Positions 1-39,246 of a stretch of 39,246 nucleotides of DNA are shown piece by piece. The translations under genes were made by a program, and so were the position numbers. The notes beneath the pieces were generated by a model that did no database searches, was not told where the DNA came from, and saw only the letters and a program-made list of their open reading frames with translations. Where the stretch lies: assembly GCA_018003315.1 (NCBI GenBank), contig JAGNEJ010000042.1:1-39246 (forward strand), written 5' to 3'. The stretch's first letter is position 1, and every line of letters starts with the position of its first letter. The DNA comes from Verrucomicrobiales bacterium. GTDB taxonomy: Bacteria; Verrucomicrobiota; Verrucomicrobiia; Verrucomicrobiales; V1-33.

Positions 1-1097
<1,097 letters not shown>

Positions 1098-1141
1098 TCA
1101 GCACGCCGGTTTCCACCCCGCATTTGCTGGTCCGGGGGGCG

Positions 1142-1170
1142 TTGACACACGTCAAGCCGCTGGCGACGGT
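1142..1170 (+). promoter_or_regulatory. Possible promoter just ahead of the PPC-domain gene
   Basis: A perfect TTGACA lies at 1142-1147, inside a small palindrome (TTGAC-ACAC-GTCAA, 1142-1155). A 17-bp spacer leads to a poor -10 (GACGGT, 1165-1170). The predicted transcription start falls on or next to the ATG at 1176, which would make the transcript leaderless. The -10 is weak, so this is tentative. Confidence 0.3.
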
Positions 1171-1175
1171 GCCCG

Positions 1176-3626
1176 ATGAACCGCACCCTAGCCACTCTAG
1201 CCGGAGGCTTCCTTTTTGGCACCTGCGCGCTGCCTGCCGCCAGCCCGACGCTCAATCTGGTCCTGCCCAGGGGGGCGCAGCGGGGAACGGATGCCGTTTT
1301 GGAATTTCAGGGAGACCGGCTCGGCGACGCGGAGCAGGTGGTTTCCTATTCGCCGGAGCTGAAAGTGACTGCGTTCAAAGTGGAGAGCCCGCAAAAAATC
1401 ACGGCTACCGTGCACATCGAACCGACCGCCGTGCTGGGCGAACATCTCTTTCGGGTGCGGACGAAAAGCGGCCTCACCTATGCCCGGACCTTCTGGATTG
1501 GCCAGTTTCCCTGCGTGGACGAAAAGGAGCCGAACACCCAGTTCGACCAGGCTCAGGAAGTGCCCGTCAATTCGACGGTCCACGGCGTCACCGAAAACGA
1601 GGATGTCGATTATTTCAAAGTGCAGGCAAAAAAAGGCGAACGCCTGAGCGTGGAAGTGGAGGGCATCCGCCTGGGCACCACCAACATGGATCCCTATATC
1701 GGCATCCTCGACAGCCGGCGCTTCGAACTCGCCACCTGTGACGATTCCTCCCTCCACATGCAGGACCCCTGCACCAGCATTCTCGTGCCGGAGGACGGCG
1801 TCTATTTCGTGGAAGTTAGGGATTCCTCGTATGTCGGCAATGGCAACTGCCGCTACCGCGTGCACATCGGAAATTTCCCGCGGCCCAGCGTGGTTTTTCC
1901 CGCAGGCGGCAAGGCGGGGACGGAAATCGACCTGACCTATCTGGGTGATCCGGCAGGGTCGATCAGCCAGAAAGTGCGCATCCCGGCGACGCCAGGGGAG
2001 GAATTGCGGCTCTTTGCCAGCGCCGGGAACCTGTCTGCGCCCTCGCCAAACGTCTTTCGCATCAGCGCACTGGACAATGCACTGGAAGCGGAGCCCAACA
2101 ACAGCCATGCCGAGGCCAAAAACCAGGCAGCCCCGCCTGCACTGCCCTTCGCCTTCAATGGCATCATCGCAAAGGCCGCGGACGAGGACTGGTTCAAGTT
2201 CACTGCTAAAAAAGACCAGCGCTTTGATTTCCAGGTGCATGCGCGGGGGATTCGCAGCCCGCTGGATGCGGTGCTGGAGATTTTCAACAAGGACGGCGGC
2301 GGCATCGGCGGGAACGACGACAGCGGCACCAATCCTGACAGCAAGGTGGGCGGCTGGGCCTGTCCGGCCGACGGTGAATACTATCTGCGGGTGCGCGACC
2401 ACCTGGCCCGCGGCGGACCGGAGTTCGTTTATCGCGTGGAAGCGGCCCCGGCGGCTCCTGACATCAGCGCCTACATCACCCGCCAGGACCGCAATGACAC
2501 GCAGCTGCGCAGCGCCCTGGTGGTCGCGCGGGGCAACACCATTGCCACTCCAGTGAATGCAGACCGCGCCAACTGCGGCGGGGAAATCCTCTTTGAAACT
2601 CCGAACCTCCCTGCGGGGGTCACGTTCAGCCATGTGCCCCTGCCTGCCAACCTGGGACAGTATGTCATCAGCTTCACCGCGGCGGCGGATGCGCCGCTGG
2701 GCGTCAGCATGGTCAACATTGTTCCAAAACTGGCGGATCCCAAAACGCCCCTCACCGGCCACTGGCGGCAGAACTACGAATTCGTTCAGGGCGAACCCAA
2801 CAACACACCCTACTACGTGACCACTCTGCACACCCTGCCGGTGTGCGTCGTGGAGGAGCTGCCCTACACTCTGGAAATCGTCAAGCCGGCCGTGCCGCTG
2901 GTCCAAAGCGGCAACATGGATTTGAAAATCCTGGCGAAACGAAAGCAGGGGTTCACCAAGCCGATCAGCGTGCGCATGCTCTGGAATCCTCCTGGCATCA
3001 GCAGCACTGGGGCCGTGAACATTCCGGAAAACGGCGCTGAGTGCAATTATCAGCTCAACTGCGCCGGAGGTGCTGAACTCAAAACCTGGAAAATCGCCGT
3101 CACCGGAGACAGCGACTCCGGTCAGGGGCCGATCGCCGTTTCCAGTCCGCTGTGCGATCTCACCGTGGCACCGCCCTACCTGAGCATGAAAATCGAAATG
3201 GGTGCCGTGGAGCGCGGCAAGCCGGGGGAACTGCTCTGCAAGCTGGAACAGGCCAAGCCATTTCAGGGCAAGGCCAAGGTGACCCTCTTCGGCCTTCCGG
3301 CGAAAACCACCACCGTCGAAACGGAAATCTCCGCCACCGACAAGGAACTGCGTTTCCCCATCACCACCACTGCGGAGACGCCGGTGGGCAAGCACCAGAA
3401 TTTGTTCTGCAGCGTGGTCTTGCTGGAAAACGGCGTACCCATCCCGCACATCGTCGGCCAGGGCGGCATCCTGCGCATTGATCCCCCGCCCCCGGCACCT
3501 CCGCCGGAGGTGGCCAAAGCGGCCGCTCCCGCCCCCGCTCCAGTGGCGCAGGCTGCCGCGCCGCCCGCGCCGAAGCCGCTCAGCCGCCTGGAACAATTGC
3601 GCCAGCAGCAGGCTGGCAAAAAATAG
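1176..3626 (+). CDS. Secreted PPC-domain protein, function unknown
   Basis: 816-residue exported protein with an N-terminal signal peptide (about residues 1-22, ending A-L-P-A-A-S). Two pre-peptidase C-terminal (PPC) type beta-sandwich domains can be seen. The first, about 117-232, begins E-K-E-P-N-T-Q and contains D-V-D-Y-F-K-V and D-G-V-Y-F-V-E-V-R-D. The second, about 303-420, begins E-A-E-P-N-N-S and contains D-E-D-W-F-K-F and D-G-E-Y-Y-L-R-V-R-D. The remainder is beta-rich, and the last ~50 residues are Pro/Ala-rich. PPC domains usually accompany secreted hydrolases, and such multi-PPC proteins without an enzyme domain are common in Planctomycetes and Verrucomicrobia. No catalytic domain is recognisable here. 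It stands alone between divergent gdhA and a convergent gene. Its role (surface or matrix binding) is inference. Confidence 0.85.
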   Translation: MNRTLATLAGGFLFGTCALPAASPTLNLVLPRGAQRGTDAVLEFQGDRLGDAEQVVSYSPELKVTAFKVESPQKITATVHIEPTAVLGEHLFRVRTKSGLTYARTFWIGQFPCVDEKEPNTQFDQAQEVPVNSTVHGVTENEDVDYFKVQAKKGERLSVEVEGIRLGTTNMDPYIGILDSRRFELATCDDSSLHMQDPCTSILVPEDGVYFVEVRDSSYVGNGNCRYRVHIGNFPRPSVVFPAGGKAGTEIDLTYLGDPAGSISQKVRIPATPGEELRLFASAGNLSAPSPNVFRISALDNALEAEPNNSHAEAKNQAAPPALPFAFNGIIAKAADEDWFKFTAKKDQRFDFQVHARGIRSPLDAVLEIFNKDGGGIGGNDDSGTNPDSKVGGWACPADGEYYLRVRDHLARGGPEFVYRVEAAPAAPDISAYITRQDRNDTQLRSALVVARGNTIATPVNADRANCGGEILFETPNLPAGVTFSHVPLPANLGQYVISFTAAADAPLGVSMVNIVPKLADPKTPLTGHWRQNYEFVQGEPNNTPYYVTTLHTLPVCVVEELPYTLEIVKPAVPLVQSGNMDLKILAKRKQGFTKPISVRMLWNPPGISSTGAVNIPENGAECNYQLNCAGGAELKTWKIAVTGDSDSGQGPIAVSSPLCDLTVAPPYLSMKIEMGAVERGKPGELLCKLEQAKPFQGKAKVTLFGLPAKTTTVETEISATDKELRFPITTTAETPVGKHQNLFCSVVLLENGVPIPHIVGQGGILRIDPPPPAPPPEVAKAAAPAPAPVAQAAAPPAPKPLSRLEQLRQQQAGKK

Positions 3627-3706
3627 CGGCGGGAAGCACCCGGCTGCGCACCGGCTGGAAGTCGGCGTCACGGTCCCGCACCGTGTGATTCCGGCAAACG
3701 AACATC

Positions 3707-4573
3707 CTATCGTTTTTTCCGATCCTGCTTCGGTGATACTTTCCCGCCCCTTGCGGTCTTTTTCGCGATTTTTTTCTTCGCGATCTTTTTTGCCGGCGTC
3801 TTTTTTTTGGCGACCGTTTTGGCAGGCGGGGCGGGAGCCTCCGCGGCGCCGCCGATTTCCACGCCAAAGAGGGCGGAAAGGTCGGATGGCTCAATGGCGG
3901 TCGCACGTTCAGCCGACTGGCTGGCTGGAGTGGTCAGTTCCTGCACCGCCGATGCAGCGGTTCCTGTCAGCTCACCGGCATCCACCTGGCGCAACTCGAA
4001 AAAGAGCCCCGGGGCAGCATCCAGTCTGGCACCCACCGCATAGAGCGTGGCCGCACAGTGTTTGCACAGACTCGCCCAGTCCGGACAGGTGCAACTGAAC
4101 TGGATTTCGGCCGGCGTTGGAAACAATCCGTGCTTCAAGTCGGTGACCTCCTTCATGATTTCCGCACTGAAGGTTCCCGCCAGCAGCTCCACCAGGCTGC
4201 CGATGCCTCCGTGGCATCGCCGTTTCAATTCCTTCCAGCGTTTTTCAGCCAGCGGCTTCACCGACACCACCACGTCATAGAGTTCCCTCCCCGCCACCAC
4301 GCTGGAAATTTTTCCCGCGCTGAGCGCGAGGTCCAGCACCTTGCCGCCCCGGAAATACGTCCTGCCCCGCGGCATGCGGGATTCATAGTCGCTGTAGGCC
4401 ATCAGGTTCCGGTTCCACGCCTGCCCCCAGAACGTGGCGCTCAGATCGCGGGTTTTCGCGCCGGGCAGGACCGGCACCAGGGCTTCACCCTGTTTGCGGC
4501 GCTTGGCGATCTGCCGTTCCACTCTGGCCTCGATATCGGCCTTCGATTCGTAATTTTGATACCACCAGCTCAT
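3707..4573 (-). CDS. SWIM zinc-finger protein with lysine-rich tail
   Basis: 288 residues, started at the ATG at 4573 (M-S-W-W-Y-Q) because homologous SWIM proteins of this class begin near that W-W-x motif; an upstream in-frame ATG at 4612 is less likely. The SWIM motif C-x-C-x(6)-C-x-H is intact in the central part (C-T-C-P-D-W-A-S-L-C-K-H). The C-terminal ~50 residues are Ala/Lys/Pro repeats (K-K-K-T-P-A-K-K type) like histone H1 tails and should bind nucleic acid non-specifically. In many bacteria this protein family is encoded next to a SNF2-type helicase and is thought to help it bind DNA; no helicase gene is present here. It lies downstream of the AsmA-like gene on the same strand with a 119-bp gap. 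Confidence 0.8.
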   Translation of the reverse strand: MSWWYQNYESKADIEARVERQIAKRRKQGEALVPVLPGAKTRDLSATFWGQAWNRNLMAYSDYESRMPRGRTYFRGGKVLDLALSAGKISSVVAGRELYDVVVSVKPLAEKRWKELKRRCHGGIGSLVELLAGTFSAEIMKEVTDLKHGLFPTPAEIQFSCTCPDWASLCKHCAATLYAVGARLDAAPGLFFELRQVDAGELTGTAASAVQELTTPASQSAERATAIEPSDLSALFGVEIGGAAEAPAPPAKTVAKKKTPAKKIAKKKIAKKTARGGKVSPKQDRKKR

Positions 4574-4692
4574 GGGAAAAATTGGGTGCGGCGGAAACTG
4601 CCGGTGGTCCACCTTCGCCCCTAGATTCGTTTTCGCCTAAAAAAAAGCACCGATTTTCCGAGGCGACCGTCTCTTGGTTAGGCTGGTTCCGA

Positions 4693-6129
4693 TTACTGCG
4701 GAGCCGGTTCGGATTCCGGTGTCGGCTTGGCCACGGGAAATTTCGCCGCCAGGTCGTCGGCGGGTTGGTCTTCGGTGCCCCCCAGGTTCACTTCGATGAC
4801 ATCCAGGCCGTCCTCTTCGCCGGAGAATTCGGGGAGGTTTTTTTCCACGGTATTGAGGGCAAGCCGGAGCCGACCTTCCATCCGCCCGTCCGCAAAAAGA
4901 GTGACTTCACCGGCGAGCCGGGCTTCGCCCTGCCGGTTGCCGTTGATGTCATAGATGCGCAGCTGCGACGGAGTGCGGCGGAACTTTGCGCTGAACTGCC
5001 GAAACTCCAGTTTTTGATAGAGTTCCGTCTTGAAAAACCCTGACAACACGGCCAGGCCGGGAAAGTTTTCCAGCACCAGGCCGTCGATGGAAAATTCCCC
5101 GGTGAGTTCCTCCTCGAAACCGGGCTTGGCAGTGAATGCCAGCTTTCCGGGAATGAATTTGCCGTGGACGCGCTTCTGCCAGGCGGGGCGGAGGATGTCC
5201 TTCAACTGGCAGGGGTCGATGTCGATTTTCAACTCCGCCGAGGCTCCGTCACGCCCGAAATGGATTCCGCCGCTTGCCATCAGGTGCCGGTCTTCCGCCA
5301 TCCGCAGACGAGCGCTTTCGATTTTCAATTCACCGGCGGCATACGTTGCGGTCAGCGTCACCAGGGGCATTTCCCCCCAGGTGGGACTGGAGAAGCGCCC
5401 GCCGGTGGCGCTCAATTCCAGCGTTTCCTTGCGATAGGAACCCCGGGCTTTCATTTCGACCAACCGGGTCGGCTGGTTGCGGCTGTCCGGCCAGGTCACA
5501 TCCAGTTGGTCCACCAGCAGGCTCTTCACCACCACGGCGTTGGGCTGTGCGGACACTCCCAGGCGAAATCCATCGCTCCCCGCAGCGTCCCGCACCACCA
5601 GCGACGGGTCATCGTCCGCGCGGCGGGGGGCGGCGGGAATTTGGAATTCCAGCGCGGCTTTGCCCACGGTGAGCATCTCCGCATCCCATTCGTTGCGGAA
5701 GATGGAAACGGTGGAAAGTTCCGCGCTGAGGTTCTGCAGCAGGGCGTCTTTGAAAACATCGCCCGCTCCCTTGAAGTGGATGTTCGGGCAGTCCAGACCG
5801 CGCCAGCCCCGCGGGATGAAACGGTCGCAGTCCGCTTCCGCACGGGCCAGGGCGGACAATCGTCGGTTCGCCTCCTGCCGGAAGACTTCCCCTTTGATTC
5901 GCAGGCTGTTGAGCATCCCCACCACCAGCACTCCCACAAAGAGGAGCCCAACCAACACAATGGTTACCAGGAGCCACCGGTTCCGGCGCTGGCGGGTTTC
6001 CTTGACCGGCTGGTGGGAACGGCGGCGGCGGCGGCCTCCTCCATGCCCACCCGTTCCCCTGCCTTCGCGGAGGCGGTCCATCATTTCCTGCATGCTGTAG
6101 TGTTCCTTGCCTGGGTCGGTTTCGCTCAT
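4693..6129 (-). CDS. AsmA-like single-pass membrane protein
   Basis: 478 residues from the ATG at 6129 (M-S-E-T-D-P), chosen because the preceding residues look like read-through. The N-terminus is cytoplasmic with a Gly/Arg-rich stretch (about 24-50), followed by one membrane segment (about 52-74) and a large predicted periplasmic beta-rich part of ~400 residues. The repeated amphipathic strands, and phrases such as V-H-G-K-F-I-P-G-K-L and F-S-I-D-G-L-V-L-E-N, recall AsmA/TamB-like proteins, which bridge inner and outer membrane and affect lipid or outer-membrane protein traffic. The gene follows the secretin on the same strand with a 110-bp gap and may belong to the same transcript. The AsmA link is by sequence style, not by a diagnostic motif. 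Confidence 0.6.
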   Translation of the reverse strand: MSETDPGKEHYSMQEMMDRLREGRGTGGHGGGRRRRRSHQPVKETRQRRNRWLLVTIVLVGLLFVGVLVVGMLNSLRIKGEVFRQEANRRLSALARAEADCDRFIPRGWRGLDCPNIHFKGAGDVFKDALLQNLSAELSTVSIFRNEWDAEMLTVGKAALEFQIPAAPRRADDDPSLVVRDAAGSDGFRLGVSAQPNAVVVKSLLVDQLDVTWPDSRNQPTRLVEMKARGSYRKETLELSATGGRFSSPTWGEMPLVTLTATYAAGELKIESARLRMAEDRHLMASGGIHFGRDGASAELKIDIDPCQLKDILRPAWQKRVHGKFIPGKLAFTAKPGFEEELTGEFSIDGLVLENFPGLAVLSGFFKTELYQKLEFRQFSAKFRRTPSQLRIYDINGNRQGEARLAGEVTLFADGRMEGRLRLALNTVEKNLPEFSGEEDGLDVIEVNLGGTEDQPADDLAAKFPVAKPTPESEPAPQ

Positions 6130-6239
6130 TCGAATTCGGATGCTAGGGGGTTGGCCCGCCGCCGCTGGCGGAAACAATCCGGGCTGCAGGCATCATGCGC
6201 CAGCTTCCGCCCGGAGGCAACCGCTGTCCGCCGCACCGC

Positions 6240-8726
6240 TCAGGGGTTGTCCTGCGGGGCGGTTTCCCGCTGCGCCATTTCCCGGATGGCCATGCCCGCC
6301 GGGTCGATCACCTTCACCTGCACGAAGAACAGAATTGCCTTGCGGCTGGATTCCTTGACGCTGCTGCGGAACAGCCGACCCACCAGCGGCAGATCGCCCA
6401 GAATGGGAATCTTGTCTTCGATGGCGCTTTCCCGCATTTCCTGCAGACCGCCGATCACCAGGGTATTTCCATCATAAACCGTCACCGCCGTCTGGGGCAT
6501 GCGCATGGTGCTGAACACCGGACGCAATATGGCATTTCTGGTCAGGATGATCCGTTCACCTGCTGAATAGGAATTGATGGGAGTGCCGTAGTTGATAAAT
6601 CCATCGAACGTCACAAATTCCGGAGCAAGGGTCAGATCCACCTGGCTGCCGTCCTCGGAAATGGTGGCTTCCACTTCCAGCAGGCTGCCCGTGGCGCGGC
6701 TTTCAAACGAAGTCGGAGTCGCCGGAGTCACCGGAGCCGCAGCGCCCGGAGTGCCCTGGAAGGTCTGCGGAATCTGCGGCGGATCGTAATCCGTGGGATA
6801 CAGAATTTCCCGCACCGAGGCGGCCTTGGCGATCTGTCCGCTCTTCACCACCACGGTGTTGGAGGAGGAAACGTCGATTCCCTTTTTCTGGTTGAGCGCC
6901 CGGATCACCACCTGAAACTGCGGGTCGGTAAACGCGCCGATCAGGGCGAACATCCCCGGGCTGCGCCGGGTGGGTTCACCCAGGTAGCGGTCCTTGGTGA
7001 GCAGGTCGTCGATGGACGTGTGCGTCTTGAGATCGCCGCTGGAACGGTTTCCCGCCGTCATGGGAAACGTGCCGATGGGCTCCTGCAACACTCCGAACGC
7101 ACTGGGCGTGCCGGCGGGGGCAAACAGTGGATAGTCCAGCGAGGGCACCGTGGACCGGCCCGTATTTCCATAAGTGCCGCCGGAGCCGAACATCCGGCCT
7201 CCGCCCACGTTGAAATAGCCCATCAGCCAGTCGAAGCCCAGTTCCTTCAGGCGGTTTTCCGACGCCTGGAGGATCGTCATCCGCACCTCCACCTGCCGCG
7301 GGGATTTCTGTTTGAGCTGGTCCACCAGCGTCTGCACCAGGTCGAGGTTGGCTTCGGTATTGCGCACGATGAGCCGACCGGAACTGCGCTCAAAATCCGC
7401 GGTGGCTCCCTGCGGAAATGGAACGCCGCTGCGTTCCAGAAACTCCCTGGCATTGACTTTCCTGACTTTGAGTCCGGAGGCGGCATCCTCCCCGGCCCCG
7501 CCCGCGGCAAACGGGTCATCGCCGCCGGCGGCTTCCTCGCCCATCGGCGCACTGGAAAGAAATCCCGGCGGTACATTGTAGGAGCGCACCTCCAGCTTCT
7601 CGCTGGCCAGTGCTTTGGTGGAAATGACCACCACGGACCCGGTGCGTTTCCATTTGGTGCCGGTCTGTTCGGCGATGTAGTTGAGCAGTTGTTCCAGGGG
7701 AATTTCCCGCAGGTCCAGCGTGACCCTGGGGAGCTTGTCCGCAGTGGTGTCGCCCAGCCGCAGGACAAAGTTCACGTTCGATTTTCCGCCGCTGACTTCG
7801 CGGGTTTTGGCGTTGAGGTATTGGACCACATCATCCAGCGACGCATCCTCAAAGCCCACTTTGGGAAATACAACGTCCCGCAGCACCGCCGCTCTCCCTT
7901 CACCGCCCTCCGCCGTGAGCGGTGCATCCGGGAGTTTTGGTCCGAACGAGGTCGCCGGCACCATCGTTTCCCAGTTGCGATCCACGTCCGCCATGGCCTT
8001 CTGGCGGGTGTGGTCGCGGGCCGCCAGCAGATAGTCGTCGATGAGCCGTTCGCACTTTTCCAAACCGCGGCGTGCGGCCACGTTGTGAGGGTCGGTTTGC
8101 AGGATCTGGTTGTAGGCAGCCTTGGCCGCGTTAAAATCCCCGAGATTCACCTGACCCTCGGCCAGTTGGAACAGCCGCCGCACCGTTTCCACCTCGGTGG
8201 CATGGGCGGGAGTCATCGCCGGATTGAACCGGTCCGGGTCCTGCAACTGCCGCTTCAATTCCACCGCTCCAGAGTGGGTTGGCAGGTAGTTGGCATCCAG
8301 CACCGTGTCCAGCAGGTGGTTAGCCTCGTCGAACTTTCCGTCCTTCCCCAGCTTGCGGGCCTGCGCCACGGAAGCGTCGGCAAAACGCCCCAGCGCCGCT
8401 TCCCGGTGCCGCTGCACCATCGGCGCCTGCGGGAGCAAATCCACCGCCTGTCGGAATTTTTCCACCGCCTGGGCGAAATCCTTTTCCGCCATCGCCTTGT
8501 CCCCTTCCTGGATGAGTGCCGTCGCCTCCTGCGTGCGTTGGGTGCGTTTCAAAATCTCCTGCTCGATCGGCCCGGAAAGCTTCGCAGGCGGTTCGATGGG
8601 GGAGCGTTCCTCAGGACCGGCAAACCCGGATGGGGCCGCGCCGGTCCATGCCAGCAGGACCAGGGCGCTGAGGACAGCACGTCTTTTTGCAGGATGCCGG
8701 ACGTGGGTCAGCACTCGCTTCAGCAT
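6240..8726 (-). CDS. TPR-secretin of the type IV pilus/type II secretion class (Amuc_1098-like)
   Basis: 828-residue outer-membrane secretin. The ATG at 8726 gives a normal signal peptide (M-L-K-R-V-L, hydrophobic stretch, cleavage near G-F-A-G). Domain order: TPR-like helical repeats (about 50-230), an N0/STN-type domain (about 290-380, with V-G-F-E-D-A-S-L-D-D-V-V-Q-Y-L and T-L-D-L-R-E-I-P-L), an N1-type ring domain (about 430-520), then the secretin core with the family signature P-I-L-G-D-L-P-L-V-G-R-L-F-R near the C-terminus. TPR repeats ahead of a secretin core are typical of the verrucomicrobial PilQ-like family represented by Akkermansia Amuc_1098. Unlike in Akkermansia, no PilM/N/O-type genes are adjacent. 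It diverges from rex. Confidence 0.88.
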   Translation of the reverse strand: MLKRVLTHVRHPAKRRAVLSALVLLAWTGAAPSGFAGPEERSPIEPPAKLSGPIEQEILKRTQRTQEATALIQEGDKAMAEKDFAQAVEKFRQAVDLLPQAPMVQRHREAALGRFADASVAQARKLGKDGKFDEANHLLDTVLDANYLPTHSGAVELKRQLQDPDRFNPAMTPAHATEVETVRRLFQLAEGQVNLGDFNAAKAAYNQILQTDPHNVAARRGLEKCERLIDDYLLAARDHTRQKAMADVDRNWETMVPATSFGPKLPDAPLTAEGGEGRAAVLRDVVFPKVGFEDASLDDVVQYLNAKTREVSGGKSNVNFVLRLGDTTADKLPRVTLDLREIPLEQLLNYIAEQTGTKWKRTGSVVVISTKALASEKLEVRSYNVPPGFLSSAPMGEEAAGGDDPFAAGGAGEDAASGLKVRKVNAREFLERSGVPFPQGATADFERSSGRLIVRNTEANLDLVQTLVDQLKQKSPRQVEVRMTILQASENRLKELGFDWLMGYFNVGGGRMFGSGGTYGNTGRSTVPSLDYPLFAPAGTPSAFGVLQEPIGTFPMTAGNRSSGDLKTHTSIDDLLTKDRYLGEPTRRSPGMFALIGAFTDPQFQVVIRALNQKKGIDVSSSNTVVVKSGQIAKAASVREILYPTDYDPPQIPQTFQGTPGAAAPVTPATPTSFESRATGSLLEVEATISEDGSQVDLTLAPEFVTFDGFINYGTPINSYSAGERIILTRNAILRPVFSTMRMPQTAVTVYDGNTLVIGGLQEMRESAIEDKIPILGDLPLVGRLFRSSVKESSRKAILFFVQVKVIDPAGMAIREMAQRETAPQDNP

Positions 8727-8797
8727 GGGAATTTCATTCTTCAGGGTGGAGGGCAGATGGGCAGCCAAAGTGGCCCAGCCTAGCGGGGAACTTCCGG

Positions 8798-8803
8798 ATT
8801 GTA
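8798..8803 (-). promoter_or_regulatory. Possible -10 element for the secretin gene
   Basis: The minus strand reads TACAAT here, five of six matches to the consensus -10, about 72 bp ahead of the secretin ATG. No convincing -35 lies at the proper distance, so the assignment is weak. Confidence 0.3.
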
Positions 8804-8896
8804 ACCTCAAAAGTTGGAAAAATTTTCCCTCAATTTCGCCCCGGACTTCTGGCCCGCCAGAAATCCCCTGACGATGCCTTGCAATGTGGCGGAACT

Positions 8897-8912
8897 TTGC
8901 GAATTTTCACAA
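8897..8912 (+). promoter_or_regulatory. Candidate Rex operator ahead of rex
   Basis: TTGCGAA-TT-TTCACAA is a near-perfect inverted repeat, 14 bp before the rex ATG. Its arms match the Rex half-site TTGTGAA/TTCACAA with one mismatch. The usual spacing between these arms is about 4 bp and here it is 2 bp. A poor -35 (TTGCAA, 8879-8884) would place the -10 inside the palindrome, which fits autorepression relieved by NADH. Shared half-sites are seen; function is inferred. Confidence 0.4.
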
Positions 8913-8926
8913 TCTTCCTGCCAAAC

Positions 8927-9541
8927 ATGCTGCAAAAGCCCGACATTCCCCGCAAAACTGTTTACCGGCTTTCGATCTACCAGCGGTGCCTGCAGCATCT
9001 CAAATCCACCGGCACCACCACCGTTTCCTCCGCCGCACTGTCGAAGGCGGCGGGCGTCAAGCCCGCGCAGTTGCGCAAGGACCTGGCGCACTTTGGGCAG
9101 TTCGGCACGCGGGGGCTGGGCTACAGCGTGGACGGGCTTTCCGCCCAGCTCACCGAGGTGCTCGGCACCGCCAGGCTGCAGCCGGTCATCCTGGTGGGCA
9201 CGGGAAATCTCGGTTCCGCGCTGCTCCATTACGGCGGATTCAACAAGGAGGGATTCGAAATCACTGCCGCCTTCGATCTCCATCCGGGTCGGGTTCATGG
9301 CCGGGTGCCGGTGCTGCCCATTTCCGAAATGAAGGACTTCATCGTCCGCCACACCGTCAAAATGGCCATCCTCGCCATTCCGGCTCATGCCGCCCAGGGC
9401 GTGGTCAACATCCTGGTGACTGCTGGCGTGCAGGCGATCCTCAATTTCGCCCCCACGTTCCTCGATGTGCCGGAAGGCGTCTGGGTCAACAACGTGGACC
9501 TGGCCGTCGAACTGGAAAACCTCAGCTATTTCATCCGCTAG
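8927..9541 (+). CDS. rex: Redox-sensing transcriptional repressor Rex
   Basis: 204 residues, normal for Rex (about 205-215). The N-terminal winged helix (about 1-75) includes P-R-K-T-V-Y-R-L-S-I-Y and the typical Q-L-R-K-D-L-A-H-F-G-Q-F-G recognition region. The Rossmann domain follows with V-G-T-G-N-L-G-S-A-L, and a C-terminal helix for dimer swapping. Rex binds DNA when the NADH/NAD+ ratio is low and leaves it when NADH rises, controlling fermentation and respiration genes. The ATG at 8927 is used because the upstream in-frame extension is out of family. A candidate operator sits just upstream. The stop codon overlaps the GTG start of the next gene by one base (TAGTG), so translation is coupled to the ROK kinase. 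Confidence 0.93.
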   Translation: MLQKPDIPRKTVYRLSIYQRCLQHLKSTGTTTVSSAALSKAAGVKPAQLRKDLAHFGQFGTRGLGYSVDGLSAQLTEVLGTARLQPVILVGTGNLGSALLHYGGFNKEGFEITAAFDLHPGRVHGRVPVLPISEMKDFIVRHTVKMAILAIPAHAAQGVVNILVTAGVQAILNFAPTFLDVPEGVWVNNVDLAVELENLSYFIR

Positions 9542-10455
9542 TGCCCCAAAGGTATCTCATCGGTGTCGATGTCGGCGGCACCCAAGTCAAATTCGGGAGG
9601 TTTTCCGCCTCCTCCGGACGCCCGCTGCACACGGAAATCCTGCCCACCCATGACGGGCGCACCGTCCGCGGAAATCCCGCCTGGGCAGTGGCCATTCGCC
9701 AGTGGATCCACCGCACGGAAATTGCCCGCGGCCCCGCTGCGGCCGTGGGGCTGGCCGCTCCCGGACTGGCGGGGCGCGGCAACCGGAGCATCGCATTCAT
9801 GCCCGGACGCCTCGCAGGCCTGGAAGGGCTCGACTGGACCGACTTCGTGGGGCGGCCGGTGACCGTGCTCAACGACGCCCACGCCGCCCTCATGGGGGAA
9901 GTCTGGCGCGGTGCCGCCAAGGGCTTGGAAAATGCCGTTTTGCTGACGCTCGGCACCGGCGTCGGCGGGGCGATCCTCTGCGATGGCCGCCTGCTTCAGG
10001 GCCAGGTCGGTCGCGCCGGCCACCTCGGCCACCTCTGTCTGGACGTGGACGGTCCCCCCACCATTTGCGGCATTCCGGGCGGTCTGGACTGGCAGATCGG
10101 CAATGCCAGCGTCCCGGAACGCAGCGGCGGACGCTTTGCCAACACCAGGCAACTGGTCGCCGCAGCCCAGTCAGGCGATCCGGAAGCCCGCCGCGTCTGG
10201 GACCGCAGCGTGCATTGTCTCGCCTGTGCCATCGCCTCGCTCATCAATGTCCTCGACCCCCAGGCCATCCTCATCGGCGGAGGCATCGCCACCGTGGGCG
10301 ACCGCCTCTTCCGCCCGCTGCGCCGGAAACTCTCGCGCCTCGAATGGCGTCCCGGAGGACGCCGCGTCAAGCTCATCCCCGCCAAACTCGGCGAATGGGC
10401 CGGCGCCTGCGGAGCCGCCGCCTTCGCCCAATCCCAATTTCAACCGCCCGAGTGA
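9541..10455 (+). CDS. ROK-family sugar kinase with altered zinc site
   Basis: 304 residues starting with GTG at 9541, one base inside the rex stop codon. The phosphate-1 motif I-G-V-D-V-G-G-T-Q-V-K is at residues 7-17, the catalytic Asp block V-L-N-D-A-H-A-A in the middle, then L-G-T-G-V-G-G-A-I-L and R-A-G-H-L-G-H. ROK kinases phosphorylate glucose, fructose, N-acetyl sugars or related compounds with ATP; the substrate cannot be told. The family zinc motif C-x-C-G-x-x-G-C-x-E is replaced by T-I-C-G-I-P-G-G-L-D, leaving one of three cysteines. The frame and ATPase motifs are intact, so this may be a zinc-independent subfamily rather than a dead gene. Coupling to Rex suggests redox-linked sugar entry (inference). 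Confidence 0.85.
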   Translation: MPQRYLIGVDVGGTQVKFGRFSASSGRPLHTEILPTHDGRTVRGNPAWAVAIRQWIHRTEIARGPAAAVGLAAPGLAGRGNRSIAFMPGRLAGLEGLDWTDFVGRPVTVLNDAHAALMGEVWRGAAKGLENAVLLTLGTGVGGAILCDGRLLQGQVGRAGHLGHLCLDVDGPPTICGIPGGLDWQIGNASVPERSGGRFANTRQLVAAAQSGDPEARRVWDRSVHCLACAIASLINVLDPQAILIGGGIATVGDRLFRPLRRKLSRLEWRPGGRRVKLIPAKLGEWAGACGAAAFAQSQFQPPE

Positions 10456-10493
10456 TCCATCGGATCCGACCGATCCGACCGATCCGTCGGATC
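10454..10493 (+). repeat. 9-bp tandem repeat (GATCCGNCS type), copy A
   Basis: Four 9-bp units (GATCCATCG, GATCCGACC twice, GATCCGTCG) followed by GATC, beginning within the ROK stop codon. The first GATCCGAC and the last GTCGGATC are exact inverted repeats and can fold as a hairpin. The same unit family occurs at 18947-18977. Confidence 0.7.
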
Positions 10494-10500
10494 ACCCCCC

Positions 10501-10651
10501 AAAGTGGCCCGCACAGTCCCCTGTGCGGTGCAAAACCCAAAGTGGTCCGCACAGTCCCCTGTGCGGCGCAAACCCCAAAGTGGCCCGCACAGTCCCCTGT
10601 GCGGTGCAAAACCCAAAGTAGTCCGCACAGTCCTCTGTGCGGTGCAAAACC
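10501..10651 (+). repeat. Four tandem 38-bp palindromic (REP-like) units
   Basis: Units start at 10501, 10539, 10577 and 10615. Each runs AAAGTGGYCC, then a perfect 8-bp hairpin CCGCACAG-TCCC-CTGTGCGG, then a GCAAAACCC-type tail. Unit 4 carries TCCT in the loop and has lost the end of its tail. Units abut without spacers. The array lies in the 416-bp gene-free stretch between the convergent ROK and beta-strand-repeat genes. It resembles bacterial REP/BIME arrays in layout. It could also stop transcription or stabilise mRNA ends, but no strong T-run follows. Confidence 0.85.
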
Positions 10652-10670
10652 GTTTCCCCTCCTGCTCCCA

Positions 10671-10702
10671 TTCCGCACAGAGGACTGTGCGGACCACTTT
10701 TT
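10671..10702 (-). repeat. Inverted copy of the 38-bp palindromic unit
   Basis: The reverse complement of the unit (hairpin CCGCACAG-AGGA-CTGTGCGG followed by ACCACTTTTT on the plus strand), 19 bp after unit 4. Its loop is the exact complement of unit 4's loop, so unit 4 and this copy can form one long cruciform. On the plus strand the hairpin plus T5 is a weak terminator candidate for the ROK transcript. Fragments of the flanking GACCACT sequence recur at about 10704-10722. Nothing recognisable follows up to 10871. Confidence 0.75.
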
Positions 10703-10871
10703 AGACCACTTTCGCAGACCACTCCCCGCGAACACCCTCACAGGCACGCCCGTTCATTCATCCCCGCGGCCAAGGAGCCGCCGCCAAACAACGGTGGGTC
10801 GGTGGAATGCCCATGCGCGGCGGAAGGCACCGACTCCGCCTGGCCGGAATGGTCACAGAACCGCCAGCGGC

Positions 10872-13800
10872 CTACGCTGCCCGCCGCTGGCTGCGCACGA
10901 CCGAACGCCGACCGCGCCAGCCGACGACCCCCAGCAGCAACCCCGCCGCCACCACGGCTCCCGGTTCGGGGACGGGCACCAGGTTGTTGCCAATGAATCC
11001 GGCTCCGCTCCCAATTGGCGTTGTCCCGCCATCACTGTAAAACTGAATGGCAGCCAGGTTGCCCGCTGTCAGAGAGTTGGTGGTGAAGATCAGATCATCG
11101 GGACCATCCGTCCAAATGCTGCCAGACCAGTTCCACACGCTCAACGTGCCGGACCATGTGCCGTTGCTCGCAAACGTCAGGCTCGACCCCGATCCGCTGC
11201 CCATGTCGATCACCGAACTGGAAAGCAACTGAACGACATCCACCGAGTCCGAATTGTTCCCGGTGGCCAGCGTCCCTCCGTTCAGGTCAAGATCGGATGC
11301 ATTATCCAGCACATTGTTGGCCCCCAGCAGCAGCGTCCCGCCGGTGATGGTCGTCTTGCCGGTGTAGGTGTTGGTGCCGGAGAGCGTGAGCGTGCCGGTG
11401 TTGTCCTTGACCAGGTTACCGCCGCCGGAAACCACGCCGGAGAGCGTCTGGTTGGCGGTCGAGTTGACCTTCAAAGTGCCGCTGTTGGCGATGGCTCCCG
11501 CGTAGCTGCCCGATCCCAACTGCCCGGCTCCGCCGATTTCCAGCGTGCCGCCGGAGACGGTGGTCCCACCGGAGAAGGTGTTCACGCCCTTGAGAGTCCA
11601 GGTACCGCTGCCGCTCTTGGTCAGGCCGCCGGTTCCGCTGTTGATGACCTTCTGGAACTCGCCGTTGCCGGTGCCGGTCAGCGTCAGGTTGGGGTTGCTG
11701 TTGTAAACCCACGCGTTGCTGTCGTTGACCGTGTCGATCGTCCAAAGGGCGGAGCCGTTGGCCTCCAGCGTGGCACCGCCGGAACCGATGGTGACGCTGC
11801 GGCCGTAGCTGGTGGCGGTGCTGTTGTTCATGCGGATGGTGCCGCCATCCACCACGAACCGTCCCGCGTTGGCGGAGAGTCCGCCGAGCGAGGCGGTGGA
11901 CTCATCGTAACCCCAATTCTCCAGCTCCAGCGTGCCGCCGGTACCCACGGTGAGGACGGTGCCCGCGCCATTGCCGCTGTAGCCGCCGCGATAGATGCCG
12001 CCGCCGCCGGAGATGCTCAGGGTGCCGTTGCTGACGGTGTAGGCGTTCTTGGCGGTGTTGTTGCCGGTGAGCGTCAGCTTGCCGGTGCCGGTCTTCGTGA
12101 GGCTGCCGCCAGTCATGCTGCCGGCATAGGTGGTGTCCGTGTTCAAGGCTCCTACCGTCAAGGTGGCCGAGCCGGAAATGTTCCCGCCGGTCGCACCGCC
12201 GCCACTGAGCGAGCCGATGCTGGAGTTCTTGGTGACGGCCAGACCGGCACCCGCAGTGTCCGCCAGGGTAAAGACGGTGCTGGTGGCGCTGACGCCCGAG
12301 CCGCCGCCAGCGCTGTAGCCGAAATCGACGATGCCGTTTTGAATGTCGATGGTGCCCGCGTTGATCGTGGTGGTGACCAGGCCGACGGTGTTGCTCCCCT
12401 GCTTGGTCAGCGTGAAGCCGCCGAGGTCGAGATTGGTCGCTGCATAGCCCTGAGCGAGCAGCGCCCAGTTGCCAGAGCCGCCGATCGTGGCATTCGCGGA
12501 CAGCTTGAGGTTGGTGGCTTGCTTCTGCCCGTTGCCGATGCCCGCTCCACTATTGATCAAGGCCCCCGTTCCGGCCGCGCCGGTTCCGGCGATGGTGTAG
12601 CCGTAGGTGGCATCGGCCACGCCGTTGAAATCCACGGTGCCGCCGGAGTTGACGACCACTTTGGTCACTGCCGTGTCAAACGCGCCGAGGGAACTGGTGC
12701 CGCTGGATCCGCCAAGCTTCAGGGTGCCACCGTTGACCGTGGTGGTGCCGGTGTAGCTGTTGGCGGTGGAAATCGTCAGGGTTCCCGCGTTGTTCTTGGT
12801 CAGACCGCCGGTGCCACCGATGCTACCCGTACCGGTGAAGGTGTAGTCATTGGTCGTGTTGTTGACCGTTATCGAACCCGGCGTCACGGCGCTATTGATC
12901 GTGACGATGGCGGGCGCGCCGGGTTCGTTGAAGATCACGTTGTCGCCGTCATAGAAATCCTCGTCGCCTTCCTGCCAGCGGTTTCCGGCGCCGCCTTGTT
13001 CCCAGGTAGCAGTCACGCCGTCCCAGGTGCGGGTCTGCGCGCCGTCGGCGGCGAACTCGATTTTCTGCGCGCCCACGTTGTTCGAGACCGTGCCGTGGGC
13101 GAAAGCCACGACGTTCGTGGTCGAGAAGTTCGTCAACGCACCCGCGCCGTAGGTCACCACATCGTAGGTGGTGGCGGCGACGGGGGCCGTGAGGAAGCGG
13201 ATGGTGGTGCCGCCCGCGGTGTTGGCGAAGGTCACGCCGTTGGAGGTCAGCGAGGTGGTGCTGCCGCCGCCGGCCAGCGAGATCGAAGCGCCGGATTCGG
13301 TGGTCAGCAGGCCGGTGGTCGAGCCGGTGCCGGAAATGGCGGCTCCGCTGGCAACCGTGGTGGCGGAGGTGAGCGAACCGGTGAGATTGAGGCGACCGGC
13401 CTTGACCGTGGTCGCGCCGGTGTAGGTGTTGGTGCCAGAGAGAGTGAGGACCTGTGTTCCCGCGCCGGTAATGGCTGCGGCGGTGGTGCCGCCGACGTTC
13501 ACCACGCCCGTGCCGGAGATGGTGTTGTTCACCGTGTGCGCGTTGCTGCGGGAGAAGGTGAGCGAACCGTTGTTGGTCACGCTGGCGGTGCCGAGCGTGC
13601 CGCCGGTACCGGCATTGAGCGAAGTGTCATTGCCGGTCACGCCGCCGACGCGGAGATTGCCGCTGGAGGCGATGGTGATGGTGCCGCTCATGGTGTTCGC
13701 CCCGGTCAGAATGAAGCCGTTGTTGGCGTCCATCCGGTTCGAACTGTCGTTGATGTTGAGATTGCCGCTGCCGGAGATGATGCCCTGGAGCTTCAGCGCG

Positions 13801-14558
13801 CGGGTCGTGCCGCTGCCGTTGAAGTCGTCGAAGGTCGAGGTGGTGGAGGTGTTGAGCGTGATGTTGTTCGTCCAGGTCCAGTTGCCTTGCTGCTGACCGA
13901 GCGTGCCGCCGTCCATGGTGATGGTGCCGGTGCCCCAGGCATTGATGCCGTTGCGGAGATTCCTGACGGAGGTGTTCGCTCCGATCGTCCAGTTGCCCGT
14001 GTAACCCGACGCTCCACCCTGGGCGGTGAAATCGGTGGAGTTGTTTTGGCCGAGGTTGAGGGTAAAGGTGGCGGTGCCCGAGCCGGCTTGCGCGAGGCTG
14101 ATATTGCCGGAACCGGTCAGTGTGCGGTTCGTGTTGATCGTGTGAAGCGTCAGGGTGCGGCCACCGTTGACGGTCCAAATCTGCGCGGCGCCGGCGACGA
14201 TGTTGCCGTTGAGGAGAAGATTTTGCGTAGCGGTCGACATGTCGATGCCCGAGGCACCCAACGTCAGATTTTCGGTGGCACCGGTGGTGCCGATGGTCAC
14301 CGTTCCTCCCGGGTTGGTAATTTTGATGCCCGCCCAATCGAGATTGGCACCGTAGGCGGTGGAGTTCGCTGCGGTCACGGTGTTGTTCCACACGGCGACA
14401 TCGGCGTTGGTCGGGGCGACACCGCCGACCCACGAAGTGGTGAGGTTGAGCGCGTCGGTGTCGTTGTCCTTGGTGACATCCCCGGCGTATGCCTGCAATG
14501 CCAGGAACACGGCGGCGAATTCAAGAGAACGGCGACGGTAGAGGTTTCGGGATTTCAT
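10872..14558 (-). CDS. Autotransporter-associated beta-strand-repeat protein with PEP-CTERM tail
   Basis: 1228 residues from the ATG at 14558 (M-K-S-R-N-L-Y-R-R-R-S), which gives a proper signal peptide ending near A-Y-A-G. The body is Gly/Thr/Asn-rich beta-helix. At least five copies of the family repeat occur, of the form L-T-L-S-G-T-N-T-Y-T-G-x-T-T-V-x-x-G-x-L. The C-terminus is V-P-V-P-E-P-G-A, a hydrophobic stretch and an Arg-rich end: a PEP-CTERM signal, normally recognised by an exosortase elsewhere in the genome. There is no C-terminal beta-barrel, so it cannot transport itself despite the domain name. The likely role is a surface or exopolysaccharide-associated fibre. It is a paralogue of the upstream gene at 14720-17776. 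Confidence 0.88.
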   Translation of the reverse strand: MKSRNLYRRRSLEFAAVFLALQAYAGDVTKDNDTDALNLTTSWVGGVAPTNADVAVWNNTVTAANSTAYGANLDWAGIKITNPGGTVTIGTTGATENLTLGASGIDMSTATQNLLLNGNIVAGAAQIWTVNGGRTLTLHTINTNRTLTGSGNISLAQAGSGTATFTLNLGQNNSTDFTAQGGASGYTGNWTIGANTSVRNLRNGINAWGTGTITMDGGTLGQQQGNWTWTNNITLNTSTTSTFDDFNGSGTTRALKLQGIISGSGNLNINDSSNRMDANNGFILTGANTMSGTITIASSGNLRVGGVTGNDTSLNAGTGGTLGTASVTNNGSLTFSRSNAHTVNNTISGTGVVNVGGTTAAAITGAGTQVLTLSGTNTYTGATTVKAGRLNLTGSLTSATTVASGAAISGTGSTTGLLTTESGASISLAGGGSTTSLTSNGVTFANTAGGTTIRFLTAPVAATTYDVVTYGAGALTNFSTTNVVAFAHGTVSNNVGAQKIEFAADGAQTRTWDGVTATWEQGGAGNRWQEGDEDFYDGDNVIFNEPGAPAIVTINSAVTPGSITVNNTTNDYTFTGTGSIGGTGGLTKNNAGTLTISTANSYTGTTTVNGGTLKLGGSSGTSSLGAFDTAVTKVVVNSGGTVDFNGVADATYGYTIAGTGAAGTGALINSGAGIGNGQKQATNLKLSANATIGGSGNWALLAQGYAATNLDLGGFTLTKQGSNTVGLVTTTINAGTIDIQNGIVDFGYSAGGGSGVSATSTVFTLADTAGAGLAVTKNSSIGSLSGGGATGGNISGSATLTVGALNTDTTYAGSMTGGSLTKTGTGKLTLTGNNTAKNAYTVSNGTLSISGGGGIYRGGYSGNGAGTVLTVGTGGTLELENWGYDESTASLGGLSANAGRFVVDGGTIRMNNSTATSYGRSVTIGSGGATLEANGSALWTIDTVNDSNAWVYNSNPNLTLTGTGNGEFQKVINSGTGGLTKSGSGTWTLKGVNTFSGGTTVSGGTLEIGGAGQLGSGSYAGAIANSGTLKVNSTANQTLSGVVSGGGNLVKDNTGTLTLSGTNTYTGKTTITGGTLLLGANNVLDNASDLDLNGGTLATGNNSDSVDVVQLLSSSVIDMGSGSGSSLTFASNGTWSGTLSVWNWSGSIWTDGPDDLIFTTNSLTAGNLAAIQFYSDGGTTPIGSGAGFIGNNLVPVPEPGAVVAAGLLLGVVGWRGRRSVVRSQRRAA

Positions 14559-14641
14559 GGCTGGGGTCCGGGTTGGCGTTTGGCTATGCGGGGCAAGCGG
14601 TGGGTTTGTGCCTGATATTTGCCGTGGGGGGGCCGGGGTGG

Positions 14642-14669
14642 ATTCTCCCACGGGCCGACAGGATGTCAA
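14642..14669 (-). promoter_or_regulatory. Promoter for the PEP-CTERM beta-strand-repeat gene
   Basis: On the minus strand a perfect TTGACA (14664-14669) is followed by a 16-bp spacer and GAGAAT (14642-14647, four of six -10 matches). The start would lie near 14635, giving a leader of about 77 nt. This suggests the gene is transcribed separately from its upstream paralogue. Confidence 0.5.
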
Positions 14670-14719
14670 AGTTGTAATGGAGGCTGTTACTGGAAAAATG
14701 GTCCGGGATCGATGAAGGA

Positions 14720-17700
14720 TTACGGGCCGGTGACGTTGAGGCGGGCGAATTTCTTGGGCGGCCCGGCGGCGGGGAAGGTGAAGGTGAGGTCGTTGCCGCT
14801 GAGGGTGACGCTGCCGCCGCCGGGTTCGTCAGTCCACGGGCCGGCAAGGGTGGTGGAGGTCTGGACGGTGAAGTGGGTGCCGTAGGTGCCGGTGTAGCCG
14901 GCGGCTTTGGTCCAGGTGACGCTGAGGGTGCCGGCGTTGTTGACGACGCCAGGCAGGACGGTGAAGCCGGTGGTGTTGGTGCTGCCGCCCAGGAAGTATT
15001 CCACTCCGTTGGCGACGCCGTCGCGATCGTGGTCCTGGTCGATGCTTCCGGCGGTGCCGTTGGCGGCGGCCCAGGCGCTGTAGCCGCTGCCGCCAGCGGG
15101 CTGGAGGACGAGGGTGTTGCCGCCGGTGACGGCGAGTTCGTAGCCGGGCACGGCGGGGTGGAGCACGGGCGAGCCGGTGATGGCCGCGGTGGTGGTGAGC
15201 AGGGTGTAAACCGTGGGGGCGGCGGCGGTGCCGGTGATGGCGACCCGGGCCCCGGCGGTGAAGTCCACGGTGGCGGTGGAGGTGGTGGGGGAGTCGAGGG
15301 CGAAGCCGAGGGAACCCGCGCTGTTGACGATGATGGGGGAGGTCTGGCTGCCGCCGACGAGGGCGAGCGTGCCGCCGTTGACGGTGGTGGGGCCGGTGTA
15401 GGTATTGGCTCCGGTGAGGGTCATGGTGCCGGCACCCATTTTCGTGAGGGAGCCGACGCCAAAGGCATTGGCGGAGCCGGAATAGTCGCCGGAGCCGTCG
15501 CGCAAGGGTGCGGTGACGAGCAGGTCCGGGGAGGCGTCGCCAGTGGTGTCGGCTACGTCAAACGTGGTGGTGCGTCCGCCCGCGAGGTGGTTGGCTTTTC
15601 CGTTGCCGGTGGTGATGGAGGAAGTCCCGGTGCCGGAAACGGTGACGGTGCCGCCGATGAATTCGTATCCGTTGTAGGCTCCGTTGTCGGTGGAGGACTG
15701 GGTGAGGGTGGCTCCGTTCTGCAGGGTGACGTGGCCGAGGATGTTGAACCGGGTGGCTTGGAGGGTGGCTGCGTTGACCACCACAGAGGGGATGCCGGAC
15801 GGGGATTTTCCGCTGCCGCCAAACTGATTGTTGGCATTGAAGTTGACCACGGTGCCGACATTTTCAATGGTCAGGGTGCGGCTGCCGTTGACGGCGCCGA
15901 AATACCCGCCGACGCCGTCGCCCATGGTGGCTCCGGTATTCACGATGCCGCCGCTGATGGTGGCGTTGCCGGTGAACCGGTGGCCTTTGTTACCGAGGGT
16001 GAGCGCACCGGCTCCGGTCTTGGTGAGGCCGCCAGGGCCGCTGATGACTCCGGCTCCGTCGAGCAGGTAGGCATTGGCGGTGTTGGAAATGGTGAGGGAA
16101 GCGACGGTGACGCTGGCGGGCAGGGTGACGGTGGCCAGAGCGGCGGGTTCGGGGAAGGTGACGCTGTCCCAGTTGAAGAAGTCCTGGTCGCCCTCCAGCC
16201 AGAGGTTGGTGGAGTCGCCGATGACCCAGTTGCCGGTGCTCCCGTTCCAGGTGCGGGACTGCGGACCAGCGGCGGTGAATTGGATTTTCTGCGCCCCGGT
16301 GTTGTCGGTGAGCACCCCGCGGGCGTTGGCGGTGAGGCCCGGAAAATTCGTCACGCCGCCGGCGCCGTAGGTCGCCACGTCATACACGGCGGCGGCCACG
16401 GGAGCGCTGAGGAAGTCCACCGCGGCGGTGGCGGCGACATTCAGGCCGTTGGCCACCAGCGAAGTGGTGCTGCCACCGCCTGCCAGGACCACGGTGGCAC
16501 CGGCATTGAGGGTGAGCAGTTCGGTGGTCGAGCCGGTGCCGGACAAGCTGGCGGTGGCATTGACCGTGATGGCGGAGGTGAGCGTGCCAGTGAGGTGGAG
16601 CCGCCCGGCTTGGACCGTGGTGGGCCCGGCGTAGGTGTTGACGCCGGAAAGCGTGAGCACCTGGCCTTCGTCATTGGCGAATGAGCCGCCCACGTTGACG
16701 CTGCCGGGGCCGGAAATGGGATTGCCCACGGTGTGGGCGTCGCTGCGGGAAAAGGTGAGGGCGGCGGTGGCGTCGCTGAGGTTGACGCTGGCGGTGCCGA
16801 GACTGCCGCTGGGGCCGGCGGTGAGGGTGTTGTTGGCGCCGGTGACGCCGCCGACGCGCACATTGCCGCTGGGACCGATGGTGAGAGTGCCGCTGAGGGT
16901 GTTGGCTCCGGCGAGGATGAATCCGCTGTTGGCGTCCATCCGGTTGCTGGAATCGTTGAAAATCACATTGCCGTCACCGGAGAGCACGCCCTGGAGTTTC
17001 AGGGTGCGGGTGGAGCTGTTGGTGTTAAAATCGTCAAAGGTGGACGTGGTGCCAGTGGCGAGGATGATCGGGTTCGCCCAGGTCCAGTTTCCCTGTTCCT
17101 GGCCAATGGTGCCGCCGTTGAGGGTAATGGTGCCCTGGCCGAAGGCGTGGGTGCCGTTGCGCAGGCCGCGCAGGGTGCCGCTGGTGACGGTCCAGTTGCC
17201 GGTAAAGGTGTCGTTGGCATTGCCGGCGGCAAACGTCGTGGACCCGGCATCGCCGGTGAGCAGCCGGACCACGCCGCCACCGGTGATTTCAATGTTTCCG
17301 GAGCCGGTGAGGGCCTGGTTCTGCTTGTTCGAAGTGGCGAACAGCTTCAGGGTGCGGCCCGCGGCGACATTCCACGTCTGGTTGGTGGCGATGGCGACGG
17401 TGCCGGCGGTATCGGCCGAGCTGAGCAAATTGAGATCCTGGGTTGCGGAAGAAAGGTCGATGCCCGCAGTGCGGAGGGTGAGGTTTTCACCGGCGGCGTG
17501 GGTGACGGTGATGGCGCCGGCAGGATCCGCAACCCGGATGCCCAGCCAGTCTGCATTGCCGCCCAGGGCGGAGGCGTTCGCACCGGTCACGGTGGCATTC
17601 CACACGGCGATGTCGAACTCGCCGGGAATGACATCAAACGGTCCGGGAGCGTCCAGCCACGACGAACCGAGGCTGAGCGCGTCGGTGTTGTTGTCCTTGA

Positions 17701-17776
17701 TGACGTCCGCTGCGCAAAGCGGGAACGCGGCGGCGAGAGTGGCGGTCAGGAGGAGGCTGGGACGCGGGCGGTTCAT
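14720..17776 (-). CDS. Autotransporter-associated beta-strand-repeat protein with D-x-D / RLNVT C-terminal module
   Basis: 1018 residues from the ATG at 17776 (M-N-R-P-R-P-S), giving a signal peptide ending near L-C-A-A-D. After cleavage it is collinear with the neighbouring protein (D-V-I-K-D-N-N-T-D-A-L versus D-V-T-K-D-N-D-T-D-A-L), showing a tandem duplication. At least three repeats of the L-T-L-x-G-x-N-T-Y-x-G-x-T-T-V type are visible. The last ~120 residues differ completely from the paralogue. They comprise a calcium-type D-Q-D-H-D-R-D-G-V-A-N-G-V-E-Y-F-L-G motif, a beta-rich region and the ending F-A-R-L-N-V-T-G-P. The same module ends the subtilisin at 35157-36893. Predicted secreted or cell-surface structural protein. 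Confidence 0.87.
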   Translation of the reverse strand: MNRPRPSLLLTATLAAAFPLCAADVIKDNNTDALSLGSSWLDAPGPFDVIPGEFDIAVWNATVTGANASALGGNADWLGIRVADPAGAITVTHAAGENLTLRTAGIDLSSATQDLNLLSSADTAGTVAIATNQTWNVAAGRTLKLFATSNKQNQALTGSGNIEITGGGVVRLLTGDAGSTTFAAGNANDTFTGNWTVTSGTLRGLRNGTHAFGQGTITLNGGTIGQEQGNWTWANPIILATGTTSTFDDFNTNSSTRTLKLQGVLSGDGNVIFNDSSNRMDANSGFILAGANTLSGTLTIGPSGNVRVGGVTGANNTLTAGPSGSLGTASVNLSDATAALTFSRSDAHTVGNPISGPGSVNVGGSFANDEGQVLTLSGVNTYAGPTTVQAGRLHLTGTLTSAITVNATASLSGTGSTTELLTLNAGATVVLAGGGSTTSLVANGLNVAATAAVDFLSAPVAAAVYDVATYGAGGVTNFPGLTANARGVLTDNTGAQKIQFTAAGPQSRTWNGSTGNWVIGDSTNLWLEGDQDFFNWDSVTFPEPAALATVTLPASVTVASLTISNTANAYLLDGAGVISGPGGLTKTGAGALTLGNKGHRFTGNATISGGIVNTGATMGDGVGGYFGAVNGSRTLTIENVGTVVNFNANNQFGGSGKSPSGIPSVVVNAATLQATRFNILGHVTLQNGATLTQSSTDNGAYNGYEFIGGTVTVSGTGTSSITTGNGKANHLAGGRTTTFDVADTTGDASPDLLVTAPLRDGSGDYSGSANAFGVGSLTKMGAGTMTLTGANTYTGPTTVNGGTLALVGGSQTSPIIVNSAGSLGFALDSPTTSTATVDFTAGARVAITGTAAAPTVYTLLTTTAAITGSPVLHPAVPGYELAVTGGNTLVLQPAGGSGYSAWAAANGTAGSIDQDHDRDGVANGVEYFLGGSTNTTGFTVLPGVVNNAGTLSVTWTKAAGYTGTYGTHFTVQTSTTLAGPWTDEPGGGSVTLSGNDLTFTFPAAGPPKKFARLNVTGP

Positions 17777-17841
17777 GGAGGTCGGGATGTTTAACCGGAG
17801 ATGAAACCACGCGCCCGCGGATCGGGAAACCACGCAACACT

Positions 17842-17858
17842 TGTTCTTTCAGTGAACA
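17842..17858 (+). promoter_or_regulatory. Possible operator between regulator and surface-protein gene
   Basis: Inverted repeat TGTTC-N7-GAACA, 20 bp ahead of the regulator's ATG and within the 102-bp divergent gap. Its position suits a site bound by the adjacent GntR/LacI-type regulator. The arms are only 5 bp, so chance is possible. Confidence 0.3.
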
Positions 17859-17878
17859 TCTGGCAAGGTGTTCGCACC

Positions 17879-18937
17879 ATGAAACCTGTGTCTCCACCCG
17901 CTTCGCTGGCCGGACAGGCAGCGGATGCCCTGCGGGCGGCCATTGCCGAAGGCACCTGGACCGGCAAACTGCCCGGCGAAGTGGAGTTGAGCCGCCGCCT
18001 GCATGTGAGCCGCAACACGCTACGGGTGGCGCTGGCCCAGTTGGAACGCGAGGGGGTGCTGAGCGGCGGTCGGGGCAGGCAGCGGGAAATCCTCCGGAAA
18101 ACCCAGTCGGCCGCGCCGCGGCGCACCGCAGACCCGCGCGTGGTGCTGCTGACGCCGGAGCCGCTCCACCGCCAGGCGTTTTCAGCGGTGCTGTGGATGG
18201 ATGCGCTGCGCGACCACCTCCAGAGCGCCGGCTGCCTGCTGGAACTGCAGATGCCGCTGGCGGCATGGCGTCGCCACCCGGCGCGGGTGCTGGAGGAAAT
18301 CGCCGCACGCCTGGCGCCGGCAGCGTGGATTCTCCACCATTCCACCGCGGGCATGCAGCGCTGGTTCAGCGCCCGGGGACTGCCCTGCCTGATCGTGGGC
18401 ACGCGGCACCCGGGAGTGGCCCTGCCCAGCGTGGACAGTGACCACCGCGCCGTGGGACGCCACGCCGCCAGCCGCCTCGTCGCCCGCGGTCGCCGCGAAT
18501 TGGCCATTCTCCATGCACCAACGGAACTGGCTGGCGATGCGGAAACCTGCGCGGGATTTCGCGAAGGTGCGGGCCGGGCGGCGGTGCGCGATCTTTTCCA
18601 CAACGACACGCCATCGGGCGTGTGCGCCACACTCCAGCGCGCCTTCCACCAGCACCCTCCGGACGGACTGTTTGTCTTTCATTCCACCCACACCCTGACC
18701 ACCCTGGGCCACCTCACGCTGGGCGGCGTGCGGGTGCCGACGGAGGTGTCGGTCATCTCCCGCGACGACGACCCGGTGCTCGCCCATGCGGTGCCTGAAC
18801 CGGCACGCTACGTGCTGCCGGCCGAGGTTTTTGCCCGGAAAACCGCCCATCTGGTGGACGACCTGCGAACCAACAGCGCCACCCGAGCCCAGCCGCACTG
18901 GGTGATGCCAGAGTTCCTCCCCGGCGGAACGCTCTGA
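17879..18937 (+). CDS. GntR-type DNA-binding domain fused to LacI-type sugar-sensing domain
   Basis: 352 residues from the ATG at 17879 (M-K-P-V-S-P-P). The N-terminal winged helix (about 8-72) has the GntR pattern A-D-A-L-R-A-A-I, K-L-P-G-E-V-E-L-S-R-R-L-H-V-S-R-N-T and A-L-A-Q-L-E-R-E-G-V-L. The remaining ~270 residues resemble the periplasmic-binding-protein-like sensor of LacI regulators, with G-L-P-C-L-I-V-G-T and V-D-S-D-H-R-A-V-G-R-H-A-A at the expected places. Such hybrids (AraR-like layout) are very common in Verrucomicrobia and usually sense a sugar. It diverges from the beta-strand-repeat gene with a 102-bp gap, the classic arrangement for a local regulator. The ligand is unknown. 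Confidence 0.85.
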   Translation: MKPVSPPASLAGQAADALRAAIAEGTWTGKLPGEVELSRRLHVSRNTLRVALAQLEREGVLSGGRGRQREILRKTQSAAPRRTADPRVVLLTPEPLHRQAFSAVLWMDALRDHLQSAGCLLELQMPLAAWRRHPARVLEEIAARLAPAAWILHHSTAGMQRWFSARGLPCLIVGTRHPGVALPSVDSDHRAVGRHAASRLVARGRRELAILHAPTELAGDAETCAGFREGAGRAAVRDLFHNDTPSGVCATLQRAFHQHPPDGLFVFHSTHTLTTLGHLTLGGVRVPTEVSVISRDDDPVLAHAVPEPARYVLPAEVFARKTAHLVDDLRTNSATRAQPHWVMPEFLPGGTL

Positions 18938-18946
18938 GGAAACGGA

Positions 18947-18977
18947 GATCCGTCGGATCCGTCGGATTCGTCGGATC
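18947..18977 (+). repeat. 9-bp tandem repeat (GATCCGTCG), copy B
   Basis: GATCCGTCG twice, GATTCGTCG once, then GATC, starting 9 bp after the regulator's stop codon. Same unit family and same placement just after a stop codon as at 10454-10493, so it may be a dispersed intergenic repeat. Confidence 0.65.
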
Positions 18978-18994
18978 AGACAAATCCGGCGCGC

Positions 18995-19023
18995 TTGACG
19001 TGCCTTGCGGGCGCTTCTAGCTT
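18995..19023 (+). promoter_or_regulatory. Promoter for the LolA-like gene
   Basis: TTGACG (18995-19000), 17-bp spacer, TAGCTT (19018-19023). Both boxes and the spacing are good. The predicted start is near 19030, giving a leader of about 37 nt before the ATG at 19067. Confidence 0.65.
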
Positions 19024-19066
19024 CATTGAATACGCTGACGCTGGAAGCGTCGAACTCCCTGCACCC

Positions 19067-19783
19067 ATGAAATTCCCATCCGTTGTTCCTGCTGCCATGC
19101 TGGCTTGGCTTCTGTCCGGTGCCTGTGCTTTGGCGGAGGAGGCGCCAGAACCCACCGCGGACCAGATTGTCCAACTGGTGCATCTGAGCCGTGCCCTGAC
19201 CAAACATGACCTCAACGGCGAGCTGCGCAAAGGCGACATCCGGGCCGCGCTGAACGTGAAACTGGAGGAACGGCTGATCCGCTTCCGGTTCGAAAACCCC
19301 GCGCAGATCATCCAGTTGGACCTCGGCGACAAAAGCTACCGGCTCACGGAAAAGTTGGCGGGATCCAACGCTCCGGTGCCGGACAGGCAATACACCCAGG
19401 GCATCCGCGGCACCGACCTGACCTACGAGGACATTTCCTTCCGTTACCTCTACTGGCCAAATCCCGTGAAGCTGGATCCCGAACGGGTGAGCACCCGCAA
19501 GTGCTTCAAGATTCAGTTGAACAACCCCAACCCGAAACTGGGCGCCTACGAGGCCGTGCTGATCTGGGTGGACCAGGAAAGCGGCGGCCTCCTGAAAATG
19601 GAAGGCTACCGGCTGGACCGCTCCCGCAAGGATCCGTGGATTCTTCTGAAGCGCTGCAAGGTGACGGAAGGGATGAAGGTGGACGACGCCACCGTCCTCA
19701 AGGAAATGAGCATCGAAAGCTTCGATCCCGCCACCGGACGCGGCCAGGGCAAGACGTTTCTGGAAATGCAGAAGCCGGGCTGA
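19067..19783 (+). CDS. LolA-like periplasmic outer-membrane lipoprotein-sorting-type protein
   Basis: 238 residues from the ATG at 19067, with a signal peptide (about 1-24). Cleavage is more likely by signal peptidase I after A-L-A, since the cysteine in L-S-G-A-C lacks a proper lipobox. The mature protein has the half-barrel pattern of the LolA-like family often annotated 'outer membrane lipoprotein-sorting protein': an N-terminal helix with A-D-Q-I-V-Q-L-V-H-L-S-R-A, strands with F-R-F-E-N-P-A-Q-I-I-Q-L-D, then the late block S-G-G-L-L-K-M-E-G-Y-R. Members bind lipid or lipoprotein chains, and some partner RND-type exporters; no exporter is adjacent here. It stands alone, convergent with the DUF1003 gene. 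Confidence 0.7.
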   Translation: MKFPSVVPAAMLAWLLSGACALAEEAPEPTADQIVQLVHLSRALTKHDLNGELRKGDIRAALNVKLEERLIRFRFENPAQIIQLDLGDKSYRLTEKLAGSNAPVPDRQYTQGIRGTDLTYEDISFRYLYWPNPVKLDPERVSTRKCFKIQLNNPNPKLGAYEAVLIWVDQESGGLLKMEGYRLDRSRKDPWILLKRCKVTEGMKVDDATVLKEMSIESFDPATGRGQGKTFLEMQKPG

Positions 19784-19799
19784 TGCCACCCGGCTGCAC

Positions 19800-20510
19800 T
19801 CAGCGCCGCATCCGCGCGATTTCGCGCATGAGGTCGATCTGAATCTGCTGGATTTCGATCATCCGCTCGGAATTCTTTTTCAGCAGGTAATCCATTTTTT
19901 CGTGCAGATGGCGGATTTCCAGTTCCGCCTTGAGGTTGACCTTGTAATCGTTCTGGGCGCGGAACCGGTCGCGTTCCTCCTGGCGGTTCTGGCTCATCAT
20001 GATGACCGGCGCCTGGAGCGCGGCGAGGCAGGAGAGGACCAGGTTGAGCAGGATGAACGGATAGGGATCAAAGCCGCGGTTGTGCCAGAGGAAAATGTTG
20101 GAACCAATCCATGCCGCCAGCACCAGCGAAAAGAAAATGATGAACCGCCAGCTGCCGCCAAAACTCGCCAAACCGTCGGCCAAACGCTGACCAAAGGTGA
20201 GCGGCGCGCGATTGTCCTCGTCCGGATTTTCCGCCAAGAGTTCCTGGCTGCGCAGGCTGCGCACCACATCCTCCTCCAGCTGGGTCAGTTCCCCCAGCTG
20301 CATCGCCAGCAGGGATCGCACGTAATCCGCCATGGCATCATCAAGGACCTCGCGGGAAATGTGGTCGTCCGGCTGCAAGCCCGGCATCCGCTCCAGCAGC
20401 ACTCGGGCCAGATTCGGACGCACCGCGGAAAAGAGGATGGCATCCGCCTCGCGGCAGGATTTTCCGGTGATCCGGCAGAGCACATGCGGGTCGTGGTGGG
20501 AGCGGGCCAT
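19800..20510 (-). CDS. DUF1003 family membrane protein
   Basis: 236 residues. An N-terminal soluble region of ~100 residues includes two cysteines near the start (L-C-R-I-T-G-K-S-C). Two membrane helices follow in the arrangement typical of DUF1003: W-R-F-I-I-F-F-S-L-V-L-A-A-W, then F-D-P-Y-P-F-I-L-L-N-L-V-L-S. After them come the conserved A-P-V-I-M-M-S-Q-N-R-Q and a C-terminal coiled coil with L-H-E-K-M-D-Y-L-L. The function of the family is not established. The gene is convergent with the LolA-like gene with 16 bp between stops, and diverges from rsmE with a 125-bp gap. Confidence 0.85.
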   Translation of the reverse strand: MARSHHDPHVLCRITGKSCREADAILFSAVRPNLARVLLERMPGLQPDDHISREVLDDAMADYVRSLLAMQLGELTQLEEDVVRSLRSQELLAENPDEDNRAPLTFGQRLADGLASFGGSWRFIIFFSLVLAAWIGSNIFLWHNRGFDPYPFILLNLVLSCLAALQAPVIMMSQNRQEERDRFRAQNDYKVNLKAELEIRHLHEKMDYLLKKNSERMIEIQQIQIDLMREIARMRR

Positions 20511-20600
20511 GCGGGAAAATTTGCTCCGCCCGGACCTCTGGCCACTCCGGATTTGCGGTAACCCGCCTGGCTGCCGGTGTGCCCCATCCGGAAATCACAT

Positions 20601-20629
20601 TTGTGCTTGCCGCACTGCAATGGCATGAA
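20601..20629 (+). promoter_or_regulatory. Possible promoter placing the start at the rsmE ATG
   Basis: TTGTGC (20601-20606), 17-bp spacer, CATGAA (20624-20629). Seven bases downstream is the ATG at 20636, so the transcript would be leaderless. The boxes are weak. Confidence 0.25.
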
Positions 20630-20635
20630 GCGCTC

Positions 20636-21373
20636 ATGTCATTGCACCGATTTTTCATTCCGCCCGACCGTTGGAATCCGGAAAACCCCGCCCTGGATGA
20701 AGAGGAAGCCCACCACTGCACCGATGTGCTGCGCTTGAAACCGGGGGACCGCGTGGTGGTCTTCAACGGCCAGGGCGTGGAGTCTGCGGCGGAAATCCTC
20801 ACCACGGGCCGTCACACCGTTCTGCTGAAAACGCATTCGGTGCAGAAGACTCCCCCGCCCCCGGCGCGGATCACGCTTTGCCAGGCCATTCCCAAGGGCA
20901 AGAACATGGAGTTGATCATCGAAAAGGCCACGGAACTGGGCGTGGCGGAGATCATTCCGGTTTTGTCAGAGCGCACCGTGGTGCGCCTGGACCCGGGAGA
21001 AGCGCAAAAAAAACAGGAAAAGTGGCAGCGCACCGCTGTGGGAGCCTGCAAACAATGCGGACAAAACTGGCTGCCGCACATCGGCCTGCCGGTGGGAATG
21101 GATCGCCTGCTGGCGGCGAAACCGGCGGCCGATCTGCTGTTGATCGCCGCCATTGAGGAGGGCGCGCAGCGGCTGCACCGCATCCTCGCCGAGCAGCCCC
21201 AGCGGCCCGGCAGCGCGCTCATCTGCATTGGCCCGGAGGGCGATTTCACCCCGGCGGAAGTGGGGATGGCGAAATCCTACGGGTGTCAGCCGATGACGCT
21301 GGGACCGATCATCCTGCGCACGGAAACCGCGGCCATTTTCTCCGTCAGCATTCTCGCCCACGAGCTGTTTTGA
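20636..21373 (+). CDS. rsmE: 16S rRNA m3U1498 methyltransferase RsmE
   Basis: 245 residues, the usual length. RsmE methylates N3 of U1498 in 16S rRNA using S-adenosylmethionine and belongs to the SPOUT knot-fold class. The N-terminal PUA-like domain is M-S-L-H-R-F-F onward with V-L-R-L-K-P-G-D. The SPOUT domain includes Q-A-I-P-K-G-K-N-M-E-L-I-I-E-K-A-T-E-L-G, then I-G-P-E-G-D-F and L-G-P-I-I-L-R-T-E-T-A, all hallmark SAM-binding motifs. The ATG at 20636 matches the family start; an upstream ATG at 20579 would add an unrelated extension. It precedes the phospholipid cassette with a 68-bp gap. Confidence 0.95.
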   Translation: MSLHRFFIPPDRWNPENPALDEEEAHHCTDVLRLKPGDRVVVFNGQGVESAAEILTTGRHTVLLKTHSVQKTPPPPARITLCQAIPKGKNMELIIEKATELGVAEIIPVLSERTVVRLDPGEAQKKQEKWQRTAVGACKQCGQNWLPHIGLPVGMDRLLAAKPAADLLLIAAIEEGAQRLHRILAEQPQRPGSALICIGPEGDFTPAEVGMAKSYGCQPMTLGPIILRTETAAIFSVSILAHELF

Positions 21374-21405
21374 GGTGCAGGGTGCGGGCGGCGCTGCAAA
21401 TGCCA

Positions 21406-21434
21406 TTGCCAGCAGCCAGTCCTGCGGCATGATG
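21406..21434 (+). promoter_or_regulatory. Promoter candidate for the phospholipid cassette
   Basis: TTGCCA (21406-21411, five of six), 17-bp spacer, CATGAT (21429-21434, four of six). The predicted start is at 21441-21442, i.e. at the ATG, with no Shine-Dalgarno, suggesting a leaderless message. Confidence 0.4.
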
Positions 21435-21441
21435 GCCGCAC

Positions 21442-22056
21442 ATGGAGCGCCGACCACTCAAAACCCGGCAAAAAATCTGGCCCGGGAAGCTGGCCCGCTG
21501 CCTGCTGCGGGCCGGACTCACGCCGAATGCCGTTTCACTGCTCAGCGTGGTTTTCGCCTGCGGGGCCGCCTTTCTGCTAACCTGGCGGGCCTGGTGCTGG
21601 GGCGGGCTGCTTTTGGCGGCAGGCTGCATCCAACTGCGCCTGCTCTGCAACCTGTTGGACGGACTCATGGCGGTGGAGGGCGGAGCCAAATCGCCCGCCG
21701 GCGAACTCTTCAACGAACTGCCCGACCGCCCGGCGGATGTCCTCATCCTCACCGCCGCCGGATACGGGGCCGGAATGCCGTGGCTGGGCTGGCTGGCCTC
21801 GTGCCTGGCCCTGGTCACGGCGTATCTGCGCGCCTTCGGCGCATCCCTGGGACACGGCCAGGACTTCTGCGGTCCCGGTGCCAAGCCGCAACGCATGTTT
21901 TTCCTCACCATGGGGTGCCTCGGCCAGAGCGCGGCCAGCCTCGCGCAGCTCGGCTGGCCGGTGCTGGCCTGGGCATTGGCGCTCACCGCGGCGCTCACCG
22001 CAGCCACCGTGGTCCGCCGCACCCTGCGCCTGGCCGGACGGCTGCGCTCCCAATGA
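21442..22056 (+). CDS. CDP-alcohol phosphatidyltransferase, YnbA-like variant
   Basis: 204 residues with several membrane helices. The family motif D-x2-D-G-x2-A-R-x8-G-x3-D-x3-D is modified: N70-L-L-D73-G-L-M-A-V, then G87-x3-N91-x3-D95 and D99. Thus the first and third Asp are Asn and the Arg is Val. As I recall, E. coli YnbA also has Asn at the first and third Asp positions, so this is probably a distinct subfamily rather than an inactive enzyme. The enzyme class transfers a phosphatidyl (or related) group from a CDP-alcohol to an acceptor alcohol in the membrane. The stop overlaps the next ATG (ATGA), and the cassette with the acyltransferase and CdsA points to synthesis of a specific, unidentified phospholipid. 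Confidence 0.85.
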   Translation: MERRPLKTRQKIWPGKLARCLLRAGLTPNAVSLLSVVFACGAAFLLTWRAWCWGGLLLAAGCIQLRLLCNLLDGLMAVEGGAKSPAGELFNELPDRPADVLILTAAGYGAGMPWLGWLASCLALVTAYLRAFGASLGHGQDFCGPGAKPQRMFFLTMGCLGQSAASLAQLGWPVLAWALALTAALTAATVVRRTLRLAGRLRSQ

Positions 22057-22658
22057 CTGCGCATTTGCTGGCCTGGTTCACGCGGCTGTTTACCGGGGCG
22101 CGGGCCCGCTGGCGCGGCTGGCAGCCGGCTGCGCCCAAAACCCGGGTGTTTTTTGCCAACCACACCAGCCACCTCGATTTCGTGCTGCTGTGGAGCACCC
22201 TGCCCCGCACCTTGCGGGAACAGACCCGGCCCGCGGCGGCGCTGGATTACTGGGGTTCCCCGCTGCGCCGCCGGATCGCCGAGGGAATCTTTCGCGCCGT
22301 GCTCATCGAGCGCCAGCACGTCAACCGCAGCAGCAATCCCCTCCAGCAACTGCTCGCCGCCATGCAGGACGGCTCCTCGATCATCCTGTTCCCGGAAGGA
22401 ACCCGCGGCTCCGATCCCCTGCGCGTGGGAGCCTTCAAAGGCGGCCTCTGGCACCTTGCCAAAGCCCGGCCCGACGCGGAGTTTGTGCCCGTGCACATTG
22501 AAAACCTCTCCCGCGTCCTGCCCAAGGGTGAAATTCTGCCCGTGCCGTTCCTGTGCCGGGTCACCTTCGGCCCGCCGCTGCCCCTGCATGACAGCGAATT
22601 GAAAACCGATTTCCTGCACCGCGCCAGGGAAGCGGTGTGCCAACTGCAGCAGCCATGA
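22053..22658 (+). CDS. PlsC-like 1-acylglycerol-3-phosphate acyltransferase
   Basis: 201 residues, starting with the ATG that overlaps the previous stop. Motif I is N-H-T-S-H-L-D (catalytic H-x4-D), motif II lies around I-E-R-Q-H-V-N-R, motif III is F-P-E-G-T-R-G, and a motif-IV-like V-P-V-H-I-E-N follows. The enzyme would acylate lysophosphatidate or a similar acceptor at the inner membrane. It is shorter than E. coli PlsC (245), lacking much of the N-terminal membrane region. It overlaps CdsA by ATGA as well, so the three genes are co-translated and probably act in sequence: make phosphatidate, activate it to CDP-diacylglycerol, then attach a head group. Confidence 0.88.
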   Translation: MTAHLLAWFTRLFTGARARWRGWQPAAPKTRVFFANHTSHLDFVLLWSTLPRTLREQTRPAAALDYWGSPLRRRIAEGIFRAVLIERQHVNRSSNPLQQLLAAMQDGSSIILFPEGTRGSDPLRVGAFKGGLWHLAKARPDAEFVPVHIENLSRVLPKGEILPVPFLCRVTFGPPLPLHDSELKTDFLHRAREAVCQLQQP

Positions 22659-23587
22659 CTCTGCCCCGCGAAGTCCTGCAAGTGTTCGGCGGCATCCTGG
22701 CGGTGCTCCTGGCCGCCTCCGCCACCGGGTTGGTGCTGGCCAGGGTCCGCCCCGGCCCCACCGTCAGCAATCTCAACAGCCGCATCCGCGCCTGGTGGGT
22801 CATGTCGCTGGTATTCGCCGTCGCCCTGGCATCGGGCAGGACCGGCGCCACCCTGCTCTTCTGCTTCATGTCATTTCTGGCGCTGCGTGAGTTCGTCACC
22901 CTGACTCCTTCCTCGCGGGCTGACCACCGCGCCCTGGTTTTGGAATTTTTCCTCTTTCTTCCGGGACAATACGTCCTGGTGGCGCTTGCCTGGTACGGGC
23001 TCTTTTCAATCTTCATCCCGGTGTACGCCTTTCTGCTCATCGCAGTGCGCCTGGCCGCGGCGGGCGACACCGAGCACTTTCTGGAACGCACCGCCAAAAT
23101 CCAGTGGGGCCTGATGGTCTGCGTCTATTGCCTGAGCCATGCCCCGATGCTGCTGACGCTTGAAATTCCGGGCTATGCCGGACGCTCCGCCCTGCTGCTG
23201 CTCTTCCTCGTGGTGGTCGTTCAGGCCAGCGATGTCCTTCAATACATCTGGGGCAAATGCTGCGGAAAACGAAAAATCGCCCCCGGACTCAGCCCGAACA
23301 AAACAGTGGAGGGCTTTGCCGGCGGCGTGCTCAGCGCCACCGCCCTCGGTGCCGGACTGTGGTGGATGACTCCCTTCACCGTCTGGCAGGCCGCCCTGCT
23401 GGCGCTGCTGGCGTGTTTCATGGGTTTTCTGGGGGGGCTGGTCATGAGCGCCATCAAGCGGGACCGCGGCGTCAAGGATTTCGGGGAATTCATCGAAGGA
23501 CACGGCGGCATGCTCGACCGCATCGATTCCCTGTGTTTTGCCGCGCCCGTGTTTTTTCACGCGGTGCGCTGGTTCTGGGTGCCCTGA
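22655..23587 (+). CDS. Phosphatidate cytidylyltransferase (CdsA family)
   Basis: 310 residues with about eight hydrophobic helices. It makes CDP-diacylglycerol from phosphatidate and CTP. The CDS signature is complete near the C-terminus: S-A-I-K-R-D-R-G-V-K-D-F-G-E-F, then H-G-G-M-L-D-R-I-D. The start ATG overlaps the acyltransferase stop. It may be a second, cassette-specific CdsA (YnbB-like) rather than the housekeeping copy, judged from its linkage to the YnbA-like gene; whether another cdsA exists cannot be seen here. It is convergent with the glycosyltransferase gene, with 3 bp between the stop codons. Confidence 0.92.
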   Translation: MTLPREVLQVFGGILAVLLAASATGLVLARVRPGPTVSNLNSRIRAWWVMSLVFAVALASGRTGATLLFCFMSFLALREFVTLTPSSRADHRALVLEFFLFLPGQYVLVALAWYGLFSIFIPVYAFLLIAVRLAAAGDTEHFLERTAKIQWGLMVCVYCLSHAPMLLTLEIPGYAGRSALLLLFLVVVVQASDVLQYIWGKCCGKRKIAPGLSPNKTVEGFAGGVLSATALGAGLWWMTPFTVWQAALLALLACFMGFLGGLVMSAIKRDRGVKDFGEFIEGHGGMLDRIDSLCFAAPVFFHAVRWFWVP

Positions 23588-23590
23588 CGG

Positions 23591-24388
23591 CTAGGGCTGG
23601 TTCTGCCGCGAGGCTTCGTGCTCGTAGAGCCGGCTGTAGCGCACAAACGCCTGGAATGCGGTGGCGATGGCAATCCAGAAGCCGGGAAACCCGTCGAGAA
23701 AACCCCGCCGCAAAACATACCCGCGGAAAAACCTCCAGAACGGACGAAACACCGTCGCTGCGCAGGACCATTTCCGCCCGGCCTCCAGTTGCTGGCGCAG
23801 AAAGGCGTCGCTGAACAGGTTGATCTTCCCAATGTAGCGATTGATGTTAGGGAACGAATAATGGTGGAGGTCGGAAGCCATCCTGAGCACCGGCAGTTCC
23901 GGCGGCGGCACCAGCGTGTCATGGCCCGGGCCGCCTTCACAGCGGGCGCCCTCGCGGCGGGCCAGGCGCAGTTTCCGGTCAGGATACCAGTCGCCGTGCG
24001 TGATCCAGCGTCCCAGGAAGAGCACCTTGCGCGGAAAGCTCGCCGCGCCGAATTGTTCCGCAGCACCCGACTGGAAAAAGGAAATGATCTCCCCATGCAG
24101 TTCCGGGGAAAGTTCCTCGTCGGCATCCAGCCCCAGCACCCACGGCTGGGAACACTTTGCCAGGGCCGCGGCTTTTTGATCGCGGAAGCCCCGCCAGTCC
24201 TGGTGGCTCCATTGCGCCTGGTATTGCGCGGCCACGGCAGCGGTGCCGTCGGTGGAACCGGAATCGACGACAATGATTTCCGCGGCGATGCCGCGCAGGC
24301 TGGCCAGACAGCGCGCCAGGTTTTCCTCTTCATTGCAGGTGACCAGGAAGACGGAGAGTGGCAGGGGCGGCATGGATGCGGGGTTCAT
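23591..24388 (-). CDS. Family 2 glycosyltransferase, WaaE/KdtX-like
   Basis: 265 residues. The GT-A fold begins L-S-V-F-L-V-T-C-N-E-E-E-N-L, with I-I-V-V-D-S-G-S-T-D-G-T and the metal-binding L-D-A-D-E-E-L. A W-S-H-Q-D-W-R-G-F-x-x-Q-K block and the late G-G-P-G-H-D are typical of the lipopolysaccharide-core beta-1,4-glucosyltransferase group (WaaE). It would add a sugar from a nucleotide donor to a lipid-linked acceptor on the cytoplasmic face. An alternative start six codons in (24373) is possible. It diverges from the acidic unknown gene with a 115-bp gap. The acceptor is not known; lipid A core is a family-based guess. Confidence 0.85.
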   Translation of the reverse strand: MNPASMPPLPLSVFLVTCNEEENLARCLASLRGIAAEIIVVDSGSTDGTAAVAAQYQAQWSHQDWRGFRDQKAAALAKCSQPWVLGLDADEELSPELHGEIISFFQSGAAEQFGAASFPRKVLFLGRWITHGDWYPDRKLRLARREGARCEGGPGHDTLVPPPELPVLRMASDLHHYSFPNINRYIGKINLFSDAFLRQQLEAGRKWSCAATVFRPFWRFFRGYVLRRGFLDGFPGFWIAIATAFQAFVRYSRLYEHEASRQNQP

Positions 24389-24503
24389 GGATCAAAAATG
24401 ATAAATTGCCGTGGCGGGTGTGATCGGGTTGACAAACCGGCAGGGATTCTGGAACGTAGCGCGAAGTTTCCCGTCCGAAAGCCCAGCCTCCCAAAATCAA
24501 ACC

Positions 24504-25811
24504 ATGGCGTTCCGCCTCGACAAAGCAATTGTACGCGGAGAAATCTCCAACGCGCAGCGGGGACGCGTCACCGGGCGGATCTGGCTGTTAGGAAGAAAGG
24601 AGCCGCTGGAACTGGAACTGAACGGCAACTGCCTGCGCGACCTGGCCGGATGCACGCTGCGGTTTCGAAATCCCTCGCCGAGCCGCGAGCAGCTGACTGA
24701 CCTGCTCCAGACCCGGCAAACCGGCACCGTGGGTGACATGACTGCCTCACGGAAGTCGAAGGTGCCCACCGTTCCCGAGGAGGAACTGATGCACCTGCTG
24801 CAAGCAAAGCAGCCCATCCCCTGCGTGCTGGCCAACACCCTGTATCTTGAATGGTTCAGCGAGGCCAACGGCCGCGTGGTCATCGAAAGCGGGGACTGCC
24901 AGTTGGACATTTCCGACTTCGCCTGGCGCATGACCGGAGCGGAAGAGCTGGTCCAGACCCGGCAAAGTCAGGAAAATTTTTTCCGGTTTCTGGACCACCT
25001 GACCGGCGTGGAGGAAGACGAGGAAGGGGACTTTCTGGAAGACGAGGAGGCCGAAGTGGAGAGCGACGACGAACTCGACAGCGCATTGACGGATCTGCAG
25101 GAGCTGGGCCTGATCGAATTGGAGGAAAGGCCGCTGGACGAATTTGAATGGGAGCGGGAACTGCGGGACGCGGACCGCCGGGCGGAGGCCTATCAGGAAG
25201 CATTCGACCGCTACCGGGACCATCCGGATCGCGAACGGCTCATTGCCGAAGCCATGGGTTGGGATGCCGATGATGCAGAGGATGTGGAAGACGAATGGGA
25301 GGACGTCACCAATGCGTTTATCGACGGCCTGGGCACGGGTGAAGCGGCCATGCACCAGGCACAGGAATCGGCAGCCCAGGACCGGGAGGACGCCATGTTT
25401 GCCGACGACGGGGAGGATGCCGAGGAAGCCCACCACCCGCTGAGCAAGCGGGCGATGCGCTTTGCCCTGCGCCTGCAGGAAGACGCGGAGGGACGCGGCC
25501 TGCTGGGCTGCGACAAGGGCTCCAAGGACAGCCCGCTGCTTTCCGTGATCGTCAGCATCATCGCCCTCGGTGGAAAACTGGCGGCGGCGCTGGACGGCAC
25601 CGTCATGGGCTACGACCCGGAGCCGGGGTTTATCATTGCGATGCTCAAGCGGGCACAGATTCCGCTCAACGAGGCGCTGCATTCCCTGGGGTCCATCGAC
25701 ATGAAATCCCTGAGCAAGGACACCCAGATGTGGCTGGCTACCGCCCGTTCGGAACTCTTCGACTTGCGCAAGGACATTCTGGACGTGATGAAAGAGCTGC
25801 GGCAGCAGTAG
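24504..25811 (+). CDS. Acidic conserved-looking protein of unknown function
   Basis: 435 residues from the ATG at 24504 (M-A-F-R-L-D-K-A-I-V-R-G-E-I-S-N). I do not recognise the family. The first ~80 residues are beta-rich, including R-V-T-G-R-I-W-L-L-G-R-K-E-P-L-E-L-E-L. The centre (about 170-330) is extremely acidic with Glu/Asp runs and Trp-acidic segments such as D-E-W-E-D-V. The C-terminal ~110 residues are helical with L-S-V-I-V-S-I-I-A-L-G-G-K-L-A-A-A-L and no clear membrane segment. There is no signal peptide, so it is predicted cytoplasmic. A TTGACA at 24429-24434 is a possible -35, but the -10 is poor. It stands first in a plus-strand run but is 187 bp from the next gene. Confidence 0.7.
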   Translation: MAFRLDKAIVRGEISNAQRGRVTGRIWLLGRKEPLELELNGNCLRDLAGCTLRFRNPSPSREQLTDLLQTRQTGTVGDMTASRKSKVPTVPEEELMHLLQAKQPIPCVLANTLYLEWFSEANGRVVIESGDCQLDISDFAWRMTGAEELVQTRQSQENFFRFLDHLTGVEEDEEGDFLEDEEAEVESDDELDSALTDLQELGLIELEERPLDEFEWERELRDADRRAEAYQEAFDRYRDHPDRERLIAEAMGWDADDAEDVEDEWEDVTNAFIDGLGTGEAAMHQAQESAAQDREDAMFADDGEDAEEAHHPLSKRAMRFALRLQEDAEGRGLLGCDKGSKDSPLLSVIVSIIALGGKLAAALDGTVMGYDPEPGFIIAMLKRAQIPLNEALHSLGSIDMKSLSKDTQMWLATARSELFDLRKDILDVMKELRQQ

Positions 25812-25998
25812 GTCCGCGAATGCCGAAACCTCCGGCAGGCCGAGCCACGGCATCCGTTCGGCGCTCGACTTCATGGGCGTCCGGCCAGCGTTCGGAAACG
25901 TATCCTCTCTGCGCGCTGCGAAACCAGGCTGAGCCCGCCAGCGTTGCGCCACCGGTCCCGTGGGGCGCCCGCAGGTTTCCCGATCGCCGATTTTTCCG

Positions 25999-26631
25999 AT
26001 GCCATTTTCCCATCCACCCCCCCTTCCGCAGAGCCTCCCGGTGATGCTGCTGGACGGATGCACGCTCTTCCCCCACCATCTGCTGCCGCTCTTCATCTTC
26101 GAGCCGCGCTACCGGGAAATGCTGCGCCATGCACTGGAGACGCACCGCATGTTTTGCATCGGAAACCGCCGCACTGCGGTCGGGACTGCCGGAGAAGCGG
26201 ACGACGGCATCGTGGACTTTTCCACGGCCGGCATGGTGCGGGCCTGCGTGCAGCATGCCGACGGCACCTCGCATCTCGTGCTTCAGGGGATTTCCCGCAT
26301 TCGGCTGTTAGGCTGGGAACAGCGCCTCCCCTTTCGCATTGCCCGGGTGGAGCCGGTGCCCAGCATTCCCGGTGACCGGCAGGAAAACCAGCTTCTGGCC
26401 GCACGCCTGATGGAAATCGCCGCGCAACTGCTCAGCCAGTCGGCCACGGCAGCCACCGCTGAAATCAGCAGCCAATTGCGCACCCTGCGAAACCCGGAAA
26501 CACTGGCGGATTTCATGGCGGCGAATTTCCTGCAGGACGGAGCACGGCGCCAGCGGCTGCTGGCCACGCAGCATGTGGGCCAGCGCCTGCGCCGCCTGCT
26601 GGACTGGCTGGGACCCCGGGCCGGCGGGTAG
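25999..26631 (+). CDS. Lon-protease-type substrate-binding (LON N-terminal domain) protein
   Basis: 210 residues with only the LON substrate-binding domain and no ATPase or protease domain. The start has V-M-L-L-D-G-C-T-L-F-P-H-H-L-L-P-L-F-I-F-E, matching the LON pattern in which 'P' and 'lpL-x-iFEpRY' are conserved (here F-E-P-R-Y-R-E-M). Later blocks include G-T-A-G-E-A and L-V-L-Q-G-I-S-R-I-R-L. Stand-alone members are widespread, usually described as putative peptidase substrate-binding proteins, with unclear function. The ATG at 25999 is preferred over 25960 since the extra residues are not family-like. It is followed 47 bp later by the glutathione peroxidase gene. Confidence 0.85.
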   Translation: MPFSHPPPLPQSLPVMLLDGCTLFPHHLLPLFIFEPRYREMLRHALETHRMFCIGNRRTAVGTAGEADDGIVDFSTAGMVRACVQHADGTSHLVLQGISRIRLLGWEQRLPFRIARVEPVPSIPGDRQENQLLAARLMEIAAQLLSQSATAATAEISSQLRTLRNPETLADFMAANFLQDGARRQRLLATQHVGQRLRRLLDWLGPRAGG

Positions 26632-26678
26632 GGTTCGACCTTGATTTTCGAGCCTGGCGGATTCACCGTCCGCCCGCC

Positions 26679-27263
26679 ATGAAACTGCTGATGCCGCTGC
26701 TATTCCTGTCCGCCATTTCCCTGACTGCTGCGCCGACGGAAACAACGCCGGCCCCACCCACGACAACGACCGCCCCCGCGCTGATGGACATCAAGCTCAA
26801 GGACATCGACGGCAGGGACACCAGCCTCAAGGCCCATGCGGGCAAGGTGCTGCTGATCGTCAACGTGGCCTCCCGCTGCGGGCTGACCCCGCAATACGCC
26901 GCCCTCCAGGCACTGCATGAAAAATACCGGGACAAGGGGTTCACCGTGCTGGGTTTTCCCTGCAATGATTTCCGGGACCAGGAACCGGGAAGCAGCGCGG
27001 AGATCAAGGAATTCTGTTCAACCAAATACCGGGTGACCTTCCCCCTGTTCGAAAAGCTGCACGTCAAAGGACCGGAACAACACCCGCTCTACAAGGCCCT
27101 GACCGGTCCTGACGGGGCGTTTCCGGGCGATGTGAAGTGGAACTTCGGCAAATTCCTCATCGGCGCCGACGGCAAACCGCTGGAGCGTTTCGAACCAAAA
27201 ACGGTTCCGGATGATCCAGCCGTGATCCAGGCGGTGGAAGCGGCGCTGGCGCGGAAAAAGTGA
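26679..27263 (+). CDS. Exported glutathione-peroxidase-family protein
   Basis: 194 residues. A signal peptide (about 1-18, ending L-T-A-A) and a Thr/Pro linker (20-35) precede a complete glutathione peroxidase/BsaA-type thioredoxin fold. Peroxidatic Cys67 sits in N-V-A-S-R-C-G-L-T. The second block is G-F-P-C-N-D-F-x-x-Q-E-P-G, with a possible resolving cysteine, and W-N-F-G-K-F-L-I carries the conserved Trp and Asn. It would reduce lipid or hydrogen peroxides, probably with thioredoxin-type donors, in the periplasm. The exported form is less common than the cytoplasmic one. It lies 46 bp before uvrB. Confidence 0.9.
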   Translation: MKLLMPLLFLSAISLTAAPTETTPAPPTTTTAPALMDIKLKDIDGRDTSLKAHAGKVLLIVNVASRCGLTPQYAALQALHEKYRDKGFTVLGFPCNDFRDQEPGSSAEIKEFCSTKYRVTFPLFEKLHVKGPEQHPLYKALTGPDGAFPGDVKWNFGKFLIGADGKPLERFEPKTVPDDPAVIQAVEAALARKK

Positions 27264-27275
27264 ATCCGGCGCGGG

Positions 27276-27303
27276 TTGACGCGGCATGGATTCCGGCTGA
27301 ACT
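27276..27303 (+). promoter_or_regulatory. Possible promoter placing the start at the uvrB GTG
   Basis: TTGACG (27276-27281), 16-bp spacer, TGAACT (27298-27303). The predicted transcript start coincides with the GTG at 27310, and no Shine-Dalgarno is present. The -10 is weak. Confidence 0.3.
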
Positions 27304-27309
27304 GCACGG

Positions 27310-29502
27310 GTGACCTCCAGCCCGTTCCAGCTCAGCAGCGAATTCCAGCCCCAGGGCGACCAGGCCCAGGCCATCGCCAAACTGGTGAAGTCGCTGCGCT
27401 CGGGAAACCGCCACCAGACGCTGCTGGGGGTCACCGGCAGCGGCAAGACGTTTTCCATGGCCAACGTGATCGCCGAACTCGGGCGGCCCACGCTGGTCAT
27501 GTCGCACAACAAAACCCTGGCGGCGCAACTCTATTCCGAATTCCGCGGATTTTTCCCGGACAATGCCGTGGAATACTTCGTCAGCTATTTCGACTACTAC
27601 CAGCCGGAGGCCTACATTCCGCGGACCGACACCTACATCGAAAAAGATTCCAGCATCAACGACGAGATCGAACGCCTGCGCCTGAGCACCATGAGTTCGC
27701 TGCTGACGCGGGAGGATGTGCTGGTGGTGGCCAGTGTGTCCTGCATCTACGGCCTGGGATCGCCCGAGGACTATGAGCAGAGCATGTTTCCCGTCAGGGT
27801 GGGCATGGAACTGCCGCGGGAACAGTTTCTGACGCGGCTGGTGGACATGCTTTACGAGCGCAACGAGGTGGCCTTCCAGCGCGGGCGCTTCCGTGCGCGC
27901 GGTGACGTGGTCGAAGTCTTTCCGGCCAACCTGGAGGACGAGGCGGTCCGGGTGGAATTTTTCGGCGATGAAATCGACCGCATCACGCTGTTCGATCCCC
28001 TGACCGGAAATGGGAAGTGCACGCTGGATGCCCACACGTTTTATCCCGCCAAGCAGTTCGTCACCGCCACCGAAAAACTGCAGAAGGCCCTGGGCTTGAT
28101 CCGCGAGGAAATGGAGGCGCGGGTGGCTGAATTCGAAAAAAACGGCAAGTATCTGGAGGCGCAGCGCATCAAGCAGCGGACCGACTACGACCTGGAAATG
28201 ATGCGCGAAATGGGATTTTGTCAGGGAATCGAAAACTACAGCCGTCACCTGACCGGACGCGCCCCCGGTGCCACGCCCTACACGCTGCTGGATTTTTTCC
28301 CGGACGACTTTCTGCTCATCATCGACGAAAGCCATGCCACCATTCCGCAGATCGGCGGCATGTTTGAGGGCGACCACAGCCGCAAGTCCACGCTGGTCAA
28401 TTTCGGCTTCCGCCTGCCCAGCGCCCTGGACAACCGTCCGCTGCGCTTCGATGAATTCATGAAGCGCACCCGGCAGCGGGTCTATGTGAGCGCCACCCCA
28501 ACGCGGTTCGAACTGCTGAACAGCGTGGTCGGCAACGACGGCTACACGCCCCACAAGCGCAGCGACGACGGCGCGGAGGCACCGCCCCCCAAAAAGCTTC
28601 CGCGCATTTCCGCCAGCCAGGAACCGGTCGAAGCCTTCGACACCACCACGCCGGGCCGGGCGCTCATCGTCGAGCAGATCATCCGCCCCACCGGACTGCT
28701 GGATCCGCGGATCACCCTGCGTCCGCTCAAAGGACAGATCGACGAAACCATCGAGCGGTGCCGCCAGCGGGTGGAAAAAGCCGAACGGGTGCTGGTGACC
28801 ACCCTGACAAAACGCACCGCCGAGGACCTGACCGACTACCTGCGCGATGTGGGCCTGAAAGTGCGCTACCTGCACAGCGACATCGACGCCATTGAGCGGG
28901 TGGAAATCCTCCGCGCCCTGCGCAAGGGCGAGTTCGACATCCTCGTCGGCATCAACCTGCTGCGCGAAGGGCTGGACCTCCCGGAAGTCAGCCTGGTCTG
29001 CATTTTGGACGCCGACAAGGAAGGCTACCTGCGCAGCGAAACCAGCCTCATTCAGACCGCCGGACGCGCCGCCCGGCATGTCAACGGCGAGGTGGTGCTG
29101 TTCTGCGACACCTATACCAAAAGCATCCAGTCCCTGGTCAGCATTTCCGAATACCGCCGCACCCGGCAGATGGAGTACAACGAGACACACGGCATCACCC
29201 CGCAAAGCGTCCGCCGCGCCGTGCAGGAAAGCCTGCAGTTGCCGCGCAGCCAGGACATGGAGTCCGGTCTGCTGAGGGAAAGCGTTTCCGATGCGGACAT
29301 TCAGACCGTCATCCGGCAGCTCGAAGCAGAGATGTCGGAAGCCTCTTCCAGACTGGAATTCGAGCGCGCCGCCCTGCTGCGCGATCAGATTCGCGAACTC
29401 AAAGCCGCCGGCCCCGACGCCCGGCTGTCCGCAGTGACCGTTAAAAAACCAGTCAGCTACCGTGACGCGAAAAACAAAAGCCGCGGCGCAAAAAAACACT
29501 GA
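27310..29502 (+). CDS. uvrB: Excinuclease ABC subunit B
   Basis: 730 residues with a GTG start. UvrB is the damage-verifying helicase-like subunit of nucleotide excision repair, loaded by UvrA and cut with UvrC. Walker A G-V-T-G-S-G-K-T-F is near residue 40, the damage-probing beta-hairpin Y-F-D-Y-Y-Q-P-E-A-Y-I-P near 95, Walker B D-E-S-H-A-T near 340, helicase motifs G-R-A-A-R-H and I-N-L-L-R-E-G-L-D-L-P-E, and the C-terminal UVR domain (about 660-700, L-E-F-E-R-A-A-L-L-R-D-Q-I). It is about 55 residues longer than typical. Most of the excess is an insertion at about residues 403-452, between the S-A-T-P motif and V-E-Q-I-I-R-P-T-G-L-L-D-P. Convergent with the RNase Z-like gene, 15 bp apart. 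Confidence 0.97.
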   Translation: MTSSPFQLSSEFQPQGDQAQAIAKLVKSLRSGNRHQTLLGVTGSGKTFSMANVIAELGRPTLVMSHNKTLAAQLYSEFRGFFPDNAVEYFVSYFDYYQPEAYIPRTDTYIEKDSSINDEIERLRLSTMSSLLTREDVLVVASVSCIYGLGSPEDYEQSMFPVRVGMELPREQFLTRLVDMLYERNEVAFQRGRFRARGDVVEVFPANLEDEAVRVEFFGDEIDRITLFDPLTGNGKCTLDAHTFYPAKQFVTATEKLQKALGLIREEMEARVAEFEKNGKYLEAQRIKQRTDYDLEMMREMGFCQGIENYSRHLTGRAPGATPYTLLDFFPDDFLLIIDESHATIPQIGGMFEGDHSRKSTLVNFGFRLPSALDNRPLRFDEFMKRTRQRVYVSATPTRFELLNSVVGNDGYTPHKRSDDGAEAPPPKKLPRISASQEPVEAFDTTTPGRALIVEQIIRPTGLLDPRITLRPLKGQIDETIERCRQRVEKAERVLVTTLTKRTAEDLTDYLRDVGLKVRYLHSDIDAIERVEILRALRKGEFDILVGINLLREGLDLPEVSLVCILDADKEGYLRSETSLIQTAGRAARHVNGEVVLFCDTYTKSIQSLVSISEYRRTRQMEYNETHGITPQSVRRAVQESLQLPRSQDMESGLLRESVSDADIQTVIRQLEAEMSEASSRLEFERAALLRDQIRELKAAGPDARLSAVTVKKPVSYRDAKNKSRGAKKH

Positions 29503-29517
29503 CCCTTCCGGCCGCGT

Positions 29518-30519
29518 TCACCAGCCCGGAGGAAATTCCGCGTTGGGAAAAACGTCCGCCGCCTCGGCTTTCATTTCCCGCCATTCCTGCGGCGTGTAGC
29601 GGTCGGAAAGATGGATCAGACAGAGGCGCTTCACCCGCGCGGCCGCCGCCAGACTGGCAACCTTCACCGTGGTCATGTGGTGGTTTTTCGCCGCCAATTC
29701 AGCATCGCCGTCGCGGTACTGGCACTCGCAGACCAGGGTATCGACGCCCTCCAGGCAGGCGGCCAGCCGCTGAATTTCCGCATCGTCGGCAAAAAAATCG
29801 GTGAGATAGGCAAACGCCTCCCCCCGGGAGTGAACGAGCAAGTCCTCCCGGAGATCCGCGGTGGAGAAACGGACGCCGTCAATCATCATCGACTCCGGCG
29901 TCGTTTCCAGTTCATCGCGCAGCGCCCGGAGCCAGGGCCCGGGATTCAGTCCGCTGCGGGCCAGCCGTTCCGGATCGATGTTCACCCGGTCGTGTTCACG
30001 CACGACGTATCCGATGGACGGAATGCCGTGATTCAATGTCAGGGCCTCCACGCGGCAGTCCGGCGTGCGGCAGATTTCCCGGTTCCGGCGCGGCATCGTG
30101 GGTTCAGGATGGGCGGTGGCAAAGGATTCACCCAATTCGCAGCGGACCGTGGTGATGTGGTCCTCAAAGATGTCATGGCAGTGCCAGGCAACCGCTTTGT
30201 CCCCAGCCAGATTCCAGGAAAATCCGCGGAAGCGATGCCCCATGATTTCCCCGGTGCCCGGCGGACCCCAAAGGTGGTTGGCCCTGGAGGTGCGGTCGAA
30301 GTGCCGCCGGAAAAAGCTGTCGAAGCCGCAGATGTGGTCCATGTGATAGTGCGAAAAGAACACATGGTCGATGTCGAGGGTTTCACCAAAGGGCACCCCC
30401 GCCAGCGTGCCCTCGCCGCAGTCAAAGAGCAGCCGGGTCTGGTGCTGTCCAGAATCCACAACCGCAAGCACGGCATTGTCATCGGCAGGTCCGCCCAGAA
30501 CGTTGAAAGTGATGGCCAT
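29518..30519 (-). CDS. Metallo-beta-lactamase-fold, ribonuclease Z-like protein
   Basis: 333 residues from the ATG at 30519 (M-A-I-T-F-N-V-L-G-G). The zinc motif H-x-H-x-D-H is S-H-Y-H-M-D-H, preceded by the strand L-L-F-D-C-G-E-G-T. The late motif L-I-H-L-S-D-R-Y resembles the H-F-S-x-R-Y of tRNase Z. Further candidate metal ligands are in L-N-H-G-I-P-S-I-G-Y and in C-E-C-Q-Y and N-H-H-M-T. These support a tRNase Z-type phosphodiesterase that trims tRNA 3' ends. The divergence at the N-terminal strand order leaves room for another phosphodiesterase substrate. An in-frame upstream start at 30648 would overlap the divergent regulator gene and is unlikely. Confidence 0.8.
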   Translation of the reverse strand: MAITFNVLGGPADDNAVLAVVDSGQHQTRLLFDCGEGTLAGVPFGETLDIDHVFFSHYHMDHICGFDSFFRRHFDRTSRANHLWGPPGTGEIMGHRFRGFSWNLAGDKAVAWHCHDIFEDHITTVRCELGESFATAHPEPTMPRRNREICRTPDCRVEALTLNHGIPSIGYVVREHDRVNIDPERLARSGLNPGPWLRALRDELETTPESMMIDGVRFSTADLREDLLVHSRGEAFAYLTDFFADDAEIQRLAACLEGVDTLVCECQYRDGDAELAAKNHHMTTVKVASLAAAARVKRLCLIHLSDRYTPQEWREMKAEAADVFPNAEFPPGW

Positions 30520-30646
30520 CCGGCGCTTCGATACCCTCCGCTCCGGCCGGTGCAAGCAGAGGATGGCCAGCGGGCCAAAGCATTTGCGGTGGCTTGACCA
30601 GTTTACCTTTGGGAAATCCGCTTTAAGCTGACACCACTCCTGCTCC

Positions 30647-31330
30647 ATGAAAATTCTGCTGGTTGAAGATTACGTCCCGCTGCGCACCTCCATCGCGAAG
30701 ATGCTGCAGGAAAATGGATTTGTGGTGGATGAAAGCGGGGACGGACTGGAAGCCCAGGATATGGCCACCCGAAACAACTACACGGTGGCCGTGATCGACA
30801 TCATGCTGCCAGGCTTGGACGGGCTTGCCGTGCTGCGGGCGCTGCGCGAGGCGGGGAAAAGCACCGCAGTGCTCATCATCACGGCGCGGGATGCCGTCGA
30901 TGACCGGGTCAGGGGACTGGATGCCGGCGCGGACGATTATCTGGTAAAGCCCTTTGCGCTGGATGAATTGCTGGCCCGCGTGCGGGCACTGCTGCGCCGC
31001 GCCCACCAGGTGCGCGATCCCATCCTGCGCGTCGGAGATCTGGAAATCGACACGCTGCGGCGGGAAGCACGGCGCGCGGGGCAGACGCTGGAACTGACCT
31101 CGAAGGAATATGCGCTGCTGGAACTGCTGGCCCTGCGAACCGGACAGGTGGTCAGCCGCAGCGACGTCTGGGAGCAGCTCTACGATTTCGACCAGGAAAT
31201 GGAGAGCAACGTGATCGATGTCTTCGTCGCCTACCTCCGCAAAAAACTGGAGCGTCCTGGGCTGACCCGACTGATCCACACCCGCCGCGGCCAGGGCTAC
31301 ATTCTGGAGGACCGGCCGGAGGAAGCCTAG
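30647..31330 (+). CDS. OmpR/PhoB-family response regulator
   Basis: 227 residues. The receiver domain (1-118) has the acidic pair E7-D8, the phospho-acceptor D51 in V-I-D-I-M-L-P-G-L-D-G-L, T79 in I-I-T-A-R-D, and K101 in D-Y-L-V-K-P-F. The winged-helix domain (about 128-222) has L-E-L-T-S-K-E-Y-A-L-L-E-L-L and S-N-V-I-D-V-F-V-A-Y-L-R-K-K, then H-T-R-R-G-Q-G-Y. It is first in a plus-strand run with the cognate kinase 27 bp downstream, followed by the TPS/subtilisin genes, so those exported proteins are its probable targets or at least co-expressed. A TTGACC at 30594-30599 is a possible -35 but lacks a good -10. Confidence 0.95.
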   Translation: MKILLVEDYVPLRTSIAKMLQENGFVVDESGDGLEAQDMATRNNYTVAVIDIMLPGLDGLAVLRALREAGKSTAVLIITARDAVDDRVRGLDAGADDYLVKPFALDELLARVRALLRRAHQVRDPILRVGDLEIDTLRREARRAGQTLELTSKEYALLELLALRTGQVVSRSDVWEQLYDFDQEMESNVIDVFVAYLRKKLERPGLTRLIHTRRGQGYILEDRPEEA

Positions 31331-31357
31331 CAGGGACACTCGTCCATCCGCCGTCCC

Positions 31358-32872
31358 ATGGCCCGCAGGCTGCTGCCCCGCTCCTTCAAATACCGCCTGC
31401 TGCTGGCGTTTTTTCTGGGGCTGTTCGCGGTGGGTGCGGCCAGCGGTTATCTGTCCTACCGGCTCATCGCCCGCTACACCTGGACGGGTTTTGACAGCCT
31501 GCTGGTGGACAAGCTGGAATTCTACAAATCCACCCTCTTCTTCAACGAAAAGGGCCGCCCCGGATGGCACATGGGCGAGGCGGACTGGGACCGGGTCATG
31601 GATGCAAAGGACCCTGACTATTTTGTCTTCCGCTATCCGGACGGCCGCTTCATCGGAAAATCCCCCACCCTGGGCGACGCCGGGCTGCCCCGGCTGGGCA
31701 TCCACGGTGAAGCCCCGGAATTTTATGACATCAAACTGCCAAACGGCCGCCCCGGGCGAGCCGTGGGTGCGCTGCGCAGCGTGCAGTTTTATCCGCACAG
31801 TCCGCAGCGGACCGACGCGCGTCCGGTGCCGGTCCATCTGGTGGTGGCCCGCAGCACCAGCAGTGCGGAACAAACTCTGCACCGGCTGGTGGTCCTGCTG
31901 TGGCAGGCTGGAGCGGTGGCAATGACCGCCCTGCTCGGTACGGCCTTCCTCATCATCCGCCGCAGTGTGCGCCCGGTGGGACAGTTGGAGCTGCAGATAG
32001 AATCAATGCCGCTGGCCGACCCCCGGCAGCGTTTTCGGCTGAAGGGGGCCTCTGCGGAAATGGAGAAAGTGGTGGGTCGGCTCAATGCACTGATGGACCG
32101 GGTGGGGGCCGCCATCGAACACGAACGCCAGTTCACCTCCAATGCAGCCCACGAGCTGCGCACACCGCTGGCCGGAATGCGTTCGGCCATTGAGTTGGCA
32201 TTGAACCGGCCGCGCAAGCCCGAGGAATACGAGGAGACGCTGCTGCAGCTCCAGGAAATCCAGGCCAAACTGCAGCGGCTCACCGACAATCTCCTGCTGC
32301 TGGCACGCCTGGAAAGCGGGCAGCGGGAATTCCCCCGCGAAGAGGCCGACCTGGGAAAATTTGTCAGGAAGGCCTGGAAACCGTTCTTCGATCCGGCGGC
32401 GGAAAAGGAACTGCGCCTGCTCTGGCAAATCGCCCCCCAGCCGGCTCCCGTGGTGCTGCCGGTGACGCTGCTGGAGATCGTGCTGCGCAATCTCTATCAG
32501 AACGCGGTGGATTACACCCCCCGCGGCGGGGAAATTGAAATCTCTGGGCGGGTGACGGATGGCCAGTGCGAACTGCGCGTCAGCAATGCGAATCCGGGAG
32601 TCCGGCTGGAACAACTCCCCAATCTGTTCCAGCCATTCTGGCGGGCGGATCAGAGCGGCGATCCCAACCAGGTGAGAACAGGAATCGGCCTGGCCCTGTG
32701 CCGGCGCATCCTGACCACACTCGACGGGCAGATTGCCGCGGAAATGGACGCGGCTGGGCGGTTTTCCATCGCACTCCATTTTCCGCTGGCGGACAGCGGA
32801 AAAAAACCTGGAGAAATCTTGCCAGCCGGAACCGCCGCCTGCGATGCTGGGAAAGGAACACCCGAACCATGA
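31358..32872 (+). CDS. Membrane sensor histidine kinase
   Basis: 504 residues. Membrane helix 1 spans about 12-35, a periplasmic sensor about 36-176 of no recognised fold, helix 2 about 178-200. A HAMP-like linker (about 200-255) carries R-R-S-V-R-P-V-G-Q-L. HisKA has phospho-acceptor H265 in N-A-A-H-E-L-R-T-P-L-A-G. The HATPase domain has the N box L-Y-Q-N-A-V-D-Y-T-P (N382), an F box near F-Q-P-F-W-R, and the G2 box T-G-I-G-L-A-L-C-R-R-I. It should autophosphorylate and pass phosphate to the upstream response regulator. The last ~25 residues form a Pro/Gly/Cys-containing extension beyond the ATPase domain. The stop overlaps the next ATG (ATGA). Confidence 0.95.
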   Translation: MARRLLPRSFKYRLLLAFFLGLFAVGAASGYLSYRLIARYTWTGFDSLLVDKLEFYKSTLFFNEKGRPGWHMGEADWDRVMDAKDPDYFVFRYPDGRFIGKSPTLGDAGLPRLGIHGEAPEFYDIKLPNGRPGRAVGALRSVQFYPHSPQRTDARPVPVHLVVARSTSSAEQTLHRLVVLLWQAGAVAMTALLGTAFLIIRRSVRPVGQLELQIESMPLADPRQRFRLKGASAEMEKVVGRLNALMDRVGAAIEHERQFTSNAAHELRTPLAGMRSAIELALNRPRKPEEYEETLLQLQEIQAKLQRLTDNLLLLARLESGQREFPREEADLGKFVRKAWKPFFDPAAEKELRLLWQIAPQPAPVVLPVTLLEIVLRNLYQNAVDYTPRGGEIEISGRVTDGQCELRVSNANPGVRLEQLPNLFQPFWRADQSGDPNQVRTGIGLALCRRILTTLDGQIAAEMDAAGRFSIALHFPLADSGKKPGEILPAGTAACDAGKGTPEP

Positions 32873-33597
32873 ACCAGCCAAGCCCATTTCCCGCCCCCAC
32901 CGAAAACCGACTGCACCAACTGGAACTGGCGCGCCATGCCAAGGCAGGCAAAGCGCTGGCAGTGCTGGCGGAAAACAACGAAGCAGACAGCCCTCCCGAG
33001 GAGGACGTCCCTCCGGTGCCGGACCACCTGCGCTCGCGATGGCAGGAAGCGTATGCCCCACGTCCCGCCGTGCCAGCGGGGGCTCCGCGCGAATCGCTGC
33101 TCGCACACTTCGGCCAGGCGCTGCGCCACCTGCTGGAGCCGCGGCAGCTCGCCCTTGCCGGCGGCGTGGCTGTCGCGGTCCTGGCCCTGACATTGTTCCT
33201 CACACGACCGGGAGGAGGCGAATCCGGTGCAGGCACCGGGACCGAAGGAGTGGTGGTGCGGGGCGGAAAATCAGTGACGGCACCGGCGGATTACCTGCTG
33301 CTGCTGGTGCCCCCGGCAGCAGGCGGAACGGAATTTGTCAGGGAATTCAATCTCAACTGGTCAAAACCCGTCGCAGAAATCATTCCCTCCGCAGCCGCCG
33401 TGCAGGAGATGGTTTCGCGGCCCGGATTCAACCACGCCGTGGTGCTGGCGGACCTTCCGTCCGGTGAGGTTTCCCTCTGGATAAATGGCGCCGTGGCGCA
33501 GCGCTGGCCCCTTTCCGGCAGCAGCGCAGAGGAACTGCTCGACAGCGCGGTTTCACAGATCGAATCCGCTGCCAGAACCCTCAACCCGCCCCGTTAG
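32869..33597 (+). CDS. Single-pass membrane protein of unknown function in the TCS-TPS operon
   Basis: 242 residues, ATG overlapping the kinase stop. I do not recognise a family. The N-terminal ~92 residues are cytoplasmic by prediction, charged and Pro-rich, with a helix L-H-Q-L-E-L-A-R-H-A-K-A-G-K. One membrane segment (about 94-112, L-A-G-G-V-A-V-A-V-L-A-L-T-L-F-L) is followed by a Gly-rich linker. A ~110-residue periplasmic part has alternating strands (Y-L-L-L-L-V-P, then H-A-V-V-L-A-D-L-P-S-G-E-V-S-L-W-I-N-G). The layout resembles anti-sigma or periplasmic-adapter proteins but no motif proves this. Translational coupling to the kinase and direct abutment to the translocator gene suggest it serves one of them. 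Confidence 0.75.
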   Translation: MNQPSPFPAPTENRLHQLELARHAKAGKALAVLAENNEADSPPEEDVPPVPDHLRSRWQEAYAPRPAVPAGAPRESLLAHFGQALRHLLEPRQLALAGGVAVAVLALTLFLTRPGGGESGAGTGTEGVVVRGGKSVTAPADYLLLLVPPAAGGTEFVREFNLNWSKPVAEIIPSAAAVQEMVSRPGFNHAVVLADLPSGEVSLWINGAVAQRWPLSGSSAEELLDSAVSQIESAARTLNPPR

Positions 33598-35144
33598 GTG
33601 ACCCACCGCGGTGCCAGACAGACCTTGCAGCGCCACCCTAACAGGTTTGGACGAGTTGGCCGAAGTTGCTGGTTCTGGCTGCTGGGGATTTCCTCCCTCC
33701 CTCTGCCCGCACAGGATCTCCTGCAGGAAATTCGATTTTCCGGAGCCTCACCCACACGGGAGGCGGGTCTGAGGCAGCGACTGGGAGAGTTCCTGCATCG
33801 TCCGGTCACACAGGAAAACCTCGATGCCCTGACCGGGGTCATCGTTGAGGATTACCGCCAGCATGACGTGCCGGTCGTGGATGTTTCCGCTGTGGTGGAG
33901 AATGGAATCGTCACCGCCGTGATCACCGAAGGCCGGGTCGGCAACATCACCATCGTGGGTGGCCCGGCGTGCGTCCACCGGTCCGTGACCCGGGACTGGC
34001 GTCGCCTGGCGGGCAAACCGCTGCGGCTTTCGCACCTGACCGACGCCCTGAACTGGCTGCACCGCAACCCCATGCACGCGCCACGCTGCGCCTCAAGCCT
34101 GGAGACGAAACCGCCGTGGCGGACCTCACCCTGGACCTGCAGAATTCACGCCGCACCAGGTTTTCCTCCGGCTATCTCAATGACGGCATCGCACCGCTTT
34201 CCGAACACCGGTTTTTTGCGGGCGTCGAGGGCTCCGACTGGTTCGGCCTCCCCTGGTGGTTCACCGGGCAGTTTTTCATGGATGCGGACGTTTCTTCCTA
34301 TCATTCCGCACAGGTGGCGCAGCGCTTCTTCCTGCCCTGGCATCATGAACTGCGACTCTACGGCGCCTGGACCCGGGCCGTGGTGGATGGCGAAATTGCC
34401 GCGCCGCTGGACTCCTCCACGGCAGAAAGCTGGCAGGCCTCCGCCCGCTATCTGGTGCCGCTCCCGGCCTGGAAACGCTGGAAAACGGATGCCGGCATCG
34501 GCATCGACCTCCGGCGCACCAACAACAACGTGGAATTCGGCGGAACCTCGCTGGGCGGCGATGCGGACATCATCCAGTTCGCGGGGGAAATTTCCTCCGA
34601 ACGCCACACTGAAAAATCGGATTCCGGCTGGCGCTTCGAGGGCATTTACAGCCCCGGCAACCTGACAACGAATCAGACCGATGCAGTGCACAACGATTTC
34701 CGCCCCGGTGCGCAGGCGGATTACCTCCTTGGCAGGGCCGCTCTTTGGCATCGGCAATGGCTCGGGGAATGGAGCGTGACTGGACGTGTCAGCGGGCAGG
34801 TTGCCAGCGCTCCGGTGTTGCCAAGCGAACAGATCGGTCTTGGCGGATCGTATGCGATCCGGGGATTTCCGGAAGCGACGTTTCTCGGAGACACCGGATG
34901 CTGGGGCAGCTTGGAAATCCAGGCACCGCAATGGGAATGGCACAAACTGCAAATGCAGCCGGTGGTCTTTGCCGAGGGCGGCTGGGTGCATGATGCGGCA
35001 CGCCATGAGGATGCCAGCCCGGCCGGTGCGGGGTGCGGCATCCGCCTGCAGTGGGGCCGACATGTTTCGTGCAATGCCGACTATGCCTGGCGTCTGACCG
35101 AGCCCGGAGGACGTTTTCATGTGGCAATCCGGATGGAATTCTAG
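33598..35144 (+). pseudogene. TpsB/FhaC/ShlB-type outer-membrane translocator, disrupted by a frameshift
   Basis: Two-partner-secretion transporters use periplasmic POTRA domains and a 16-strand barrel to export a TpsA partner. The GTG at 33598, directly after the previous stop, opens a frame with a signal peptide (ending L-P-L-P-A-Q), a first POTRA (L-L-Q-E-I-R-F-S-G-A, E-D-Y-R-Q-H-D-V-P-V) and the start of a second (V-G-N-I-T-I-V-G-G, A-L-N-W-L-H-R-N-P-M-H). The similarity then jumps at about 34078-34083 into another frame (A-T-L-R-L-K-P-G-D-E-T), which continues through the barrel to 35144, including G-S-Y-A-I-R-G-F-P, the conserved R-G-[FY] barrel motif. A single missing base explains it. 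Rejoined, the protein is ~515 residues, normal for TpsB. It could be a real mutation or a sequencing error. Confidence 0.8.
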
Positions 35145-35156
35145 CAGACTGCCGCC

Positions 35157-36893
35157 ATGCATCTCCCAGTGCCAACTCTCCTGCCGGCCGCGATGCTGCT
35201 CCTGGTCCTTGCGCCGGAAGCCCGCGCCCAGCAGGAACAGCGCTACTACGTCAGGCCCCGCTCCATTGCGGATTTGAACCACGGCATCCTGCTGCAAACC
35301 GTCACCACAGTGAGTACCCGCGTGGTGAAGGAAATCAACAAACCCAAATTCCGCTTCAACGCGGTGGCCGTGGAAATGACCACCGCACAACAACAGAGTC
35401 TGGCGGACAACAATCCAGGCCTCCTGGTGATCCCCGACGCTCCACTGGCCCGCAGCGGACATTTCGGCGGTCCAGGCAGCAACTGGGCGATCAATTCCCT
35501 GACAGCCTCGGGATTCCCCAACGGTGAAGACTGCTGCGGGCAGCGTCCGGTCGTTTACCTCGTGGACACCGGCATCCGCCAGACGCATTCCGAGTTTTCC
35601 GCCACCACGTTCCTCCCCGGCATGACCGAAGGATGGAACTACAACCTAAGCGTGCCAACGCCCCCGGATCAGGATTTGTACGATCACGGAACCCGCATGG
35701 CCGGATGCATCGCCGGCGCCTCCACCGGACTGCTCCCGAAGCTGGGCGTGTCCGCCTATCTCAAATCCATCCAAGCCTACGATTTTCCCGCGCCGTTGGC
35801 GACGACGTTTGCCAGTACTGCCATCGCTGCACTGCTCGACGCCGCCTCCGATCACGAAATCCGAAAATCCACCGGCTACGTAAAGGACCATGCCAGCATC
35901 GTCCTCTTTGCGCAGTCCACCCTGCCCAGCAGCGGGCGATTCGGCGACGTGGACCGGGCCATTGAGGAAGTCTGGAATTCTGGACTGACCGTAGTCGTAT
36001 CGGCTGGAAACTATTCCGTGCTGGCCGCGGATGTTTCCCCTGCAGGCGCTGCCATTGGCTACCTGCCGCCAAATGCCCCGGCGCCGCCACCGACCATCAT
36101 CGTGGATCCGGGTCATTACTGGTTTGGCCCGAAACCTCCCGGAACCAACTATGTGCGCTGGCTGCCGCATTTCATTGTTGCGGGCGCGCACGACTGGGAC
36201 TTTTTGCTCTGGGCCAGCACGGACGTCAACAATCCCGCCGTCGATCCCGTGGATGTTTTCGGCCCGGGTGCCGGTATCCGCTGCGCGACCAATGCCGCCG
36301 ACGTTTCCTTCGGCAGCGGAGACGGCACCAGCTATGGCGCGGCCTATGCCGCAGCCACCGCGGCTTTTCTGGGCTATCACAAACCCTGGCTGACACCAAA
36401 CGAAATCCGCACTGCACTCATCGCCGCCCGCATCTCCTCGGGCCCCAACTGGAGCCGCCTGGCCATTCCCGCAACCCTCCCGGACATCGGCATGACCTTC
36501 GCCGACTGGGCCGCACATTACGGCCTTGCCGACCCGGACGCCGCCGCCAGCGCGGATTCCGACGCCGATCTGCTGCCGAACCTGCTCGAATACTTCTGCG
36601 GACTCTCGCCCCGCGAAAACAACTGGGCCAACGCCCCGTCCATCACGCCGAACGCCGCTGCCAGTCGCCTGGACATCCGCCTCCCAGTAGCCTGTTACCT
36701 GCCCACGTCCGTCAGCCTGATCCTCCAGAAAAGCTCCGACCTGATCACCTGGATGCCGCTGCCCATGACCACCTTCGCGGTGGAAAACCCGTGCCATGCC
36801 GTCGGAGATGGCCGCTATTTTTCCGGCACGGCTCCATTCACTCCTGTTAGCGGAGGTCGGGAGTTTTACCGCCTCAAAGTCACCGCGCCGTAG
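35157..36893 (+). CDS. Secreted subtilisin-like (S8) serine peptidase
   Basis: 578 residues with a signal peptide (1-24, ending A-R-A). Residues ~28-100 look like an inhibitor-type propeptide. The catalytic triad is clear: Asp137 in V-V-Y-L-V-D-T-G-I, His177 in Y-D-H-G-T-R-M-A-G, Ser392 in G-D-G-T-S-Y-G-A-A-Y-A, with the oxyanion Asn285 in V-V-V-S-A-G-N. The final ~130 residues are a separate module with D-S-D-A-D-L-L-P-N-L-L-E-Y-F-C-G-L-S-P, a beta-rich part and F-Y-R-L-K-V-T-A-P at the end, shared with the beta-strand-repeat protein at 14720-17776. It starts 12 bp after the translocator gene. It could be an exported partner or a processing protease for a TPS substrate, as SphB1 is for FHA in Bordetella (analogy only). 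Confidence 0.93.
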   Translation: MHLPVPTLLPAAMLLLVLAPEARAQQEQRYYVRPRSIADLNHGILLQTVTTVSTRVVKEINKPKFRFNAVAVEMTTAQQQSLADNNPGLLVIPDAPLARSGHFGGPGSNWAINSLTASGFPNGEDCCGQRPVVYLVDTGIRQTHSEFSATTFLPGMTEGWNYNLSVPTPPDQDLYDHGTRMAGCIAGASTGLLPKLGVSAYLKSIQAYDFPAPLATTFASTAIAALLDAASDHEIRKSTGYVKDHASIVLFAQSTLPSSGRFGDVDRAIEEVWNSGLTVVVSAGNYSVLAADVSPAGAAIGYLPPNAPAPPPTIIVDPGHYWFGPKPPGTNYVRWLPHFIVAGAHDWDFLLWASTDVNNPAVDPVDVFGPGAGIRCATNAADVSFGSGDGTSYGAAYAAATAAFLGYHKPWLTPNEIRTALIAARISSGPNWSRLAIPATLPDIGMTFADWAAHYGLADPDAAASADSDADLLPNLLEYFCGLSPRENNWANAPSITPNAAASRLDIRLPVACYLPTSVSLILQKSSDLITWMPLPMTTFAVENPCHAVGDGRYFSGTAPFTPVSGGREFYRLKVTAP

Positions 36894-36905
36894 AACGCCC
36901 TCGCG

Positions 36906-36928
36906 GGCTCATCCCGGATTCGTGTGGG
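36906..36928 (+). repeat. Left terminal inverted repeat of the ISL3 remnant
   Basis: 23 bp beginning GGCTCATCCCGGA and ending GTGTGGG, 13 bp after the subtilisin stop codon. It matches the right repeat with three mismatches. Confidence 0.75.
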
Positions 36929-36946
36929 CAAAAGTCTGCAAATCGG

Positions 36947-36960
36947 TTTTTTTTTTTTTT
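36947..36960 (+). repeat. T14 homopolymer ahead of the transposase fragment
   Basis: Fourteen consecutive T residues, immediately followed by a good Shine-Dalgarno sequence GAGGAG (36961-36966), eight bases before the transposase ATG at 36975. Length may vary by slippage. Confidence 0.7.
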
Positions 36961-36974
36961 GAGGAGATGGGAGC

Positions 36975-37551
36975 ATGCCTGCGAAAGACCTCGCACAGAT
37001 GCTGGACCTGACGAAACCTTGGCATGTTGCTGCTTTGGAGATGGACCCTGCGGCCCGCACGGTGCGGCTGCGTGGGGAGTGTGCGGCGGCGGGAGCACGC
37101 AGAGTTGCCAGCGCAGGGCGATACCACCCTGACCAGCACGAAGTATCGGTGGCTGGCCACCCCCCTGAATTTGAGTTCTGAGAAACTCCCCCGCTTCAAA
37201 GCCCTGACGCGGCTCCCGCTGAAGACATCACGGGTCTGGGAAATCAAGGAACGCTTCGGCGGATTCTGGGAGCAGGACGACCCACTGCAGGAGGACGACT
37301 ATTTTGCGAAGTGGCATCGCCGCACCCAGCGCTGCCGCCTGGAGCCAATGAAGCAACTCGGGCGCCGCTTCAAATCCAGCCTGCCGCGATGGCTCAACGG
37401 GTTTGCCAACCCCATCAGCAACGCCCTGGCCGAAGGCTTCAACAGGGTGATCCAAGCCATCAAATCCGCCGCCAGAGGGTTCCGCAACTTTGCACACTAC
37501 CGCGTCCGTATTCTCTTCCTCCTCGGGAAACTCGACCTCTCTTTGCCGTAG
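36975..37551 (+). pseudogene. ISL3-family transposase remnant
   Basis: The N-terminal piece from the ATG at 36975 reads M-P-A-K-D-L-A-Q-M-L-D-L, P-W-H-V-A-A-L-E-M-D, the usual start of ISL3 transposases, and is lost by about 37085. The C-terminal piece runs in another frame from about 37125 to the stop at 37551. It contains K-Y-R-W-L, L-K-T-S-R-V-W-E-I-K-E, F-W, and the family-typical S-N-A-L-A-E-G-F-N-R-V-I-Q-A-I-K with G-F-R-N-F-A-H-Y-R-V-R-I. The last catalytic Glu region is present, but the zinc-finger and first Asp regions of the ~400-residue protein are missing. It is therefore non-functional. Confidence 0.85.
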
Positions 37552-37556
37552 AAATT

Positions 37557-37579
37557 CCCACACAATTCCGGGAAGAGCC
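37557..37579 (-). repeat. Right terminal inverted repeat of the ISL3 remnant
   Basis: On the minus strand it begins GGCTCTTCCCGGAATT and ends GTGTGGG, the complement of the left end with three mismatches; it starts 6 bp after the transposase stop codon. Confidence 0.75.
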
Positions 37580-37649
37580 AAAATCTTCGATCGTTAATGC
37601 GTTCATGCCTGACGGCTTACCAGACGCCTTGAATTTGGCCAGAAAATAC

Positions 37650-37672
37650 TCCCCACCAATTCCCGAAGAACC
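37650..37672 (-). repeat. Second, degenerate ISL3-like right end
   Basis: TCCCCACCAATTCCC-GAAGAACC resembles the right terminal repeat 71 bp to its left. A shorter echo (CCCCAATTCCCG) follows at about 37684-37695. These may be scars of earlier insertions. Otherwise the 37580-37710 stretch shows nothing recognisable. Confidence 0.4.
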
Positions 37673-37710
37673 AAACCACCCTCCCCCCAATTCCCGCAGC
37701 GTTCTTTGTG

Positions 37711-38427
37711 TCAATCCGCCGTCTCAATTGAAAAGACATGTTGGTAATGATTTGACAATTCGTTGGTCAATTTAGTCTCAATAAAATTATTTACATGTAG
37801 TTTTAATTTTCCGGTTTCCGGGTCCATTTCAACAGCTTTTGGGTCCAGAAAATCCGTTGTGAACATTTTATCCGCATGAGAATCGGATGCCAGTTGGATT
37901 CCAATCAATCGAAACCCTTCTGGACGCCCAATCCTTCGCTTAACTTCCTCAAAAATTTTCCGCTCAGTTCCATCATTTTCCGCAACAGGAATATTCGACT
38001 CCTCGATTGCATCACTTATTAAAGTATGCATAAAATTAAATTCAAGCTTCGGAAGTTGTACGTAAGCAATGCTATTATCTGTGCTGGCAAGCTTATTGAC
38101 TGCTCGGAAATGTTTCGCGTTGCTTTGTTCCCATTTTTTTAGTCTAACAAGTGTTTGTTCGACCATGGAAGCAACGATTTCTGAGGGGATGGTATTTACG
38201 CTCGTAGATGCTGTTGATTGTTTCGCAAGTATCCTATTTTCACGACTATTACGACTGTTTTGTTGAATTTTAACCTTCCTTATATCAGTGGATTTTATCA
38301 CCACAACATCTTTATCACGTTCTTGATATAAACTGTTTTGAAAATTGGTATAAAGGAATTGCAGCAGCGCAGAAATCGCAAAAAATCCGATGGCAATTAA
38401 CTTTCTCAATCCGGATCCCCGCTGCAT
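37711..38427 (-). CDS. Membrane-anchored protein of unknown function, AT-rich
   Basis: 238 residues from the ATG at 38427 (M-Q-R-G-S-G-L-R-K-L). I do not recognise it. A signal-anchor helix lies at about 10-30 (I-A-I-G-F-F-A-I-S-A-L-L-Q-F-L), with the rest predicted outside the cytoplasm. The middle is rich in Asn, Ser, Lys and Arg with coiled-coil potential. The C-terminal half has mixed strands, including G-F-R-L-I-G-I-Q-L-A-S-D-S-H-A-D-K. Base composition is far more AT-rich than the rest of the window, pointing to a different origin. It starts 8 bp after the stop of the Tat-signal gene, so they likely share a transcript. The upstream in-frame extension to 38505 would overlap that gene and is disfavoured. 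Confidence 0.65.
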   Translation of the reverse strand: MQRGSGLRKLIAIGFFAISALLQFLYTNFQNSLYQERDKDVVVIKSTDIRKVKIQQNSRNSRENRILAKQSTASTSVNTIPSEIVASMVEQTLVRLKKWEQSNAKHFRAVNKLASTDNSIAYVQLPKLEFNFMHTLISDAIEESNIPVAENDGTERKIFEEVKRRIGRPEGFRLIGIQLASDSHADKMFTTDFLDPKAVEMDPETGKLKLHVNNFIETKLTNELSNHYQHVFSIETAD

Positions 38428-38435
38428 ATTTTTTT

Positions 38436-38810
38436 TCAAGGATACTCGTAAATAAAGCCATCCTCCTCCATTGTCCCTATGGGCGGCACGGGTGGAGTTT
38501 GCCACTCCGCCCGCCCAACGATTCGATAACCGTGCGTAAAAGGATCATATGGTACCTCAACCCTTTCTTCGTCGGTTCCTAGTTCCCAAAGCTCATCCGG
38601 GGTACCACTGTCGCCGACTTTCAGTTTACGTCGCTTAACAAATATTCTGGTTGGAGGTGGCGGACCCGATGTCGATGCAATCACCTCCAACCTCATTCCA
38701 TTGAGCGCCACCACGGTGGCCACCGTTGCCGCACCAGTCTTTTTAAGAAACGCCCGGCGTCCGAGTGGCGAATTCCAGAGCGTGGGCTCCGGAAGGTTAT
38801 TTTGAAACAA
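38436..38810 (-). CDS. Small twin-arginine-signal protein of unknown function
   Basis: 124 residues. The longest frame opens with TTG at 38810, and no in-frame ATG precedes the signal, so the start is uncertain. G-R-R-A-F-L-K-K-T-G-A-A-T-V-A-T at about 17-32 is a good Tat signal (R-R-x-F-L-K), followed by a hydrophobic stretch and cleavage near V-I-A-S. The mature part, only ~75 residues, has R-I-F-V-K-R-R-K-L-K-V-G-D and P-Y-D-P-F-T-H-G-Y and is Pro-rich near the C-terminus. Proteins of this appearance seem familiar from other Verrucomicrobia but I cannot name a function. It is followed at once by the membrane-anchored unknown gene, possibly its partner. Confidence 0.65.
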   Translation of the reverse strand: MFQNNLPEPTLWNSPLGRRAFLKKTGAATVATVVALNGMRLEVIASTSGPPPPTRIFVKRRKLKVGDSGTPDELWELGTDEERVEVPYDPFTHGYRIVGRAEWQTPPVPPIGTMEEDGFIYEYP

Positions 38811-38825
38811 AACATTATGGAGAGC

Positions 38826-38855
38826 TTGACTTTGGTACCCCCCCCCCGCGATTAT
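38826..38855 (+). promoter_or_regulatory. Possible promoter with C10 tract in the spacer
   Basis: TTGACT (38826-38831) and GATTAT (38850-38855) are separated by 18 bp containing ten consecutive C residues (38838-38847). Changes in tract length would alter the spacing. The next plus-strand gene starts at 39036. The stretch 38856-39035 otherwise holds only a 52-codon frame (38870-39028) with no support. Confidence 0.35.
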
Positions 38856-39035
38856 GGTAGTTTGATTTCATGGCATCAGGGATAGTGCCATTTTTGAAAA
38901 TTTATGTCAAGCCTTCCAATTCATTTTTTCTCAACGGGAGTAATCCACTCTGTGCCAGTGGGTTGTGGCGGGCTGATCTTTCAAACCGGAGTCCGGGGAT
39001 GGAAGGCAATCAGAAACAACTGACGTGAACCCACC

Positions 39036-39246
39036 ATGGCCCCGGCGCTGAAGAAGAACCTTGTTTACACCATTGCCTTCGATCCCCCGCGGAGCGAGGG
39101 CTACCGGTTTCTCGGAAAAATGCTGGCATCATCGCTGCTGAAGACCTTTTTCACCGGGGACATGGTGGTGTTCCGCAACTCACCGGCGCCGTTGTTTTTG
39201 GTGGAGCGCAAGGGGCTAGAGGAAGTGTATATCGAGACGCCGGACA
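39036..39246 (+). CDS. Start of an unidentified protein, cut off by window edge
   Basis: Seventy residues from the ATG at 39036, open to the window end. It begins M-A-P-A-L-K-K-N-L-V-Y-T-I-A-F-D, with later blocks L-L-K-T-F-F-T-G-D-M-V-V-F-R-N-S and P-L-F-L-V-E-R-K-G-L-E-E-V-Y-I-E. The pattern (short strand, helix, strand ending in an acidic turn) could open a nucleotide-sugar transferase-like fold, but this is too short to decide. No signal peptide. No Shine-Dalgarno is visible. Confidence 0.6.
   Translation, partial: MAPALKKNLVYTIAFDPPRSEGYRFLGKMLASSLLKTFFTGDMVVFRNSPAPLFLVERKGLEEVYIETPD

Follow-up and report, generated by a model that had tools for sequence, protein, structure and literature searches.

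Five genes in a row on the plus strand of a Verrucomicrobiales contig place a two-component pair in front of an outer-membrane translocator and a secreted protease, which raises the question of what such a run does and whether its members belong together. The window analysed here is the entire contig (C105; 39,246 bp) of a 5.09-Mb genome in 155 contigs. The run opens with an OmpR-family response regulator (RR; 30647..31330; Response_reg and Trans_reg_C), for which the nearest NCBIfam model is of the heavy-metal CzcR/CopR type, with a score under that model's cut-off. By Pfam domain content this regulator adjoins a membrane histidine kinase (HK; 31358..32872; HisKA and HATPase_c), as in a two-component system. 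A protein with one transmembrane (TM) segment and no Pfam match (32869..33597), labelled a membrane adapter in the preliminary description, is followed by a TpsB region (33598-35144) and a secreted S8 subtilase with a signal peptide (35157..36893; Peptidase_S8, 56.8 bits against a cut-off of 21.8). The spacing claimed earlier for these five genes was confirmed throughout (27 bp, an ATGA overlap, exact abutment and 12 bp), and a terminator-like element, a hairpin with a run of T behind it, lies after the S8 gene (36923..36960, plus strand). Elsewhere in the window, the minus strand encodes two large repeat proteins with the appearance of autotransporter repeats (10872-14669 and 14720-17833), the first bearing a PEP-like C-terminal sorting motif.

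We found the five-gene order in no relative; only the TM-TpsB-S8 part is kept. HK orthologues (33-54% identical) occur in seven relatives (G001, G009, G007, G005, G002, G003 and G035), and none of the RR/HK loci there has the TM protein, TpsB or S8 alongside, indicating that the five-gene unit is not conserved. The two-component pair is therefore a local addition in front of TM-TpsB-S8, seen as a five-gene unit only in the window. The earlier proposal of signal-controlled surface proteolysis or secretion survives insofar as a regulated surface or secretion module with a protease is supported, but the conserved regulator is a sigma/anti-sigma-like pair rather than the two-component pair, which lies outside the conserved module. 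The pair occupies the place that the sigma gene has in relatives, and in the window organism it probably drives or co-drives transcription of TM-tpsB-S8.

A six-gene module in Verrucomicrobiales

The TM protein, TpsB and S8 of the window belong to a larger secretion module of Verrucomicrobiales made up of an ECF-like sigma factor, the one-TM protein, TpsB, the S8 subtilase, a TPR-CHAT caspase-like protease and a short TpsA. All six genes lie within 20 kb at about 15 loci (G001, G033, G098, G109, G123, CALGLJ, CALGMJ and eight held-out loci described below), the TpsA of G033 being identified through its tail and not through a profile. In G001, of the same genus as the window organism, one strand carries sigma, TM protein, TpsB, S8, TPR-CHAT and short TpsA in that order. 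The module of G007 is split, with TpsA, sigma and TM protein on one contig and TpsB, S8 and CHAT on another. Three public metagenome-assembled genome (MAG) loci (CALGLJ010000011, CALGMJ010000205 and JAHDGN010000099) each carry TpsA, sigma, TM protein, S8 and CHAT, and the first two also carry TpsB.

Profile models built from the first set of loci were then tried on 26 further sigma loci, from which three loci on the same contigs as the public MAG loci had been left out. The TM protein gene was adjacent to sigma in 25/26 of these held-out loci, the exception being cut by a contig end; a short TpsA was present in 20 and the complete set in 8. When the same models were run on 142 kb of control DNA, mostly RR/HK orthologue neighbourhoods, no match to sigma, TM protein, TpsB or TpsA was found, and the control gave one weak S8 match and one TPR-type CHAT match. 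The sigma family occurs in 44 of 387 genomes and 14 of 50 genera of Verrucomicrobiales (genome counts that are not independent events), and no member was detected outside the order among 388 genomes of the phylum, with the best five candidates per genome scored. By eye, no seventh gene family recurs in the module loci, and a search for a shared motif upstream of module genes returned no gapped 9-mer exceeding shuffles.

Several further loci were recorded in the course of this survey. G123 holds three sigma/TM/TpsA/CHAT sets (L091, L144 and L145), which suggests paralogous systems with separate signals. Relatives in the family (L043, L045 and L046) carry a second TPS-type cluster in which TpsB precedes a DUF2341-LamG-ExbB fusion. 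ExbD-like genes come after the fusion, joined in L045 by a Porin_5 gene; Pfam assignments for this cluster cover the fusions and the porin only. The 18369-bp contig of the MAG record L138, titled Akkermansia muciniphila, corresponds to C92 of G007 and is placed in the window's family; the title looks wrong.

Components of the module

The module sigma of this genome, encoded on C21, is 59-60% identical to that of G007. It has no Pfam match, and its TIGR02937 score (16.7 bits) is under the cut-off of 42.9; module sigmas give weak matches to NCBIfam sigma70-ECF models. In an AlphaFold model of the C21 protein (pLDDT 85.6), residues 98-316 align with ECF sigma factors. The best fold match was E. 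coli sigmaE (6jbq_F; Z 9.9, with Foldseek E-values that are weak taken alone), in a list dominated by sigma factors that also held SigW, AlgU, SigK and 1or7. The overall rmsd of the sigmaE alignment is high because the sigma-2 and sigma-4 domains fit separately. On the strength of this model, the module sigma is an ECF-like sigma factor with predicted sigma-2 and sigma-4 folds; since it falls below the sequence cut-offs, we name it by fold and place it in no named ECF group.

In relatives the one-TM protein gene almost always lies directly downstream of the sigma gene; the window copy has no sigma beside it. Its product has a cytoplasmic N-terminal part with a PPxP motif, a TM segment at about residues 91-111, a linker with a conserved Arg and a periplasmic alpha/beta domain. 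No anti-sigma domain was detected in it with Pfam or NCBIfam, and a fold search with the periplasmic domain gave only weak thioredoxin-like or tRNA-synthetase matches. From its position and topology, we regard it as a putative anti-sigma factor.

The preliminary description noted that no usual TpsA partner is adjacent to the translocator. In this genome the TpsA is unlinked to the window genes: C131 encodes a 419-aa TPS-domain protein (PF05860, 42.1 bits against a cut-off of 33.5; TIGR01901, 32.2 against 29.1) that is 38% identical to the short TpsA of G007. The short TpsAs are about 360-430 aa long. Behind a signal peptide (recognised by eye) they carry a TPS domain, and their tail is rich in Lys/Arg and bears an S-F-F motif. 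Both Phe residues of the tail are invariant in 18/18 aligned rows, and SFF or SLF was found in 19 of 20 held-out tails, the twentieth open reading frame (ORF) not ending at the true C-terminus. A 1400-aa TpsA of the same genome, encoded on C104 beside its own TpsB, has no S-F-F tail. In a tree, the TpsB proteins of the window and of G007 are sisters within the module TpsB clade, and the C104 TpsB falls outside that clade. By elimination, and from this placement of TpsB, the C131 protein is most likely the missing partner. A frame resembling the window's ISL3 transposase (see below) lies near the start of the C131 contig.

The window S8 subtilase is 38.7% identical to the S8 beside TpsB in G007. 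Its VDTG, DHGT, GTS and SAGN motifs align, so that the Asp/His/Ser triad and the oxyanion Asn are present, and by eye its C-terminal domain resembles those of verrucomicrobial secreted proteins. The triad is intact in most module members, and the catalytic Asp is lost in the S8 proteins of CALGLJ, CALGMJ and JAHDGN, indicating that S8 catalysis is not essential everywhere. Where the Asp is lost (S8 genes recorded at L140, L142 and L143), a Gly stands in its place and His and Ser are kept. Members lacking the Asp may be pseudoproteases retained in the module, judging from these alignments. The CHAT protein of this genome (C36) scored 132.7 bits against PF12770 (cut-off 24) with His and Cys aligned, a pair kept in 19/19 aligned proteins.

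Dispersal, the tpsB reading frame and competing explanations

The six components are spread over four contigs in the window organism, with sigma on C21, CHAT on C36, TpsA on C131 and TM-TpsB-S8 on C105. We found one each of sigma, TM protein, CHAT and short TpsA in this genome; the C21, C36 and C131 genes have unrelated neighbours, and all three have intact ORFs. The window holds a dispersed, possibly broken copy of the module.

The translocator gene itself was borne out only in part, as a ShlB-type barrel is present (PF03865, 57.7 bits against 22.7) but not in one ORF. Two ORFs, each in its own frame, make up the stretch (33598-34665 and 33969-35144). The first frame encodes a signal peptide and a POTRA-like region (33598..34073; POTRA_2, 15.8 bits, E=0.012, below the cut-off of 24), which precedes the frame change, and the second encodes the ShlB/FhaC beta-barrel (34074..35144). 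The coding frame changes at approximately 34070..34075, at a run of four C, so that the gene as assembled does not encode one continuous TpsB. The tpsB genes of relatives are single open frames. The change may be a true mutation or an assembly error, as a single-base error gives the same picture. We also considered a programmed frameshift, which is not favoured given that homologous tpsB genes run uninterrupted in one frame, though the C run may permit slippage.

Taking gene content, linkage, folds, motifs, dispersal and the broken tpsB frame as observed, we consider it probable that TM-TpsB-S8 is here the remnant of a dispersed two-partner secretion module under sigma/anti-sigma control, with dedicated proteases. 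The ECF-like sigma would be held by the TM protein encoded beside it and, upon a signal, would transcribe tpsA and, directly or indirectly, the remaining module genes. TpsB in the outer membrane would export the miniature TpsA via its N-terminal TPS domain, and the secreted S8 and the TPR-CHAT protease would act on TpsA, probably at the basic C-terminal S-F-F tail.

With its tpsB frameshifted, the system at this locus may be non-functional, or the locus may be misassembled. That the locus is a decaying leftover and no longer a working secretion system is a possibility of lower standing, compatible with the module explanation as such. The frame change, the spread over four contigs and a truncated ISL3-family transposase (37024-37551), 130 bp downstream and right after the S8 terminator, fit such decay. 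The barrel frame is nevertheless open for more than 1 kb, the S8 triad is kept, sigma, CHAT and TpsA are retained intact, and an assembly error of one base would look identical.

An extension of the module reading, which we regard as speculative and rather unlikely, is a self-monitoring secretion circuit in which the TPS system serves as a signal transducer. The miniature TpsA would keep its S-F-F tail in the periplasm until its export is finished. S8, CHAT or both would cut this tail or else the TM protein within its periplasmic domain, and sigma would thereby be released in answer to a surface signal or to the state of secretion. A role in anti-phage defence found no informative PADLOC match.

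The first proposal for this locus was that the two-component system governs surface proteolysis and that TpsB exports the subtilisin. The close spacing of the genes, the fact that a terminator-like hairpin and its long T run occur only behind S8, and the known two-component control of other TPS systems, as by BvgAS (PMC5422565), speak for it. However, the gene order is not conserved, and S8 carries no TPS domain and in relatives often lies on the strand opposite tpsB, which makes it an unlikely TpsB passenger, while a module TpsA with a TPS domain exists in the genome. We therefore do not favour TpsB as the exporter of the subtilisin and consider the proposal as a whole very unlikely; of the two roles first offered for the protease, exported or processing component, the second may apply. 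It is equally hard to credit that the six families adjoin merely as common envelope genes of Verrucomicrobiales with no shared pathway: the components are split in G000, G007, G088, G091 and G126, and both S8 and CHAT occur widely, but the linkage recurs in several families of Verrucomicrobiales with many gene arrangements and orientations, control neighbourhoods lack the core families, and the tail motif that module TpsAs have in common is missing from the large C104 TpsA.

Relation to known two-partner secretion systems

The module shares with two-partner secretion (type Vb; FHA/FhaC, ShlA/ShlB) a ShlB-barrel TpsB with a putative POTRA-like region and a TpsA with a TPS (haemagglutinin N-terminal) domain. 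It differs in the size of its TpsA and the conserved tail, and in clusters that include a sigma factor, a TM protein and two protease-family genes; according to a review of TPS systems, maturation protease genes apparently lie outside TPS operons (PMC5422565). In Pseudomonas aeruginosa, the PUMA3 system (VreA-VreI-VreR) places the PdtAB TPS locus under an ECF sigma and anti-sigma (PMC2729926; PMC5422565). The proposed control of a TPS locus is the same, as judged from gene organisation, whereas the shared set in Verrucomicrobiales has no receptor-like gene as far as seen by eye and has S8 and CHAT instead. Bordetella SphB1, an autotransporter subtilisin encoded away from fhaB/fhaC, matures FHA (PMC5422565) and offers a parallel for a subtilisin as a possible TpsA maturation protease; in contrast, the module S8 shows no autotransporter domain and clusters with tpsB. 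A protease is likewise linked to a TpsB in P. aeruginosa LepA/LepB, but LepA is itself the TpsA passenger of LepB (PMC5422565), unlike the module S8.

The preliminary description presented the system as one not known, and the open-access literature searched agrees, holding neither the six-gene combination, nor the tail motif of the miniature TpsA, nor a clustered CHAT; no open-access paper was found that combines 'two-partner secretion' with 'CHAT domain'. The S-F-F motif is apparently unreported and the six-gene module apparently undescribed, its novelty lying at the module level of two-partner secretion. Within a single recurrent unit stand two protease families unrelated to each other, a TPS pore with a miniature exported protein, and a sigma/anti-sigma-like pair; substrate, tail and regulators are open to experiment in a phylum where secretion has received little study.
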